A stretch of DNA of 64,000 nt from Pseudanabaena cinerea FACHB-1277 (lineage in GTDB: Bacteria > Cyanobacteriota > Cyanobacteriia > Pseudanabaenales > Pseudanabaenaceae): contig NZ_JACJPY010000009.1 of assembly GCF_014696345.1 (NCBI RefSeq), positions 1 through 64,000 on the forward strand. The letters are read 5' to 3'. This document shows positions 1 through 64,000 of the stretch, one piece after another (within the stretch, counting starts at the first letter, position 1; the number at the start of each line of letters is the position of its first letter). The notes beneath the pieces were generated by a model, which worked only from the letters and a program-made list of their open reading frames with translations, was not told the DNA's origin and ran no database searches. A program made the position numbers and the translations under genes.

Positions 1-33
1 TCCCTGTTAGATTTAGACCTTACTTCGATTAAA

Positions 34-774
34 TTACACCCTAATTTCCACAAGCTTTGCTCTTACGGCTCTATCTCTGACCAATTTTGTCCGTAGTATT
101 GCTAGAGGATAGGCGATTAAATCTGAAGCATGGATAATATTCAGCCAAGTGAGAGCATTACAGCTTGTGGCAACAAAATCATCGACTGCGGAAAAGTCTA
201 TATTTTGCTTGAGGCGCATGAACAAGAGAGGTGATCCCATTGTCACAAGTCCGCGTAGTTTGTACTCAGAGTCACTTGAGTTAAATAATTTGCGAAATTC
301 GTAAGCAGGATCGTTTTCGGGTAAATCTTTGGTGAATAACAGATCCCATAAAACTAATGTACCGAGAGAATGGGAGGCGATCGCTATTTCTTTGTCCTCG
401 GGATGGTTATCAACAAAGTCTTGGAATTGATGCAAGATTTGTTTGCGAATTGATGCGCCTTTGTCATTGTTCAGATAGGTCAAAAATTCACCAAAAAATT
501 TGGCTATAAAGTCTTCTCGGTGTTCTTGGTAACGATAAATGTCTTGTTCACTGCCGCGTAGTTCTTTACATTTTTCTGATAGTTCCTTCACATCGGAGCG
601 AACCCAGTTAAAGAGTTGATCGGTTTTGCTTTTAAAGGAATGTCCCCAAAAGCTAGAGTAAAAAATTGGTGATTGGGCGTTTTTCTTACTCAGAATTTCT
701 TTGACTTTTTTCTTGAATTGATCGCCGTAACCTGCGTCTTGAGTGGCGACACCATGAATGAGAAAGATTAGCAT
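34..774 (-). CDS. alpha/beta-hydrolase-fold serine hydrolase (lipase-like), possibly C-terminally shortened
   Basis: The 246-aa protein opens with a hydrophobic strand and an HG oxyanion-type motif (residues 7-8). It has a nucleophile elbow SHSLG at about 134-138 (Ser136), followed by a strand ending TMGSPL, the layout of alpha/beta hydrolases. A candidate acidic residue lies in HASDLIAYPL near residue 218. I see no convincing catalytic His in the short tail after it, so the protein may be truncated at its C-terminus or use another arrangement. There is no signal peptide, so it is probably cytoplasmic. The substrate is unknown. It lies 34 bp downstream of a VapBC pair on the same strand. Confidence 0.6.
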   Translation of the reverse strand: MLIFLIHGVATQDAGYGDQFKKKVKEILSKKNAQSPIFYSSFWGHSFKSKTDQLFNWVRSDVKELSEKCKELRGSEQDIYRYQEHREDFIAKFFGEFLTYLNNDKGASIRKQILHQFQDFVDNHPEDKEIAIASHSLGTLVLWDLLFTKDLPENDPAYEFRKLFNSSDSEYKLRGLVTMGSPLLFMRLKQNIDFSAVDDFVATSCNALTWLNIIHASDLIAYPLAILRTKLVRDRAVRAKLVEIRV

Positions 775-808
775 AAGTTAATTGTGTGATGTTTGGGTAA
801 GATAAATT

Positions 809-1207
809 TTACATGAGATAATTTTCTAATTCAGGATATTTAGAAAATACGCTGTCAACACTAGCAAGTTTGGCTTCATATTCTAAGGCTGTGGCAATAA
901 TTAGGCGATCGAAGGGATCTTTGTGAATGGGCGATAGGTTTACGGCTCTGACTGCAATCTCTGTGGTCAATGGCAATAACTCGATTTTGGCAGGCGCTAA
1001 TGCTCTGCTAAACCATTCTCTAGAAGAACAGGTTAGCTCTAATCTGCCTCGACTTTGGGCTAAGGCGATTTCATAGCAAGATAGAGGAGATACTGCTAGT
1101 ATCTCGGCTAACTCAAAGCGTTCAAGCCAAGATGTGGGAAATCTATCAAAGTCTGAGTTGATTAGCCATAGCCAAATGTGGGTATCGAGTACAATTATTT
1201 CAGACAT
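809..1207 (-). CDS. vapC: type II toxin VapC, PIN-domain ribonuclease
   Basis: The 132-aa protein is a PIN domain. The first acidic residue sits in LDTHIWLWL and the C-terminal catalytic cluster in DPFDRLIIATA, followed by an aspartate in the LASVDSVF strand. This is the common cyanobacterial VapC form. Family members are Mg-dependent RNases that cut tRNA or rRNA. Its start overlaps the 3' end of the upstream antitoxin gene by 13 bp, the usual antitoxin-first order with coupled translation. The RNA target cannot be read from sequence. Confidence 0.85.
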   Translation of the reverse strand: MSEIIVLDTHIWLWLINSDFDRFPTSWLERFELAEILAVSPLSCYEIALAQSRGRLELTCSSREWFSRALAPAKIELLPLTTEIAVRAVNLSPIHKDPFDRLIIATALEYEAKLASVDSVFSKYPELENYLM

Positions 1208-1416
1208 TCCCAGTCCTCTTCATCAACAATGGGGCTAACGATATCACCTAAGATTTTCACTTTGCCAGCCATGTCAGGGATGGGAAAACGGCGTTTTATT
1301 TGAGGTTTAGTTTCTTCTAGAATGGTCACGATAATTTTAGCTGAGGTGATTTCTGGTTGTTCAGAAAGCCATTTGATTTGCCCGTTCTCGTAGGTAGCTT
1401 CGTAACTTTTAAGCAT
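1195..1416 (-). CDS. vapB: VapB-like antitoxin of the adjacent PIN toxin
   Basis: This 73-aa protein begins LKSYEATYENGQIKWL, the short beta-rich AbrB-like N-terminus seen in many cyanobacterial antitoxins paired with PIN toxins. It has an acidic C-terminus (SPIVDEEDWE) suited to masking the toxin. It overlaps vapC by 13 bp, which supports the pairing more strongly than its own sequence does. It should bind VapC and repress its own promoter, as family members do. That promoter would lie within the last bases of, or just upstream in, the GTPase gene, whose stop is only 6 bp away. Confidence 0.7.
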   Translation of the reverse strand: MLKSYEATYENGQIKWLSEQPEITSAKIIVTILEETKPQIKRRFPIPDMAGKVKILGDIVSPIVDEEDWECLK

Positions 1417-1422
1417 GGTTGT

Positions 1423-3945
1423 TTATCTCCTTAAAGTGTTTTCAAATTCTTGTTTTTTGCTAGAGATTAGAGAGCGTAAGCGATCGCCTTCTTCCTGCTG
1501 TTTCCTCTCCTCAAGTTCTAACCGATTTTCACATTCAGAAATAACTTGCTTGATCAAAGCATCAACTGATTGAATACGGTTATCGAATAAAGTATCAATG
1601 AACTCACCAATTTTTTCTTTGATACTGTTCTCTGATTTTTCAAACTCTTTAAACCCAGAATCACAGACTTGTTTACCAATTTGATAGTAAGCATCTGACA
1701 TTGAAGCAAATAAACCACCTCCTCCCAATAGAGCTGCCGCCGCAATACCTATGATAATCGCAGGACCTAATGCTAAAGCTGGAATCATGAAAAAAGCTGC
1801 TGCCGCGCCAGCACCGCCACCAACTACTCCGCCAGCAGTCCATGCTGCTACATAACTCGCATCAAAATTATTAAGAGCTAGGCTAAAATTATCGTCAAAG
1901 TTTGTGCCAATTTTTTTGTCAAGACCAGAAAAACTAGAATTAAGCGCTGTCAACTCTTCTTTTATTCCCCTGTCTAGCAGATTGAGTTTAGGGTCGATAA
2001 TCTCATTGTTTAAGTGTAGCAATACCCATAGATTAATTTGGGCTTGTAAGTCCTTCCCAAATTGATCTATATAATCTTGTATAAGCTGATCTCTGCTAAA
2101 TAGAGGGTTATGATCAGTTTTCCATAACTTGCTTCCTTGCATAATTGCGTCTTTAAATTCAGCGCTATACTTGATCCAAGATTCCAGAGCCATTTGCATA
2201 GTCTGTTTTCTCAGATAATCAACCATTTTACGGATAGTTACAAATCTTCCGCTTGCTTCACCAATACGTTCTAAGATTTCTTCTTTATAGGAAGCTTCCA
2301 AGTTTGTGTCAAGGCTCTCAGTTGCATTATTTAAATCGTTGACGCAATTTTGGGTAAGCTCATTCAGCTTTTGCGTAGTGGATTGCAAAATTACAGATCC
2401 GCGTTCATCAGTGAGAAAAGCTTCTAAAGTACGAGTAAAATTTTGAAAACTGACTAGATACTCATTCGATATATTGCTAAGAGTAGCTTTTAAAGCAGAC
2501 TTAGCAGAAATAAAATGGATTCTATCTTTGCCAGTGATAGAGCCATCCTTAATAATGCTATTAGCAGCAATCTGAACATCTTCGCGATCTTCATCACTAT
2601 CCAAATTGTCCATAAAATTGACAACTAGAAATAGATTTTCTAAGGGGCGATCACCTTCACGTTCCTTGATTTTGGTGATAATATCTCTTTCACCCTGAGT
2701 TAACAACTTATTCGCATTAGTCATAAATAGAATTGCATCAGTCTCTTTCAGCAACTCCTCCGTAACTCTAGTACGATCTGGATGCTCATTTAGCCCAGGG
2801 GAATCCACAATTTCTACACCATTACGGCATAGCAATAGATTGGGATGCTCAAAAACAATTTCGGCAATATTGGATTTAAACAATTCTTCACTACGGTTGT
2901 TTAGAGCCGCTTCCTTAGAAATAGCCGCTTTTTTCTGATAATCTTCAACTGCAATTTCTTGTTCATTGCCATCCCGATAACGACAAACTACCCGCTTGCG
3001 ATCGCCATATTTCAAAACCGACAAAGTACCACTACAAGGAATCGCCCTCACAGGTTGAATCTCTTCACCTAGCAAAGCATTGAGCAAAGTCGATTTACCC
3101 TGACTAAAATCACCAATCACCGCCACCCGAAAACGTTGTGATTCCAATTTGTCTTTAATAGATTGAACCTCATCTCGAAAAGTGACAGGTAAAAGGCTCT
3201 CATTAATACCATCATCAATCAGTTGAGATAAATGATTAATCCGTTTAAGCAAAGACTGTTTCTGTAGTTGAAAACCTTGTAGCTTTTGATATTCGCCACT
3301 TACTGAATCTGTCGAACTGGTTACATTTTGAGGTTCTTTAATCTCAATTTTAACAAGCTGATTTAAAGCAGCCAATAAATCATCTGCTGCATTCACAAAC
3401 ACAGTCCCCAAATCATGAAAACGCGCAGGATCTACTAGATCGCATACCTCTTGAAAATCTTGATTGTTGTATGGCTTGCCAGCAAAACTAGACTCTAAAA
3501 CATCAAGGTAACGCGATTCTATTTCTAAACGTTTGCCTAAATCCCGTAAATACTTACTCTCACTTGCATCTAGGCTAGAGTCCGCCATTGCCATTCTGTA
3601 ACCCAAACCAAACAACAGCAATTTTTCAGATTCACTCAATGGCACTAGCAAAATCAAAAAATCATCTATTTCACTATGCAATTTATATTTCTGAACACCT
3701 GACAGCAAAAGCTTGGCAACTTCCACAGTTTGCTTACTGGTCAGCTTGAGCTTGGCAAGTGTCGCTTTAAACTGAGCAACCTCATCCTCACTAACTTTTG
3801 CATCGGCATAAATCACCCCTTTCAACAGCGCGATCAAGTCAGCCATAAACACCACTTGGGGCGTAATGTCATGTACCGTCAAATCTTGACCAGTCAACTT
3901 TGATAAGAGTTTGACCGCTTGGCTACCGATAAGTTGAGTCTTCAT
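1423..3945 (-). CDS. bacterial dynamin-like GTPase with N-terminal TerB-like domain
   Basis: The 840-aa protein has three parts. Residues ~30-150 look like a TerB-type helical domain, with paired acidic loops YADAKVSEDE and ADSSLDASES. Residues ~270-520 are a dynamin-superfamily GTPase: P-loop GDFSQGKST at 278-286, the G2 threonine in PCSGT near 307, G3 DSPGL at 381-385, and a G4-like NFMD near 443-446 in place of the usual TKxD. The C-terminal half is helical, with a glycine/alanine-rich hydrophobic paddle near 690-740 that could enter membrane, then a charged coiled tail. The family bends or fuses membranes on GTP hydrolysis. It is divergent from a coiled-coil gene across a 130-bp gap. A membrane-repair or anti-phage role is inference. 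Confidence 0.85.
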   Translation of the reverse strand: MKTQLIGSQAVKLLSKLTGQDLTVHDITPQVVFMADLIALLKGVIYADAKVSEDEVAQFKATLAKLKLTSKQTVEVAKLLLSGVQKYKLHSEIDDFLILLVPLSESEKLLLFGLGYRMAMADSSLDASESKYLRDLGKRLEIESRYLDVLESSFAGKPYNNQDFQEVCDLVDPARFHDLGTVFVNAADDLLAALNQLVKIEIKEPQNVTSSTDSVSGEYQKLQGFQLQKQSLLKRINHLSQLIDDGINESLLPVTFRDEVQSIKDKLESQRFRVAVIGDFSQGKSTLLNALLGEEIQPVRAIPCSGTLSVLKYGDRKRVVCRYRDGNEQEIAVEDYQKKAAISKEAALNNRSEELFKSNIAEIVFEHPNLLLCRNGVEIVDSPGLNEHPDRTRVTEELLKETDAILFMTNANKLLTQGERDIITKIKEREGDRPLENLFLVVNFMDNLDSDEDREDVQIAANSIIKDGSITGKDRIHFISAKSALKATLSNISNEYLVSFQNFTRTLEAFLTDERGSVILQSTTQKLNELTQNCVNDLNNATESLDTNLEASYKEEILERIGEASGRFVTIRKMVDYLRKQTMQMALESWIKYSAEFKDAIMQGSKLWKTDHNPLFSRDQLIQDYIDQFGKDLQAQINLWVLLHLNNEIIDPKLNLLDRGIKEELTALNSSFSGLDKKIGTNFDDNFSLALNNFDASYVAAWTAGGVVGGGAGAAAAFFMIPALALGPAIIIGIAAAALLGGGGLFASMSDAYYQIGKQVCDSGFKEFEKSENSIKEKIGEFIDTLFDNRIQSVDALIKQVISECENRLELEERKQQEEGDRLRSLISSKKQEFENTLRR

Positions 3946-4075
3946 GCTTGAGTTAAAAATCGATTTACCTATAATTTATCAGAAAAGTAGCTCAAAAAAA
4001 TTATTTACACAATAAAATCTGATAATATTTAACTAAATAAAGCTTTTAAAGAGCTTTTTCTATGATTTATATACT
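3946..4075. promoter_or_regulatory. AT-rich divergent promoter region between the GTPase and the coiled-coil gene
   Basis: This 130-bp gap separates two divergently transcribed genes, so promoters for both must lie here or overlap the starts. It is very AT-rich, with several TATAAT-like hexamers on both strands. I cannot assign -35/-10 pairs with confidence. The shared region suggests the two genes may be co-regulated. Confidence 0.35.
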
Positions 4076-5482
4076 ATGGATTACATTTTTTCTACTGCAA
4101 CTCAAGCATTGATGCTTTCTGGTAAAGCCGTACAAGTCGCGCATAAAACAGGAGTATTGTTGCCAATCGCTAGATGTCTTGTCACAGGTAGATTTTTAGA
4201 AGTTGCAAAACCACCTTCTTCTACAAATCCTCTAATTTTTCCTACACAGTTAATATTTGGCGCACTGCAAGGTTATCAAACCTATCAAACTCATACAGGC
4301 TTTAAAAATGTCAGGTCTGATATTCAAGATACTCAAAACTCCATCAATACAGGTGTAGCCAATATTCGAGAAGATATTGGCATGGTCAGAGAAGACATAA
4401 AAAATGTCCAAATTGGAGTTGATACGGTCATAGATCAAGTTGCAAGTATTCAATTTGATATCAAGGGTATGAGTGATGGAATTACTGCAATTCAACAAAA
4501 TTTAGGAGTTTTGCAAGCCACAACAGCATTAATCGGCGTAGGAACGATCGCCAATATAGCAATTTCCGCAGCAAGCTTACATCAAATCCTGAAACTACGC
4601 GAAGACGTTCGCCAAATGCGAGTTGAGATCAAAGATGGCTTTATCGATCTCAAAAAAGCACTTAAAGATCAAGGTGCTGAAATCTTAAATCACATTGATG
4701 AAGTCGCCGCAGACATCAAATTTGAACAGCATAGAGTCGTTCTTATTCGTGCCTATGGTCAATTTTTGCAAGCCCTTGAGCTAATCAAGTCCGCTTTAGC
4801 TTGTGATGATCCTAAAATCAAAGATCACGACTTAGCTAATGCCCGACAAATGCTATCTGTTGCCCTCGGTGACTACCGTAATCCTCAATTACTTTCCGAG
4901 CTATCAGCGATCGGTCAACTCAGAAGAAAAGAATGTGCTTGGGCGATCGAGCAAACGATCATCATGACCTACCAAATTCAAAAGCAATCGGGCGCAGTCT
5001 CCCATAGGCTGCAAAATTTACAAACTAGTATTCGTCAAGATATTTTAAATGTGAGCGATGCTGTCCAGTCCGAAGAAGAAATAGACTTACTCTATCCAGA
5101 AATCAGCCGTATTTGTACCCAAGATCTAGTAGTTCTATCATCTTGGCAAGAACAATCAGAATGGATTCAATCTTTACCCACTTCTGACCTAAAGTTATTA
5201 GAAAGCTCTGAACTAAGCCCAGTTCCTCAAGCAATGACTTCTGCACTTAGCAACTTTGAAGTTCCAGAACAAAAAGTTTATGAGGAGTTAAAGCCAAAAT
5301 CTCATTTTGAGTCTCTACGAGATCAACTCAAATTAATGGCTTCACCAGACTTGCGCTCAAAGTATGAATATGAAGTGGTCGAAAAAGGTCAAGCTTCGGG
5401 ACATAAAGCTCTAAAGGCAGATGTAGTTAAACAATCGTCTGATATGGCGATCGCTAATTTATACCATTACTTCCAATTCTAA
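4076..5482 (+). CDS. uncharacterised coiled-coil protein with a central hydrophobic hairpin
   Basis: I do not recognise a named family for this 468-aa protein. Residues ~75-145 are heptad-rich coiled coil with repeated DIG/DIK/NIRED motifs. Residues ~146-168 are hydrophobic (ALIGVGTIANIAISAAS), and a second charged helix follows at ~170-220. The hydrophobic segment sits at the turn of a helical hairpin, as in some alpha-helical pore formers and membrane-remodelling proteins; this likeness is architectural only. The rest is soluble-looking and helical. It is divergent from a dynamin-like GTPase, which hints at a shared membrane role. Its last codons are duplicated 900 bp downstream. Its stop abuts the convergent gene at 5483. 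Confidence 0.75.
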   Translation: MDYIFSTATQALMLSGKAVQVAHKTGVLLPIARCLVTGRFLEVAKPPSSTNPLIFPTQLIFGALQGYQTYQTHTGFKNVRSDIQDTQNSINTGVANIREDIGMVREDIKNVQIGVDTVIDQVASIQFDIKGMSDGITAIQQNLGVLQATTALIGVGTIANIAISAASLHQILKLREDVRQMRVEIKDGFIDLKKALKDQGAEILNHIDEVAADIKFEQHRVVLIRAYGQFLQALELIKSALACDDPKIKDHDLANARQMLSVALGDYRNPQLLSELSAIGQLRRKECAWAIEQTIIMTYQIQKQSGAVSHRLQNLQTSIRQDILNVSDAVQSEEEIDLLYPEISRICTQDLVVLSSWQEQSEWIQSLPTSDLKLLESSELSPVPQAMTSALSNFEVPEQKVYEELKPKSHFESLRDQLKLMASPDLRSKYEYEVVEKGQASGHKALKADVVKQSSDMAIANLYHYFQF

Positions 5483-5908
5483 CTAAGCAGAAACAAGGGT
5501 TTCTTTTACAACTGAAATATCAACACTATGTAATCCGTTAGCTTCAGACACCACATCGATAGATTGCAAATCGCTATCCACACCCATCAATCCCGCCATC
5601 ACCAATAAACGATCCGACTGATGACGAGTATGCAAAGCTAAAAGCGATCGCGGCTCCACAGGAAAAACTTGCCACCATGCTAACAACTCCCTATGCATCA
5701 TCGCTAGATCTAGCAGAAACTGCTGTGGAACATTTGGCACACACCAATCAATAGCTAAAGCCGCCTCACGTAGAGAAAGCTTAGTGAGTTCATCATAAGC
5801 AGAAGAATCTGCATAGCGCGAGATATTAGCAAGAGTTGAAGCGATATTGCCGATCTGCTGCTGCCAACTTAGAAGTTTAAATCTTTCATACAGACTTTGA
5901 CGTTCCAT
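5483..5908 (-). CDS. conserved hypothetical protein coupled to a DUF5674 gene
   Basis: This 141-aa predicted soluble, helical protein has no motif I can assign. Its ATG overlaps the TAA of the upstream DUF5674 gene (TAATG overlap at 5906-5910), so it is probably made by translational coupling and works alongside that protein. It converges directly on the coiled-coil gene with no spacer. It carries many Leu/Ala helices and a conserved-looking AIDWCVPNVPQQFLLDLA stretch, but the function is unknown. Confidence 0.65.
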   Translation of the reverse strand: MERQSLYERFKLLSWQQQIGNIASTLANISRYADSSAYDELTKLSLREAALAIDWCVPNVPQQFLLDLAMMHRELLAWWQVFPVEPRSLLALHTRHQSDRLLVMAGLMGVDSDLQSIDVVSEANGLHSVDISVVKETLVSA

Positions 5909-6243
5909 TACATCACCTCCAAAAGATAACGAACTATTTTTTCAATTCTCGCTTTGAGTTGTAAATCCCTGACTTCCATAGTCATATTTTGTTGACGAGG
6001 ACGGATATTAATAATTGACTCAAACCCAACCTCTTTCGTTTGAGGATACCAATCCGCACCCCAAATATTTTCTTGTTGACTACCATCATCTAGCAATAGC
6101 TGCTCACAATCAAAATGAAGTTCACCACCACCAGCCAGAATTCCTCTAGCTACATCGACTGCAAGTTTAATTCTCAGACCAAAGAATGGTTCCGCCATTT
6201 CTCTGATTTTTTCTGAAGTAGTAGGTTCTAGAATGATAATCAT
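5908..6243 (-). CDS. DUF5674 family protein
   Basis: The 111-aa protein matches the DUF5674 pattern as I know it: MIIILEP start, IKLAVDVARGILAGGGELH, a central DGSQQENIWGADWYP motif, and INIRPRQ.NMTMEV near the C-terminus. It is a small soluble protein of unknown function, widespread in cyanobacteria. The cluster of conserved Gly, Asp, His and Cys residues (GGGELHFDCE) could form a ligand or metal site, but that is inference. It is the first gene of a two-gene unit with the 141-aa gene. Confidence 0.8.
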   Translation of the reverse strand: MIIILEPTTSEKIREMAEPFFGLRIKLAVDVARGILAGGGELHFDCEQLLLDDGSQQENIWGADWYPQTKEVGFESIINIRPRQQNMTMEVRDLQLKARIEKIVRYLLEVM

Positions 6244-6317
6244 GAAAATATCATTGGCTTGGGTTGATTGGTTGAATATTGCTTAGCTATTAGAATTATA
6301 ACAAAACATTTAAAATT

Positions 6318-6376
6318 CAGATGTAGTTAAACGATCGCCTGATATGGCGATCGCTAATTTATACCATTACTTTCAA
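6318..6376 (+). repeat. 59-bp copy of the 3' end of the coiled-coil gene (gene remnant)
   Basis: These 59 bases match 5418-5476, the last codons of the coiled-coil gene, at 56 of 59 positions, in the same orientation and exactly 900 bp away. In frame, the copy reads DVVKRSPDMAIANLYHYFQ against DVVKQSSDMAIANLYHYFQ in the gene. It then runs on to a different stop a few codons later. The remaining intergenic DNA (6244-6466) holds nothing else I recognise. The simplest reading is the tail of a lost paralog or a local partial duplication. Confidence 0.85.
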
Positions 6377-6466
6377 GAAAAGCGATCGCATCTTGAATGA
6401 CCATAGCTAAACTTGGCTGATCGGAAGAAATTACGCGATCTGCCAAATGCTTGTGGTGAGGGAAAC

Positions 6467-6795
6467 TCAACAAATTAGGGAAATGGGGCGGATTGTCATA
6501 GCCTCACTGATAGAAAGTAAATATTTAAAATAAAAACGCAATCGAAGTTTGAGATTAGCACGCTCACTAGATAGAATTGTGGCGTTATAATTGTCCACAT
6601 AAACGTTAGGGCAAGCTTCCAGAAGTCGATCTCAAGATTTTCTGTGGAGGTAAGTGTATCTGATTTTTTCTTATCGAGTAGAGTTTGGAGGCGATCGCCT
6701 AGTTCATCGGTAAATTTAAAGAGCGGGAGATGGTTGATTTGCTGGATTCGCATTCCTTTTGGGAGAAGGGATGATGGTTTTAGCGATGTACTCAT
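6467..6795 (-). pseudogene. small cyanobacterial gene broken by a frameshift
   Basis: The first ~56 codons (from 6795) read normally, including FTDELGDRLQTLLDKKKSDTLTSTE, typical of short cyanobacterial proteins. The frame then becomes an unlikely hydrophobic tail ending at 6496. Switching frame near 6625-6635 gives a more natural continuation, DRLLEACPNVYVDNYNATIL then SSERANLKLRLRF, ending with a stop at 6467-6469. The break point GAGATCGACTT fits loss of one 4-bp unit from an ancestral GAGATCGATCGACTT. Function unknown. It could also be a sequencing error. Confidence 0.5.
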
Positions 6796-6800
6796 AATGA

Positions 6801-7289
6801 TTAGATACGATCGCGCTCAAGTTGTACTGAACCATACGCAAAGTCTCCACCAAATTTTTTAAGCAACTTTCTCAGGGTGATCACTCTTGAATCTACTTCG
6901 ATGGATTTGGGATCGGCAACTTTGCTCAAAACTACCCTAGCAAAGACTTTTCCAGTAAATTTATATTTTTCAGCTTGAAAATATGTGATTGTCTGAGTTA
7001 GCTGCTCAACAGCAGAAATCAAGTCTCGCCCCTTCAGTTCGATAAAGTATATATCCGCTTCTTGTTCATTCGCAGATTTAGACTCACAAACGATCATGAG
7101 ATAGTCACATTTTCTTTGGCTTTGACTAGGAATTACGCAGCCATCAATTTTTACTTTACATACTTTCTTTTTGGAGGGATTCTGAAGAATATATTTTCTT
7201 TTATTCTCTTCTGCAACAATGAGCTTTCCTTCGGAACAATTGATACAGTCTCGATAATTTTCTTGAAAATCTTGGCAATTAAACTTCAT
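6801..7289 (-). CDS. putative PD-(D/E)xK nuclease partner of the ABC-type ATPase
   Basis: I do not recognise a named family for this 162-aa protein. Its core reads KCDYLMIV (Asp62) then DIYFIELKG (Glu84-Leu-Lys86), the D...(E)xK layout of PD-(D/E)xK nucleases. A following helix has a Gln (SAVEQLTQ), also usual for that fold. The N-terminus has Cys5, Cys15 and Cys18 (NCQDF, DCINC). It starts 3 bp after the stop of the ATPase gene, so the two are almost certainly one operon and probably one complex. A nuclease licensed by an ATPase sensor is a common anti-phage design. The nuclease call rests on motif spacing only. Confidence 0.6.
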   Translation of the reverse strand: MKFNCQDFQENYRDCINCSEGKLIVAEENKRKYILQNPSKKKVCKVKIDGCVIPSQSQRKCDYLMIVCESKSANEQEADIYFIELKGRDLISAVEQLTQTITYFQAEKYKFTGKVFARVVLSKVADPKSIEVDSRVITLRKLLKKFGGDFAYGSVQLERDRI

Positions 7290-7292
7290 GCC

Positions 7293-8669
7293 TCAATCCT
7301 CAAGATCAAAGAGTTGATTAAAGGTATCAACAATAATGTTTGAGGCTCTATCGATCTCGGCTGATTGAATTAGTCCCATTTCGCGATCGACTATAGTTCG
7401 AGCAGTACCATCTTCTAAAATATAAGAATTTAATCTATCTGGATTAATCCAGAATCGATGATCTATAATATCTAATACCTTATCACCTTTCTTTGATTTG
7501 TAACTTAGATTATGTGCATAAAGAAGATTATTAAATGATGAAAGAATATAAGGACTATGTGTAGTCAAAACAACTTGATTATCACGTTGATAGTCTAAGT
7601 TATTTTCTTGATTAACTATAATTGCAATTAAATCGATTATTTGCTTTTGTGCTACGGGAAAAAGATGGGCTTCAGGCTCTTCTATGACTAAAAATACTTT
7701 ACGCTGATTAAGAATAAAAAGGAAAATAATTAATAATATCCAAACGACTTCCTGTTGTCCTGAAGAGGCAAAATTAATTAAAGTACTTTTGTCTTCTGTA
7801 AAAGCAATTTTTTCGATTCCATTAATAGAAGTATAAGATCCTTTCAAAATTGAATTGACTATATCTCTAGCAATAATAATAGTTTTTACTGTTTCAGGAC
7901 TATTAAAGCTGTCAAAACAGTCTCCAATTAGATTATTAAGACCTTCCTCAAAAATTGGTTTTATTTGATCAATACGAGAGATAAAGTTTTGCATCAGATA
8001 ATCTAGTTTAGGCAAGCTATTCACACCTGTATCTGCATTAGATAGCCTTTCATTACCCATATCAATATTATATCTTTGCTGAGATAGAGTAGTAATCAGG
8101 CTACGCCCAGCAGGTAAAAATACAATATCTCTATCATCACAAAATAGCCAATTAAGTTCATTTTCAATTTCTTTTAATAGCGCTGATTCTTTTGATTTAA
8201 TAGCACTTATTTCTATTGAAGAATGAAAACTGGAAGATTTAGGATGTAGCTCACCATATAAACTATGAGCCTTATCCATTATTTTTCTAAATGTTTGTAT
8301 GAAGTCGTTACTAAATTCGATAGTTATAGAATGATTATCTTGAGATAGATATGCGTATGCCTCAACTTCATCACGATATCTATACTCTAACTTCATGTTT
8401 GGAGATTGAAGTGTAGAGCCGTATATCTTTATGAATTTTTGTCTTGCTAATTTAGCAAAGTTAGAAATAGAGTTATCAAATTTATTTTGGTTATAGCAAT
8501 CAAGGTAATATCTATATAAGTCATCCCTTAAAGATTTAAAAAAAAAGATTGCTTTACTGACAGTACTTTTTCCACTAGCTTGAGAACCAATAAATACAAG
8601 AATATCATCTATATCAATTTCGAGATCAGAAATTGGTCCAAATTGATGAATAGTTAGCTTTTGTTTCAT
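7293..8669 (-). CDS. ABC/SMC-like AAA-type ATPase (AAA15/AAA21 style), likely defence sensor
   Basis: The 458-aa protein has Walker A GSQASGKST at 28-36, a VFLPAGRS motif at 183-190, an ABC signature-like ASSGQQE at 301-307, Walker B KVFLVIEEPEAHLFP at 324-338, and an H-loop TTHSP at 369-373. This is the stand-alone ABC-ATPase type found in OLD, AriA (PARIS) and retron/Septu ATPases. It has no fused TOPRIM or HNH domain, so any effector must be separate; the coupled gene at 6801-7289 fills that slot. The region is AT-rich compared with the flanking housekeeping genes, which suggests horizontal gain. The specific system is not identified. Confidence 0.85.
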   Translation of the reverse strand: MKQKLTIHQFGPISDLEIDIDDILVFIGSQASGKSTVSKAIFFFKSLRDDLYRYYLDCYNQNKFDNSISNFAKLARQKFIKIYGSTLQSPNMKLEYRYRDEVEAYAYLSQDNHSITIEFSNDFIQTFRKIMDKAHSLYGELHPKSSSFHSSIEISAIKSKESALLKEIENELNWLFCDDRDIVFLPAGRSLITTLSQQRYNIDMGNERLSNADTGVNSLPKLDYLMQNFISRIDQIKPIFEEGLNNLIGDCFDSFNSPETVKTIIIARDIVNSILKGSYTSINGIEKIAFTEDKSTLINFASSGQQEVVWILLIIFLFILNQRKVFLVIEEPEAHLFPVAQKQIIDLIAIIVNQENNLDYQRDNQVVLTTHSPYILSSFNNLLYAHNLSYKSKKGDKVLDIIDHRFWINPDRLNSYILEDGTARTIVDREMGLIQSAEIDRASNIIVDTFNQLFDLED

Positions 8670-8679
8670 AAGGTTTTAT

Positions 8680-9162
8680 TTACAATAGATTAAAGAATGC
8701 TGCGTCGATTTCGTAACCTAAACTTTGAGTCATTTGCTGTAACTTTGCGGTGCTTTCAATACCGCGTGACTTGAGCCAGAGGGAAATGGCGAAAACCTTC
8801 TGCATCACAAAAAGCTCCAAGGCTTCAGGATTGTATTGCAACACATAGCCATCACCTTCGCGCTTGAACTCGTGGGGAACTAGCATCGCGGCATAGCGAC
8901 TGAGTTCGGCACGCCAATCGAGGAGATAGCTAAACCAAGGATAAGTGGCATCAAGACGCACAAACCAGAGACGGACTTCGGAGATTTCTGATAGTTCTCG
9001 AGGGTCGCCATCTTCTTTGTCCCACACAAGTTCGATTTGAAAGGCGCGATCGCTTTCAGGTGTTTCATCCCAATTCGCTAACAGCTTCTCGATCGCAATC
9101 TTGGCAGGACTAATATCCAACGACTCAATACAAGCCTGACTCACATAAATTACAGCAGCCAT
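8680..9162 (-). CDS. crr6: Crr6-like NDH-1 assembly protein (DUF1817)
   Basis: The 160-aa protein carries the conserved cyanobacterial/plastid core EDGDPRELSEISEVRLWFVR, then LDATYPWFSYLLDW, AAMLVPHEF and YNPEALELFVMQKVF. This matches Chlororespiratory Reduction 6 as I remember it. In plants and cyanobacteria Crr6 helps mature the NdhI subunit of the NAD(P)H dehydrogenase-1 complex, which acts in cyclic electron flow and respiration. It is soluble and cytoplasmic. It lies just upstream of dnaJ-like DNA on the same strand and marks the return to core genes after the accessory segment. Confidence 0.8.
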   Translation of the reverse strand: MAAVIYVSQACIESLDISPAKIAIEKLLANWDETPESDRAFQIELVWDKEDGDPRELSEISEVRLWFVRLDATYPWFSYLLDWRAELSRYAAMLVPHEFKREGDGYVLQYNPEALELFVMQKVFAISLWLKSRGIESTAKLQQMTQSLGYEIDAAFFNLL

Positions 9163-9201
9163 ATTTTCACTTTTTAATTCTTCAGTAAGTTTTAAAGAAA
9201 T

Positions 9202-9236
9202 AAGCTAAAGGCAGCGCGAAGCGTTGCCTTTAGCTT
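9202..9236 (-). terminator. hairpin overlapping the dnaJ-like stop codon
   Basis: Arms AAGCTAAAGGCA and TGCCTTTAGCTT flank a short GC-rich loop with GCG/CGC pairing. The hairpin touches the stop of the dnaJ-like gene (9235-9237). On the minus strand it is followed by a weak T-rich stretch, so it is a plausible terminator or 3'-protecting stem-loop. Confidence 0.55.
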
Positions 9237-10200
9237 ACTTCTTGAGCAGGTTTTCGCGAGGGTCAAAGGATTGCACCTTTAGCAACTGTTCGTATAGTTC
9301 GCGCTCACGGTTACTAGGAGTCTTGGGAACTACAATCTGAATCTCCACATATTGATCGCCAAAGGTGCGGGCATCCTTGGGGAATCCTTTACCAGAGAGG
9401 CGCAATTGTTGCCCAGACTTAACCCCTGGGGGAATGGTTAATTTCACTAATCCGCTTAGGGTTGGTACTTCTACCTGCACACCCAAGACTGATTCGCTAG
9501 GGGATATGGGTAACTGACAGCGAATATCTGAACCTTCGAGACTAAAGAAGGGATGGGGCTTGAGGGTAATTTTGAGGTAAAGGTCGCCGCCCGATGTGCC
9601 TTGTCCTTTGAGGCGGATGCGTTGTCCCGACAGTACACCTGCGGGCATATTTACCTCCAGGGATCGCCCATCTTCGAGACGAATACGTTCGCGGCCACCC
9701 ACATAGGCACGTTCGAGGGGCAGTTCTAGTAATGCTTCAGAATCGCGACGTGGTGAGGGGCGTGGGGGGGCTTGGGTGTTACTGCGATAGGAGGAGCCGC
9801 CTGTATCTTGAGTGCGATCGCTGGCGCGAAACTTGCCTAATAACTGATCGACAAATTCTTGGAAGTCGTTGTACTGGCTAAAGTCAACATCGCCACTGTA
9901 GTTGCCCTTCTCAAAGTCGGGAGTATATTGTTCGCGTGGTCTTGCTGCCCCGCCGCCACCTTGAAATCCGCCCTGTTTCCAATATTGCCCAAAGCGATCG
10001 TATTGCTGGCGCTTGGTGGTGTCAGCGAGAACTTCGTAAGCTTCACCGATGTCTTTGAAACGTTCTTCGGCTGCCTTGTCATTGGGATTGAGGTCGGGAT
10101 GATATTTCCGCGCTAACCTACGATAGGAGCGCTTAATTTCGTCAGCCGTGGCGGTTTTTGGTACGCCAAGAATTTCATAATAATTGCGAAAGTTTTGCAT
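9235..10200 (-). CDS. DnaJ-like co-chaperone, type II (CbpA-like)
   Basis: The 321-aa protein has an N-terminal J domain (residues ~6-70) with HPD at 34-36. A Gly/Phe-rich linker follows (WKQGGFQGGGGAARP), then a DnaJ C-terminal substrate-binding region (~150-305) with two similar halves. There is no CxxCxGxG zinc-finger region, so it is a type II/CbpA form rather than canonical DnaJ. It should stimulate DnaK ATPase and deliver substrates in the cytoplasm. The start at 10200 gives the expected MQNFRNYYEILGV beginning. Confidence 0.9.
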   Translation of the reverse strand: MQNFRNYYEILGVPKTATADEIKRSYRRLARKYHPDLNPNDKAAEERFKDIGEAYEVLADTTKRQQYDRFGQYWKQGGFQGGGGAARPREQYTPDFEKGNYSGDVDFSQYNDFQEFVDQLLGKFRASDRTQDTGGSSYRSNTQAPPRPSPRRDSEALLELPLERAYVGGRERIRLEDGRSLEVNMPAGVLSGQRIRLKGQGTSGGDLYLKITLKPHPFFSLEGSDIRCQLPISPSESVLGVQVEVPTLSGLVKLTIPPGVKSGQQLRLSGKGFPKDARTFGDQYVEIQIVVPKTPSNRERELYEQLLKVQSFDPRENLLKK

Positions 10201-10262
10201 ATTTCCCGAACTGCAAACAAGGAGGTTACTTAGCTTAGCCTATCGCCGCATCGTGCAATTGA

Positions 10263-11726
10263 CTAGATCCAGCTACGCAACCACATTAGCACGGGCAAAT
10301 AACTAGAGGAGATCGGTAAACCGATATAGAGGGGTAGCCAAAATATAAAGCCGATCGCCACTAATATAAATAAACCCGAACCGATCGCCTGCATATTTGC
10401 CATAGATGATTGCCAGAGTTGGGAGATGATCAGGGCGAGGGCGGCAAAGGCAAACACCGAAGCGGGCATATAGTGATACAGAAATATACAGCGCCGACTC
10501 AAGCCCCAAGGCAACCAATGGGCGGCAAAGCTGACGATCACATACAAAATAAACCAAAACAGCGATCGCCATTGGCTATAAATTTCTGCCAGTAGCACCG
10601 CAGAGGGCTGAATATGACAGGGTAAGTTTATGCTGAATTTAGAATGATTTATTGTATTGACACCAAGGTTTGCCAATAACTGGGGAAGGAAGCCCAATCT
10701 GGAAATAATTAATTTTCCTATTAATAATCCTAAGCAAATTAGCAAAGCGATCGCACTAAGCCAGTATAAAAAGGGATTTCCCATCCCATGTACAAATTCC
10801 ACCATGTCATTGGGGCGTTTTTCAAAAAAGTAAGCGATCGGGCGAATCAGTAAAATCCAACTCCACCAAGGCGAACAGTAAGGATGGATCGGTTCGGTTT
10901 TGCCTAGTCCTAGGTTTTGATGAAAACCAAAAATTTGACGGTGTAGCTCGGCAAGGTCGCGCTCAGGATTAATTTGTAAATGGGGAAGCCATTGCAAAAT
11001 ATAAAAATTGAACGGTAGGATCACCAATCCAAAAACTATTTGAGGAATACTCAGGTACTGCCCATAGCGTGACCATGCGTAAGCAGCGATCGCGATCAGT
11101 CCAGCAATATAGGCTAAGCCTGTCCACTTCACGCTTACCGCCGCACCGAGCATAATTCCTGTAGCGATCGCCCAAAACCATCTTTGCCGCGATCGCCTCA
11201 GCGCCAGCACCATACATAACTGGCTCAGCATTCCAAAAAATAAAATATAGATATTGATCAAGCCAAAGCGCGACTCCACCAATAGCAAGCCATCCATCGC
11301 CACAAACCACCCCGTCAGCCATGCCCAACTGCGGCGATCGCTCAATTGCCAGATCAATTCGTAGGTAATTAGGGGTAATAGCGCCCCTGCCAAGGCGGTC
11401 ATGCAGCGATAGCCCCAAGGGGCATAGCCAAACATTTTGATACCTAGCGCAATAATATATTTGGCAAGGGGCGGATGGGCATCAAATAGGGGCTGACCCA
11501 GTAAATAATTTTGAGCAAATTTTGGATAATAAACTTCATCAAATACAATGTCAGCAGTGCCGCCCAAATTCCAAAATCTAGTGGCAAAGGCAACGAGGGC
11601 GATCGCCAGCACTCCATATACAGGCTGATTTGCTAGCCAAATCAGGCGATCAGATAGGCGACCGTATAGACGACCGTATAAACGCGCAAGGGCAGTAATG
11701 GTTAAGCGATCGCTCCAATTGCTCAT
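10263..11726 (-). CDS. PMT-family (GT39) polyprenyl-phosphate-mannose protein mannosyltransferase
   Basis: The 487-aa polytopic membrane protein has the first-loop acidic motif FDEVYYPKFAQNYL and DAHPPLAKYIIALG, the signature of the dolichyl-phosphate-mannose:protein mannosyltransferase family. It has about ten membrane segments and an FFEKRPNDMVEF lumenal/periplasmic loop. It should transfer a sugar from a polyprenyl-phosphate donor to Ser/Thr of exported proteins. The N-terminus contains an odd short repeat (ARLYGRLYGRLSDRL). It is transcribed away from argH. Confidence 0.88.
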   Translation of the reverse strand: MSNWSDRLTITALARLYGRLYGRLSDRLIWLANQPVYGVLAIALVAFATRFWNLGGTADIVFDEVYYPKFAQNYLLGQPLFDAHPPLAKYIIALGIKMFGYAPWGYRCMTALAGALLPLITYELIWQLSDRRSWAWLTGWFVAMDGLLLVESRFGLINIYILFFGMLSQLCMVLALRRSRQRWFWAIATGIMLGAAVSVKWTGLAYIAGLIAIAAYAWSRYGQYLSIPQIVFGLVILPFNFYILQWLPHLQINPERDLAELHRQIFGFHQNLGLGKTEPIHPYCSPWWSWILLIRPIAYFFEKRPNDMVEFVHGMGNPFLYWLSAIALLICLGLLIGKLIISRLGFLPQLLANLGVNTINHSKFSINLPCHIQPSAVLLAEIYSQWRSLFWFILYVIVSFAAHWLPWGLSRRCIFLYHYMPASVFAFAALALIISQLWQSSMANMQAIGSGLFILVAIGFIFWLPLYIGLPISSSYLPVLMWLRSWI

Positions 11727-11959
11727 TTAAAATTCTTGTCGAGAAAATTCTTAGCTGTATTACAACTTACGCATTATACGTTTTCTATAGGAATGGGCTT
11801 CCCAAATTAGGCGATCGCTGTCATTGGGATTGCTTCAGCATTGTTTGTACTGCACGGAAATAACTCAAAAAACCAAGTTAGATCTTGAACCTATGACAAA
11901 AAAGCGCAAAATCGCCTGTCAAAAAGTAAACTAAACTTTCAAATATTACAGTTTTTTGT

Positions 11960-13351
11960 ATGAGCCAGACCACAGCCCCTCAACCTTGGAGTCAGCGTTT
12001 TGAGACAGCACTGCACCCAGCGATCGCCAGATTTAATGCCAGCATTAGCTTTGACATCAACTTAATCGAATATGACATCACAGGCTCACAGGCACACTCG
12101 CGGATGTTAGCCAAAGTTGGCATTATTAGCGATGCAGAAGGGGAAATGCTGGTCAATGGACTAGAGCAGATCCGCCAAGAATATCGCTCTGGTAATTTCA
12201 ATCCTGGGATTGACGCGGAAGATGTGCATTTTGCGGTAGAACGGCGACTGACGGAGTTGATCGGCGATGTCGGCAAAAAAGTACATACGGCGCGATCGCG
12301 CAATGACCAAGTGGCAACCGATGTGCGGCTATATCTGCGCGATCAAATTCGCAAAATCCAAACCGATCTCAGGCTATGGCAGCAAACATTGGTCAAAAAA
12401 GCCGATCAATATGTGGAAACCTTCATCCCTGGTTATACGCACCTGCAACGCGCCCAGCCCATCAGCCTCGCTCACCATTTGCTCGCCTATTTCGAGATGG
12501 CACAACGCGACTGGACAAGACTCAATGAAATCTATGAACGGGTGAATGTTTGCCCCCTTGGTTCAGGTGCATTAGCAGGTACGCCCCACCCCATTGATCG
12601 CCACTACAGCGCTGAATTGCTAGATTTTGGCTCAGTGGGACGCAATAGCCTTGATGGGGTATCCGATCGCGACTTTGCTGTGGAATTTCTCTGTGCTGCT
12701 AGTTTGATCATGGCGCACCTCAGCCGCCTTTCGGAAGAAGTGATCCTGTGGTCATCGCAGGAATTTAGCTTTGTCAAACTCAGCGATCGTGTCAGCACTG
12801 GCTCTAGCATCATGCCCCAAAAGAAAAACCCCGATGTGCCTGAATTAGTACGTGGTAAAACTGGGCGCGTCTTTGGACATTTGCAAGGTTTATTGACCAT
12901 TATTAAAGGTCTGCCCCTTGCCTATAACAAAGATATGCAGGAGGACAAGGAGGGCATTTTTGATGCCGTAGTGACGGTGCGAGCTTGTTTAGAGGCGATG
13001 ACTATTCTCATTGAAGAAGGAATCGAGTTTCAGCCTAAACGTTTAGCGGAAGCGGTTGCGGAAGATTTCTCTAATGCCACCGATGTTGCCGATTATTTAG
13101 CCGCCAAGGGTGTTCCCTTTCGCGAAGCTTATCAACTGGTGGGCAAGCTAGTCAAAACCTGCACTAGCGAAGGAATCCTGCTCAAGGATTTATCAGTGGA
13201 ACGCTGGCAAACCTTCCATCCTCAATTTGCGGCAGATATCATTGAGGCGATCGCCCCTGCCCAAGTGGTGAAGGTCAGAAATAGCTATGGTGGTACTGGG
13301 TTTGAGCAGGTCAGAAGCCAAATTGAAAGTGCCAAAAAGTTAATTGCTTAA
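11960..13351 (+). CDS. argH: argininosuccinate lyase
   Basis: The 463-aa enzyme cleaves argininosuccinate to arginine and fumarate, the last step of arginine synthesis. It has the fumarase/aspartase superfamily signature [12 protein letters not shown], the substrate-binding TARSRNDQ motif, and YTHLQRAQP with its catalytic His. The length is normal for the family and nothing looks damaged. The ATG at 11960 gives the expected acidic N-terminal arm leading to [13 protein letters not shown]. An inverted repeat just after the stop (13361-13390) probably ends transcription. Confidence 0.97.
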
Positions 13352-13360
13352 AGCTTGCAA

Positions 13361-13390
13361 TTCCAAAAGGTGTTAATACACCTTTTGGAA
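13361..13390 (+). terminator. perfect inverted repeat after argH
   Basis: Arms of 13 bp (TTCCAAAAGGTGT and its complement) are separated by TAAT, starting 9 bp after the argH stop. There is no U-tract, so it may act as an mRNA 3' stabiliser as much as a terminator. The bases after it (13392-13427) belong to a repeat also found at 41137. Confidence 0.6.
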
Positions 13391-13479
13391 CTATAGCTGT
13401 GCATCAATGTTGTTAGGACACAAAACCGAAAGGCGATCGCACTACCGAGAAGCAGTCAAATGACACGAGAAGATCAGAT

Positions 13480-13743
13480 TTGAAAATAGGCGCAAAAAAG
13501 TTCGAGAAAGTACTAAATGAGAAAGAGAAAGCGCTTAAAAGCTTAATGGATAAAAGCTTTGCCTGTGAAGCTGAGAGACTGTATCGCCAAAAAGGGAGTC
13601 ATGCTATTTACAAAAATATTCAGGGAAAAAGAGTTGTTGTTCCAATTGATTCTGGAAAAGATATCAAACAGGGTACTTTGATGGGAATGATTCAAGATAT
13701 TGATGTTGACAAGGAGACTTTTTTCAAATTACTACAAGAATAA
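13480..13743 (+). CDS. HicA-like mRNA interferase fold protein without a visible HicB
   Basis: The last ~50 residues match the HicA double-stranded-RNA-binding-like toxin core: RQKGSHAIYKN with the catalytic-type His after GS, then RVVVPIDSGKDIKQGTL. The first ~35 residues (EKVLNEKEKALKSLMDKSF) are charged and unlike the usual short HicA N-terminus. The start is uncertain: TTG at 13480 has a weak upstream purine stretch, and ATG at 13546 would leave a 65-aa protein. No HicB-type partner is adjacent on either strand, so it may be an orphan or a decayed toxin. Confidence 0.5.
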   Translation: MKIGAKKFEKVLNEKEKALKSLMDKSFACEAERLYRQKGSHAIYKNIQGKRVVVPIDSGKDIKQGTLMGMIQDIDVDKETFFKLLQE

Positions 13744-13880
13744 AGCGATCGCCCAATCATCGCCCACAAACCTGATCGCCTTTTTCTCCATCAATCAGCG
13801 ATCGCCCCTCACCACCAAAACCTGATCGCCTATCCCCTCAAATCAAACAGCGATCTCTTCCCAAAAAACATAAAACTGGA
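13744..13880 (+). repeat. HIP1-bearing repeat array 1 (about two degenerate units)
   Basis: Two to three degenerate units alternate AGCGATCGCCC and CCTGATCGCC cores, with CTCACCACC and CCCTCAAATCAAAC linkers. It is the same unit as at 15933 and 16733. The last unit is damaged (GCGATCTC, GGATCGC). The following ~145 bp up to the next gene is AT-rich, with nothing else I recognise. Confidence 0.8.
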
Positions 13881-14025
13881 TCGCTAATTATCAATGCTAA
13901 AAATCAATGGAGATCTGGAGATCATTATTTATTATCTGGTTCACAAAATACTTTTTACTCTAGAGTGGATTCAATATTCACCTTTAAATTAGGCTAAGAA
14001 TTTCACTAACATAACCCTAATTTTA

Positions 14026-15066
14026 TTATTTTCGCAAATCACTAATAGCAAGAATAATTGATTTTTCGTGATCATAAATCTTTTTATTCATCTGAACAAC
14101 CTGCGGAATAGTATTTTCGTGAAGCCACTTAATTGAGGAAAAGTCTCCTGTCTCTAAGAGAGATTTTGCATCTTGCTTTGTAATTTCTTGAAATAGTGAT
14201 TTTCTCTCATTATCAGGTAAATCTAAGTTTAAGATGCACTCATATTCTGGTGTTTTCGAGTAACCAGGAAATAATAACGTCTTAGCCACAGCGAAATTAC
14301 CTTCAAAAGCTAAAGGGCAATACCCAACTCGAAAATAAGGACTACCTTTTCCTAAAATTAGATTTTTCTTGCCAAAGACCTTATCAACATATTGGTAGTG
14401 CCAGAAACCCTTACCTCCACATTGATCATAAAAAGTTATAGCAGGACTGCCATCTCGCAGTTTACAGAATTCAAAGTATAGATTCTCTTCTAAATATGCG
14501 TAAACATCACCAAGTGCCGAATGAGTTTTCCAATTAGGGTGGATACGATCACAAATTCGTTCAATAGAATGTCTAGTAAATGTGACCACATATTTAACGC
14601 CATCTCGGTCAATAGTTGGTTCTTGAGTAGAATAATAGCAAGTCCCTTTACTACTACGAAATCTTTTTGCAGAACGACATTGCACAATAATCTCTCTATC
14701 TAGGGGTAAAAGTCGAAAATCATTAAAGGGGAAATATCTATTGAATTTATCTTTCGGAAATTTGCTGAAAACTAATTCACTAAGAAAATCAATTACTAAA
14801 TAAGATCCCATATCTTCGCCAAATTTAAAGTTCTTTTTTACTGGTTCAATTGCTTTCCAATACCCAAGTTCTTTGATGTTTTTACAAATAGGTTTTAATT
14901 CATCGGGGATATCATTAAAATCGAATTTTTGAATTATCTCCTTGATTATTTGAGAGAAGTCTGGATCAGATCCTTCATTCTTAAAAATAAATTTAGGATA
15001 TTTATTCCGTTCTTCTCTTTTTTCTTTAGATTGCCAGTAGGGATTAAATCCTCGATGTTTTTTCAT
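14026..15066 (-). CDS. hypothetical protein, unrecognised, AT-rich
   Basis: I do not recognise a domain in this 346-aa protein. It is soluble, rich in Lys, Phe and aromatic residues. A central stretch has a possible metal- or nucleotide-handling look (RHSIERICDRIHPNW; TFYDQCGGKGFWHYQY), but no complete motif. Codon use is much more AT-rich than argH or chlH, and HIP1 sites are absent from the gene, which points to recent acquisition. It stands alone on the minus strand between repeat array 1 and the retropepsin module. Confidence 0.65.
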   Translation of the reverse strand: MKKHRGFNPYWQSKEKREERNKYPKFIFKNEGSDPDFSQIIKEIIQKFDFNDIPDELKPICKNIKELGYWKAIEPVKKNFKFGEDMGSYLVIDFLSELVFSKFPKDKFNRYFPFNDFRLLPLDREIIVQCRSAKRFRSSKGTCYYSTQEPTIDRDGVKYVVTFTRHSIERICDRIHPNWKTHSALGDVYAYLEENLYFEFCKLRDGSPAITFYDQCGGKGFWHYQYVDKVFGKKNLILGKGSPYFRVGYCPLAFEGNFAVAKTLLFPGYSKTPEYECILNLDLPDNERKSLFQEITKQDAKSLLETGDFSSIKWLHENTIPQVVQMNKKIYDHEKSIILAISDLRK

Positions 15067-15129
15067 GATTCAATTTTGTATCGATATAGTTTTAAAAATT
15101 TTTATCTCAGCACTCTATAGTTTCAATCA

Positions 15130-15561
15130 CTAACTACCTAGTGATTTCAATCTTGGGCAAACCTCAAAAGCTAACTCATGGCGATAGAAACAAACATTGA
15201 ACTCATTAAAGAAGTTCATATGTCCAAGGATTACAGGTGAATCATTTGATTTAGTCCAAGCAAAAGCAAATAAAGTGCTTGAGAAAGATCCAACAGTGCC
15301 ATCCAAAACTAGACCTTTGGCTTCACTCCGAGAAAGATTGCCACTTAACGGAATTATTACTGTCTGTTCTTCCCAAACTGCTCCTAGATGTAAGCCCATA
15401 TCATAAGGTAATACGTTTACACTTGCCCCTGTATCCAATAAAGCCATAACCTCTATAGATTTACTGCCATTAGTAAGCCGCAAAGGTAAATAGGGCATAA
15501 TGACTGATCGCCCAGAGCTATCAATTTTCTCGATAAAATTAAAACGCTGTCCGTTAAGCAT
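15130..15561 (-). CDS. retropepsin-like aspartic protease domain protein
   Basis: The protein has the single aspartic-protease motif LLDTGASVNVLP, a hydrophobic flap-like region, and VILGHMNFFNEF where retropepsins carry the ILG strand. One D-T-G per chain means it must dimerise to be active. The chosen ATG at 15561 overlaps the stop of the upstream 85-aa gene by 8 bp; an alternative ATG at 15579 adds six residues. This two-gene module (small helical protein plus retropepsin) recurs in cyanobacteria, as I recall. The substrate is unknown. Confidence 0.75.
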   Translation of the reverse strand: MLNGQRFNFIEKIDSSGRSVIMPYLPLRLTNGSKSIEVMALLDTGASVNVLPYDMGLHLGAVWEEQTVIIPLSGNLSRSEAKGLVLDGTVGSFSSTLFAFAWTKSNDSPVILGHMNFFNEFNVCFYRHELAFEVCPRLKSLGS

Positions 15562-15811
15562 TTGCTTTTTCCTTTGCATCCCTCAAAAGATTTGACAATG
15601 CTGTGACCGCTTGAGTGTCTGCTTGAGGCGACCACACGACTGCATCAGTTGAGGCTAATTGATTGAGTAGATTTTGTTCTGGATTAACATTTGCTGTTTC
15701 CAAATTACAACCTTCTTCTTTCGCCACAGCAAGCAATAGAAAATGGATTAACCGTAGTTTATCCTCATGGGTTAATTGACTAACAGTTGATAAAAGCTCC
15801 GTGAGAGGCAT
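15554..15811 (-). CDS. small helical protein coupled to the retropepsin gene
   Basis: The 85-aa soluble protein begins MPLTELLSTVSQLTHEDKLRL, a helix pair seen in short cyanobacterial proteins that precede retropepsin or toxin-like genes. Its 3' end overlaps the retropepsin start, so the two are co-translated. It could be an inhibitor, a substrate or an antitoxin-like partner; sequence alone does not decide. Confidence 0.6.
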   Translation of the reverse strand: MPLTELLSTVSQLTHEDKLRLIHFLLLAVAKEEGCNLETANVNPEQNLLNQLASTDAVVWSPQADTQAVTALSNLLRDAKEKANA

Positions 15812-15932
15812 AATTGCGATTAGGTTGGGTTGGTCTTAGATAATGCTGGTAATTGTTCCTGTGCTTCAGCGATCGCCGAATAATTAAGCATAGTGTTTTA
15901 CCTAAGTTATTAAGATTATACGATATCCAGCC

Positions 15933-16079
15933 CAGCGATCGCCTATTTCCCAAACCAAACAGCGATCGCCCCTCACCCCCCACAAAACCCGATCGCCTAT
16001 TTCCCAAACCAAACAGCGATCACCTCTCACCACCCACAAAACCCGATCGCCTATTTCCCAAACCAAATAGCGATCGCTT
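15933..16079 (+). repeat. HIP1-bearing repeat array 2 (54-bp units)
   Basis: Two nearly identical 54-bp units and two partial ones are present. Each has AAACAGCGATCGCC, a CTCACCACCCACAAAA linker, CCCGATCGCC and TATTTCCCAAACC. Because 54 is divisible by three, the array is open in several frames and makes spurious repetitive peptides on both strands. It lies just upstream of the DUF6883 gene. Confidence 0.9.
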
Positions 16080-16122
16080 GAGATTAGATATACTAAAATC
16101 AATTTACTATTTATTCCTGCCT

Positions 16123-16461
16123 ATGAAATTACCAAATGGCGATTGCCCAGAAATTTCTATGCAAAAGATTTTAGGGTATTGCTTAAACTTCAACCATGAT
16201 AAGGGTAAAGATAAGGCGAGAGTCTTTCAATCTAGGCTCGGTATTACAGTGAAAAATGCTGATCGCTTGGTTGAGTTAATTCAAATTGCAGCAGTTGAAG
16301 GTAAAGTTGTACAAGAGGGTAATACGAAATTTGGCAAAGAATATAAAGTGGATTGGGAAATCCCTAATACAGGAGGTGTTGAACTTCGGACTATTTGGGA
16401 AGTTAGTATAGAGTCTGGTAATCCACGTTTGATCAGTGCTTTTTTGAAGAGAGAGAAATAA
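16123..16461 (+). CDS. DUF6883 family protein
   Basis: The 112-aa protein starts MKLPNGDCPEISMQKILGYC and continues with a KGKDKARVFQSRLGIT motif and a C-terminal ELRTIWEVSIESGNPRLISA strand pair, matching DUF6883 as I know it. An in-frame upstream extension to 15853 exists only because it reads through repeat array 2, so the ATG at 16123 is preferred. Its TAA overlaps the ATG of the next gene (TAATG), indicating coupled translation with a DUF4926 protein. The pairing resembles a toxin-antitoxin or immunity module, but function is unknown. Confidence 0.8.
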   Translation: MKLPNGDCPEISMQKILGYCLNFNHDKGKDKARVFQSRLGITVKNADRLVELIQIAAVEGKVVQEGNTKFGKEYKVDWEIPNTGGVELRTIWEVSIESGNPRLISAFLKREK

Positions 16462-16721
16462 TGAAAATTCCACAGTTACTTGATACGATCGCTATCCTAA
16501 AGCCAATTTCCGTAGATAGGCTTTCGCTGATGGAAGCGGAATATGAATTTAATTCAGCTTTGCCAGTGGGTTTGGTAGGTACAATTGTAGATATTCATCA
16601 GGATAAACAAGGAGTTGACTATCTGGTTGAGTTTGCTGATTCTGATGGGTGTGAGTTTGCGATCGCCTATTTAAAATCTAATGAATTTCTTACTTTGCAA
16701 TACGAGCTTGTCGCGGCTTAA
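16461..16721 (+). CDS. DUF4926 domain protein
   Basis: The 86-aa protein has the DUF4926 pattern LLDTIAILKPI, VGLVGTIVDIH, YLVEFADSDG and IAYLKSNEF, a small SH3-like beta barrel. It is translated from an ATG that overlaps the DUF6883 stop. DUF4926 proteins often sit beside small genes of unknown role in cyanobacteria. A binding partner role for DUF6883 is inference from the overlap. Confidence 0.8.
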   Translation: MKIPQLLDTIAILKPISVDRLSLMEAEYEFNSALPVGLVGTIVDIHQDKQGVDYLVEFADSDGCEFAIAYLKSNEFLTLQYELVAA

Positions 16722-16732
16722 AGTTTTTACTT

Positions 16733-17216
16733 GATCGCCTCTCACCACCCCAAAACCCGATCGCCTAAATCCCAAAATCAAACAGCGATCGCCCCTCACC
16801 ACCAAAAACCGATCGCCTAAATCTCAACATTAAACAGCGATCGCCTCACCACCCACAAGACCCGATCGCCTAATCTCTCACATCAAACAGCGATCGCCCC
16901 TCAACACCTAAAACCCGATCGCCCAAATCTCAACATCAAACAGCGATCGCCCCACCACCCAAAAACCCGATCGCCTATTTCCCACCACCAAACAGCTATC
17001 GCCCCTCATCACCCATAACCCCGATCGCCTATTCCCAAAATCAAACAGCGATCGCCTCTCATCACCCACAAAACCCGATCGCCTTCTCCCAATCAAACAG
17101 CGATCGCACCCTCACCACCCACAAAACCCGATCGCCTATTCCCTCAAATCAAACAGCGATCGCCCCACATCATCCACAAAACCCGATCACCTATTCCCTA
17201 GCATCAATCAGCGATC
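16733..17216 (+). repeat. HIP1-bearing repeat array 3 (about nine units of ~52 bp)
   Basis: About nine tandem units, each of 51-56 bp, follow the pattern AAACAGCGATCGCC, CTCACCACCCACAAAA, CCCGATCGCC, TATTCCCAAAATC. Each unit therefore holds two GATCGCC cores about half a unit apart. Linkers vary by substitutions and 1-3-bp indels, while the two cores are well kept; one core is GCTATCGC and one GATCACC. This accounts for nearly all of the gap between 16722 and 17283. The remainder (17217-17283) is the AT-rich promoter region of the next gene. Confidence 0.92.
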
Positions 17217-17283
17217 TGTAATTGGTTGAATTAGTGTAAATTAAAAAAAGTATATACTTGATAGTTCATTTCTTCTTAAAATC

Positions 17284-19461
17284 ATGCAAACAGATGAAGT
17301 CATTAAAAATTTAGATAGCCCCAACCGTACTTTAGTAAAGGATGCCCTTATACAACTTAGAAGCTTGAGTTTAGAATCACCACCACGAAATATTATTGAA
17401 AAATTATGGGAAATAGCAGGAGAAAGCGAAGATGCTGAAAGTAGAAGAATTGCTTTAGATATTATCAAATTAATAGAAACTGATGTAAAAAAGCAACTTG
17501 CTGAGTTTGAATCAAATTTATTTGATGATTTAGCAGGATTTTATCTACCCTATGCCTTAAATCAGTTGGATCTATCAGTTGAATTGAAACATTTAGCTCT
17601 TGATATTCTTTGGTGTTTTGTTAGGGAAAAAGATAAAGGTCAGCCAATCAGTTGGAGCGTTTTTGAAACGATAGTCGATCTTTCTCAAAACTCTGGAAAG
17701 ATAATCCAAAGGATTTTTAACGAAAAAGGTAAAAATAAAGAAGAAATACCGTGGAAGACTCGTGGAAGATTTCTTCTACTAACTAAAATTCGCAAAAGTG
17801 TAATAGGCGTTTGGCGAAGTAATGACCGTCAGCTTAGAGATTCTCTAATTCTTCCATCAATGTTAGCATCTCTTGATGACGAAGTTCCCCTCCCTCCTAC
17901 TGAACTTCCTCCTGATGCCAAGCATATAATTGTAAAACTAGCAGCTTTTGATTTCTTGTATGAAGGTATTAAGGAGATCCCTATAAGTTTTCATGCTAGG
18001 ATTGAGGAAATTATCAAAAAATCAGAAGTAAATAATAGCTTTAGGGAAAAAGTTGAAAAGTTCTTAATAGAACTAGCTGAAATTAGAAAAGTCAAGAAAG
18101 CTGAAGAGGAGAATCAGTTTGAGAGAAAGAATCTAGAAAAAATATTTGAAGGTTCAAATTTTGATGAAAAATTTAGTGAAATTGAAAAACTTGAGTTTAA
18201 TCCCTCCGAATTTAGGGTGGAATTTTTTGTGAAAAATTGGGTTGACTGGATTAAGCCAAAAACAGAAACCAATGAAAATGAACAAGACAATGTAGAGAAA
18301 CTTGCAGATAGAACTGAGACTCGTATTCGTACTTGCATTCATATCGTCCTACCGTTAATTCAACAGTTACGCATAGTTCAACATCCTGCTCCTGATAATG
18401 CTACAGATCTTTTCGTTAAAAAAAGGATCATTCAGTTGCTTGCTGATGTGAGTGATCCAAGGTTTTTCTATAGAGATCCAAAACTTCTTGACAATCACAA
18501 ATATATAAAAGATGAATTACAGCGACACGCTGTCAGATTATTATCAAAATTATTAGGTAAAGAGCAGGATTTAGCTAATCGTGAAAATATTGCACGGACT
18601 TTGGGGAATATTGGAGATCCAGTTGCGGTAGACGCTTTAGCTCAAGCAGTTGTTGGTGAGGAGCGAACTCGTGATGCACGTCAAAAGTTATTAGCAGAAT
18701 ATTATCTAGATCCATCAAAGAAACAAAGTGAACAAGCTGCAACAATGTTAAAAGATGCTATTGAGGAAGCGAAGAAAACTCTTAGATTGCTACAAATTTT
18801 TAACGGTTCGGTTTTTGTAGTTGGTTTAGCTTTGGTTATTGCAGGTTCAGTTGTGAGCATTCAAAATGATAAACCTGAAACACGTCTTGCTGGTGGTTTA
18901 GCTGGATTAGGGGGATTAGCAGGAGTTGCTTATCAATTGGTTAAAGAACCACTAAATCGAATTCAGAACTCTATGGCTAATCTTGTACAACTAGAAACAG
19001 CATTTACTAGTTTTATTTGGGAATTGAATCTAAATGGTACTTACATTCAAAGTCAATACATAGCAAATGGTATTTTGGGAGATAAAGATATTGCCCAAAC
19101 AGTCGAACGTATTGAAAAAGCCATGAATCTGACAATGAATTTAGTTGCTGTGTACGCTGAAGACGGCAATGAACAGTTAGCTGCTAGGATAAACAACATA
19201 TCACCCAAAAGTGGAAAGAGTGGTGATGAAGTTATCATTTATGGTCAGCACCTTAACATTAAAAGTAGTTCGGACAGAAAACAGCAGGGGCTAATTGCCA
19301 TTAACCATAAAACTATCTGTAGTCCAATATCGTGGGATGATAATGAAGTAAGGTTTCAACTGCCAGAGCTAGGTCAACAAGAACAACCAATATGGTTAAG
19401 CCTTATAGTTTGCGGACACGAAACTAACGCAGTTCCGATGTATATCTTTCAAGCAAAATAG
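17284..19461 (+). CDS. HEAT-like repeat protein with membrane hairpin and C-terminal IPT/TIG domain
   Basis: The 725-aa protein is helical through residue ~500, with HEAT-like segments (e.g. NIARTLGNIGDPVAVDALAQ near 435-455). Two hydrophobic segments follow at ~506-526 and ~535-552. After another helical part comes a beta domain, 637-722, with the IPT/TIG opening INNISPKSGKSGDEVIIYG. The layout suggests a large cytoplasmic scaffold anchored by a membrane hairpin. It has no signal peptide. Codon use is AT-rich. The GH19-type gene starts 58 bp downstream on the same strand, so the two are probably one transcript. I know no described system with this pair. Confidence 0.75.
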   Translation: MQTDEVIKNLDSPNRTLVKDALIQLRSLSLESPPRNIIEKLWEIAGESEDAESRRIALDIIKLIETDVKKQLAEFESNLFDDLAGFYLPYALNQLDLSVELKHLALDILWCFVREKDKGQPISWSVFETIVDLSQNSGKIIQRIFNEKGKNKEEIPWKTRGRFLLLTKIRKSVIGVWRSNDRQLRDSLILPSMLASLDDEVPLPPTELPPDAKHIIVKLAAFDFLYEGIKEIPISFHARIEEIIKKSEVNNSFREKVEKFLIELAEIRKVKKAEEENQFERKNLEKIFEGSNFDEKFSEIEKLEFNPSEFRVEFFVKNWVDWIKPKTETNENEQDNVEKLADRTETRIRTCIHIVLPLIQQLRIVQHPAPDNATDLFVKKRIIQLLADVSDPRFFYRDPKLLDNHKYIKDELQRHAVRLLSKLLGKEQDLANRENIARTLGNIGDPVAVDALAQAVVGEERTRDARQKLLAEYYLDPSKKQSEQAATMLKDAIEEAKKTLRLLQIFNGSVFVVGLALVIAGSVVSIQNDKPETRLAGGLAGLGGLAGVAYQLVKEPLNRIQNSMANLVQLETAFTSFIWELNLNGTYIQSQYIANGILGDKDIAQTVERIEKAMNLTMNLVAVYAEDGNEQLAARINNISPKSGKSGDEVIIYGQHLNIKSSSDRKQQGLIAINHKTICSPISWDDNEVRFQLPELGQQEQPIWLSLIVCGHETNAVPMYIFQAK

Positions 19462-19519
19462 ATTTGCAGTACAATATTTTTGATGATAACAACACTATCT
19501 CTACGTATGATTGAAAATT

Positions 19520-20089
19520 ATGACTGAAACAAAGAATATTTCTGAACTTACACCTAAATCATTGGAAGTTACTTTTGAGCAATTATGCTCTATAGTTCAT
19601 CATGCACAACCATCTAGACTAAAAAAGTTACAACCTTGGTTAAATCAGGCAATGTCAAGATATGAGATTAATACTCGCTTACGACAAGCCCACTTTATTG
19701 CTCAAGTTGCATATGAATCAGGTGATTTCAACTATTTAGAAGAACTTGAAGATGGCGCTGACTATGAAGGGAGAGACGACCTTGGGAATACCACTGCTGG
19801 TGATGGTGCTAAATTTAAAGGTAGAGGCCTATTTCAAATTACTGGAAGATATAACTATACGCAAGTTGGCAATGCGTTGGGCGTAGATTTAATTTCTAAT
19901 CCTGAACGCTTAGCTGACCATGATTTAGCCTGTCTAAGCGCAGCATGGTTGTGGAGTGCAAATCAACTCAATGAATTTGCGGATAAAGATGATATTCAAC
20001 TTATATCAAGCCGAGCTAATAGTGGTTTTAATGGTCTTGATGCTAGAATAAGTTATCTTAATAGAGCCAAGCAAGTATTTGGGATTTAA
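19520..20089 (+). CDS. GH19-family chitinase/lysozyme-like glycoside hydrolase
   Basis: The ~189-aa protein matches the compact, phage-endolysin type of GH19. It has AHFIAQVAYESGDF with the catalytic Glu, then YEGRDDLGNT, a GDGAKFKGRGLFQITGR loop with NYT, and a C-terminal AWLWSANQLN.FAD helix. These enzymes cleave beta-1,4 bonds in chitin or peptidoglycan. There is no signal peptide, so delivery to the wall would need lysis, a holin or a secretion device. The ATG at 19520 is preferred to a TTG nine bases upstream. The stop overlaps the convergent gene at 20086 by 4 bp. Confidence 0.85.
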   Translation: MTETKNISELTPKSLEVTFEQLCSIVHHAQPSRLKKLQPWLNQAMSRYEINTRLRQAHFIAQVAYESGDFNYLEELEDGADYEGRDDLGNTTAGDGAKFKGRGLFQITGRYNYTQVGNALGVDLISNPERLADHDLACLSAAWLWSANQLNEFADKDDIQLISSRANSGFNGLDARISYLNRAKQVFGI

Positions 20090-20355
20090 TAAGTTGGCTG
20101 AAACTGCAGCATTTCCGAGAAAATACTTATCTTTAACTGCTCTGTATATAACTGATTTCGCCGCCGCCATGTCTCATAAATCCCTTTCCACCGACTAAAA
20201 TCAGTACGAGTTTCATCATACTCATCATATTCAGCCAAACTACCAGACATCAGCGCCGTATAAAAATCCTCACTCAACACGCCATATTTTTCCTCATAGA
20301 GTGTCAAACGGCGCTCTAGCAACTTCATTTCAATAACAAGTTCACGAACTGTCAT
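20086..20355 (-). CDS. small conserved cyanobacterial protein, antitoxin-like
   Basis: The 89-aa acidic helical protein (MTVRELVIEMKLLERRLTLYEEKYG, then DFYTALMSGSLAEYDEYDE and DFSRWKGIYETWRRR) resembles small cyanobacterial proteins that I recall lying beside toxin genes such as DUF6516. No such toxin is adjacent here; downstream is the convergent GH19 gene and upstream a DUF2442 gene 30 bp away. It may be an orphan antitoxin or part of the BrnT/BrnA/DUF2442 transcript. Confidence 0.6.
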   Translation of the reverse strand: MTVRELVIEMKLLERRLTLYEEKYGVLSEDFYTALMSGSLAEYDEYDETRTDFSRWKGIYETWRRRNQLYTEQLKISIFSEMLQFQPTY

Positions 20356-20385
20356 GATAATTTCCCGATATTGTCTATTTCAAAC

Positions 20386-20682
20386 CTACGATTTTACAGT
20401 GACATAGTGATTATCTGACCTAATATTTTCACCATGTTCAAGACTAACTCCATTTTTCCAGAGTTCGTACTCGCTGATATCAATATCCTCATTCCACACT
20501 AACCCATAGCCACCAGCCTCAATCCTAAAACTCTTAAAAAAGCTAGGATTTTTCAACGGTGCAAACATTGGTTTATTTAGCAAATTAGAGATATTGTATT
20601 GCTTGAACTCACGATCGCTAAACTCAATTAATAAAGTGCGATCGCCTATAACTTTAGCAGAAATAATTTTAGGCAACATCAC
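20386..20682 (-). CDS. DUF2442 domain protein
   Basis: The 98-aa protein fits DUF2442: an N-terminal beta region (KIISAKVIGDRTLLIEFSD), the FAPLKNPSFFKSFRIEAGGYGLVWNED centre, and DISEYELWKNG. DUF2442 proteins are common next to toxin-antitoxin genes and have been proposed to be antitoxin-like or DNA-binding. The start overlaps the BrnA gene end by 14 bp, placing it third in the BrnT-BrnA transcript. Confidence 0.8.
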   Translation of the reverse strand: MMLPKIISAKVIGDRTLLIEFSDREFKQYNISNLLNKPMFAPLKNPSFFKSFRIEAGGYGLVWNEDIDISEYELWKNGVSLEHGENIRSDNHYVTVKS

Positions 20683-20956
20683 TCAAAGCCTCACGAATCA
20701 CATCCTCACTCACACCATGACGTTTCAAACTCTCAATAAACATAGACACAGTATCTCCATCTAACCTCTCAAGATCTGCACGAAGTCCTTGACCAATATA
20801 AGCACGCACCAAAGGCTGATATCCTGAAAACCCTAACAGTGGTGCAACTTTTTTCAAATCTTCAATCACATCTTCAGGAATGCGGATAGTCACCGTTGTC
20901 ATCGGACGATTTTTATCCAATCTTTGTTTTAAAGTCTCAAGCTTCATAATATTCAC
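20669..20956 (-). CDS. brnA: BrnA-like ribbon-helix-helix antitoxin
   Basis: The protein (95 aa, or 92 from the inner ATG at 20947) contains TTVTIRIPEDVIEDLKKVA, a ribbon-helix-helix strand and helix, then LGFSGYQPLVRAYIGQGL. It overlaps the toxin gene upstream by 20 bp and DUF2442 downstream by 14 bp. BrnA dimers bind BrnT and repress the operon. The toxin-first order is the usual one for BrnTA. Confidence 0.8.
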   Translation of the reverse strand: MNIMKLETLKQRLDKNRPMTTVTIRIPEDVIEDLKKVAPLLGFSGYQPLVRAYIGQGLRADLERLDGDTVSMFIESLKRHGVSEDVIREALSDVA

Positions 20957-21233
20957 GCTCCTTACGAGTTGCTTTCCTTGCTGAAATAATCCTAACTAAA
21001 TCATTCTCACGTTCAACATAAACAACATATAGAAGATTCCATCGCTTATCTAAACCAATGACAGCAGCTCTTTCCTCATCATTACGGCTTGCATCAACTA
21101 CTACTAAAAATGGGTCAAAAAAGGCTTCAGTAGCTTGCGGAAATGTCACACCATCATGATTAATAGGATTAATCCGAGCCTTCTCTTCATTCCAAATAAA
21201 GTTAATGCCATTTAATCGAAAAAATACGTCCAT
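20937..21233 (-). CDS. brnT: BrnT-family ribonuclease toxin
   Basis: The 98-aa protein matches BrnT: FIWNEEKARINPINHDGVTFPQATEAFFDP, with the family's KHGVSFEEA region here reading NHDGVTFPQA (one residue longer). A central beta strand YVVYVERENDLVRIISARKAT ends in the conserved RxISARxA(T) motif. BrnT is a RelE-like RNase that halts translation. It is first in the brnT-brnA-DUF2442 unit. The promoter must lie in 21234-21308, which is AT-rich. Confidence 0.85.
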   Translation of the reverse strand: MDVFFRLNGINFIWNEEKARINPINHDGVTFPQATEAFFDPFLVVVDASRNDEERAAVIGLDKRWNLLYVVYVERENDLVRIISARKATRKEREYYEA

Positions 21234-21308
21234 ATTTATATCTTAAGCAAAACGTATTTACATTGTCAATACGAATACATTTAAGCAATATAGTAATTTT
21301 TCCTATAA

Positions 21309-21337
21309 AAAAGGCGGCGCAAGCGCCGCCTTTTTTT
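21309..21337 (-). terminator. intrinsic terminator of chlH (symmetric)
   Basis: A GC-only stem GGCGGCG/CGCCGCC with a short CAAG-type loop is flanked on both sides by runs of A/T, so it has a U-tract when read on either strand. It lies 6 bp beyond the chlH stop and upstream of brnT, so it ends chlH transcription and insulates the BrnTA unit. Confidence 0.88.
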
Positions 21338-21342
21338 AGTTT

Positions 21343-24300
21343 TTACTCGACACCTTCAATGCGGTCTTCGAGTTCTTGATATAGCTCACGCAATCTATCC
21401 AGATTTTCTTCACTGGTTTCCCAATAGCCTCGACCATTGACTTCCAAGAGAGTACCAACAATCTTACGGAACGAGTTGGGGTTGAGATTTTTGAGCCGAT
21501 CGCACATCTCTTTATCGTTCACATAGACATCATTGACATCCTCGTAAACCCAGTTATCCACTGCTCCAGCCGTTGCTGACCAGCCCATCGTGTTGACAAG
21601 GCGCTTGGAGATTTCGCGCACACCTTCGTAACCACTCTTGAGCATTCCCTCATACCATTTGGGATTGAGAATCTTGGTGCGGGTATCGAGGCGGACTGTC
21701 TCAGTCAGGGTGCGGACTTGAGCATTGGCGGTGGTGGTGTCGGCGACAAAAGAGGCGGGCTTTTTGCCATCTTTACGGAGACTGCCAACGAGCTTAGTGG
21801 GGTCAGAGTCGAAGTAATGGGAGACATCGGTGAGACTGATTTCTGAGGAATCCAAGTTTTGGAAGGTCATGTCAACGGTCTTCAGTGAGGCTTCGTAAAG
21901 CTGACGCTGTTGGGTGTTGCTGACATTGCCACCAAAGGCGAAGGACTTACGCGATAGATACATCTGTTGCAATTCTTCTTCGTTTTCCCATGTACTGTTT
22001 TCCACAGCAAGGTTAACGTTAGAAGAATAGGAACCCGATGAGTTACTGAATACGCGAGTTGCCGCTTGGCTGATGGTTAAGCCAAACTCTTCCGCTTGGG
22101 CGATCGCGTGTTTGCGGACAAAGTTCATTTCCAAAGGCTCATCGGCTTCGGCTGCCATTCTTACGGCGCGATCGATCAAGTCCATTTGATTCACGAATAA
22201 ATCGCGGAATACACCTGAGCAGTTAACCACCACATCCACGCGAGGACGACCCAACTCCTCAAGGGGAATCAACTCCAAACGGTTGATGCGACCAAGGGCA
22301 TCGGGCATGGGCTTCACGCCAATCATGCAAAGGACTTGGGCGAGGGATTCGCCGTAAGTTTTGATATTGTCGGTTCCCCACAGAACAACCGCGATCGTTT
22401 CGGGATAGACTCCATTGTTGTCTTGACGTTGACGCTCTAACAGGCGATCAACTACGGTTTTGGCTGCTTGGACTGCCGCACTTGTAGGAATCGAGTTGGG
22501 GTCGAGGGCGTGCATATTCTTGCCAGTAGGCAGCACAAGGGGATTGCGAATTGGATCGCCACCAGGACTAGGCAGAATGTAATCGCCTTCAAGGGCTTTA
22601 ATCAATCCGCCCAGTTCATTATCAGCAACAATTTGCTTGAGACAAAACTCTAGGAATTCAAAGAGAGGCTTGATGTCGTCCTTATTGACATTGGCATAGC
22701 CAGCTTCTTGAAGAACTTCGATCCAAGGTTCCGTTTTACCCATTCTAAAGAAGTTGAGAACGGAGAGCTTAGAAACTCTGCCATCATCGTCGGCTTTTGC
22801 CTTGACCAATGCACCCACTGCTTGATTAGCGGCTTTGCGGATATTTGCTAAGAGTTCCACATCGGCGTAAATGCCCTTGTCGCTGGACTTGTAAAGCTGC
22901 TCAATATCACGCCCGATCGCATCACACATGATCCGCAATAGAGACTTCATATTGTCTTCGGGGCGATCAAAGCTGGCGATACTGGTCAAGACATCGGTGA
23001 CATCTTCCACTTTCGGAGGTTCACCCACAACGTGTAGACCACAAGGGAGAACACGGGATTCGATTTCCATCAGCTTGTTATAGACCTGACCGATCACGTT
23101 ATCGCGTTCCTCAAGGGACATATCCTTAGCATCTTGTTCAGGAAGTTCCACATCCTTATCCAGATTGACTAGGCGCACTTTGTCCATAATGGTATTGGTG
23201 ATCTGCACACCACGACCACCGAGACGCAAATCCTTGTAAGAAGCAATCAATTCGCTCAGTTCTTGCAAATTGCGGCTCAAGCCTGCATTTTCAGGCGCAG
23301 GGGTAATGTAGCTGATGATGGTGGCGTAGCCGCGACGCTTAGCGATCGTGCCTTCCGATGGATTGTTGACAGCGTAGTAATAGATGTTGGGCAATGCGCC
23401 AATCAAGCTATCTGGGTAACAGTCGCCCGACATACCCACTTGCTTCCCTGGCATGAATTCCATTGAGCCATGAGTGCCAAAGTGAAGAACAGCATCGGCT
23501 CCCCAGATGTGATTGAGGTAAGTGTAGTAAGCAACGAAGCCGTGATGGGGCGATGCGGACTTGCTGAAGAGCAAGCGCATGGGATCGCCTTCATAACCGA
23601 AGGTGGGCTGTACACCTACAAATAGATTGCCGTACTGCTTGCCGTAAATCAGCAAGTTCTGTCCATCGGAGTTGAGATGTCCAGGGGCGGCTCCCCATTG
23701 CTCAGTAATGGCATCAACGTAGGGCGTATGTGCCTCATATTCGTTGACGGACATTTTGTAAGCGATATTCAGTTCAGGACTGCCCACCATTGCTTCGGGA
23801 TCATGCAGGATTTCCGTCATCATGTCATGGGAAGTCTTCGGCAGATCGGTAATGTCATAACCGTTGTCACGCAGGGCTTCAGCAACTTTGTGAATGGAGG
23901 AGAATACATCTAAGTAGGCAGCCGTACCAATGTTGCCCTTGTCGGGAGGGAAACTGAAGATGGTGATTGCCAATTTCTTCTCATGGCGAGGCTTGCGGCG
24001 CAAGTTTGCCCATTTGATGGCACGGTTAGCAATGGTTTCAACGCGATCGCCTAATGCGTGAGATCTGCCTGTCATACTATCGCGACCCGACAGCACGATG
24101 GGATCGAGTCCGCCGTCAAGTTCGGGCAAGGCAACCTGAAGGGCAACTTGCACAGGGTGCAAACCAAGATCACTGTCCTGCCATTCTTCGGTGGTTTGGA
24201 AAACTAGGGGCAGCGCCACCATATAGGGACGGTTGAGCTTAGCAAGGGCTTCGATCGCCTTGGGATGATCCTGCTTAGCAGGACCGCCAACGAGGGCAAA

Positions 24301-25347
24301 GCCTGTGAGAGAAACCACGCTATCCACGATCGCCCGATCCTTCTGTCTAGGATCGTAGAAATATTCTTCAACGGCTTTGGAGAAGTCTAAACCGCCATTG
24401 AATACGGAAATCACCCTTGCGCCGAGGGACTCTAATTCCTGCACCATCGATACATAGTGCGCGTCATCCCCTGTGACCAAGTGCGTTCTTGCCATTAGCA
24501 ATCCCACGCAAGGCGCAAGAGGATCTTTCATATCATCAGAAATATCGGTGCGACTGTTAAACCATGCCAAATATTCGGCAGTGGATTCAAACATTTTCGG
24601 TGCGAGAGGATGCCATAGCCCCATATCCAAATAGGTGACAGGATCTTTGATTTGCAAAGGTGCTGAGCCGTTTTCCTTTGCTTTTGCCTTGACCTCTGGC
24701 AAATAATTTTGGGCAAGCATCAATAGGAAGTTTTCAATATTTTCCGTTGATCCCCCTAGCCAATATTGAAAGCTCAACATGAAGTTACGCGCATCCTGCG
24801 CCTTGTCCATGGGCATATATTTGAGAATCTTGGGTAGGGTCTGTACGACCTTGAGCATACTGTCTTGAAAAGAACTGCCTGACTTCTCTTTGCGCTTTCG
24901 CATAAACTGGGCGATCGCACTCTTGGACTGCCCTAAATTCTCCATATTGAAACTGCCCATCTTGTTGAGGCGCATCACCTCTGGCATCGATGGGAAAACC
25001 ACGCAAGCGGCTAGTCGATCTCGATGGGGTTGCACTGCTTGGGCGATCTTGGTCGCCATATCGTCAATAAAGATTAGTGAAGCAATGAATATATCGGCAT
25101 CGGCAATATCATCCTTAAATGCTTCGTAATTTTCAGGGCTACGCAACTCCTCGATCAGATAGCCACTTACCTCGATCGCTAGGTTAGAGTTATTTTTATT
25201 AATAGACTTGACCGCCGCCGACATCGCGCTTTGGTACTGAGGCTCAAGTACCACATACACCAATTTCATTAAAACCCGCCCCTTTAAATCGTCGGGAGCA
25301 ATACGTCTGTTAGATAATGCGGCGATCGGTGGCACAGAAGTGAACAT
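21343..25347 (-). CDS. chlH: magnesium chelatase subunit H
   Basis: The 1334-aa protein is the large porphyrin-binding subunit of Mg-chelatase. It works with ChlD and ChlI to insert Mg into protoporphyrin IX, the first committed step of chlorophyll synthesis. The N-terminus ([21 protein letters not shown]) and the CobN/BchH core motifs [22 protein letters not shown] and [24 protein letters not shown]-type segment are intact. Length is normal for cyanobacterial ChlH, and the C-terminus [22 protein letters not shown] is present. It is monocistronic here, with its own terminator and a long upstream region with possible RpaB control. Confidence 0.97.
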
Positions 25348-25538
25348 GCAGTCTCCTTAAATTACTGTCCTGATTTTTTAGTGTTTTATAAACGGCGTTT
25401 TGTTATTTGTTACTAGAAGTGTTACCTAAAGTAACAATCCGCAACTAAAGATTTATACCTACTCACTATATTTAATAGCAAACAAGCATTGTTATGGCTG
25501 ATTTTGAGTGATAAATGCAATAATTTGAAATCGATTTG

Positions 25539-25556
25539 TTTACATTTTGTTACACA
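25539..25556 (-). promoter_or_regulatory. HLR1-like (RpaB) site upstream of chlH
   Basis: The plus-strand sequence TTTACATT-TT-GTTACACA is a pair of 8-bp direct repeats spaced by 2 bp. It fits the HLR1 consensus (G/T)TTACA(T/A)(T/A) NN (G/T)TTACA(T/A)(T/A) with one mismatch. HLR1 is bound by the response regulator RpaB and controls light-responsive genes. It lies about 190 bp upstream of the chlH ATG. The promoter itself was not pinned down. Confidence 0.45.
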
Positions 25557-25652
25557 CCTTAAACTTCATGATAACAAAACGTCAACTTTTCTTGATTATC
25601 TTAACCTGCCGCCGATCTATCGCTGTATAGTCTGTTGAGGCTTTGATTAGTA

Positions 25653-25693
25653 TAGAAAAACTCTGAGAAGCAGCGCTTTCCAGAGTTTTTCTA
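25653..25693. repeat. strong stem-loop (13-bp perfect stem, extendable) in the chlH upstream gap
   Basis: TAGAAAAACTCTG and its exact complement flank a 15-nt loop that can itself pair (GAAGC/GCTTTC), giving about 18 paired positions. A T-run in the right arm would serve as a U-tract only weakly. It is either a terminator for an unseen short RNA or a structured element. Confidence 0.6.
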
Positions 25694-25780
25694 GGTTTTA
25701 AGTCAATACTTTGCAATGTATTTGCGTCTTCTTGCTAGTCAAGTATTAATCAGAGATTACAAGCTTGTTACCCCCAAGTT

Positions 25781-25893
25781 CGCTCATGTAGGTAATCAGG
25801 TGAAGCTTGATTTTACTCTAAAAATTCATTTGCTAGATATAAGGATCTCAGGTGCCCTTTTTTACTAACTTCACCTAATTACCCATATGAGCG
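25781..25893. repeat. 25-bp imperfect inverted repeats 63 bp apart, upstream of chlH
   Basis: The arms 25781-25805 and 25869-25893 match as inverted repeats at 22 of 25 positions (both contain CGCTCAT and AGGTGAAG in the same relative places). The 63-bp middle is AT-rich and non-coding. This could be a small MITE-like element or a large hairpin. The rest of the 610-bp gap (25348-25957) is AT-rich and holds no ORF I would call. Confidence 0.7.
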
Positions 25894-25957
25894 GAAATTG
25901 ATTTTAGGCTGATTACAGCTATTTGAGACTAAATTAGTTGATTTTGTTCAAAATAGC

Positions 25958-27094
25958 CTAATTAAACTTAGCGAGTATATCTGCACCTCTATTTTTAGCC
26001 TGTTCCTCAAGTCTGTTGCGCTGTTGTTCCGTAAACCCTTGTTTGGCACTTTTCCTTTGTGAATTCGCTCCTCCAGTCAATTCAGCGACTAGGCGATCGC
26101 CAGAAAAGAGAAAGAGTTCGTCTGTGTGAAAAAAGCGAATAGCTACCACTGCGCCATCTTCGGCAAACCAATAGCCAATGCCATCACCTGCTCCAATAAG
26201 TGATGAAGATGCTGAGATAACTTTAGGTCTATTATCAGTTCCTTGCACAGTGCAGATCGCATAGCGAGTCGATCCTTCATCCTTGGTCTGGCGATCGCAG
26301 GGTTGTTTCTCAATCTTCTCAAACTGCCTTTGCGCGTTTTCTTCCACTTCTTCTTGAGAAGGGGCTGAAGATACTGAAGATGTTGATTGCGTTGATTGCG
26401 GTAGCCAATCTAGGGACTCCACAATTTTGATAAACTCATTGGGAGTCATGAAGGCGGTTTCACTACAGGTATTCACAAAGTAGAAGGGTGAATTACCTGC
26501 GGGTAAAATCGAGATGTCCTTTTGTGGAGTATTAGCAATATCTTCCGTCATCGGCTCCATGATCCGATCGCGATTAATCATATCGACCGCGACCTTCACC
26601 TTGCCAAAAAGTTGGGTATTGATTTCGCGATTGTAGCGACCACCATCAGGACCACCAACACCACCACTAACCGCACTGACCGCAAAACAATGATTTTCAC
26701 CATTGCGATATTTCACCTCATACTGTGGGTCAGAGCGGCAGAATTTCTTGTCGCTGGCAGTACATGGCTTAGTTGTGATTTCTGCCGTCTGGAAGCCCGC
26801 AGGAACATATTTGGGAAGGGCGATCTGGATGCCAAGGGAATTGAGAGATTCTTGTTGACTAGCGCTGAGTAAGCTATGACCATTCGCTGCCGCCTGTGTT
26901 TCTGGAGTTTTTTCAGCAACTGGGGTTTGAGGTGTAGTGGTTGTTTGGGCGATCGCGCTAGATGCGCCGCCAGATGTGGCAATAGGTGTTGCATTAGATG
27001 TGACAGTGGGTGCATTTGCTTGAGGCTGTCCACAGGAGATTAGTGAGCAGCTAAGAGCAAGAAAACCGAATAGCCTGAATTTGGAGAAGTTCAT
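25958..27094 (-). CDS. exported lipoprotein of a locally expanded cyanobacterial family
   Basis: The 378-aa protein has a lipoprotein signal (FLALSCSLISCGQ, lipobox LISC). A low-complexity Thr/Pro/Ala linker follows, then a domain that starts LSASQQESLNSLGIQIALPKYVPAGFQ and includes GENHCFAVSAVSGGVGGPDGGRY, NTPQKDISILPAGNSPFY and FMTPNEFIKIVESLDWLP. The same domain is at 28271-28897 and at the right window edge. This copy has an extra C-terminal region (~250-378) with a beta-rich part, SSLIGAGDGIGYWFAEDGAVVAI. Cysteines may pair in the periplasm. Function unknown. Confidence 0.75.
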   Translation of the reverse strand: MNFSKFRLFGFLALSCSLISCGQPQANAPTVTSNATPIATSGGASSAIAQTTTTPQTPVAEKTPETQAAANGHSLLSASQQESLNSLGIQIALPKYVPAGFQTAEITTKPCTASDKKFCRSDPQYEVKYRNGENHCFAVSAVSGGVGGPDGGRYNREINTQLFGKVKVAVDMINRDRIMEPMTEDIANTPQKDISILPAGNSPFYFVNTCSETAFMTPNEFIKIVESLDWLPQSTQSTSSVSSAPSQEEVEENAQRQFEKIEKQPCDRQTKDEGSTRYAICTVQGTDNRPKVISASSSLIGAGDGIGYWFAEDGAVVAIRFFHTDELFLFSGDRLVAELTGGANSQRKSAKQGFTEQQRNRLEEQAKNRGADILAKFN

Positions 27095-27131
27095 GGTTTT
27101 TTAGATTTGGAATTAGGAATAACTTCTTGCT

Positions 27132-27156
27132 CCCCTCTCCCTTTTTGGGAGAGGGG
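27132..27156. repeat. CCCCTCTCCC/GGGAGAGGGG palindrome
   Basis: A 10-bp GC-rich perfect stem with a TTTTT loop is followed by GCTAGGGGTGAGGGT. This is a form of intergenic palindrome common in cyanobacterial genomes. It lies between two exported-protein genes and could act as a transcript 3' end. Confidence 0.6.
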
Positions 27157-27198
27157 CTAGGGGTGAGGGTCTTAAAACCTTCTGCGTAACATAAGTTA

Positions 27199-27543
27199 TT
27201 AACTTCCCCAGATATGAATAGAGCCATTTTCCATCTTCATGATTCTGATGGGTTTCCCATTGGCATCTTCGCCACGTTGCTGATAAACAATACCGCCGCG
27301 ATCATCGGTATAGGTGAATGGGCGATCATCGCGAGTGGGAATAAAGCTGTCTTTAACACCATCTTGCCAAACGATATCAATAATTCCTCCCAGCATCGAA
27401 AATTTACAGGGCATGGAGACTTTTGGCTCAGATGCGCCATTAGGGAAATATTTACAGAATGCTCTACTAGTATCTGCTTGAGCAGCAAAGGGAACTGCGA
27501 TCGCAGCGAGTAAGGGAATTGCCAAAAGTTGTGAGATTTTCAT
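27199..27543 (-). CDS. small exported protein, unknown function
   Basis: The 114-aa protein has a clear Sec signal (MKISQLLAIPLLAAIAVPFAAQA) and a beta-rich mature part with two Cys (RAFCKYFP, VSMPCKF), DDRPFTYTDDRGGIVYQQ and a C-terminal GSIHIWG. I do not recognise the family, although similar short exported proteins occur in cyanobacteria. It is one of a run of minus-strand exported-protein genes. Confidence 0.65.
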   Translation of the reverse strand: MKISQLLAIPLLAAIAVPFAAQADTSRAFCKYFPNGASEPKVSMPCKFSMLGGIIDIVWQDGVKDSFIPTRDDRPFTYTDDRGGIVYQQRGEDANGKPIRIMKMENGSIHIWGS

Positions 27544-27599
27544 TGTTTAGTTTGAATAGAAGTATAGAGATTAGTTAGGAATTACCCAAAATAACTGAT

Positions 27600-27629
27600 C
27601 GTAAGGGCAATTCCTGAATTGCCCTTACG
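27600..27629. repeat. 14-bp perfect palindrome (CGTAAGGGCAATTC type)
   Basis: CGTAAGGGCAATTC and its exact complement are separated by CT. A diverged relative, TAGGGGTGATT...AATTGCCCCTA, lies near 54675-54705 after the RRM gene. This is a known style of dispersed cyanobacterial intergenic palindrome. Confidence 0.7.
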
Positions 27630-27670
27630 ACGCAATGCAGGTTTCAAGTCATGATGCCCTAACCAATTTG

Positions 27671-28249
27671 TTAGAGATCGCAAACTTGCTGACCCCAAGT
27701 TAGGGGCGATCTAGTGCGAGTGCGGCGATCAAAGTCTGCACCACAGGTAAATTCCTTGATGGAGCCATCAGGAAAAAGTCCTATAGTCGTGGCTTCACCT
27801 GTGCGATCGCGTCCAAAAGTAACCGCCGCCACACCTTCACAATTTTGGATAATCTGCTTCGCAATCTCATTCCTCACCTCTTTGCCAGATTCCCAAAAAT
27901 CAGCAACCCCGCTACCACTGATGGTAACTGTATATCGGCGATTGAGATTGGCTGAGCGATCGGGGTAAGGCACTGATAAACCAGAAAAACGACTGTTATT
28001 GGTGACTTTCACATCAGGAATAGTTTCCAACACCTCCTTAACATTTGTGACCACCTGCTCACATACCGTTCCATTTTTGACTTTCGCCTCAGATATTGAC
28101 GTATTAGTTGCGGTGGATGTTTGTGCGATCGCATTGGGTGTGACACTAGGCATCACGTTAGGCACAGTCAAGGCTTGAGCTTGTCCACAGGCAATTAGTG
28201 AATAGCCAAGGGCAAGAAAACTGAAAAATTTGATTTTTGAGAGTTTCAT
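27671..28249 (-). CDS. putative lipoprotein, unknown function
   Basis: The 192-aa protein has a lipobox (LGYSLIACGQ), so it is probably a membrane-anchored periplasmic lipoprotein. The signal and linker closely resemble those of the 378-aa lipoprotein, while the mature domain differs. It reads CEQVVTNVKEVLETIPDVKVTNN, then a strand set RYTVTISGSGVADFWESGKEVR and a Cys pair (ENCEGV-type IIQNCEG; FTCGADF). It is likely derived in part from a shared ancestor by domain swapping. Function unknown. Confidence 0.65.
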   Translation of the reverse strand: MKLSKIKFFSFLALGYSLIACGQAQALTVPNVMPSVTPNAIAQTSTATNTSISEAKVKNGTVCEQVVTNVKEVLETIPDVKVTNNSRFSGLSVPYPDRSANLNRRYTVTISGSGVADFWESGKEVRNEIAKQIIQNCEGVAAVTFGRDRTGEATTIGLFPDGSIKEFTCGADFDRRTRTRSPLTWGQQVCDL

Positions 28250-28270
28250 GTTAATTAATGTGATGTTGGT

Positions 28271-28897
28271 TTAGCGGAAAAATTCTAGGGACTGAGCAAT
28301 TTTTATAAGCTCATTGGGAGTCATGAAAGCTGCTTTATTACAAGTAGTCGCGGATCTAGCCCGATTATCTATCGTGGTTCCCACAGAGTAGAAGGGTGAC
28401 TTACCTGCGTAGGAAGTCCACACATTCTCATGTGGAGTATTGGCGATCGCTGCCGTCATCGGCTCACCGCTACCTGTACCAACATTGACATCCATCTTGC
28501 CCAAAATTTCGGAATTGAAATCGCGAGTGTAGCGACCACTAGGACCGCCAAGACCGCCGCCAGTCGCATTGACTGCAAAGCAATGATTTCGAGCATTGCC
28601 ATATACGACTGTATACTGAGGACCAAAGCGACAGACCCCATTAGCATCTACTGACGAACCAACACGGCATGGCTCGGTTCTGACCGACACCACTCGAAAG
28701 CCTTGAGGGACATATTTGGGAATGGCAATGTTGATGCCAAGAGACTTTAGGGATCTTTGCTGACTGGCGCTGAGTAAACTAGGATTACTATTACTTTGAG
28801 AATAGACTGGAGCCGCAACAGCAGCAGTTAGGGTCAACAGGGAAAGTAGAGATAGACAAGTAGTAAATTTCATGGGTAAATTGGTGATTGTGTTCAT
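28271..28897 (-). CDS. exported protein, paralog of the 378-aa lipoprotein
   Basis: The 208-aa protein (or 200 aa from an inner ATG at 28873 that gives a more usual signal peptide) has a Sec signal ending AAPVYSQ. It carries the same domain as the gene at 25958: LLSASQQRSLKSLGINIAIPKYVPQGF, ARNHCFAVNATGGGLGGPSGRY, AIANTPHENVWTSYAGKSPFY and AFMTPNELIKIAQSLEFF. It lacks the lipobox, linker and C-terminal extension. Conserved cysteines suggest disulfides. Confidence 0.7.
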   Translation of the reverse strand: MNTITNLPMKFTTCLSLLSLLTLTAAVAAPVYSQSNSNPSLLSASQQRSLKSLGINIAIPKYVPQGFRVVSVRTEPCRVGSSVDANGVCRFGPQYTVVYGNARNHCFAVNATGGGLGGPSGRYTRDFNSEILGKMDVNVGTGSGEPMTAAIANTPHENVWTSYAGKSPFYSVGTTIDNRARSATTCNKAAFMTPNELIKIAQSLEFFR

Positions 28898-28990
28898 TAG
28901 GAAAGCATTTAAGAATTACTTACTGTGGTCAAAAAACTGGCTGAATCCAGACCTAGACCATTTGCTGAATCCATATCAGGCTCCCATTCA

Positions 28991-29377
28991 TCAAAAGGGG
29001 CTTTTCGTACTAGAGCATCTTTGATCAATTAAACGAGACGCAATCCAGCCTCTAGTTTGACTGGGCAGATACTCCACATAATCCCAATTCACCCCTTCAC
29101 TGTCACTTTGACGCACGATGGGGGAATACCCGCTAATGCTGTAATACAGTTGGGCTACTCGTTGTCCTACTAAGACATAGCCAACGATCTCAGAATCAGA
29201 TCCAGGAGCAGAGCGCATATTTACCCGTGATCCCTTTTCTTGACCAAGAATTTCAACAATGCAACGTCCTCGAAAAGCTCTCGGAGTATCGCTCTGAGCA
29301 TTAGCGATCATCGTAAAATTAGGTGCAAACGAGATGAGAGGGGCAATGATTGCTGTCAGAATTTTAGTTGATTTCAT
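28991..29377 (-). CDS. exported bacterial SH3-domain protein
   Basis: The 128-aa protein has a signal peptide (MKSTKILTAIIAPLISFAP to NAQS). The mature region reads VNMRSAPGSDSEIVGYVLVGQRVAQL and WDYVEYLPSQTRGWIASRLI, the SH3b pattern of N-x-R-x-x-P and a terminal G-W-[IV]. SH3b domains bind peptidoglycan or peptides in the periplasm. It is a stand-alone domain without a catalytic partner. Confidence 0.8.
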   Translation of the reverse strand: MKSTKILTAIIAPLISFAPNFTMIANAQSDTPRAFRGRCIVEILGQEKGSRVNMRSAPGSDSEIVGYVLVGQRVAQLYYSISGYSPIVRQSDSEGVNWDYVEYLPSQTRGWIASRLIDQRCSSTKSPF

Positions 29378-29592
29378 AGGTTTGGACTTGGTTTTATGGA
29401 TTTATCTTGATACTAATGACAGAAAAAGATTTACTTAGATTTAGGCAGAGTGTAAAAATAACTTAAGCAACTTGCTCATTAGACTTATTTTAGATATTGT
29501 TCATTTGCCATACCCAGTCTAATTTCAGATTTTCCATTGAAAAGGGTAGTTCTATCTCAAAATACTCAAGTTGTTTTTACAAAATGTCTTAC

Positions 29593-30054
29593 TTAAAAAA
29601 CCTTCCATTCTTCGCGATTTAAAAAGAAACCGTTGCCTCTTGGATTGGTGCAAGTCAGTCCATTGGTACGAGATTTGCAGATAAAGCCGCCTTTGCTCCA
29701 AGACTTGCCATACGCCAAGGTCTTGTAGTTCGGCGAAAATACGGTATCCCCTGCACAAGTTACAAATGGCTTACCAACTTTCAGCAAAGACAAACCATTA
29801 CCCCAATCCAAATTACAGGATGCTGGCTGTGGTGGCATCGGGTTCAATTGGCTGACAATTTCACAACGCAGGCGATCGCCATAGATTACGCAGTAAATAT
29901 TTTTACTAGGCATAATGAAACCGTTGCTACTAAAAGAATCCTCCGATGACTGGGCGATCGCAGGGGCATTTGCAGGCAATGCTTCAGCTTCAGGAGTTAG
30001 CAAGGGAACTAGAGAAGCGATCATCGCCAAAAATGGCAGGGTTAATACACGCAT
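29593..30054 (-). CDS. exported DUF6636-like protein
   Basis: The 153-aa protein has a signal peptide and then FIMPSKNIYCVIYGDRLRCEI, LDWGNGLSLLKVGKP, CAGDTVF, LAYGKSWSKGGFICKSRTNG and LTCTNPRGNGFFLNREEW. This is the DUF6636 pattern, with paired cysteines suited to disulfides. Function unknown; periplasmic or secreted. Confidence 0.78.
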   Translation of the reverse strand: MRVLTLPFLAMIASLVPLLTPEAEALPANAPAIAQSSEDSFSSNGFIMPSKNIYCVIYGDRLRCEIVSQLNPMPPQPASCNLDWGNGLSLLKVGKPFVTCAGDTVFSPNYKTLAYGKSWSKGGFICKSRTNGLTCTNPRGNGFFLNREEWKVF

Positions 30055-30112
30055 TCTTTACACTTTATTTATTTTTTGCTGTTAAGTCGAAAATATGCTG
30101 CAACGAAAACGA

Positions 30113-30226
30113 CTAAAATCTTAGCAGACGATTATGGGTGTCGCAATAGATCGTCATCACGCTGTCGATAGACAATGCCGCTAATGTGGCGATCGCCGAA
30201 ATGATGCTAACTGCTGCAAATTTCAT
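30113..30226 (-). pseudogene. 37-codon signal-peptide ORF, probable remnant of an exported-protein gene
   Basis: The ORF reads MKFAAVSIISAIATLAALSID, a good Sec signal, then stops after 37 codons with no mature domain. It sits at the end of the exported-protein run, so it may be the 5' end of a lost family member. A genuine small membrane peptide cannot be excluded. The rest of 30055-30343 is AT-rich with nothing recognised. Confidence 0.35.
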
Positions 30227-30343
30227 GATTTCTGAGCCTTAAACGAATTTCACGGCTCGCATCATAACAGCGCTACCTAAATCTGATTGGTGATCACTAT
30301 CACTAATATTTAGAGACAATTAGCCTTGTCTATGAAATTAGTC

Positions 30344-30718
30344 TTAGATTGCTAATATTTTTCTAACTTCAGCAATAAATGTCTTCGCATCGGCGATCGC
30401 CTGATCTGCCACCTCCTGATTTGCCACAAAGTCAGTCTCATAATCCCCTGACTGCCTAAGATCGTGAGTATCACCTAGCAATTTAGAAATGTCTGGAGCT
30501 AGACGACCTGTTTTGACAAAATGAAGATTAATCAGCTTAATCACCCCTCTATGGGTTGAGGTCTCGATACCTTCGGACAGTAGCAATGCTTGAGCTATGT
30601 AATACATTGCGTAGTAAGCACGAGATACACAGGGACGATAGAGATTGTTCTTATAAAGAAATTCTGCTGTATCCACATCTTCGGACGATAAAATCAATAG
30701 CCTACTCATCTCATTCAT
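30344..30718 (-). CDS. HEPN-domain protein of a HEPN/MNT toxin-antitoxin pair
   Basis: The 124-aa all-helical protein has the HEPN pattern SRAYYAMYYIAQALLLSEGI, a THRGVIKLINLHFVKTG helix and a C-terminal ADAKTFIAEVRKIL helix. HEPN toxins use an Rx4-6H motif as RNase site. Here the position six after the Arg is Tyr (RAYYAMYY), not His, so activity on RNA is uncertain. It overlaps the upstream nucleotidyltransferase gene by 4 bp (ATGA-type), so the two are co-translated. Confidence 0.8.
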   Translation of the reverse strand: MNEMSRLLILSSEDVDTAEFLYKNNLYRPCVSRAYYAMYYIAQALLLSEGIETSTHRGVIKLINLHFVKTGRLAPDISKLLGDTHDLRQSGDYETDFVANQEVADQAIADAKTFIAEVRKILAI

Positions 30719-31053
30719 ACTTTGATACCTTCGCGCTTAACTACTCTAATTAAGGAACTTGTCGAAGCTAAAAATTTTGATTTATTAGTTGGGATAATTG
30801 AAACTAATTCGCCATAGTCATTTAAAAATCGGTAACGAATATCAGACATTCGATAAATCTCTTCTGCCACATTCACAGGATCATTGAGAACTGCCATTAC
30901 GTCAATATCCGAGTCAGGAGTCGCCTCGCCCCTTGCCTGAGAACCAAAGAGAATCATCGCAAACAGGCGATCGCCGTAGAGATTGACTAGACTAGCCTTT
31001 AGCTCCTTTAGTAGGATTGCCAACTGCTGCTGATTTTCTATAGTTTGCGGCAT
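30715..31053 (-). CDS. minimal nucleotidyltransferase (MNT) antitoxin partner
   Basis: The 112-aa protein has the polymerase-beta-like motif FGSQARGEATPDSDIDVMAVL (GSx10DxD), the hallmark of MNT proteins. In characterised HEPN/MNT systems the MNT partner adds AMP groups to the HEPN toxin and silences it. It is the first gene of the pair and overlaps the HEPN gene by 4 bp. Confidence 0.88.
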   Translation of the reverse strand: MPQTIENQQQLAILLKELKASLVNLYGDRLFAMILFGSQARGEATPDSDIDVMAVLNDPVNVAEEIYRMSDIRYRFLNDYGELVSIIPTNKSKFLASTSSLIRVVKREGIKV

Positions 31054-31165
31054 ATGATTGTGATTTTGCTAGTAACACAGAATTTTAGTTGACTTCATAG
31101 ATTTGGACTTTACCTCATGTATTTATCGCACGATCATTGCGAGTAGCAGCGAGTAGGAAAAAGAT

Positions 31166-31552
31166 TTACAGATTTTGTGAGCGATCGCGACTGAGCCAAG
31201 GTAAGCCGACTGATTGATGGCGATAGAGGCGATACATCAAGTACATACAAAAGGCAAAATAGCCTGAACTCAGGGATGCCTTGACCAGTTCACCCACAAC
31301 CTGCACCGATTCCCCCTCGGTGGGGACTCCGCCCATTGCGCCATAGGCGATCGCCCAAGTCAGCATCAGCGCGATCGCCACTTGACTAACATCGCGCACC
31401 TTACGGCTACTACGCTGCCTCACAAGGGCGATCGCCGCAGGTATTAGCCCAAATACAGGAATTAAACACAAGAACATCTGCACGCGCTCTTGGGCTGACT
31501 CGCGGGAAATAGTTTGATGGCGATCTTGAGGGCGCTTTATCTGCTTGCTCAT
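31166..31552 (-). CDS. conserved small membrane protein
   Basis: The 128-aa protein has three hydrophobic segments (MFLCLIPVFGLIPAAIALV; VAIALMLTWAIAYGAMGG; YFAFCMYLMYRLY) and a charged N-terminus. It looks like the small, cyanobacterium-specific membrane proteins that lie beside core genes. It lies 96 bp beyond the pgi stop on the same strand. Function unknown. Confidence 0.65.
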   Translation of the reverse strand: MSKQIKRPQDRHQTISRESAQERVQMFLCLIPVFGLIPAAIALVRQRSSRKVRDVSQVAIALMLTWAIAYGAMGGVPTEGESVQVVGELVKASLSSGYFAFCMYLMYRLYRHQSVGLPWLSRDRSQNL

Positions 31553-31567
31553 TGAGGTCTACCGCAT

Positions 31568-31645
31568 TATGTTATGACGCTTTGCGCTTAATTAAAACCT
31601 AGAGAAATTTCTGAAAGCATGGCAGAGTCATGCTTTCAAGAATCC
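31568..31645. repeat. intergenic palindromic element after pgi
   Basis: TATGACGCTTTGCGCTTAAT is followed by AAAACC and a stem TGAAAGCATG/CATGCTTTCA around GCAGAGT. It belongs to the dispersed family with the ACAGCGCTTTG-like flank and may also terminate pgi. Confidence 0.6.
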
Positions 31646-31648
31646 TTC

Positions 31649-33238
31649 TTAAGCCACCAACATCAACTTCAATGATGCGGGTTTGGCTAGATCCCCTTCT
31701 AGAAGGAGTTTAGAATTGGCATGAAGATGGCGGGCGATCGCATAGAGAAACTCCACATCAGCAGGAGCATTGATTTTCGTAGCAACCTCCTCTAAGGATA
31801 GGGATATGGGCGAAGCTTTGAGAACGTCAACCAATTGCTTTTGCAGAGCTAAAATCTTTGCCCCTGCTTTTTTGCCAGCTTCTACCCCTGGTTGGTGATA
31901 GGCGTTGATATTGACCAGAGAAGCGTAGAAGCTCACTGCTCTTTCATAGAGGGCAATTAATGCGCCAACGGTCAATTCCGAAACAATGGGAATTGTCACC
32001 GTAATCGAGTCCCGTCCATTCTCATAAAGGGCGCTGCGAGTGCCTTGCAAGAAACCGAGCAAATAGTCCCCTGTAACGACTCCCTCTTCCATTTCAGGAT
32101 GAGGTTTATCCGCATCTTGCAATACTTCAATAAATGTGGCAAAGAAATTGGGAACCCCTTCCCGCAATTGCTGCACATAGGCGTGTTGATCGGTTGATCC
32201 CTTATTGCCATAAACCGCAATCCCTTGATAAACAGTATTACCATCGAGATCTTTCTCTTTGCCAAGGGATTCCATTACTAGCTGTTGGAGATAACGGCTA
32301 AATAGGAGTAATCGATCTTTATAAGGCAGAATTACCATATCCTTTTCGCCCTTGCCATTACCTGCAAAGTACCAAGACATGGCTAGGAGGGCAGCAGGAT
32401 TTTTGCGAATATCTTCAACACGGGTGGCGGCATCCATCAGGCTTGCCCCCTTGAGCATTTGCCGAATATCAATACCCTGCAATGCCGCAGGCAATAGCCC
32501 CACCGCCGATAATTCGGAGGTGCGCCCGCCGATCCAGTCATACATCGGGAAGGTGTTGAGCCAACCATTAGCGATCGCATATTTTTCTAAAGCACTGCCA
32601 ACCCCAGTGATGGCGATCGCCTGCTTAGCAAAGTTCAGCCCCGCCGCCCCAAAGGCAAATTCCACTTCTTTCATGCCATTGGCAGCTTCGGGTGTACCAC
32701 CAGATTTAGAGATCACTAGTACAAGCGTCGTACTGAGGCGATCGCCTAATAAGTCCAACACCAAATCAATACCATCGGGATCAGCATTATCAATAAAGCT
32801 AATTTTTAAAGGTACATCAGCCCTAGCAAAGCACTGAGCCACAAATTGCGGCCCTAGCGCCGATCCGCCAATACCTATCGAGAGAATATCCGTAAACTTG
32901 GGGGCAGATGGGGGATGAATGCCGCCCTCGTGAATTTGTTTCGTAAAATCTTCAATGCGATCGAGGGTCTTGGTAATATCTTCACGCAACTCGGCAGTAG
33001 GGGCAATTTCAGGCGATCGCAACCAATAATGTCCGACCATACGCTGTTCGTCAGGATTGGCGATCGCCCCAGCTTCGAGATCCTTCATGTCCGCAAAAGC
33101 CTTCGCAAATTTAGGCTCGATCTGGCTTACAAAGTCTGGTGTAAACCCAATCCGACTGATATCAACATATATACCTAGCTCTGCATGGTAATACAGCCAG
33201 TCTTGATAACGTTGCCATAGCTCCACAGCCGACATCAT
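31649..33238 (-). CDS. pgi: glucose-6-phosphate isomerase
   Basis: The 529-aa enzyme interconverts glucose-6-phosphate and fructose-6-phosphate in glycolysis and the pentose pathways. It has the SIS-type sugar-phosphate motifs [14 protein letters not shown] and [10 protein letters not shown], the catalytic-Glu region [11 protein letters not shown], and DQHAYVQQL with the ring-opening His. The short form of ~529 aa is normal for cyanobacteria. The gene is bounded on both sides by palindromic repeat elements. Confidence 0.96.
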
Positions 33239-33268
33239 ACAAACCTCACTTCATGGTATCTCATTTAG

Positions 33269-33323
33269 ATTACAGCGCTTTGAGATCGGTTATAGCGATC
33301 GTTAATTACATTACAGCGCTTTG
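33269..33323. repeat. direct repeat ATTACAGCGCTTTG x2 upstream of lrtA
   Basis: ATTACAGCGCTTTG occurs at 33269-33282 and 33310-33323. The second copy is followed by GGCTGAATTGAAACCAAGAC and a weak ATTTTG/CAAAAT stem (to ~33390), as in the dispersed palindrome family. This repeat and the hpf leader fill the 313-bp gap 33239-33551; no ORF is evident. Confidence 0.65.
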
Positions 33324-33551
33324 GGCTGAATTGAAACCAAGACAGGATTTTGAAGGTGCTGCTAAGCCGCGCTGGCAAAATTTCAGAGATAAGTTAAGTT
33401 GTTGTTAAGAAGTGCATCAAACCTTAACCAATGACACCAGCTAAGTGATAAGGTGATCCCATAGCTAAATCAGCTATTCGGCGCAGTGAGGTCATAAACA
33501 ATATTGCCCGTTTTAGAATAATTCGCTGATTTAGGAATCAGAAGCGAGGAC

Positions 33552-34133
33552 ATGGATATGAAACTTGTAATTCAAGGCAAGAATATTGAGGTTACGGAAG
33601 CAATTCGCGAATATGTCGAGCAGAAAATTGACAAAGCGGTTAGCCACTTCCAAGCATTGACCACTGAAGTAGATGTACACCTATCGGTGGCGCGTAATCC
33701 TCGCATTGCCTCTAGCCAAGCGGCAGAGGTGACAGTATATGCCAATGGCTCAGTGATTCGGGCTGAGGAAAAGAGCGAGAATTTGTACGCAAGTATCGAT
33801 CTAGTCGCTGACAAAATTGCTAGGAAATTGCGGAAATTTAAGGAGCGCAAGAGCGATCGCACTGCTGCTAAAACCAGCGTTGCGGTAGTTGAGCAACCAC
33901 CGATCGCCATTCCCAACAGTAATCGCGTTGTCGAACTACCCACACAGGTAGTGCGAAACAAATATTTTGCCATGCCTGCAATGAATGTCGATGAAGCTCT
34001 AGAGCATTTGGAATTGATCGATCATGATTTTTATGTATTTCGTAATGCTGACACGGGGGAAATCAACGTTGTTTACGAACGCAATCACGGTGGCTATGGG
34101 GTGATCCAACCCCATGATGTCAAGAAGCACTAG
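33552..34133 (+). CDS. hpf: ribosome hibernation promoting factor, long form (LrtA)
   Basis: The 193-aa protein has an N-terminal S30AE domain ([35 protein letters not shown]) and a C-terminal dimerisation domain ([28 protein letters not shown]..; [17 protein letters not shown]). The long form joins two 70S ribosomes into 100S dimers. In cyanobacteria it is the light-repressed LrtA. A 313-bp non-coding stretch upstream fits the long leader known for lrtA. The ATG at 33552 or 33558 could be used. Confidence 0.93.
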
Positions 34134-34168
34134 CCCCAAGTAGTTGATTGACACAGATTCTTAAATCA

Positions 34169-34215
34169 CAAAAAATAGAGTTAGTAACCCTAAGTGCTGC
34201 TAACTCTATTTTTTG
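34169..34215 (+). terminator. strong bidirectional terminator after hpf
   Basis: A 16-bp perfect stem (CAAAAAATAGAGTTAG and its complement) with a 15-nt loop ends in TTTTTT. It lies 36 bp after the hpf stop and separates it from queF. Confidence 0.9.
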
Positions 34216-34282
34216 CGTCTATTATAAAGATATATTATAGGCATTTAGTATTAAGTAAGCCTAAAAAAACAATATATGCGTC

Positions 34283-34301
34283 ACCTGCTACCGCAGGTAG
34301 C
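34283..34301 (+). promoter_or_regulatory. two mutually exclusive short hairpins in the queF leader
   Basis: ACCTGC-TACC-GCAGGT (34283-34298) and GCTACC-GCA-GGTAGC (34287-34301) overlap, so only one can form at a time. They lie about 85-100 bp before the queF ATG. This could be a switch or chance; no riboswitch consensus was seen. Confidence 0.3.
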
Positions 34302-34384
34302 CCATGTTCTGGTTTTAGATTTTAACTATATCCATAACCCTAAAAACAAACAAAAAGTAAATACAAAGTAAACAAAAAGCAAAC

Positions 34385-34774
34385 ATGACTGTTAAGTACG
34401 GCGAACAGGCGATCTCAGAAGCCACCCTGACCACATTTCCCAACCCTCGCATCGGTAGAGACTATACTGTGCAAATCACCTTGCCAGAATTTACCTGCAA
34501 ATGTCCGTTTTCTGGCTATCCCGACTTCGCCACAATTTATATTACCTATACCCCAAATTTAGTCTTAGTCGAGCTCAAAGCGATCAAACTTTACATTAAT
34601 AGTTACCGCGATCGCTTTATTTCCCATGAAGAAACAGTTAATCAAGTTCTGGATGATTTCGTTAAAGCAGGCGATCCGCTCCGAGTCAATGTCAAGGGAG
34701 ACTTTAGCCCCCGTGGCAATGTGCATACAGTGGTAGAGGTAAACTACGTCAAGCCCCAAGCAACTATCTCGTAA
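34385..34774 (+). CDS. queF: NADPH-dependent 7-cyano-7-deazaguanine reductase
   Basis: The 129-aa enzyme reduces preQ0 to preQ1 in queuosine synthesis. It is the unimodal (type I) form. The catalytic Cys40 is in FTCKCPFSG, the general-acid Asp in GYPDF, and the E/KLY/SYRDR helix in VELKAIKLYINSYRDR. The closing NVKGDFSPRGNVHTVVEV is intact. It is followed 33 bp later by exbD, which is probably a chance neighbour. Confidence 0.95.
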   Translation: MTVKYGEQAISEATLTTFPNPRIGRDYTVQITLPEFTCKCPFSGYPDFATIYITYTPNLVLVELKAIKLYINSYRDRFISHEETVNQVLDDFVKAGDPLRVNVKGDFSPRGNVHTVVEVNYVKPQATIS

Positions 34775-34807
34775 TCACTACGTCATGACCAAGAACGCTG
34801 TAAATTT

Positions 34808-35242
34808 ATGAAAATACGCAAAAAGTATCAAACATCAAACAACGCCCAAATCGATTTAACTGCTTTGTTAGATGTGGTATTTTCAGTTTTGGCGTTTTTT
34901 ATCCTCGTGTCGGCCGCATTAACTGTTCCTAGCAGCATTGGTGTGGATCTGCCCATTCGCGATCGCAACCCTCAAACAGGGAATACCGATGATGGCATTA
35001 AACCAGAAAATATATTTATGATTACGCTTAATAATTCTGGACAAATGTTAGCCGATGGCAAACCCATTACCAATCAAAAGCTAGAGCAGGACATTCGCAA
35101 CTTTTTGTCGAGATCTGATCAAGGTGTAGTGGTATTAACTGCCGATAATACTGAGGTGTCTTACCAGATCGTAATTGAGCGTTTGGCACAGCTACGGGCG
35201 ATCGCTGGTAATCGTGTAGCGATCGCCACATCCCGTTCTTAA
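34808..35242 (+). CDS. exbD: ExbD/TolR-family proton-channel protein
   Basis: The 144-aa protein has an N-terminal cytoplasmic tail, one membrane segment with the essential Asp (IDLTALLDVVFSVLAFFILV), and a periplasmic domain ending TADNTEVSYQIVIERLAQLR. This is the ExbD/TolR pattern. It normally works with ExbB to feed proton-motive force to TonB. A TonB-like gene follows 35 bp later, but no ExbB is in this window. Confidence 0.88.
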   Translation: MKIRKKYQTSNNAQIDLTALLDVVFSVLAFFILVSAALTVPSSIGVDLPIRDRNPQTGNTDDGIKPENIFMITLNNSGQMLADGKPITNQKLEQDIRNFLSRSDQGVVVLTADNTEVSYQIVIERLAQLRAIAGNRVAIATSRS

Positions 35243-35277
35243 TTCTGACTAAGTTCACTAGTTCAGCAATCAAAACC

Positions 35278-36510
35278 ATGAGCAACTCCTCACATCCATC
35301 TCTGTTGAACAAACTACCGAATAAGTCGATGCGTCAATTTGCTAATCAGTTTGGCAAATTGATGATCAAACACCCATTTTGGGTATTGGTAATTGGTTCG
35401 GTTGGGCTACACATTGCCTTTGCCCTCCTTGCTCCTAGTCCCCTCAAAAAAAGCGAAACCCCGCGCAATGAAAATATTCTCAAAAATACGCCCATTCCCC
35501 TCATCAAATTACCCACTAATCTGCCAGCTCCAAAGCTAAAAGGTGATAACCCACTCCTAAAAAATCTATTCATCAAGCCCCCTACTAATACCCAATCATC
35601 TAACCCAAAAAACACTTTAGAAAATCCTCTCACTTCCTTTGATGCCAATGAATTAGATGGATTTCCGCCCCTCTTGGGTGGAGAATTGCCTTTGGGCGTG
35701 CCACCCTTATTCAGTAATCCGATTACGCCGCCACAGTTTGTAAAACCACAGCCATTGTTTGCCAACATTCAAGCAGCATTAGGTCAAATTGATAACTCCA
35801 AGCCGCCTCAAAATTCCAATAACTTGCGATCGGAGCTAAAAAATGGACTAAGGCAGCAGTTTCCAGCCCAACCAACGCCATCGCCAACCCAAAATCCAAA
35901 TTCATCTCCTGACAATAAAATTCCTCCCAGCAATCTTAAAAATACAGATTCTGTTGCTAATAGTAAACCCCCAGTAAACAAGGCTCCTGTAACTCGACCG
36001 ACAACTAATGGCAATACTAGTGATCCTAGACCCACCAACGATAGTAACTCAGAGGACTCAACAAAAAACAACAGCCCTTCCACCAATACGACTAACACAC
36101 CAATACCAGTTACAGGCACACAAATTCTTTCTTTCCTCGCCACCGATAGGCGTATTCAAAACTTAATCGATAATAATCGCCTAATTACAACCCAGATTGC
36201 ACCTGAAGAAGCATTAATTCCCAACCCTGAGCAGAGTCGCGAGAAAGGCGTAGCATGGATTCCGCCTAAGGTAAAAAATGTTGCTGGTAAACGCGGGGTA
36301 ATTTTGTATTACTGGATTGTTGCTCCTAGTGGCGAGATTCAACTAGCAGGTTATACTAGCGGCGATCGCGAACTGGTTGATGCTGATCAAGAATTAGTCA
36401 ACATCGTATTAGATACAGTAAAAGACTATCGGTTTCAACCAGTAGTCGAGTCAAAGGCGGGGATGTATCGCCTAGTAACTGCCAGATATACCTTTCCTTA
36501 TCCTTATTGA
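35278..36510 (+). CDS. tonB: TonB-like energy transducer
   Basis: The 410-aa protein has one N-terminal membrane helix (PFWVLVIGSVGLHIAFALLA). A long Pro/Asn/Ser-rich spacer (~60-270) follows, then a C-terminal TonB-type domain (VAGKRGVILYYWIVAPSGEI; LDTVKDYRFQPV). TonB spans the periplasm and transfers energy to outer-membrane transporters. The spacer is unusually rich in Asn/Thr rather than the Glu-Pro/Lys-Pro repeats of E. coli TonB. Next to exbD, it forms a partial TonB system. Confidence 0.8.
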   Translation: MSNSSHPSLLNKLPNKSMRQFANQFGKLMIKHPFWVLVIGSVGLHIAFALLAPSPLKKSETPRNENILKNTPIPLIKLPTNLPAPKLKGDNPLLKNLFIKPPTNTQSSNPKNTLENPLTSFDANELDGFPPLLGGELPLGVPPLFSNPITPPQFVKPQPLFANIQAALGQIDNSKPPQNSNNLRSELKNGLRQQFPAQPTPSPTQNPNSSPDNKIPPSNLKNTDSVANSKPPVNKAPVTRPTTNGNTSDPRPTNDSNSEDSTKNNSPSTNTTNTPIPVTGTQILSFLATDRRIQNLIDNNRLITTQIAPEEALIPNPEQSREKGVAWIPPKVKNVAGKRGVILYYWIVAPSGEIQLAGYTSGDRELVDADQELVNIVLDTVKDYRFQPVVESKAGMYRLVTARYTFPYPY

Positions 36511-36635
36511 CCTGATTGACTGTCAAGGATTTCAAACATGTTTGCCAGTCAATTTGTTTATTGACACAAGCTTAGTACCGCAAACTTTTGGAAAATCCTT
36601 GGAAAATCCTTGATAAATTCTTGGGAGATGTTGGC

Positions 36636-36692
36636 AAATTTTGGGATGCGCCGCATCCCAAAATTTCTTTGTGTTTTCAGTCATAGCAAAGG
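36636..36692. repeat. palindromic element: 15-bp stem plus conserved GTGTTTTCAGTC flank
   Basis: AAATTTTGGGATGCG, one base, then its exact complement, followed by CTTT, GTGTTTTCAGTCATAGCAAAG and GGCG. The flank matches that of the next element and of 63634-63661. Confidence 0.8.
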
Positions 36693-36722
36693 GCGACACA
36701 ATGTGCTGAGTTGATTGGTAGT

Positions 36723-36803
36723 ACAGAAATATTTTTGAAGGTGTTGCTCCGTGACGCTTTCAAAAATATTTCTGTGTTTTCAGTCAGCACAAAGCGCTGT
36801 AAT
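36723..36803. repeat. palindromic element: 17-bp stem, 19-nt cap and conserved flank
   Basis: A perfect 17-bp stem (ACAGAAATATTTTTGAA) encloses the cap GGTGTTGCTCCGTGACGCT and is followed by GTGTTTTCAGTCAGCACAAA and GCGCTGTA. With the previous element it fills much of the 581-bp gap 36511-37091. The remainder is AT-rich, with a short direct repeat (GGAAAATCCTT twice, 36590-36611). Confidence 0.85.
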
Positions 36804-37091
36804 ATCAATTGACAACAGTGCTACTACACCCTTACCAATTGATAGCAGTCGTTAAAGATTAAGATGGCAACATCAAAAGTATTTCTAGAATATTTGTAAG
36901 ACATTTGCCAACAAGCAATCAAAAATCATCAAAAAAAGCAATATCTTTTACTTATTTTGGTTTAATATATTTAAGACTGTATAACAATAAAAAAGTAATC
37001 TAATTAACTAAGATTTAGATTAAGAATTACAGATTTCTCTTTACTTGACAGAGAAAAACCAACCTCAAAACCTTCAAACTTTGATAAATCT

Positions 37092-37484
37092 ATGATAGAT
37101 AATGTGGCTACACCCTTAACAGGAAAGGCGCTCTTACAAAAGGCGAAAGAGCTAAGTAACCTACCCAAGCGCGAACAAGCTAAAAAATGTGGGTATTTTA
37201 CTCGTGGCAAAGATGGCATTGATCGGGTGAATTTGACGGAATTTTATGAAGCACTGCTTGCATCTAGGGGATTTGCGATTAATCCAGATCAAAATAAAGA
37301 TGGGCGCGGGCGGGAACCAACTTTCCGTGTAAGTGTGCATAAAAATGGTCAAATTGTCATTGGTTCGACCTATACACGCTCTATGGGGTTAAGTGAAGGG
37401 GATGAATTTGAAATCAAGTTGGGTTACAAACATATTCACCTGATCCAACTATCTAATGATGCTGATCATGAAGATGAGGACTAA
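37092..37484 (+). CDS. calA: cyanobacterial AbrB-type transcription regulator (cyAbrB)
   Basis: The 130-aa protein has the cyAbrB layout: an N-terminal PLTGKALLQKAKELSNLPKRE region, VNLTEFYEALLASRGF, and a C-terminal swapped-hairpin DNA-binding domain (EPTFRVSVHKNGQIVIGSTY; GDEFEIKLGYKHIHLIQL). cyAbrB proteins are global regulators of carbon/nitrogen balance and redox. The C-terminus fits cyAbrB1 (CalA) best, but cyAbrB2 cannot be ruled out by eye. It is monocistronic, with a terminator at 37499. Confidence 0.85.
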   Translation: MIDNVATPLTGKALLQKAKELSNLPKREQAKKCGYFTRGKDGIDRVNLTEFYEALLASRGFAINPDQNKDGRGREPTFRVSVHKNGQIVIGSTYTRSMGLSEGDEFEIKLGYKHIHLIQLSNDADHEDED

Positions 37485-37498
37485 TAGATCTCTGTATT

Positions 37499-37539
37499 AA
37501 TTTATAAGGAGAGCTTGATTATAGCCCTCCTTATAAATT
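37499..37539 (+). terminator. terminator-like hairpin after the cyAbrB gene
   Basis: A 13-bp perfect stem AATTTATAAGGAG and its complement lies about 15 bp after the stop, with a 15-nt loop. There is only a weak U-run, so termination efficiency is uncertain. Confidence 0.6.
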
Positions 37540-37660
37540 GAGGATAAGCTAGAATTGCCTGACCGAGAAATCTACAAATAGTTGAAAACTGTTGTTTGGT
37601 TTAGTTGGTTTGTGTTTGGTTGCATTTTATCAAATATGTGGTTTTACTGAGATAGTGCCT

Positions 37661-37711
37661 GAGCCTTGACATTGAGCCTTGACATTGTTAATAGCCTAGT
37701 TAATAACCTAG
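37661..37711. repeat. two adjacent tandem duplications before tatD
   Basis: GAGCCTTGACATT occurs twice in tandem (37661-37686), followed at once by TTAATAGCCTAG/TTAATAACCTAG (37688-37711), ending 6 bp before the tatD ATG. Replication slippage is the simplest cause; the ribosome-binding region is affected. Confidence 0.8.
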
Positions 37712-37717
37712 ATTTTT

Positions 37718-38515
37718 ATGGCCATACAGCTAGTTGATACCCACGTCCATATTAATTTTCAAGATTTTCAAAATGACTTAACCTTAGTGCGCGATCGCTG
37801 GCTGGCAAATGGGATCACAAAATTGGTACATTCCTGCGTGACTCCTGATGAGTTTGAGCAAATTCAAGCGATCGCCGATCAATTTCCAGAGGTCAGCTTT
37901 GCGGTGGGGTTACATCCTTTGGATAAGCAATTGAATAATTCAGGATGGCAGCCCGAAATTGGCGACCGCATCAAGGAACTAGCGATTAGCGATCAGCGCG
38001 TGGTGGCGATCGGGGAAACAGGATTAGATTTCTTTAAATCTGACAGTAAAGAGGCGCAAATCGCTGCGTTTAAATCACAGTTACGCACCGCTAGGGCGCT
38101 GAATTTGCCCGTGATTATCCACTCGCGAGAGGCAGCGATCGCCACAAGGGAAGTATTACAATCCGTGAATCAGGAAGCACCAGCGCAACCCATACGCGGC
38201 GTGATGCACTGTTGGGCGGGTAATCCTGAAGAAACCCAATGGTTTATTGATTTGGGGATGTACATCAGTTTTAGTGGGGTGGTCACTTTCAAAAATGCCC
38301 ATGACCTTCATGAGTCTGCCAAAATTGTGCCTAGCGATCGCCTATTAGTGGAAACCGACTGCCCCTTCTTAGCGCCAGTACCAAAACGTGGCAAGCGCAA
38401 TGAACCCGCCTATGTACTGCACGTTGCTGAGGGTGTGGCAAAGCTGCGCGGTGAAGAGCTATCGAGTCTCGCGGCGCAAACCACCGACAATGCTTATAAA
38501 TTGTTCAATCTCTAG
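37718..38515 (+). CDS. tatD: TatD-family metal-dependent hydrolase
   Basis: The 265-aa TIM-barrel enzyme has the N-terminal metal motif VDTHVHINF, the [10 protein letters not shown] acidic strand, [10 protein letters not shown], and the C-terminal [11 protein letters not shown]. TatD proteins are 3'-5' exonucleases or DNases; no Tat genes are near. It lies 19 bp upstream of the cysteine desulfurase gene and is probably co-transcribed with it. Confidence 0.92.
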
Positions 38516-38534
38516 AATGCTCTAGAATTTATCT

Positions 38535-39692
38535 ATGCAAATTTATCTAGATCATGGTGCAACGACACCACCTCGCCCCGAAGTGATTGACACCATGACG
38601 GCGGTGATGCAGAGCCAATGGGGTAATCCCTCTAGTCTACATTGGTGGGGAGAGCGTTCGACTATGATCATTGAGCGATCGCGGTTGCAGGTCGCTAGTT
38701 TAATTAATGCCGATCCTGAAGGCATTATTTTTACATCGGGCGGTTCGGAATCGGACAATATGGCGATGATCGGCATTGCCCGTCAATACGCCCAACCGCA
38801 ACATATGATTATCTCCGCAATTGAGCATTCGGCGGTACGGATACCAGCGCTATTTTTAGAACAAAATGGCTGGGCAATTACGCGATTGCCTGTTAATCAA
38901 CAGGGACAGGTTAATCCAGAGGATCTAGCCAAATCAATCCGACCTAACACTGTCCTCGTATCAATTATCGCCGCACAAAATGAAATTGGCACGATTCAAC
39001 CCATCGAAAAATTAGGACAGATTTGCCGCAATGCCAATGTCCTTTTTCATACAGATGCTGTCCAAGCGATCGGTAAACTGCCCATAGATGTGCAAGCGAT
39101 GCCCATTGACTTACTATCAATCTCTGCCCACAAGTTTTATGGCACACAGGGGATTGGCGCTCTTTATTTAAATCCGATCGCGCACCAGCGATCGCCAGTT
39201 ACCCTAATTCTCGGCGGCGGACAAGAGCGCGGCTATCGCTCTGGCACTGAGTCTGTGGCAGCGATCGCGGGTTTTGGCATTGCCGCCGAACTAGCAGAAA
39301 AGGAATTATATTCTGAGTCCATACGACTCACCCAACTGCGCGATCGCCTATTTACATTGCTTGCCGATATTCCAGAACTAGTCCCCACGGGCGCAACAGG
39401 CGGCGATCGCCTCCCCCATCACCTTAGTTTTTATCATCAAAACTACAACGGTCGGCAATTAGTACGCGAGTTAAACTATGCAGGTATTGGCATTAGTTCA
39501 GGTTCAGCCTGTAGTAGTGGGGCGATCGAGCCAAGCAGTACCCTCCTCGCGCTGGGCTATAGCGAAGATCAAGCTAAAAACAGTATTCGCATCACCCTAG
39601 GCAAATCCACCACCACCGTCGACATCGATTGGACAGCCCAAGCCATCCATCAAATTTTGCAACGTCTCGATTCCTGTCCAGCCAAGAATTAG
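38535..39692 (+). CDS. cysteine desulfurase (NifS/IscS family)
   Basis: The 385-aa PLP enzyme takes sulfur from cysteine for Fe-S clusters or tRNA thiolation. It has IYLDHGATTPPRPEV at the start, HTDAVQAIGKLPID, the PLP-lysine motif SISAHKFYGTQG, and the catalytic Cys in ISSGSACSSGAIEPS. The SSGSACSSG loop marks the class I (IscS/NifS) type. No iscU or sufU is adjacent, so the assigned pathway is open. Confidence 0.93.
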   Translation: MQIYLDHGATTPPRPEVIDTMTAVMQSQWGNPSSLHWWGERSTMIIERSRLQVASLINADPEGIIFTSGGSESDNMAMIGIARQYAQPQHMIISAIEHSAVRIPALFLEQNGWAITRLPVNQQGQVNPEDLAKSIRPNTVLVSIIAAQNEIGTIQPIEKLGQICRNANVLFHTDAVQAIGKLPIDVQAMPIDLLSISAHKFYGTQGIGALYLNPIAHQRSPVTLILGGGQERGYRSGTESVAAIAGFGIAAELAEKELYSESIRLTQLRDRLFTLLADIPELVPTGATGGDRLPHHLSFYHQNYNGRQLVRELNYAGIGISSGSACSSGAIEPSSTLLALGYSEDQAKNSIRITLGKSTTTVDIDWTAQAIHQILQRLDSCPAKN

Positions 39693-39778
39693 CGATGTGT
39701 GACTTTGCCGCACACCGCTAATTCTTGAGTTAGAAGGGAGTAGCTTTAGGGCAAATCAAAATTTGTATTAACCCTAAT

Positions 39779-39953
39779 TTGACATCCTCTCAGCGCTGAA
39801 GCGACTGAGATTCCTAAGACTCGCGACTTAGGTTTCTGTTTCTTCCCATTGCTGGGGTTTCGCAACCGCCTCTACCCTCAAGGAGTTTTTCGGTCTTATG
39901 TTCGCTCCACAGACTTCAGGCTTTAGCCTTCCCGCAAGCCCTGCGGTATTCAA
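39779..39953 (-). mobile_element. 3' remnant of an IS200/IS605-type tnpB with its right end
   Basis: On the minus strand, 39953-39828 reads 41 codons beginning LNTAGLAGRLKPEVCGANIR and ending VEAVAKPQQWEETET then a stop. This matches the C-terminal tail I know from cyanobacterial TnpB proteins. It is followed by the subterminal hairpin at 39789-39809 (CTCAGCGC/GCGACTGAG) and a GACATCC end. In intact elements this stretch doubles as the source of the omega-RNA. The rest of tnpB is missing. Confidence 0.7.
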
Positions 39954-40051
39954 GTTAATTTGGTGGCTAAAAGCTTGGTTATCGCTCTAAAGCAGTTGCT
40001 GATTATACCATAAAAAGACTAAAGGCAATAAATTGCCTCGCTCGTTTCCCT

Positions 40052-40071
40052 CTCAGTGCTTTAGCGCTGAG
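40052..40071. mobile_element. second IS605-style subterminal hairpin
   Basis: CTCAGTGC-TTTA-GCGCTGAG forms an 8-bp stem nearly the same as the right-end hairpin at 39789. It may be the left end of the same element, so that 39779-40090 would be an internally deleted IS605-type copy. Together with the tnpB remnant and the fragment below it accounts for the gap 39693-40227. Confidence 0.5.
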
Positions 40072-40084
40072 TTTCCCACTTACC

Positions 40085-40212
40085 GTATTATTTTTATGAG
40101 AATGGCTATAAAGGTCGGATATGATTGGCTTAGGGGAACCAGACTTATCCCAAGGGTGCAGATCTGAGTCTAATTCACAAAAATAAATTTCCTGATTACT
40201 AACCGCAAACAA
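40085..40212 (-). pseudogene. possible gene fragment cut by the IS605-type remnant
   Basis: A minus-strand ORF (from 40212) reads MFAVSNQEIYFCELDSDLHPWDKSGSPKPII-type sequence, then runs into the IS-like hairpin and on to a stop at 40003. The first ~40 residues look protein-like; the part inside the element does not. I do not recognise the family. Confidence 0.25.
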
Positions 40213-40227
40213 TTCTTCTGCACGGTT

Positions 40228-40609
40228 TTACGATTCACTAGACTGACCTGTTAGCCACCTATAGCCAGCCGCTCGAATTTCTCCCCAGTTAAGCAGAAAA
40301 ATAACTGGCTCATTCAATAAATTTCTTAAGTCGGTAGGCAATTTCTCAACATTAGCTTGTATTTTTAAACCTTCGAGCCAATTCTGCACCCTTGACTCAA
40401 ACTCAATCCCAGCCTGTCCTTTCCACTGAGGATCTGCTGGTGGCAATAGATCTAATGGTAATCGTGATTCTCCCACTACATATATTGCGAACCATCTGAG
40501 GTTGATTTCTAGTTTTAACCTCTACCACCAGCAAATATTCGCCATCAGGACTCTTAACTAAAATGTCAGCACCACTATCTTTTGGGGCTATGGGTGAGAT
40601 TGTTTGCAT
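40228..40609 (-). pseudogene. frameshifted nuclease-like gene
   Basis: The 5' part (from 40609) reads SPIAPKDSGADILVKSPDGE and YLLVVEVKTRNQPQ, a D...ExK pattern of restriction-nuclease-like cyanobacterial proteins. It then goes out of frame. A one-base shift near 40490 gives WFAIYVVGESRLPLDLLPPA and continues smoothly to LNWGEIRAAGYRWLTGQ and a stop at 40228. The joined product would be ~126 aa. A recent single-base indel or a sequencing error would explain it. Confidence 0.55.
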
Positions 40610-40635
40610 AGGAAATACAAGTGTTAAACCCTAGA

Positions 40636-41025
40636 TTAAGGAACCAGTAAAACGGGACAGGGTGAGAGATTGATTACTTTTTGGCTGACGCTGTGTTCTT
40701 CGGGATGTTCATCGGTGAGGCTGATGCCCCGCGAACCCATAATAATCAGATCGGCATTAATTTCATCGGCAAAATCACAAATTACAAAGGCGGCTTTACC
40801 TTCAGAGATTTGGGTTTTCGCCGCAATACCCACCTCTGCAAAGTATGCTTCCACCTCGCTGACCAATTCCTGACAAGATGGGCGATCGCTGCCGTTTGCT
40901 TCGGGGTCAATCACGGACAAGATATACAAAACCGCTTGATATTTTTGTACCAAGTCGATCGCTATAGCGACAGCTTGGCGGGTTTCTTGGCTTCTGTTTA
41001 GGGGAAACAAAACAGTCTTAAACAT
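40636..41025 (-). CDS. universal stress protein (UspA family)
   Basis: The 129-aa protein starts MFKTVLFPLNRSQETRQAVAIA, and has ADLIIMGSRG and a C-terminal SVSQKVINLSPCPVLLVP, the UspA fold. The ATP-binding pattern G-2x-G-9x-G(S/T) is only partly kept (GSRG...HSVSQK), so nucleotide binding is uncertain. Usp proteins act in stress survival. It is monocistronic and lies 26 bp from the frameshifted gene's start. Confidence 0.88.
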   Translation of the reverse strand: MFKTVLFPLNRSQETRQAVAIAIDLVQKYQAVLYILSVIDPEANGSDRPSCQELVSEVEAYFAEVGIAAKTQISEGKAAFVICDFADEINADLIIMGSRGISLTDEHPEEHSVSQKVINLSPCPVLLVP

Positions 41026-41136
41026 AATTCCTACCTAGCGTGACATGAGATATCAATGTCTATATTTTACGGATCTTTAGTACTCTCTGTGAGTAAAGCG
41101 ATCAAGATTCTTTGCACTACGGTACTAAAATATTGA

Positions 41137-41219
41137 TATAGCTGTCGCCAAATGTATTAGGACATGAAACCCAAGAATTGGCTGGTGACGCAGAGTATTG
41201 CTAGCCAATTCTTGGGTTT
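41137..41219. repeat. MITE-like palindromic element (ATAGCTGT...TTAGGACA type)
   Basis: TATAGCTGTCGCCAAATG, then TATTAGGACATG, precede a 17-bp perfect stem (AAACCCAAGAATTGGCT) with a 19-nt loop that starts GGTG and ends GCT. On the far side GACCTAGGACGAATGACTAT partly mirrors the leader. The leader also occurs after argH (13392-13427). It lies upstream of ridA. Confidence 0.7.
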
Positions 41220-41299
41220 TGATTTGACCTAGGACGAATGACTATAGTTATACTGACATTCGCGATTTGGTATCACACATTAAGAGAATCAGTCAAAAA

Positions 41300-41692
41300 A
41301 TGAGTCAAAAAGAAGTAATTTGTAGCGCTAATGCCCCTGAACCCGTTGGTCCTTATAATCAGGCGATCGCCGTGCCTGCAACTAGCAAGTTAATATTCAT
41401 GGCGGGGCAGATCGCGATCGATCCTGCGGTCGGCAAAATTGTGGCAACCACAGTCGAAGCGCAGGCGGAACAGGTAATTAAGAATATTCAGGCGGTTTTG
41501 ACTGAAGCAGGTGCAGATATTACCAATGTGATTAAAACCACTGTGTTTCTGGCGGATATGGCAGATTTCCCCAAGGTCAATGCCATTTACGGTAAGTATT
41601 TTCTTGCGCCGTTTCCTGCTCGCTCCACAGTGCAGGTAGCACGTCTGCCCCTTGATGCCCTTGTCGAAATTGAGTGCATTGTGGCGATCTAA
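41300..41692 (+). CDS. ridA: RidA-family reactive intermediate deaminase
   Basis: The protein of ~130 aa from ATG 41300 (preferred to a non-ATG start at 41267) has PEPVGPYNQAIAV, IFMAGQIAIDP, a TTVFLADMADFPKVNAIY segment, and PARSTVQVARLPLDALVEIECIV, which includes the Arg used for imine hydrolysis. RidA clears 2-aminoacrylate-type enamines that damage PLP enzymes. It is soluble and trimeric in the family. Confidence 0.93.
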   Translation: MSQKEVICSANAPEPVGPYNQAIAVPATSKLIFMAGQIAIDPAVGKIVATTVEAQAEQVIKNIQAVLTEAGADITNVIKTTVFLADMADFPKVNAIYGKYFLAPFPARSTVQVARLPLDALVEIECIVAI

Positions 41693-41741
41693 AATTTCTC
41701 CGTATTACGCAAAACCTCAGATAGAAAATATGGATTTGATG

Positions 41742-41772
41742 GTTTGCAAGTTGTCCTTGACAACTTGCAAAC
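41742..41772 (+). terminator. 14-bp hairpin after ridA
   Basis: GTTTGCAAGTTGTC and its exact complement with a CTT loop lie 49 bp after the ridA stop. No U-tract follows. The remaining DNA to 41974 holds no convincing gene. Confidence 0.5.
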
Positions 41773-41974
41773 TGCGATAGAAATTAATTTTGAGCCATTG
41801 ATGTCTAATCCTCTTTTGGGAAGGATTTGGGCGATCGCTGGTCGATTGATTTTTGAGAAGACGATCGCTATATCCTGCTATACTTTTGCGAATCGTGGGA
41901 CTTGGCGTTATGCTTGGATTACTAGGTAGCGATCGCTATCCTGACACCAAAAAACTACCTAAAAACAAAAATAT

Positions 41975-42850
41975 ATGGCTGTTCGTCCTTTGAAGTGGTG
42001 GCTCCTGATTGGTTTAACCTTATTTTCAGCGATCGCGGCAATGATGTTTGGTGTATCCCGTGCTGATGCCTTGCAGGTAATGCTCAAACCAAGTACACCG
42101 AAATTGGGCGATACAGTCTCAGTCTGGATTGCTAGTAAGTCGCAAAATTCGCCATCGGTGGAGATTTCGGGGCAGCAATATCCTGTATTTGCGATCGCGC
42201 CCAATCGTTGGCGAGCATTTATCCCCACTACCCCCTTAGATAAACCAGGAACGCGACAGGTAATAGTTAGTGCCGATGGACAACAGCAAACCCTAGCTAT
42301 GCCCTTGGCAAGTCGTCAGTTTCCCACCCAAAGCCTCTGGATCGATGAATCAGGAGGAGGTTTAGAACCAACAGATTATGAATGGGATACCGTTTCTGCT
42401 TTCAAAAAGTTGGTGACACCGCAGAAGTTTTGGCAAGGTGCATTCCTCAGACCCAATGATGGCGAAATCACCACCATATTCGGGGTACAGCGTTATTACA
42501 ATGGCGTTTTTGCCGAAGACTATTACCATCGCGGCGTTGACTATGCAGGAGCCTACGGTTCTCCCGTAATCTCCCCTGCCGATGGTTATGTGCGGCTAGT
42601 TGGCACGGTTGCACAAGGCTTTCGCTTGCATGGCAATACTGTCGGCGTTGATCATGGTCAAGGGGTATTAAGTATTTTCCTGCATCTCAGCAAAATCTAT
42701 GTCAAGGATGGTGATTTTGTGAAAGCAGGTCAGGTAGTAGGCGCGTTAGGTTCCACTGGTGCTTCCACTGGACCACATTTGCATTGGGGGCTATATGTCA
42801 ATGGTCAAGCTGTTGATCCTGTGCCTTGGCGCTACGAAAGTATTGAGTAA
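41975..42850 (+). CDS. M23-family metallopeptidase, exported
   Basis: The 291-aa protein has an N-terminal signal/anchor (WWLLIGLTLFSAIAAMMFGV), a beta-sandwich-like region (~30-130), and a C-terminal LytM/M23 domain (~185-285). That domain has YYHRGVDYAG (HxxxD Zn ligands), LSIFLHLSKIYVKDGD and HLHWGLYVNG (HxH). All Zn ligands are present, so it should be an active peptidoglycan endopeptidase in the periplasm, used for wall growth or cell separation. Confidence 0.92.
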   Translation: MAVRPLKWWLLIGLTLFSAIAAMMFGVSRADALQVMLKPSTPKLGDTVSVWIASKSQNSPSVEISGQQYPVFAIAPNRWRAFIPTTPLDKPGTRQVIVSADGQQQTLAMPLASRQFPTQSLWIDESGGGLEPTDYEWDTVSAFKKLVTPQKFWQGAFLRPNDGEITTIFGVQRYYNGVFAEDYYHRGVDYAGAYGSPVISPADGYVRLVGTVAQGFRLHGNTVGVDHGQGVLSIFLHLSKIYVKDGDFVKAGQVVGALGSTGASTGPHLHWGLYVNGQAVDPVPWRYESIE

Positions 42851-42941
42851 ATTAGGGATAAGAAATAAATAACTTATGCATTGAGAGGAATGGCTCTATA
42901 GTTCCATTTAGGAAGATATTCGTCAAAAATAATTGATGCAT

Positions 42942-43145
42942 TCCTTCACAGGCTCTGGTGACATGGGGCAATAGGCGATGTTCGATGGGATTGTATTTTG
43001 ATGTATAGGGATGGTAATGCGCGATCCTAATTTCAATACCGATGTCTTTGGCAAATTTCTGTAAATCTTCCTTGAAGATGTAATAGTTTGCACTATTGCT
43101 GCCTCCACCATCACATAAAAATAAGATTGATGTAGCAAAGGCATA
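42942..43145 (-). pseudogene. C-terminal fragment of an ISAzo13-type transposase
   Basis: One minus-strand frame reads FATSIL-F-CDGGGSNSANYYIFKEDLQ, KFAKDIGIEIRIAHYHPYTS, KYNPIEHRLLPHVTRACEG, which I recognise as the C-terminal part of ISAzo13-family transposases. The N-terminal two thirds are missing, and the downstream tail is unrelated. A 73-aa ORF in another frame of the same bases is spurious. The rest of the gap (42851-43366) is AT-rich with nothing else identified. Confidence 0.75.
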
Positions 43146-43366
43146 CAGCCTGTTTAGCTATCAAGGGGTACAATTTTAGCCTGTAACGGTTGCGTGGCCT
43201 ATTCTACTGTGTTCCATATTGCCTCACCAGGCTGTATGTTATTTATTTTTCATTCCTTAGGACTTATATTTACTATATTTGCTAATCGCAAAACAGAGAT
43301 GTAACCGTCTAGATGTAATGATAAATACTCTCGATAAAATTTAGATTGGGAAGAACAGATTTAAAA

Positions 43367-44218
43367 ATGCAGTTATTACAAACTCGCTTAACTGACTATC
43401 TCGAAAAACTGGTCATTGAACGCAATCCTTATTATTCGTCAGCAGGACATCTGTTTGCCCGTGAATATATCCGATCGCATTTTGCTAGATTTGGTGAAGT
43501 GATAACCCATGAGTTTGAAGTCAATGGCAATCAACACCAGAATTTGATTTTGCATATTCCCGCCAATTCACAACAGTTAGGAGGAAAGAGGCGATCGCCG
43601 ATTATCATTGGCGCACATTACGATACGGTAGCAGGTTGTGTGGGAGCCGATGATAATGCTTCTGGATTGTCTGTCCTGCTCGAACTCGCCGCCCATCTAT
43701 CGGCAAATCCGATCAACTATCCTGTTCAATTGATTGCCTTTGATATGGAAGAATTTGGACTGTGTGGTAGTGCGGCCTATGCCCATAAACTGAAATCTGA
43801 GGGGCAGAGATTACGGCTCATGATTTCCTTGGAAATGTTGGGCTATTGTGATCGCACACCCTATTCACAGCAATATCCCAGGGGTTTAGATAGGTTCTAT
43901 CCCAATACTGGCGATTTTATTGCTTTGATTGGCAGTATTCCCACAATTCCCGAATTACTACATTTTCAACGCCACATGAAGCCGAGCGTAGCCTGTGAGT
44001 GGCTACCCGCAGGTTGGCGCGGCTTGGCGATTCCTGATACCCGCCGCAGTGATCATGCACCTTTTTGGGATGAGGGTTACAAAGCGCTAATGATTACTGA
44101 TACTGCGAATATGCGAAACCCGCACTATCATAAAAGTAGCGATCGCTTAGAAACCTTAGACTTAGAGTTTCTTGCCCATGTATGTCATGGCTTAATCTTG
44201 GGTTTGGCGAAGCTCTAG
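43367..44218 (+). CDS. M28-family zinc aminopeptidase-like protein
   Basis: The ~283-aa protein has the M28 metal ligands in order: GAHYDTV (His/Asp), GADDNASG (bridging Asp), DMEEFGL (catalytic Glu and ligand), and a C-terminal NPHYHKSSD (His). It has no signal peptide, so it acts in the cytoplasm. The ATG at 43367 is preferred to a TTG 21 bases upstream because it gives a helical start with better spacing. The substrate peptide is unknown. Confidence 0.88.
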   Translation: MQLLQTRLTDYLEKLVIERNPYYSSAGHLFAREYIRSHFARFGEVITHEFEVNGNQHQNLILHIPANSQQLGGKRRSPIIIGAHYDTVAGCVGADDNASGLSVLLELAAHLSANPINYPVQLIAFDMEEFGLCGSAAYAHKLKSEGQRLRLMISLEMLGYCDRTPYSQQYPRGLDRFYPNTGDFIALIGSIPTIPELLHFQRHMKPSVACEWLPAGWRGLAIPDTRRSDHAPFWDEGYKALMITDTANMRNPHYHKSSDRLETLDLEFLAHVCHGLILGLAKL

Positions 44219-44271
44219 AAACCGCCCCAAAGAACTTTACACTATCTGTACCATTGGCTAGCAAATTTTAA

Positions 44272-44628
44272 ATGGAAATATCCGCCATACCAACGGAGGT
44301 ACTGACCCTCAATCCTGATCGCCTCTTAGCGAAACTATACTTAGACTGGATGCCACAACCAGGCAACTATATCGATGTGGAAGGCAACACTTATACCATC
44401 CTAGAACGCCGTCATAGATATCAGTTTCGCCGTGGTAAATATAATTTATTTAGAATCTTGGTCTATGTGCAGCCTGCACCAGCCAACTTAGAACGCAGCA
44501 TAATCGATGGGCGTTGGGTAATTGGCGATGTGAAATGTCTCTATAACGCTCATTCAGAGATATTGCGTTGTGCCGTTAATCCTGATGGTCCCTGTCGGGA
44601 CTGCCGCTTTTGGGAAAGCGTTGTATAA
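44272..44628 (+). CDS. DUF6464 family protein
   Basis: The 118-aa protein fits the cyanobacterial DUF6464 pattern: GNYIDVEGNTYTILERRHRYQF, RGKYNLFRILVYVQ, RWVIGDVKCLYNAHSEILRCAVNP and a terminal CRDCRFWE. The C-terminal Cys cluster (CxxC and upstream Cys) could bind a metal. It converges on the TPR gene with a 4-bp gap. Function unknown. Confidence 0.8.
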   Translation: MEISAIPTEVLTLNPDRLLAKLYLDWMPQPGNYIDVEGNTYTILERRHRYQFRRGKYNLFRILVYVQPAPANLERSIIDGRWVIGDVKCLYNAHSEILRCAVNPDGPCRDCRFWESVV

Positions 44629-44632
44629 CTGG

Positions 44633-46024
44633 CTATTGCCGATCGCTTTCCAAATCAAAAATCACCTTTTGCCAATACCAAACTTCGGGCATATTTGGAT
44701 GTTCTTGCTTGGCAATATCAATCAAACGCTGGGCGATCGCCATATTGCCACCAACGAGGGCTAAGAGTGTTTGTTGTAGTTCTAAACTGGGCATTTTTAC
44801 CAAATCCACAGCAGCAGCAGCCTCTGTCTGTTTACGTCTGTCAGATTGCGACTGTTTGGCTAATTCTGATCGCCAGAGATTGACCCGATCAATGGCATAA
44901 CGGTAAAGTTCCATTTTGGCGCGATTAAACCAAATATTGGCAGCAGTTTGATAGTCAGCGATCGCCCCCTCCAAGTCGCCAAAGTCATATCTAGCATCAG
45001 CGCGATCGCCATATAGTTTGGGGGTATCCGCATCTGCATCTTTAATCAGCGAGATCGCCCGTGACAAGTCTTCAATGGCAGAGCGATAATCCTTGAGTTT
45101 TAGCCTAGCCCTAGCTCGAAATTCATAAATTCGGTAACTATTTGGATATTCACGCGCCAGCTCATCAAAATCAGCAATTGCGCCTTGAGCATCACCGATC
45201 TCAGAGCGAATTGTGCCGCGCCCAATGCGTACCTCCAGATTGTGTGGTTCTAAAAACAGGGCTTGATTGAGATCTTTGATTGCTTGTTGCGGGTCGCCCA
45301 ATTTGGCTAGGGTTAGACCACGCAAGCAATAGGCTTGGACATTTTTAGGCTCAACTTTGAGTAACCAATTGAGATCACTAAGGGCATCAGCATAGTCACT
45401 TTTATCAATTTTTTGCTGCACAATTGCCAAAACATCGCTGATCGAAGGTGGCAAACTTGCCTCCAAAGCTTTGTAATTTTCAATGCAACTACGGCAATTT
45501 ACTTCATCGCGCAATTCTATAAATAAATTAGCTGCCTGTTTGTAAGCTGCGATCGCCTGCTCAATTTGATTTTGTTTCTTACAAATCAAGCCTAATAACT
45601 GATAGGCGGTTGCTGACTTAGGTGCAAATTTTAACGCCTGAACAATATCCGTTTGGGCAGCAATAATATCGGCGATCGCGATTTTGGCAATGCTACGAGC
45701 AATATAAACTTCGGGAGCCTCTGGACTGAAGATTAGGGCTTGATCGTAGTCAGCGATCGCCCCCTGTTGATCGCCAAGATCGTATAGCAATAAGCCTCTT
45801 TGGTAATAGGCCGCAGGTAGCTGAGGCTGTGACGCGATCGCCGCACTAAAAACCTGCACAGCACCATAGCGATCGCCTGCTTTTACCTTAGCTAGCCCCT
45901 GATTATAAAATTCCAGATAAATTTTGACATCCCCCCTACCTTGATCATCGAAATTGGCTAAATTGTCAGATAGCGAATCATCGGGAGTAAAGTTAGAGGA
46001 AGCAAGTTCTTCAATCATATTCAA
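44633..46024 (-). CDS. tetratricopeptide-repeat protein
   Basis: The 463-aa protein is an array of about nine TPR units (e.g. PAAYYQRGLLLYDLGDQQGAIADYDQAL; VQAYCLRGLTLAKLGDPQQA). A gap at ~195-210 is helical, and the last ~80 residues are Gln-rich and helical without a repeat. There is no signal peptide or membrane segment. TPR arrays bind partner peptides; the partner is not evident. Confidence 0.88.
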   Translation of the reverse strand: MNMIEELASSNFTPDDSLSDNLANFDDQGRGDVKIYLEFYNQGLAKVKAGDRYGAVQVFSAAIASQPQLPAAYYQRGLLLYDLGDQQGAIADYDQALIFSPEAPEVYIARSIAKIAIADIIAAQTDIVQALKFAPKSATAYQLLGLICKKQNQIEQAIAAYKQAANLFIELRDEVNCRSCIENYKALEASLPPSISDVLAIVQQKIDKSDYADALSDLNWLLKVEPKNVQAYCLRGLTLAKLGDPQQAIKDLNQALFLEPHNLEVRIGRGTIRSEIGDAQGAIADFDELAREYPNSYRIYEFRARARLKLKDYRSAIEDLSRAISLIKDADADTPKLYGDRADARYDFGDLEGAIADYQTAANIWFNRAKMELYRYAIDRVNLWRSELAKQSQSDRRKQTEAAAAVDLVKMPSLELQQTLLALVGGNMAIAQRLIDIAKQEHPNMPEVWYWQKVIFDLESDRQ

Positions 46025-46034
46025 CCGTATTATT

Positions 46035-46070
46035 CAACTTTATTTTAACTTTATTTTAACTTTATTTTAC
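46035..46070. repeat. AACTTTATTTT three times in tandem
   Basis: An 11-bp AT-rich unit repeats three times just upstream of the TPR gene, where its promoter or leader should be. Copy number may vary between strains. The rest of 46025-46441 shows nothing else I can name. Confidence 0.8.
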
Positions 46071-46441
46071 AGGCTCCTGTCTGGGCATCTGCAACCAAAA
46101 TTTATCTCCCGTAAGGCAATCGTTAGGGAATGTCGTAACTTCAACCTCAATAAAATTTTGCTGCTAAAATTAGATAATTAGTAGATAATCAGTAGATTAT
46201 TATAACCACATCTGCTTTTAGATCCTTCTGTAAGGAAGGTTACGTCTTTCCAAAAAATCATGCCATGACGGAAACCATTTCCATTATTATTCTTTATTTC
46301 CCAAAAGGTCTAATTTAAAAATTCACATATCAGCTTTACAAATACAGCGTAAATTTGCTAACCTAGTAGATCGCCGCCTAAATCATAGATGCGCTCAAAA
46401 TACAGCATAATTAAGAACAACACTTTGCTACCCAAATAAGC

Positions 46442-46633
46442 ATGACTCAAATAATCGTTGGTGAAAATGAAGGGATTGAATCGGCATTACGTCGATTTAA
46501 GAAAAAAATCCAAAAAGCTGGTTTACTAGCAGATATCCGTCGCTGTCAGTATCACGAAACCGCAGGTGAAAAACGTAAGCGCAAGGCTGAAAATGCTAAG
46601 CGGCGTGGACGTTTCCGCCGCCGCGATGTGTAA
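46442..46633 (+). CDS. rpsU: 30S ribosomal protein S21
   Basis: The 63-aa basic protein has the S21 pattern [20 protein letters not shown], then [20 protein letters not shown] and a Lys/Arg-rich end. It sits near the mRNA 3' end/anti-Shine-Dalgarno region of the 30S subunit. It is monocistronic and followed at once by a strong terminator. Confidence 0.95.
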
Positions 46634-46635
46634 AT

Positions 46636-46668
46636 AAAAAAGGGATGTGCTTTGCATATCCCTTTTTT
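46636..46668. terminator. bidirectional terminator between rpsU and the convergent oxidoreductase gene
   Basis: AAAAAAGGGAT/ATCCCTTTTTT with an inner TGC/GCA pair and TTT loop forms a stem with U-tracts in both directions. It starts 2 bp after the rpsU stop and ends 3 bp before the convergent gene's stop. Confidence 0.92.
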
Positions 46669-46671
46669 TGT

Positions 46672-47655
46672 TTAGCGCACAAACGCTGGCATAACTTCGG
46701 CGGCGGTCATCAATCCATAGATACCACGTTCATGAAATTGTTTACCTGATTTGAGATAGCCAAAGGCGGGTCCACAGACATTTGCTGCCATACTGGTTTC
46801 ATCGCCAAGGGTGAAGGTATGGGTGGAGATTTTGCCCTCAAAGGTGCGCCCTGTTAGTTTCATGTTGGTGCTGAGAGGCTTTTTAGGATTGCGGGTATCA
46901 ACTACGCCCCCAACAGTGACACGATCGCGATCGCAGATCCCAACCCGTTCGAGCATGATGTCATCGGCATGTTCCATGTTTTCGAGAGTAATTAAACCGT
47001 TGGTCTTTTCTAGCAATGCTTCCACCTCAGCATCAGTCATAGCTTGGGCGATATCCACACTATAACCAGACATATGGGCAATGTCTTCGCGGATAGTGGC
47101 ACGGTAAGCATTCCAGTTGGCAATGCCCACACCGAAAGTGATCTCGACCCGATGGACTTCAGCAAAGCTTTGGGCGGCGATCGCGGCGGCGGCGGTCAAT
47201 AGTCCGGGGGTTGCGCCACAGCCCGACATATAGGTAATGCCTGCGGCGGTGAGTTCGGGGGCAAGGGCGATCATCTGCTCAACGGCGCTGGTGCGCTTGA
47301 TCGCATCGACTAGCACGCCCTGCCAACCTGACGAGATGAATTGCTTGGCAACACTTGCCATGAAGGTATTGGGCAGGTTGGGCAATGCTAAGAAATAGCC
47401 ATCGACATCTTGGGCGGTGGCGATCGCCTCAGCAATACTTTCTTGACTCAAACGCCCCGCATTTGCGAGATAGCCCAATGAGCCTTGGTTCTGATAGGTG
47501 GCGATCGCCTCATTAGCATTGAGTCCTTGAGGGGCATAGGCAAAACCTTCTTTATCTGCCGCCACGACCAATTGCATTTCCTGCTTAGCGCTAAGTAGCT
47601 TAGCGGCGGCCTGTCCTAAGCCACCAAATCCTAAAATTCCAATTTTTAATGTCAT
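46672..47655 (-). CDS. saccharopine-dehydrogenase-like oxidoreductase
   Basis: The 327-aa protein has an N-terminal Rossmann motif ([18 protein letters not shown]) and a central [23 protein letters not shown] segment, as in cyanobacterial proteins annotated saccharopine-dehydrogenase-like or carboxynorspermidine-synthase-like. It should use NAD(P)H. The exact substrate is not settled by sequence; a role in polyamine or lysine-related metabolism is inference. Confidence 0.8.
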
Positions 47656-47840
47656 TAAATTTAACTGCGTTTATTGTGATATTAAGTAAAAGCTGAAGAT
47701 ACAAAGTCTAAGATCCCCGACTTTTTCTTTGCAATCATAGATCAGTTCTGCTAGTCACACATAAAGTCTGAGATCTGGGGTAGCGATTGCAGGAACTAAG
47801 ATAATGGTCAGGTTGAGCCGATGAAATCGTTGAAGACTTA

Positions 47841-47963
47841 ATGTATCGTCTGGAAAGCATTCTTCCCTTAGTTATTGATGAAATTGAAGAGGAGATAAAC
47901 CTATTTGAGAGGTTCAGCAATTTTTATGGATATACGTTCTATGTGCTACAAGTAAGGCAGTGA
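47841..47963 (+). CDS. 40-codon ORF, uncertain
   Basis: MYRLESILPLVIDEIEEEIN then LFERFSNFYGY gives a protein-like helical sequence of 40 residues in the 395-bp gap 47656-48050. It may be a small gene or the remnant of one; an in-frame stop lies nine codons upstream. No RBS is obvious. The rest of the gap holds nothing I recognise. Confidence 0.3.
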   Translation: MYRLESILPLVIDEIEEEINLFERFSNFYGYTFYVLQVRQ

Positions 47964-48050
47964 TTAGATTTGTTACATTCTGCCCTCAATAATTGACCTG
48001 CATCGCTGCTGCAACCCTGATTACCCCTAATAAACTTGCCAACAAAGTCT

Positions 48051-49136
48051 ATGACAACCAATCAACAGCCAAATTCTGGACAGCCCTCGCCTAATTTTCC
48101 TGTCAATATACCACCCAACTCTCCTCAAAAGACCTCTTGGGGGCGCTGGCTCATCAATGATTGGACGATGTTTGTATTGAAGCGATTGGGGCAGTCGGTG
48201 GTAGTGATTTTGGGTGTATCGATCCTCAGCTTTTTTGCAATTACCAAGTCACCTGGCAACTGTTTTGCCGAGCTTCGCAATAATCCTAGTACCCCCAAAC
48301 AAACGATCGCCCAATTAGAAAAGCAACTCAATTACGATAAGCCTGAAGTGGTGCAGTATTTGCTATGGTTGCAAAATACCCTCAGTGGCAATCTGGGCGT
48401 GCGTTGCCAAGGGCTAGCCCCCGTAACCCCCTTGATTGTAGAACGGGCGGGTAATACGCTAATTATGTCGATCGCCTCATTATTAACGACATGGCTAATC
48501 GCTATTCCTTTGGGTGTCTATAGCGCCGTTAAGCAAAATACATGGAGCGATCGCCTCATTCAAATTGTCAGCTATGGCACACAGGGATTTCCTAGTTTTG
48601 TGTTGGCGATTTTGTTACTAATGTTGGCGCAAAATACGGGCTGGTTTCCTGTGGGGGGCATGACCAGTATCGATTTTGCTGAACTTTCCCCCTTGGGACA
48701 GTTTTTTGATATTAGCCGCCATCTGATTTTGCCGACCCTCACCCTCACTCTCGTTAGCTTTGCAGGCTTGCAAAGAATCATGCGGGGCAGCCTTTTAGAT
48801 GTATTGCGCCAAGACTATATCAAAACTGCCCGTGCTAAAGGTTTACCCGAAAGCCAAGTAATTTATGTCCATGCCCTCCGCAATGCCATTAATCCCTTGG
48901 TGACATTGCTAGGATTTGAGTTTGGGGGCTTGTTAGGTGGCGCATTTGTAACCGAATTCTTTTTTAACTGGCCAGGTCTAGGCAAATTGTTACTAGATGC
49001 TACGAGGGAGAAGGATACTAATTTGGTGATGGCGGGGCTAATGTTGGGTACGGTGATGTTGGTAATCGGCAATTTAATTGGTGATATTTTGCTCAAGGCT
49101 GTTGACCCCCGCATTAAGCTCGATGATATGGAATAG
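48051..49136 (+). CDS. ABC transporter permease, DppB/OppB type
   Basis: The ~361-aa membrane protein has six predicted helices: a first after a charged Pro-rich N-terminus (WTMFVLKRLGQSVVVILGVS), and a later block with the EAA-type loop RAKGLPESQVIYVHALRNAI and FVTEFFFNWPGLGKLL. It matches peptide/nickel permeases. No partner permease, ATPase or binding protein is adjacent, so the other subunits lie elsewhere. ATG 48051 is preferred to a TTG 15 bases upstream. Confidence 0.9.
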   Translation: MTTNQQPNSGQPSPNFPVNIPPNSPQKTSWGRWLINDWTMFVLKRLGQSVVVILGVSILSFFAITKSPGNCFAELRNNPSTPKQTIAQLEKQLNYDKPEVVQYLLWLQNTLSGNLGVRCQGLAPVTPLIVERAGNTLIMSIASLLTTWLIAIPLGVYSAVKQNTWSDRLIQIVSYGTQGFPSFVLAILLLMLAQNTGWFPVGGMTSIDFAELSPLGQFFDISRHLILPTLTLTLVSFAGLQRIMRGSLLDVLRQDYIKTARAKGLPESQVIYVHALRNAINPLVTLLGFEFGGLLGGAFVTEFFFNWPGLGKLLLDATREKDTNLVMAGLMLGTVMLVIGNLIGDILLKAVDPRIKLDDME

Positions 49137-49137
49137 T

Positions 49138-49214
49138 TACAGCGCGTTGCGCTTAAACCAAAATCAAGATATTTTTTAAGTTGTTGCCTTGCGACAGTTT
49201 GAAAAATATCTTGA
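49138..49214. repeat. palindromic element before the rhomboid gene
   Basis: TTACAGCGCGTTGCGCTTAA and AACC precede a 13-bp stem (TCAAGATATTTTT) around TAAGTTGTTGCCTTGCGACA, giving the same plan as at 36723. It starts at the end of the permease gene and ends 8 bp before the rhomboid ATG. Confidence 0.8.
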
Positions 49215-49221
49215 GGTTTCT

Positions 49222-49869
49222 ATGTTCCCTTTGCATGACGACAATCCGACTCAAGATACTTCTGTCGTTGTCTATGCTTTGATTGTGATCAACATCTTGA
49301 TCTTTGGCTATCAAATGAGTTTGGCAAATTATCAGCTTGACGAATGGTTGCGGGCTTGGGCGATCATTCCCAGAGAGTTGACCACCAATTCAGTTAAGGA
49401 ACTAATTACGGTTTTTTCTTCCCAGTTTCTCCATGCGGGCATTCTCCACTTAGCAGGAAATATGTGGTTCCTCTATCTATTTGGTAACAATATTGAGGAT
49501 TTATTAGGGCGCTGGAAATTTATTATTTTCTATTTATCTTGTGGTGCAGTGGCAGCGATCGTGCAGGTGATGACTGCTCCGATGTCGGCTGTGCCGATGG
49601 TGGGAGCTAGTGGGGCTATTTCTGGAGTGATGGGCGCATACATGGTGAAATATCCCCGTGCAAGGATATCTAGTCTGGTATTTTTTGGCTTCTTTGTGAC
49701 GATTATTCCGATTCCTGCGGTGGTATTTTTGGGGCTATGGATTGCGGGACAAACAATTTATGCGGCAATGACGAATCCTAACCTGCCTGGTGTGGCTTAT
49801 CTTGCCCATGTGAGCGGCTTTGTGATGGGCGCGATCGCGATCGCGATCCTTGCTAAAGCCAAAAGATAG
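49222..49869 (+). CDS. rhomboid-family intramembrane serine protease
   Basis: The ~215-aa polytopic protein has LHLAGNMWFLYLFGNNIED (conserved H/N/W), the catalytic-Ser motif GASGAISGVMGAYMV, and HVSGFVMG with the catalytic His. It cleaves transmembrane substrates within the cytoplasmic membrane. The ATG at 49222 is chosen because an upstream TTG (49189) would place the first 11 codons inside the palindromic repeat. Confidence 0.92.
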   Translation: MFPLHDDNPTQDTSVVVYALIVINILIFGYQMSLANYQLDEWLRAWAIIPRELTTNSVKELITVFSSQFLHAGILHLAGNMWFLYLFGNNIEDLLGRWKFIIFYLSCGAVAAIVQVMTAPMSAVPMVGASGAISGVMGAYMVKYPRARISSLVFFGFFVTIIPIPAVVFLGLWIAGQTIYAAMTNPNLPGVAYLAHVSGFVMGAIAIAILAKAKR

Positions 49870-49928
49870 AGACAGGCTAAATGATCGCTCACAACGTCCC
49901 ATCCTCAATCATTAAATTTTGGGCTTTG

Positions 49929-50579
49929 TTAAGTACCAAAAGAGCGATCGCCAGCATCGCCCAGTCCTGGCACAATCCAACCCTTCTCATTCACCACTTC
50001 ATCTATGCAGGCAGAATAGATCTGCACCGTGGGAAATTTTTGATTAATTAATTGCAAAGCAGGGGGCGCACAAAGAGCATTGATAATTCTGATCTTGCCA
50101 AGATCTGCCCCGCGATCGCTTAATAATTGCAGGGTGGTCATAATCGAGCCGCCCGTTGCCATCATCGGCTCCACGATCAAAATCAGCATTTGCGGATCGA
50201 ACTGATGAGGTAAGCGATCTAGATAGCAACTCGCTTGCAGGGTTTCTTCATTACGCACTAGCCCTAAATGAAAGACATGGGCGGCGGGTAAAACCGATTG
50301 GCAGCCCTCCAACATCGCCAATCCTGCACGTAAAATCGGTACAAATGCGATCGGAATTTCTTGATCGATGACCTGACCTGCGGCGGTTGCCAAGGGCGTT
50401 TCCACATTCACCGCTTGCACTGGCAATAATTCTCGCACTGCTTCGTAGGTTAGCCATTTGCCCATTTCCTGCATCGCCGTGCGGAAAAGAGGTACTGGAG
50501 TATGTTGTTCTCTGGCGATGGTGAGCCAATGGCGGATCAGCGGATGGGGTGGTACATAAATTCGCAGTTGAGATGCCAT
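49929..50579 (-). CDS. upp: uracil phosphoribosyltransferase
   Basis: The 216-aa enzyme makes UMP from uracil and PRPP. It has the PRPP loop VEPMMATGGSIMTT (usually VDPM in others) and a C-terminal uracil-binding IDEVVNEKGWIVPGLGDAGDRSFGT. The N-terminus VPPHPLIRHWLTIARE is typical. It is soluble and monocistronic. Confidence 0.95.
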   Translation of the reverse strand: MASQLRIYVPPHPLIRHWLTIAREQHTPVPLFRTAMQEMGKWLTYEAVRELLPVQAVNVETPLATAAGQVIDQEIPIAFVPILRAGLAMLEGCQSVLPAAHVFHLGLVRNEETLQASCYLDRLPHQFDPQMLILIVEPMMATGGSIMTTLQLLSDRGADLGKIRIINALCAPPALQLINQKFPTVQIYSACIDEVVNEKGWIVPGLGDAGDRSFGT

Positions 50580-50695
50580 TAGTTTGTTGAATATGGGTTA
50601 GGGAAATCAGCTTTCTGTAGCCGCTACGTGACTAGCAAAATCAATGTTACCTTATACCAAAACTAAAAATGTAGTCACATCTTTGTGAATTGTTA

Positions 50696-51139
50696 TCAGA
50701 CAAGGCGCTGCTCTAGCCAGCTTTCAGGAACAACAATCAGCGTAGTCCCTTGGCGACGCAAAATGATTACCTTTTGCTGTGGCGCGATCGCCAAGTTAGG
50801 ATCATCACATATCGCTCGCCAAGATACACCCTCATGTTGCACCCGCCCCGCCTTACCTGCGGGTATCTCCGTGAGGGTGACACCCTGCCCAGACTCTTGG
50901 AGCTTGGCGGAATCTTTGGGAATAAAGCGGCGTGAAACAAAGGCAAAAATTAGGGCGATCGCCATCCAGATCGCGATCAAAAGTTCGGGTATGGGCAGAA
51001 TCAGAGCGATCACCGCCACTAACAAAGCGGCTAAGCCCATTGCCCCTGCGATCAAAAATGTTGGTAATGGTACTAAAAGCTCAATCACACAGAGGGCGAC
51101 ACCGATGATCAACCAAACTTGGCTAGGCAATAAATTCAT
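50696..51139 (-). CDS. NfeD-family membrane protein
   Basis: The 147-aa protein has three N-terminal membrane segments (WLIIGVALCVIELLVPLPTFL; LAALLVAVIALILPIP; AIWMAIALIFAFVS) and a C-terminal OB-fold domain (GQGVTLTEIPAGKAGRVQHEG; KVIILRRQGTTLIVVP). This is the short NfeD form that normally partners a stomatin-like protein; none is in the window. It is 13 bp downstream of mlaD on the same strand. Confidence 0.85.
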   Translation of the reverse strand: MNLLPSQVWLIIGVALCVIELLVPLPTFLIAGAMGLAALLVAVIALILPIPELLIAIWMAIALIFAFVSRRFIPKDSAKLQESGQGVTLTEIPAGKAGRVQHEGVSWRAICDDPNLAIAPQQKVIILRRQGTTLIVVPESWLEQRLV

Positions 51140-51152
51140 GGATTGCTACAGC

Positions 51153-52424
51153 CTATTTACTGACGATACTACTGGCGGGTTTAGGACTATTGATTTTAAC
51201 TTTCCCATTGACATCTGAGCTGTCTTTAGGCGATTTAGCGGCTCCGCCAACGGATTTATTACGGGCAATTTCAGCAATGGGCTTGAAGCGATCACCGCCT
51301 GATTCTACCGCCAAGGCACTAGGGTTTGAGGTGCGTATGGGAGCATCTAAGTTAGGGGCGTTTGAGAGCAATCCGCCCAACCCATTGATCAAATTGCGAA
51401 TATTACTACGCAATTGTGGATCGCCCGTGAGTTCATCAAGATCCGCCGTGATTTTCTTGGCATTAGCAAAGGTGGCTCTTGCAGAATCAAGGGTTTCTCT
51501 TAATGAGGCGATCGTGGCAGGATCATTAATATCGCCCGATAGCTTGCGTAGATTTGCCGAAGTTTCCGCCGCATTTGCTGATAATGTCTGAAGATTTGCT
51601 ATAAATTTACCATCGCTAAGCAGAGGTTTGGCACTTGCCAACAGTGCTTGGGCTTCCCTTGATGTGGCGGCAATACCATCAAGGGTTTGTGCCAATTTTT
51701 CGCGATTTACCTCAATTAGATCCTGAGCGCTAGTCGCAACATCACCAACCTTAACCGCCGCGCCGCTAATCGCATCAGCAGTATCACCAAACTTCACCAC
51801 CTGGCTTTCAAACGTACCAACGGCACGATTAGCCGAATCTGTCAGCTTTTGAATGCTTTTAGCGGTACTTTGAGCCGCAATGAGGGTATCATTGAGGTTA
51901 TCAATTAAATTTTGATCATTGATCTTGCGTAATGCTGCGCTACTGTCTTTGAGTAAAGCGATAAAGCTAACCCCCCTGATTCCCTCGATTTCGCCGCCCT
52001 GACAAATAATCAATTGACTATTACAATCCCTGGCTAGAGGATTAAGATCAGCGCTCAGTTCTAATTTTTGCGATGGCGGAAAAATATCAATATTGGTGTT
52101 ACCTAAAAAACCACTTTGATTAGTTTCCGCAATCGAGCTTTTAGGAATTATAAGATTAGGGTTTTCGATGCTAACTATGGCTTCGGCATGGTCAGCACTA
52201 GCAACTAGATTGGTGATCCGCCCCACTTCAACACCGCGAAATCTAACCACCGAGCCTGTATTCAGCCCACTGGCATCAGGCAATTTAATCTTAAATGTAA
52301 ATTTAGAATTGTTAATCTGTACGCCGCGCAGCCATAGTAATGCGCCACCGATTGCCGCAATACCGCCAATTATAAATAAGCCAAGCGCACCATCCTTTAG
52401 GGTTTTTCGCTGCACAAGCCTCAT
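51153..52424 (-). CDS. mlaD: MlaD-like MCE-domain lipid-transport protein
   Basis: The 423-aa protein has an N-terminal anchor helix (GALGLFIIGGIAAIGGALLWL), an MCE domain (INNSKFTFKIKLPDASGLNTGS; FRGVEVGRITNLV), and a long helical periplasmic region with heptad-like Ala/Ser/Asp repeats. It should form a ring that carries lipids between membranes. It overlaps mlaF by 4 bp, so they are co-translated. MlaE is not in the window. Confidence 0.9.
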   Translation of the reverse strand: MRLVQRKTLKDGALGLFIIGGIAAIGGALLWLRGVQINNSKFTFKIKLPDASGLNTGSVVRFRGVEVGRITNLVASADHAEAIVSIENPNLIIPKSSIAETNQSGFLGNTNIDIFPPSQKLELSADLNPLARDCNSQLIICQGGEIEGIRGVSFIALLKDSSAALRKINDQNLIDNLNDTLIAAQSTAKSIQKLTDSANRAVGTFESQVVKFGDTADAISGAAVKVGDVATSAQDLIEVNREKLAQTLDGIAATSREAQALLASAKPLLSDGKFIANLQTLSANAAETSANLRKLSGDINDPATIASLRETLDSARATFANAKKITADLDELTGDPQLRSNIRNLINGLGGLLSNAPNLDAPIRTSNPSALAVESGGDRFKPIAEIARNKSVGGAAKSPKDSSDVNGKVKINSPKPASSIVSK

Positions 52425-53224
52425 ACCTCCTTAGTTAAAAGTTGAATCGGACCCTCGATACTGCCACTAAAAAATTGTTTCACATAAGGGTTATCTGCTT
52501 GATCAATTGTACTCACCTTTCCTGCATAGCGCACCAATCCACGATACAGAACAATCAAGCGATCGGCGGTGCGGCGGATGGTGCTGTCTTGATGGGTGAC
52601 AACGATATAACTGTCACAAACATCCTGCTGTCGGAGCGATCGCATCAAATCTTCGATGATTGTAGAAGCTACGGGATCAAGTCCTGCTGTGGGTTCATCG
52701 TATAGCAAAATCTTCTTAGTCACACTCTTGACCGTGGGATCATCCATAATCGCCCTCGCAAAACTGACCCGCTTTCGCATACCTCCCGATAGTTCACTAG
52801 GATAGCGATCACTAATATTTTCTAAACCCACCATTGTCAGCTTCTGCTCCACCTGCTGATAAATCTCGCGCCGCGATAGTCGAGAATGCTCAAACAGGGA
52901 AAAACCCACATTTTCAGCAACAGTCAGAGAGTCAAAGAGAGCCGCGTTCTGAAAAACCATACCAATGCTAACTCCATGACTATCCTCTTGAATCTCTTCT
53001 GTGGATACGCGGTTGCCATTGATATACAATTGCCCCGCATCAGGGGCAATCAACCCACAGATTAATCGTAAAATCGTGGACTTACCTGTCCCCGAAGGCC
53101 CTATCACAGCGATCGCTTCGCCACTATGCACCGATAGGTCAACACCATTTAGTACCTTATTTTCACCAAAGCTTTTTTGAACTCCGCGCAGCTCAAGTAG
53201 TGGTGCAACCGCAGTTTCTACCAT
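52421..53224 (-). CDS. mlaF: MlaF-like ABC ATPase for lipid transport
   Basis: The 267-aa ATPase has Walker A GPSGTGKST, signature LSGGMRKR, and Walker B ILLYDEPTAGLDP, in the MlaF/Ttg2A layout. It powers MCE-type lipid transport together with MlaD and a permease (MlaE) encoded elsewhere. It is the first gene of the mlaF-mlaD pair, and NfeD follows 13 bp later. Confidence 0.92.
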   Translation of the reverse strand: MVETAVAPLLELRGVQKSFGENKVLNGVDLSVHSGEAIAVIGPSGTGKSTILRLICGLIAPDAGQLYINGNRVSTEEIQEDSHGVSIGMVFQNAALFDSLTVAENVGFSLFEHSRLSRREIYQQVEQKLTMVGLENISDRYPSELSGGMRKRVSFARAIMDDPTVKSVTKKILLYDEPTAGLDPVASTIIEDLMRSLRQQDVCDSYIVVTHQDSTIRRTADRLIVLYRGLVRYAGKVSTIDQADNPYVKQFFSGSIEGPIQLLTKEV

Positions 53225-53425
53225 AGTATTTTCTTATGTCTGCTGATAAGTATTATGGGATTATGGGCTGTGCAACGCTGTGCCTATAATACTACATCGC
53301 TTTGTACTTAACTTAAACCCAAAAAATTCCTAAAAATATCGCAAAGCAACGCTTAAAAAAATTTTATCTGTGTCACACCTGAACTTTAATAGGCTATAAG
53401 ATTAATGGGCTGAGTGGGCTGTCAA

Positions 53426-53950
53426 TTAAATTAATGGTGCAGCCGTTTCTTCGTTTGGGATAAATCGTAAATCGCGCTTTAGAAAAGTTTTCTCGCCAGT
53501 ATCTGTTTCCACCGTTGCCCGAATTAAACTTGTGCGAGTCACTAGCAGTTTTGCCATGTAGTAGGGGCTGTCGGATTCTAAAATCAAGACGCGATCGCCA
53601 ACCTGCAAAGGACGAATCGTGGGAATCGGCAATGGCTGACTATCTAGCGGTTGGTTTGCCAATGGCAATGCGGTAATATTTGCTAGAGCCTGCTCCTTTA
53701 ATAAACCACGCTCTGACAATAGCTGGCTTAATCTCAGTTCAACATATTCCTTGAGCTTATTTTCTAAGGATATCTCGATTTGCTCTAGGCGATCGTTCAC
53801 AATATCAGGCGATCGCAAAATATGCTCTATTCCCTTAACCGCCAAATCCGAAAGCACCTGTCCTGAACTTTGACTTTTTGCCAAAAGCTGAATATATAGA
53901 CTATGGGGAATGTCTAATTTAATTTGAACAAAACCATCAGGTGATTGCAT
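53426..53950 (-). CDS. conserved cyanobacterial protein with KOW/SH3-like C-terminus
   Basis: The ~174-aa protein (ATG 53950; an upstream ATG at 53980 adds ten residues) has a helical N-terminal region (IPHSLYIQLLAKSQSSGQVL) and a coiled middle (~60-100). A C-terminal beta domain reads VGDRVLILESDSPYYMAKLLV and VETDTGEKTFLKRDLRFIP. It looks like a small regulatory or adaptor protein. The family is not recognised. Confidence 0.6.
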   Translation of the reverse strand: MQSPDGFVQIKLDIPHSLYIQLLAKSQSSGQVLSDLAVKGIEHILRSPDIVNDRLEQIEISLENKLKEYVELRLSQLLSERGLLKEQALANITALPLANQPLDSQPLPIPTIRPLQVGDRVLILESDSPYYMAKLLVTRTSLIRATVETDTGEKTFLKRDLRFIPNEETAAPLI

Positions 53951-54224
53951 CGGTAATACCAAATCACAACAAAGCGTCAATAATGAATGGTCACATGGAA
54001 AGATTTACTAAAAAGTTCACCCATGCAGCCGTCATCAATATTAACAAAAATAAACATTTCCCTAAAATCAAAATATTTAAGGTAGAATAAAATTCGTAAA
54101 GTAAAAGTAGTTATCGGTTGTAGCAATTGTTTTCTGTATTGGCAGTTTTTTCTGTTTCATCGTGACAAGCTTATCTCCGACATCTCTATCTCTACACCCT
54201 CACTGAATTTTTGGAGAAAGCATA

Positions 54225-54542
54225 ATGTCTATTTACGTTGGTAACTTGTCCTATGAAGTTACCCAAGATCATCTTAAGCCAGTTTTTGAAGACTACGGCA
54301 AGGTGACTCGTGTTCATTTTCCTACAGATCGCGAAACAGGTCGCGCTCGCGGATTTGCATTCGTGGAAATGAGCCAAGACGCTGAAGAAGATGCCGCTAT
54401 CACTGCCTTAGATGGTGCTGAATGGATGGGTCGTGTACTCAAGGTCAATAAAGCCAAGCCTAGAGAGAACAGCAACTCTTTTGGTGGCGGTGGTGGAAAC
54501 AGAAGTGGTGGTCGTGGTTTCAAAACCAACAACCGCTATTAA
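54225..54542 (+). CDS. RRM-type RNA-binding protein
   Basis: The 105-aa protein is one RRM domain (RNP2 IYVGNL; RNP1 RGFAFVEM) followed by a Gly/Asn-rich tail (NSFGGGGGNRSGGRGF). Cyanobacterial Rbp proteins of this type bind U-rich RNA and several are cold-induced. The long leader upstream (53981-54224) would fit such control. The RBS is GGAGAAA, 6 bp before the ATG. Confidence 0.93.
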   Translation: MSIYVGNLSYEVTQDHLKPVFEDYGKVTRVHFPTDRETGRARGFAFVEMSQDAEEDAAITALDGAEWMGRVLKVNKAKPRENSNSFGGGGGNRSGGRGFKTNNRY

Positions 54543-54725
54543 TCTGTTGAATCCTATAGTCAATCTAGTTGTTCCAAGAATTTACATACTCCATGGATAA
54601 GCTAGCTCAAACTAGTTCTCCATGAAGTACTAATAAGTCTTATACAAAAGACCTTTAAGCCCTTATTCTATCGTAGGGGTGATTCATAAATTGCCCCTAT
54701 TGCCCAAGTCTAGACTGGGAAAGGG

Positions 54726-54778
54726 AAAAATAGTCATAGAATTTCATTCCTCAAGGCTGAAATTCTATGGCTATTTTT
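54726..54778 (+). terminator. strong hairpin terminator upstream of psaA
   Basis: AAAAATAG.CATAGAATTTCA pairs with TGAAATTCTATG.CTATTTTT (20 pairs, one mismatch), ending in TTTTTTG. It lies 180 bp after the RRM gene and isolates psaA. A shorter GGGGT/GCCCCT palindrome lies between (about 54675-54705). Confidence 0.9.
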
Positions 54779-54909
54779 TGCGTAAGCCCATAATTTTGTT
54801 AACTTTTGTAAACAAAAATCGATCTACCTAAACAAACAACAACTGGCTTTTCAAAGCAAAATTGTTGCCTGTTCAAGGATCTAGCAAAATATGCACATTC
54901 TAAACAATT

Positions 54910-54950
54910 GTTACAAAGTCCTTAGCATGAGACAAACCTAAACCTATAAT
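54910..54950 (+). promoter_or_regulatory. candidate psaA promoter with an HLR1-type half-site
   Basis: TTAGCA (54922-54927) and TATAAT (54945-54950) are spaced by 17 bp. A perfect RpaB half-site GTTACAAA lies at 54910-54917, just upstream of the -35 box, where RpaB activates PSI genes. The second half-site is not convincing. The leader would be ~140 nt; other promoters may exist in this 554-bp gap. Confidence 0.5.
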
Positions 54951-55096
54951 TAGCTCAACTAAGCGCAGATAATCTTATAAAGCAGTACTTATCTCATTTA
55001 TAGATTCAGCACTATAAGATGTCCCGCTTAGCTAATTTGTTTTAATTTGTTCATTTGTTCTACTTTGTCTTAACAGTCTGAGAGAGGAAAATCTAC

Positions 55097-57349
55097 ATGA
55101 CAATGACTCCTCAAAAGCCAGACACAGAGGTAAAGGTAACGGTTGATCGTGACGTAGTACCGACTTCTTTCGAGAAGTGGGGACAGCCTGGTCACTTTGA
55201 CCGCAACCTTAAGAAGGGACCCAAAACAACAACTTGGATTTGGAACCTTCATGCTGATGTGCATGACTTTGACAGTTTCACAACCGAAGAAGATACTGCC
55301 CGCAAAATCTTCTCTGCTCACTTTGGGCATCTGGGTATAATTTTTATCTGGCTTAGTGGTATGTATTACCACGGCGCAAAATTCTCCAACTACACCGCTT
55401 GGTTAACCGATCCTGTTGGTATCAAGCCCAGCGCCCAAGTGGTCTGGAATGTAGTTGGTCAAGATATTTTGAACGGCGATGTTGGCGGTGGTTTCCAAGG
55501 TATTCAAATTACTTCTGGTTTATTCCACCTTTGGAGAGCATCTGGTATCACCACCGAGTATCAACTCCTCTGCACCGCAATTGGCGGTCTGGTGATGGCA
55601 GGTTTGATGTTCTTCGCTGGTTGGTTTCACTACCACAAGGCAGCACCTAAACTTGAGTGGTTTAAAAATGCTGAATCGATGATGAACCACCATTTGGCTG
55701 GTCTTCTCGGTTTGGGTTCACTCTCTTGGGCTGGGCATCAAATCCATGTATCGATTCCAATCAATTACTACATGGACAAGGGTGTACCCCTTGATCAGAT
55801 CCCTGCTCCCCATGAGTTCATCACCAACCCTCAGTTGATGGCTGATATCTTCCCTAGCTTTGCTCAAGGTTTAACTCCTTTCTTTACCTTGAACTGGGGC
55901 GCATATGCTGACTTCTTAACCTTTAAGGGTGGTTTGAATCCTCAAACTGGATCTTTATGGCTGACCGACCAAGCACACCATCACCTTGCGATCGCGACTC
56001 TTTTCATCATCGCTGGACATATGTACCGCACCAACTGGGGTATCGGTCACAGCATGAAGGAAATCCTTGAAGCTCACAAGGGACCTCTAACTGGTGAAGG
56101 TCACAAGGGTCTATACGAAATTTTGACCTCTTCTTGGCACGCACAGCTTGCGGTTAACTTGGCGATGTTGGGTTCTTTGACCATCATTGTTGCCCAGCAT
56201 ATGTACGCAATGCCTGCCTATCCTTATATTGCGATCGACTACGCCACTCAAGTTTCCCTATTCACACATCATATGTGGATTGGCGGCTTCTGTATCTGTG
56301 GTGCTGCTGCTCACGCAGGTATTTTCATGGTTCGTGATTACGATCCTGCTAAGAATGTAAACAACTTGCTTGATCGGATGTTGCGTCACCGCGATGCCAT
56401 CATTTCTCACCTCAACTGGGTATGTATCTTCCTTGGCTTCCACAGCTTTGGTCTATACATCCACAACGACACTATGCGTGCATTGGGTCGTCCTCAAGAT
56501 ATGTTCTCCGACACAGCAATTCAGTTGAAGCCCGTCTTCGCTAACTGGATTCAAGGTATTCACGCTGCTGCTGCTGGTACAACTGCTCCTTATGCAACCT
56601 CTGGTGTTAGCCCTATCTTCGGCGGCGAAACCTTGGTTGTAGGCGGTAAGGTTGCTGTTGCTCATATGGCTCTTGGCACTGCTGATTTCTTGGTACACCA
56701 TATCCATGCGTTTACCATTCACGTTACTGTCTTGATCTTGCTGAAAGGCGTGCTTTATGCTCGTAGCTCTCGCTTGATTCCAGATAAGGCAGAACTTGGT
56801 TTCCGCTTCCCTTGTGATGGTCCTGGTCGTGGTGGCACTTGCCAAGTTTCGTCATGGGATCATGTTTTCCTAGGTCTTTTCTGGATGTACAACTGTATTT
56901 CTGTTGTCATCTTCCACTTCTCTTGGAAAATGCAGTCTGACATCTTCGGTACTGTTGATGCGGCTGGCAACGTAACAAATATGGCTGGCGGTAACTTTGC
57001 ACAGAGTGCATTGACTATCAACGGTTGGTTGCGTGACTTCTTGTGGGCGCAAGCTTCCAACGTAATTCAATCCTATGGTTCGGCATTGTCGGCTTACGGT
57101 TTGATCTTCCTGGGCGCTCACTTCATCTGGGCTTTTAGCCTCATGTTCCTGTTCAGTGGTCGTGGCTACTGGCAAGAACTTATTGAGTCCATTGTATGGG
57201 CTCACAACAAGCTCAACGTAGCTCCTGCTATCTCTCCTCGAGCTTTGAGCATCACTCAAGGTCGTGCTGTGGGTCTAGCTCACTACCTCTTGGGTGGAAT
57301 TGCTACAACTTGGGCATTCTTCCTAGCCCGCTACGGTGCTCTTGGGTAA
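55097..57349 (+). CDS. psaA: photosystem I core protein PsaA (P700 apoprotein A1)
   Basis: The 750-aa, eleven-helix thylakoid protein binds P700, antenna chlorophyll and half of the FX cluster ligands. Its FX loop reads [19 protein letters not shown] with both Cys. His ligands in [17 protein letters not shown] and [11 protein letters not shown] are in place. The length is normal. RBS GAGAGGAAAA precedes ATG 55097. It is co-transcribed with psaB 36 bp later. Confidence 0.99.
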
Positions 57350-57385
57350 ACTGGCTTAAATTTAAACGGAGAAATTGAAGTAAAA

Positions 57386-59602
57386 ATGGCAACGAAATTT
57401 CCTAAGTTTAGCCAGGCTCTCGCAGAAGATCCGACAACTCGTCGGATTTGGTATGCGATCGCCACAGCGAACGACTTTGAAAGCCATGATGGTGTCACTG
57501 AAGAAAGTCTTTATCAAAAGATCTTTGCTTCCCACTTTGGACACCTAGCGATCATCTTCCTGTGGACATCTGGCAACCTGTTTCACGTAGCGTGGCAGGG
57601 TAACTTCGAGCAATGGATCAAAGATCCGCTCAACACTCGTCCGATCGCCCATGCAATTTGGGACCCTCACTTTGGCAAGGCAGCCGTTGAAGCGTTTACG
57701 CAAACTGATGCTGCGGGTCCTGTTAATGTGGCTTTCTCTGGTGTTTACCACTGGTGGTACACCATCGGTATGCGTACCAATGCTGAGCTATTCACTGGCG
57801 CTATCTGGATGTTAGTATTTGCTGCCGTTCTGCTTTTTGCAGGTTGGTTGCACCTACAGCCCAGCTTCCGTCCTAGCCTCTCTTGGTTCAAGAATGCTGA
57901 GTCTCGCCTCAACCACCACTTGGCTGGTTTGTTTGGTGCAAGCTCCTTGGCATGGACTGGTCACATGGTTCACGTTGCGATTCCTGAATCTCGTGGTATC
58001 CATGTCGGTTGGGATAATTTCTTGAGCGTTCCTCCTCATCCAGCAGGTCTTGCACCTTTCTTCACTGGTAATTGGGGTGTCTATGCTCAAAATCCTGATA
58101 CCGCAGGTCATATCTTTGGCACTTCTGAGGGCGCTGGTACTGCAATTCTGACCTTCTTGGGTGGTTTCCATCCTCAAACCGAGTCTCTTTGGTTGACCGA
58201 TATTGCTCATCACCACTTGGCGATCGCTGTATTGTTCATCATTGCTGGTCATATGTACCGCACCAACTTTGGTATTGGTCACAGCATCAAAGAGATCTTG
58301 AATGCCCACAATCCTCCTAAGGGTACTCCTTTCGGTGGTGCGCTAGGTGCTGGTCACAAGGGCTTGTATGACACTGTTAACAATTCCTTGCACTTTCAAC
58401 TAGGTTTGGCTCTAGCTTCCTTGGGTGTAATTACCTCTTTGGTTGCACAGCACATGTACTCGATGCCTTCCTATGCTTTCATTGCTAAGGACTTCACCAC
58501 TCAAGCGGCTCTATATACTCATCACCAATATATTGCTGGTTTCTTGATGGTCGGTGCATTTGCTCATGGTGCGATCTTCTTTGTGCGTGACTACGATCCT
58601 GAAGCTAACAAGGACAATGTGCTTGCCCGTATGCTGGAGCATAAGGAAGCGATCATCTCTCACCTTAGCTGGGTATCTCTTTTCTTAGGTTTCCACACCC
58701 TTGGCATTTATGTTCACAACGACGTAATGCAAGCCTTTGGTACTCCTGAAAAGCAAATCTTGATCGAGCCTGTATTTGCCCAGTGGGTTCAAGCTGCTCA
58801 AGGTAAAGCTCTCTACGGTTTTGATGTACTGCTCTCCAATGCGGCTAGCATTCCTTCTAATGCTGGCGCTGCTTATCTTCCTGGTTGGTTGGCTGGTATC
58901 AATTCTGACAGTAACTCATTGTTCCTCACCATTGGACCTGGCGACTTCCTAGTTCACCATGCGATCGCTCTAGGTCTACACACCACCACCTTGATCTTGG
59001 TTAAGGGCGCGTTGGATGCTCGTGGATCTAAGCTCATGCCAGACAAGAAAGACTTTGGCTACAGCTTCCCTTGCGACGGTCCTGGTCGTGGCGGTACTTG
59101 CGATATCTCTGCATGGGATTCCTTCTACCTCGCGATGTTCTGGATGTTGAACACCATTGGTTGGACAACCTTCTACTGGCATTGGAAACACCTCGGTGTA
59201 TGGCAAGGTAACGTTGCTCAATTCAACGAATCCTCTGTCACCATCATGGGCTGGCTCCGTGACTACCTATGGCTCAACTCTGCTCAGTTGATTAATGGCT
59301 ATAACCCCTATGGCATGAACAATATCTCTGTTTGGGCTTGGATGTTCCTATTCGGACACCTAGTTTGGGCAACTGGATTCATGTTCTTGATCTCTTGGCG
59401 TGGTTACTGGCAAGAACTGATCGAAACCCTCGTGTGGGCTCACCAACGCACACCTCTTGCAAGTTTGGTTCAGTGGAAAGACAAGCCTGTGGCTCTCTCC
59501 ATCGTTCAAGCTCGTTTGGTTGGCTTGGCTCACTTCACGATTGGCTACATCCTCACCTATGCAGCCTTCTTGATCGCTTCAACTTCAACTGCTTTCGGTT
59601 AA
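57386..59602 (+). CDS. psaB: photosystem I core protein PsaB (P700 apoprotein A2)
   Basis: The 738-aa partner of PsaA has the second FX loop [19 protein letters not shown] with two Cys, and [20 protein letters not shown]. It forms the PSI heterodimer. The start [16 protein letters not shown] is the usual one, with GGAG 13 bp upstream. It ends with STSTAFG and a terminator follows. Confidence 0.99.
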
Positions 59603-59632
59603 TCTAGTTTGCTAAGTTAATCTCTAGGTTAA

Positions 59633-59674
59633 ACAAAAAAACTCCTCCTTGTTAATGTGGGGGAGTTTTTTTGT
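59633..59674 (+). terminator. intrinsic terminator of psaAB
   Basis: A 13-bp stem ACAAAAAAACTCC/GGAGTTTTTTTGT, extendable by G-C pairs, with a T7 tract, starts 31 bp after psaB. Confidence 0.93.
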
Positions 59675-59808
59675 TTGTAGGTGTCGTCATACTGCTTTCT
59701 CAGTCTCAAAATAGGCATTAAAAACTTAAAATTAACAGCGCGGCGCGAAGTGCCGATGAGGTCGATGATTCTACAATTGATAATTATTGCTATATTCTAA
59801 ATCGCACT

Positions 59809-61665
59809 ATGCCTCGTAAACAAACCATAGAAGTTGCTCTCAGCTTTCAACAAGCTCTCGAATCAAAGACTGCTGATGATTTGAAAGGGCTCTTGGCACT
59901 GCTCAACTCTGAGCAGAGGTTCACGCGCAAAGCCGATATCATCAATGCTATTTTGCAAGAAATGGAAGGCGCAAAGATTCAGCGAATTTGGCATCGGCTA
60001 GATGCTTTACAAAAGGCGGCGATCGCTGAAGTCGTCCATTCTTCGACAAATGACTACTATGCGGCTTCATTTGTGGCTAAATATGGTCAGAAACCAAGCT
60101 TTGGTACAGGCGATCGCTATAGTTCCAGATATAAGCCTTCGCTCTTGAGCTTATTTTTCTATCACGGCGTGATGCCCCCTGAACTCAAGCAAACCCTCAA
60201 AGCCTTTGTGCCTAAGCCTCAAGCCACCCGTTTACAAAATGTCAGTGCTACAATTCCTGAAACATTTCTGGTGCGTCAACAAAAATATTGGAATGATCAT
60301 GAGTATGAGGTTCCTTTGACAGTTTGTGTTATGGAACAGGCTGCTCAAAAAGATTTACTATCGGTTTTGCGTTTGATTCAATCAGGTAAGGTCGCCGTCA
60401 GTGATAAAACAGCTTTGCCTAGCGGCTTAACCGTAAAAGCGATCGTGGCGGTTTTATTTGGTGGCGACTTCTACGATGATCAACAACGGAAGACGGTAGC
60501 CGATTATCGCTACAGATCACCCGAAGATGATATTGGCGCGATCAAAGCCTTTGCATGGACAGCCCTATTGCAAGTAGGCAACATGGCAGAACTGTCTGGG
60601 AAAAAGTTGGTACTAACCAAAGCAGGGTTGAAAGCGCTACAAGACCCACCTGCAAAGACTTTACAGACATTATGGAGGCGTTGGCTCAAAAATACAACCT
60701 TTGATGAGTTTCGGCGCATTGATGAGATCAAGGGGCAAACTGGTAAAGGCGCAAGGGGAATGACGGCAGTGGCAGGACGGCGCGAAGTAATTGTTGCTGC
60801 TTTGCGAGAATGCCCTGTTGGTCAGTGGATTCAGTTTCATGAATTTAGCAAGTACATGGTCGCTACTAGACATCTGTTTGAAGTTACCCGTAGTCCCGAA
60901 GATCTTTATATTTGTGAAGTGGGATATGGCAATTTAGGGTATGAAGGCTATCATGATTGGCATATTCTGCAAGGGCGATATTTACTTTGTCTCCTATTTG
61001 AATATGCGGCAACCCTTGGTTTGATTGATGTGGGTTATGTTGATCCATGCCACGCATGGTGCGATTTTGGCGATCTCTGGGGAACCGACGATCTCCGATC
61101 GCTTAGTCGTTACGACGGCTTGATCTATTTCCGTATCAACCCTTTAGGCGCTTATTGTTTGGACTTGGCTGATCGGTATCAACCAACAGAGATCACCCCT
61201 AGTCAAACTTTACGGGTCTTTCCGAATATGGAAATTGTGGCTTCAGGGAATGATCTGAATATGGCTGATGCGATAGTTCTGGATCTTTATGCCCAAAGAT
61301 GCTCTGAAACAATTTGGCGATTGGATTTAGATCGTCTATTAACGGCGATTGAGGATGGACATAGGGTTACGGAATTAATCCAAGTTCTGGAGCATAATAT
61401 TACCGAACCTTTACCTATATCTGTACAAACATTTTTAAATGATGCTTTAGAAAAAGAAAGTAGTTTGAGGGATGTGGGCGAAGCAAGGTTGGTTGAATGT
61501 ACTAGTTCGCATTTAGCTACGCTGATTGCTAATGATCCACTTACTAAAAAATACTGTCAGCTTTTGGGCAGTCGTACTTTGGTTGTTTTTGCTAGTCATG
61601 ATGGCAAGTTTCGCAAAGCTCTGCGTCAAATCGGTTACGTTCTGCCCCCTGCCATCCAAAATTAA
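59809..61665 (+). CDS. large protein with helicase-associated XPB/Ssl2 N-terminal-like domain
   Basis: The 618-aa soluble protein has no helicase motor. Residues ~460-610 (LRVFPNMEIVASGNDLNMADA; LDRLLTAIEDGHRVTELIQVL; LPISVQTFLNDAL; LGSRTLVVFASHDGKFRKAL) look like the XPB/Ssl2 N-terminal (Helicase_C_3) domain. The first ~450 residues are helical with wHTH-like parts. Such stand-alone proteins may help a helicase or nuclease bound in trans. No partner is adjacent. It is probably real because it is long and conserved in style. Confidence 0.55.
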   Translation: MPRKQTIEVALSFQQALESKTADDLKGLLALLNSEQRFTRKADIINAILQEMEGAKIQRIWHRLDALQKAAIAEVVHSSTNDYYAASFVAKYGQKPSFGTGDRYSSRYKPSLLSLFFYHGVMPPELKQTLKAFVPKPQATRLQNVSATIPETFLVRQQKYWNDHEYEVPLTVCVMEQAAQKDLLSVLRLIQSGKVAVSDKTALPSGLTVKAIVAVLFGGDFYDDQQRKTVADYRYRSPEDDIGAIKAFAWTALLQVGNMAELSGKKLVLTKAGLKALQDPPAKTLQTLWRRWLKNTTFDEFRRIDEIKGQTGKGARGMTAVAGRREVIVAALRECPVGQWIQFHEFSKYMVATRHLFEVTRSPEDLYICEVGYGNLGYEGYHDWHILQGRYLLCLLFEYAATLGLIDVGYVDPCHAWCDFGDLWGTDDLRSLSRYDGLIYFRINPLGAYCLDLADRYQPTEITPSQTLRVFPNMEIVASGNDLNMADAIVLDLYAQRCSETIWRLDLDRLLTAIEDGHRVTELIQVLEHNITEPLPISVQTFLNDALEKESSLRDVGEARLVECTSSHLATLIANDPLTKKYCQLLGSRTLVVFASHDGKFRKALRQIGYVLPPAIQN

Positions 61666-61789
61666 GCTATGGCTATGCCTTAATGGAGATTGGGGAACAA
61701 GCTTACCTATTAATTATTGCCCTTCTTTGTTAAGGTCAACTTTCCTTTACAATCAATCTCTTACAATCAAATTGCTGGGGCTGCGGGCT

Positions 61790-63595
61790 ATGAGGCAAAA
61801 AACTTATTCTTGGCAAAGCATTCGCGATTGGCTGGCTAATCAAATGGGTATAAGTGAACAGCGCAAAGTGGAGGTGTATTTGGAAATATCTCAAGCTGCT
61901 ACCCTCAAGGATGCTACCTATTGGCTGCAAATCATTTTTGCGGCAGGGATTGCTACGATAGGCTTGGCTTTGAGTAGCCCTGCGGTAATTATTGGGGCAA
62001 TGCTGATTTCGCCTTTGATGGGGCCAATTTTGTCGTTGGGGTTAGGGTTGGCGGCAGGCGATTTTGTTTTGTTGGTGAGGGCGATCGCCAATCTTGGTCT
62101 TAGTTGTGCTGTGGCAATTAGTTTTGCGATGTTACTTATTTTTAGCTTGCCCTTTAAGGAGGCAACCAGTGAAATTTTGGCTCGCACCACACCAAATACC
62201 CTTGATTTGGGCGTGGCACTATTTTCGGGTGCGATCGGTACGATCGCCACCTGTCGTCCTGTTAAGGGTGTAATTACTTCCATTCCTGGGGTATCGATCG
62301 CTGTAGCCTTGATGCCGCCCTTATGTGTAGTTGGCTATGGCGTGGGCATTGCCTTTAGCCTTAATTTTGATGACGGCTTACAAATTGCGCGAGGGGGAGG
62401 GTTACTATTTTTGACCAATCTGGTGGCGATCGCTTTTGCTTCAGCATTAGTATTTATAGCGCTACATATTGATACATCCTTAGTCCGCGAACAGGTAAAA
62501 CTGTGGGAAGTTAAGGATCAAGAGAGTAATGCGGTGCAGAGTTTTTTAGAACGCTATGGATTTCTAAAGAAATTACGCCCGATCGGGAGTTTGCCAGGGC
62601 GTTTATTTGTGGGGTTCCTTGCGATCGCTGCCCTATTAGTTCCCCTTGGCAATGCCTTTATGAAACTGACTGAAGAAGTGTCACAAAAGCAACAACAAAA
62701 TAGTTTGCGCCGCATTGCCACTAATCTTTGGCAAACTAAGTTTAGTAGTGATTTGACTGATCAACCACGTTCTTCCATTGAGAGATTGTCAATTAGTGAG
62801 AAAGATCGGACAGTTACTGTTCGTTTAAATATATTTACAAGTAAGCTTTATTCGCCCGAAGAGAGAGCAGCTTATGTGCAGGAGTTGGCTCGCAAATTGA
62901 ATCGAGATCCTCGAAAAGTACAGCTTCTATTAACGGAAATTCCCACAGCCGCCAATGAGATTCTGGCAAAAAAAGAGGAGGTAGTTTTACCTGAGGTAAT
63001 CAAGGCTCCTAGCCTTAGCGATTTGCAGAAGGAGCTTTTACAAGGTTTGGAGACAGCGATCGCCAATTTAAATTTGCCTATAAATGCTCAATTAGTGAAC
63101 TATGCGCTGACCATAGGCAACAATACATCGGTGCAGGTGACGATCGCCTATCTTAGCGATCGCCCGATTAGTGAAGATGCTCGTTCGTTGGTGATTGGCG
63201 ATGTGCAGCGCCGTCTGGATATCCCTGATGCAAAGGTGGATTTGGAATATATTAATCAGGCGATCGCGGAGATTAGTTTTGAAGATAACTCTGTGACAAT
63301 TCCCACGTCTATAAATGCTCAACTGGATCAAGTCGGGAATTTACTTCAGCGCTATCCTAATCTTAAGGTCAATTTTTCTGTGAGTTTACGCAATCTAGAA
63401 AATGAGTCACTGAGACGTGGACGCATCCAAGCGATCGCTAGCTATCTCGAAACAAAATGGCAAATCACTCCCAACCGCCTTAGTTCATTACAAATAAACA
63501 ACATTGGTCAAACCTCAAATTCTCCGCTTCCTGCAAATTCAACACAGGAAGGCAAAGTGAATTTGCGATTGGCAGTTGTGCCTAAACCACTTTAA
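61790..63595 (+). CDS. DUF389 membrane protein with long C-terminal extension
   Basis: The ~601-aa protein starts at ATG 61790; an upstream in-frame extension to 61526 overlaps the preceding gene and is rejected. Residues ~45-270 are the DUF389 membrane region (SSPAVIIGAMLISPLMGPILSLG; ALFSGAIGTIATCRPVKGVIT; VALMPPLCVVGYG). About 300 further residues are soluble. They include a repeat of beta-alpha units (LPINAQLVNYALTIGNN; IPTSINAQLDQV) and an OmpA-like SLRRGRIQAIASYLETKW helix. Function unknown. Confidence 0.8.
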   Translation: MRQKTYSWQSIRDWLANQMGISEQRKVEVYLEISQAATLKDATYWLQIIFAAGIATIGLALSSPAVIIGAMLISPLMGPILSLGLGLAAGDFVLLVRAIANLGLSCAVAISFAMLLIFSLPFKEATSEILARTTPNTLDLGVALFSGAIGTIATCRPVKGVITSIPGVSIAVALMPPLCVVGYGVGIAFSLNFDDGLQIARGGGLLFLTNLVAIAFASALVFIALHIDTSLVREQVKLWEVKDQESNAVQSFLERYGFLKKLRPIGSLPGRLFVGFLAIAALLVPLGNAFMKLTEEVSQKQQQNSLRRIATNLWQTKFSSDLTDQPRSSIERLSISEKDRTVTVRLNIFTSKLYSPEERAAYVQELARKLNRDPRKVQLLLTEIPTAANEILAKKEEVVLPEVIKAPSLSDLQKELLQGLETAIANLNLPINAQLVNYALTIGNNTSVQVTIAYLSDRPISEDARSLVIGDVQRRLDIPDAKVDLEYINQAIAEISFEDNSVTIPTSINAQLDQVGNLLQRYPNLKVNFSVSLRNLENESLRRGRIQAIASYLETKWQITPNRLSSLQINNIGQTSNSPLPANSTQEGKVNLRLAVVPKPL

Positions 63596-63633
63596 AGTTA
63601 TGTCTTTGACTTAGCCTATTGAGTCTTTGAGTA

Positions 63634-63661
63634 GTGTTTTCAGTAAACGCAAAGTGCTGTA
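63634..63661. repeat. solo flank of the palindromic repeat family
   Basis: GTGTTTTCAGTAAACGCAAA then GTGCTGTA matches the flank at 36681 and 36776. No stem is seen next to it. Confidence 0.65.
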
Positions 63662-63691
63662 GAACAAAAAAACACTCCAGACCTAAGGCAA

Positions 63692-64000
63692 CTAAGGCAA
63701 CCAGTCTAGGGACTGCACAACTTTTGTAAACTCATTAGGGGTCATATGGGCTTCTGTACTACAGGTAATCGTGGGGCTAACCCGATTAGCTTTACCCTCA
63801 AGGGTTGCCACCTGATAAAAGGGTGATTTACCTGCGGGGAAAGTCCAGAGATTTCTTTGGGGCGTATTGGCGATCGCTGTCGTTATCGGCGCACTTACAG
63901 CACCCCTAGAAGTATCAATATTGACATCCACCTCTCCCAAAATTTTGGTGTTAACAGTGCGAGTATAGAGACCATTAGGGCCACCAATACCACCGCCAAT
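63692..64000 (-). CDS. exported-protein paralog, 5' end beyond the window
   Basis: Reading on past an inner ATG at 63940 the frame stays open to the window edge, with GGGIGGPNGLYTRTVNTKIL. It continues with MGEVDVNIDTS, AIANTPQRNLWTFPAGKSPFYQV and MTPNEFTKVVQSLDWLP. This is the same domain as at 25958-27094 and 28271-28897. The signal and first half lie outside the window. Function unknown. Confidence 0.8.
   Translation of the reverse strand: MGGGIGGPNGLYTRTVNTKILGEVDVNIDTSRGAVSAPITTAIANTPQRNLWTFPAGKSPFYQVATLEGKANRVSPTITCSTEAHMTPNEFTKVVQSLDWLP

Follow-up and report, generated by a model that had tools for sequence, protein, structure and literature searches.

Three arrays and the genes around them

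Within the window, by which we mean the whole 64,000-nucleotide stretch of Pseudanabaena cinerea FACHB-1277 DNA analysed here, three arrays of short tandem repeats were found at 13744-17217, in agreement with the initial annotation, which had placed three at 13744-17216 and had described them as sharing one orientation. All of their cores run on one strand. Array 1 (13744..13883, + strand) consists of seven degenerate half-units with HIP1-type cores (cores at 13747-13879), array 2 (15934..16077, + strand) has six cores at a spacing of exactly 27 nt (cores at 15937-16072), and array 3 (16733..17217, + strand) has 18 GATC cores and one mutated core (cores at 16733-17213), with half-units of two kinds, A and B, in alternation. 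TRF scored array 3 at 515-562 and array 2 at 256. The proposed unit of ~52-54 bp is indeed present (52-54 bp), but the underlying period is a ~27-nt half-unit of the two alternating kinds, A being GATCGCC-CCTCACCACCCACAAAACCC and B being GATCGCC-TATTCCCAAAATCAAACAGC in the window arrays.

The linkers of the window arrays contain almost no G on the + strand, and in every array dialect that we saw, one strand of the linkers is nearly G-free. The GC that follows GATC is conserved in 83-100% of the half-units in the window and in 93-99% across the genus, and the linker columns are conserved at ~40-97%. The earlier statement that the cores are kept while the linkers drift therefore holds only in part: the cores surpass most linker columns, yet conservation is also good in the A linker itself, and the G/C asymmetry of the linkers is maintained. 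HIP1, GCGATCGC, is strongly over-represented, the window having 123 sites where 0.73 would be expected; because it is common throughout the genome, its abundance by itself says little about the arrays. What is unusual about them is the regular spacing, the A/B alternation and the strand asymmetry, not the HIP1 frequency.

A CRISPR array was rejected because the linkers are related to each other and of two alternating kinds, rather than unrelated spacers between identical repeats. A structured RNA was rejected as well, the Rfam covariance-model search having returned nothing above threshold and one sub-threshold match. Folded as single-stranded DNA, the array forms hairpins in a regular row (z -8.5), which carries no evidential weight since it is expected from any tandem array of palindromes.

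An ORF for a HicA-type toxin (13480..13743, + strand; Pfam PF07927) lies upstream, its stop codon marking the start of array 1, and no HicB adjoins it. A HicA-like sequence also occurs in the cassette series of a second genome, G012 (locus L156), and given this similar HicA, the copy in the window could be a truncated or rearranged one. Between arrays 1 and 2 lie an ORF with no assigned function (14026..15066, - strand), a weakly aspartyl-protease-like ORF (15130..15579, - strand; PF13650, E 2e-4, below the cut-off) and a small ORF (15554..15811, - strand), the G012 homologue of which provides the second flank of the array-2 junction. Pfam matches identify the cassette bounded by arrays 2 and 3 as a DUF6883 gene (16123..16461, + strand) paired with a DUF4926 gene (16461..16721, + strand). 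Farther along, a BrnT toxin gene and its partner (20669..21233, - strand; Pfam) adjoin chlH (21343..25347, - strand), and homologues of this pair form an array-bounded cassette in other genomes. The island also holds a Chitinase class I (GH19) gene at 19520-20089, which is possibly phage-derived.

Across the genus, the region 3' of chlH is a hot spot for islands, with chlH as the conserved anchor of this conserved site: small toxin-antitoxin-like genes and, in most genomes, arrays are found there, and the contents vary by genome. The argH side was rejected as a conserved anchor, because in none of 14 genus mates was another window gene found within ~15 kb of argH.

Array orientation and distribution

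For the genus, we collected 56 loci, picked by array patterns or by their position 3' of chlH, which contain 147 arrays of at least three cores. All of the adjacent pairs within a locus (96/96) are co-oriented, a count slightly biased toward agreement since neighbouring runs were joined only within one orientation, and no island is mixed. Along complete chromosomes the orientation switches between islands, once within 62 kb. These switches are more numerous than two replichores allow, so array orientation does not track replication direction, and the replication strand was rejected as what sets it. Array orientation is a property of each island.

Arrays of this kind are present at more than a dozen places in the window genome (4.77 Mb, 179 contigs), according to a genome-wide picture built from pattern searches and fetched stretches; the pattern of core pairs with G-free linkers matched 99 times and the reversed pattern 0 times. 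Several of its contigs C69, C52, C70, C120, C1, C13, C160 and C144 are short or end near array islands, as if the assembly broke at these islands. A two-core pattern was found in all 26 of the 26 Pseudanabaena genomes, and its reversed control matched zero times; the two-core matches include some chance HIP1 pairs, and the dialect itself is visible in most of the genomes listed. In a public collection, the named matches to the dialect are all from Pseudanabaena, apart from one cyanobacterial MAG.

A looser three-core pattern matched 32 of 292 cyanobacterial genomes, a figure that includes chance matches and coding repeats, and several other cyanobacterial families carry their own dialects of the same array plan. 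In three genomes of such families (G220, G179 and G066; loci L212-L220), polarised HIP1 arrays of their own dialects lie by small gene pairs, and those of G066 and G220, as read from the sequences rather than from profile matches, appear to resemble VapBC or XisHI. In G091, from another cyanobacterial family, a YoeB-antitoxin cassette between arrays (L224:4850-5800) is ~90% identical over ~500 bp to the Pseudanabaena copies, and the arrays around it are of a dialect different from that of Pseudanabaena. On the plasmid ABRG53f of Pseudanabaena ABRG5-3 (L204), a HIP1-cored array adjoins PemK/MazF, and a HigA/RelE pair is located a few kb off.

Cassettes between the arrays

The arrays are the boundaries of cassettes. 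The 106 array-bounded cassettes have a median length of 623 bp and ~two ORFs, and are 85% coding. They are largely toxin-antitoxin operons, with Pfam families that include ParE, BrnT, DUF433, DUF5615, PemK, PIN, DUF6883, DUF4926, Phd/YefM and YoeB, among others; none of these was among the 25 commonest of the 151 families in 84 control genes. The cassettes fall into 51 families, 24 of which are multi-copy. They recur across islands and strains with a fixed orientation, the orientation relative to array polarity being the same in 112/112 homologous pairs across islands and genomes. Between cassette families, genes face either way relative to the array in a ratio of about 50:50. A Rho-type (C-rich, G-poor) terminator was set aside as a role of the arrays on the ground of this lack of strand bias, and also because Rho is not known from cyanobacteria.

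With the arrays masked, homology between non-orthologous islands stops, in both loci, no farther than 80 bp from an array at 39% of the ends (43% when dereplicated to 76 segments), compared with 2.0% for random placement. Because the gaps between operons inside the islands are mostly arrays, and because the homology pairs are non-independent, with the near-identical strains G317 and G318 supplying many of them, the 39% shows that borders coincide and not by itself that the arrays cause the exchange; part of the boundary signal could be explained by arrays merely filling the gaps between operons. The noncoding flank from the array edge to the outermost ORF has a median of 30-35 bp, and in the pairs other than G317-G318 the alignments stop short of the array edge by no more than 25 bp at 52% of left and 75% of right ends. 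The similarity of array units beside homologous cassettes is 0.69-0.73, compared with a background of 0.64-0.67. These units are thus hardly above background, implying either that the arrays turn over fast or that they do not travel intact with the cassettes, and the idea that arrays are carried along intact is unsupported. Islands grouped by array dialect showed no separation at the thresholds used, and this grouping says little about whether exchange stays within a dialect.

Array-cassette-array arrangements alternate with single arrays. Among loci at least 88% identical, this alternation was seen in 18 comparisons, several of them redundant. Array 2 of the window is a single-array allele, and G012 has the allele with array, cassette(s) and array; the extra stretch at this junction contains more arrays and predicted PemK/MazE- and HicAB-like genes. 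In a wider count of 46 presence/absence junctions, the short allele has an array in only 16, which speaks against recombination through the arrays; as a baseline, 5% of the DNA and 13% of the island spans are taken up by arrays when 20-bp margins are included. Several of the array-free junctions come from paralogues matching a single 8-12 kb stretch, or involve a 2.66-kb insert with short overlaps. L165 (G001 C1:2215000-2233000) has an insertion-sequence-like 2.66-kb segment that several related loci lack, and the junction shows an 8-bp overlap.

The clearest view of a junction comes from G318, in which a 2.05-kb cassette lies between two arrays; it is missing in G317, the flanks being 98-99.5% identical. 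The single array of G317 (3191-3526) has units of the left G318 array at its start and of the right one at its end, and is visibly fused from both. Its middle units have no exact match in either G318 array, which calls for array turnover or a third partner. G317 is apparently a metagenome assembly, so that an assembly effect may, though improbably, lie behind this array. Over the eight scorable comparisons, the outer units match the corresponding outer units at 0.83, against 0.72 in the cross comparison, a modest signal.

How cassettes may be exchanged

We consider it probable, at roughly two chances in three, that recombination through the direct-repeat arrays inserts, deletes and swaps the cassettes of the islands. 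An island would be a row of small cassettes, mostly toxin-antitoxin operons, parted by one-way HIP1-cored direct-repeat arrays. Recombination between two arrays would remove the cassette lying between them, and an array-bearing cassette originating in a different island, on a plasmid or in imported DNA could be inserted or swapped in with its orientation unchanged. Because the junctions share one co-oriented repeat family, array recombination can delete, insert or swap cassettes in this way, and the co-oriented direct repeats, the kept cassette orientation and the fused array are what such recombination predicts. We infer that RecA-type homologous recombination is the agent of the exchange, that cassettes arrive by way of plasmids or natural transformation, and that the arrays are retained because they help the exchange. 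A dependence on strict homology would not predict the G091 cassette among arrays of another dialect. The earlier interpretation is only partly supported as a whole; its proposal that the arrays separate accessory genes and perhaps drive recombination or gene capture is the part that fares well, being borne out by the cross-genome cassettes, their boundaries and the presence/absence comparisons.

The quick turnover of the array units would also fit neutral minisatellites that expand in the gaps of toxin-antitoxin islands and merely mark these gaps, the cassettes moving by other means. HIP1 is abundant everywhere, and toxin-antitoxin genes are mobile in cyanobacteria anyway (PMC4963859). Neutral expansion is nevertheless rather unlikely, given that the arrays are strictly co-oriented and follow neither replication direction nor gene strand, that the cassette-to-array orientation is fixed, that a fused array was found, and that noncoding flanks of ~30-35 bp are often preserved up to the array edge. 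The YoeB cassette crossed families despite the differing array dialects, which speaks for a site-specific recombinase working on the HIP1 cores, with the arrays as multiplied targets, as was proposed for GGCGATCGCC in plasmids of Synechococcus PCC 7002. A 2015 review relates that HIP1-type sites have been tied to site-specific plasmid recombination in that strain and that SDR5 inserts precisely within HIP1, and it sees no evidence that ties HIP1 to homologous recombination (PMC4390886). However, a palindromic core alone could not impose the strict orientation that we observed (96/96 and 112/112), making a recombinase that acts solely on the cores less likely, and none of the common families of cassette genes is a recombinase; we regard this alternative as unlikely.

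The islands resemble the cassettes of chromosomal integrons in that the cassettes are small and often of toxin-antitoxin type, have co-oriented sites between them and differ in content from strain to strain. In 12 of 25 Pseudanabaena genomes an integron integrase scores above the curated cut-off, and toxin-antitoxin-like genes lie near some intI loci, as would be expected if the islands were integron cassette arrays or relics shuffled by the IntI of some Pseudanabaena. Yet the arrays occur in 26/26 genomes and 13/25 have no IntI above the cut-off; the integrase loci include C1:4478372 and C1:3533942 in G318 and C1:4696011 in G001, and that of the window genome (C114:93946-94306) is a broken remnant. 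No arrays were found in the ~19 kb fetched around five intI loci, and in the complete genome G001 the array islands are scattered on the chromosome, away from intI. An integron also has single attC sites, whereas the borders here are, by sequence, tandem HIP1-cored arrays with no integrase adjacent and with a gene strand unbiased to the site. As far as tested, the array islands are not integron cassette arrays, and shuffling by IntI is highly improbable. Recombination through the arrays themselves remains our preferred reading, and in Pseudanabaena and some other cyanobacteria these repeats resemble the junctions of a cassette system that is integron-like but operates with no integron.

The arrays have likenesses to other systems as well. 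Cyanobacterial STRR and LTRR are short tandem intergenic repeats too; STRR are heptamers and LTRR have 37-bp units, and neither is known to have been described as HIP1-cored or as a cassette border. HIP1, described in 1995, is not known to have an agreed function so far. Each core of the array units is HIP1 or a near variant, but HIP1 as described is dispersed at about 1 per kb, in contrast to the tandem, strand-polarised occurrence at cassette borders seen here (PMC4390886). The pdif (dif) modules of Acinetobacter plasmids are likewise bounded by short repeats and occur in various contexts, one of the modules being a toxin-antitoxin pair, but they are bordered by inverted XerC/XerD-type sites, unlike the direct, co-oriented, HIP1-cored and mainly chromosomal repeats of other sequence described here (PMC6449649). 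We found no earlier account of HIP1-cored arrays as cassette borders in the open-access literature searched, and the annotation's remark that no element of this form had been described is consistent with that literature.

More broadly, the strand-polarised HIP1-cored arrays might serve cyanobacteria throughout the phylum as a dedicated system for exchanging cassettes, equivalent to an integron but with no integrase. Such a system would spread cassettes of toxin-antitoxin and related types both within a species and from one species to another, and would assign HIP1 a concrete role in recombination; we put this proposal forward tentatively, as somewhat short of an even chance. With HIP1-cored arrays as borders of mobile cassettes, a recombination role of HIP1 becomes directly testable, array-bounded exchange would help explain the large toxin-antitoxin stock of cyanobacteria, and the arrays offer a means of reading cassette history between strains.

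Two minor observations concern the arrays. Those of G091 have a short repeat, GCGATAGCGAAGCGCTCCGTAGGAATC, embedded in them. Viral carriage was set aside, the sole match to the three-core G-free pattern among viral contigs being the short IMG/VR contig IMGVR_UViG_3300032032_000788 (L203).
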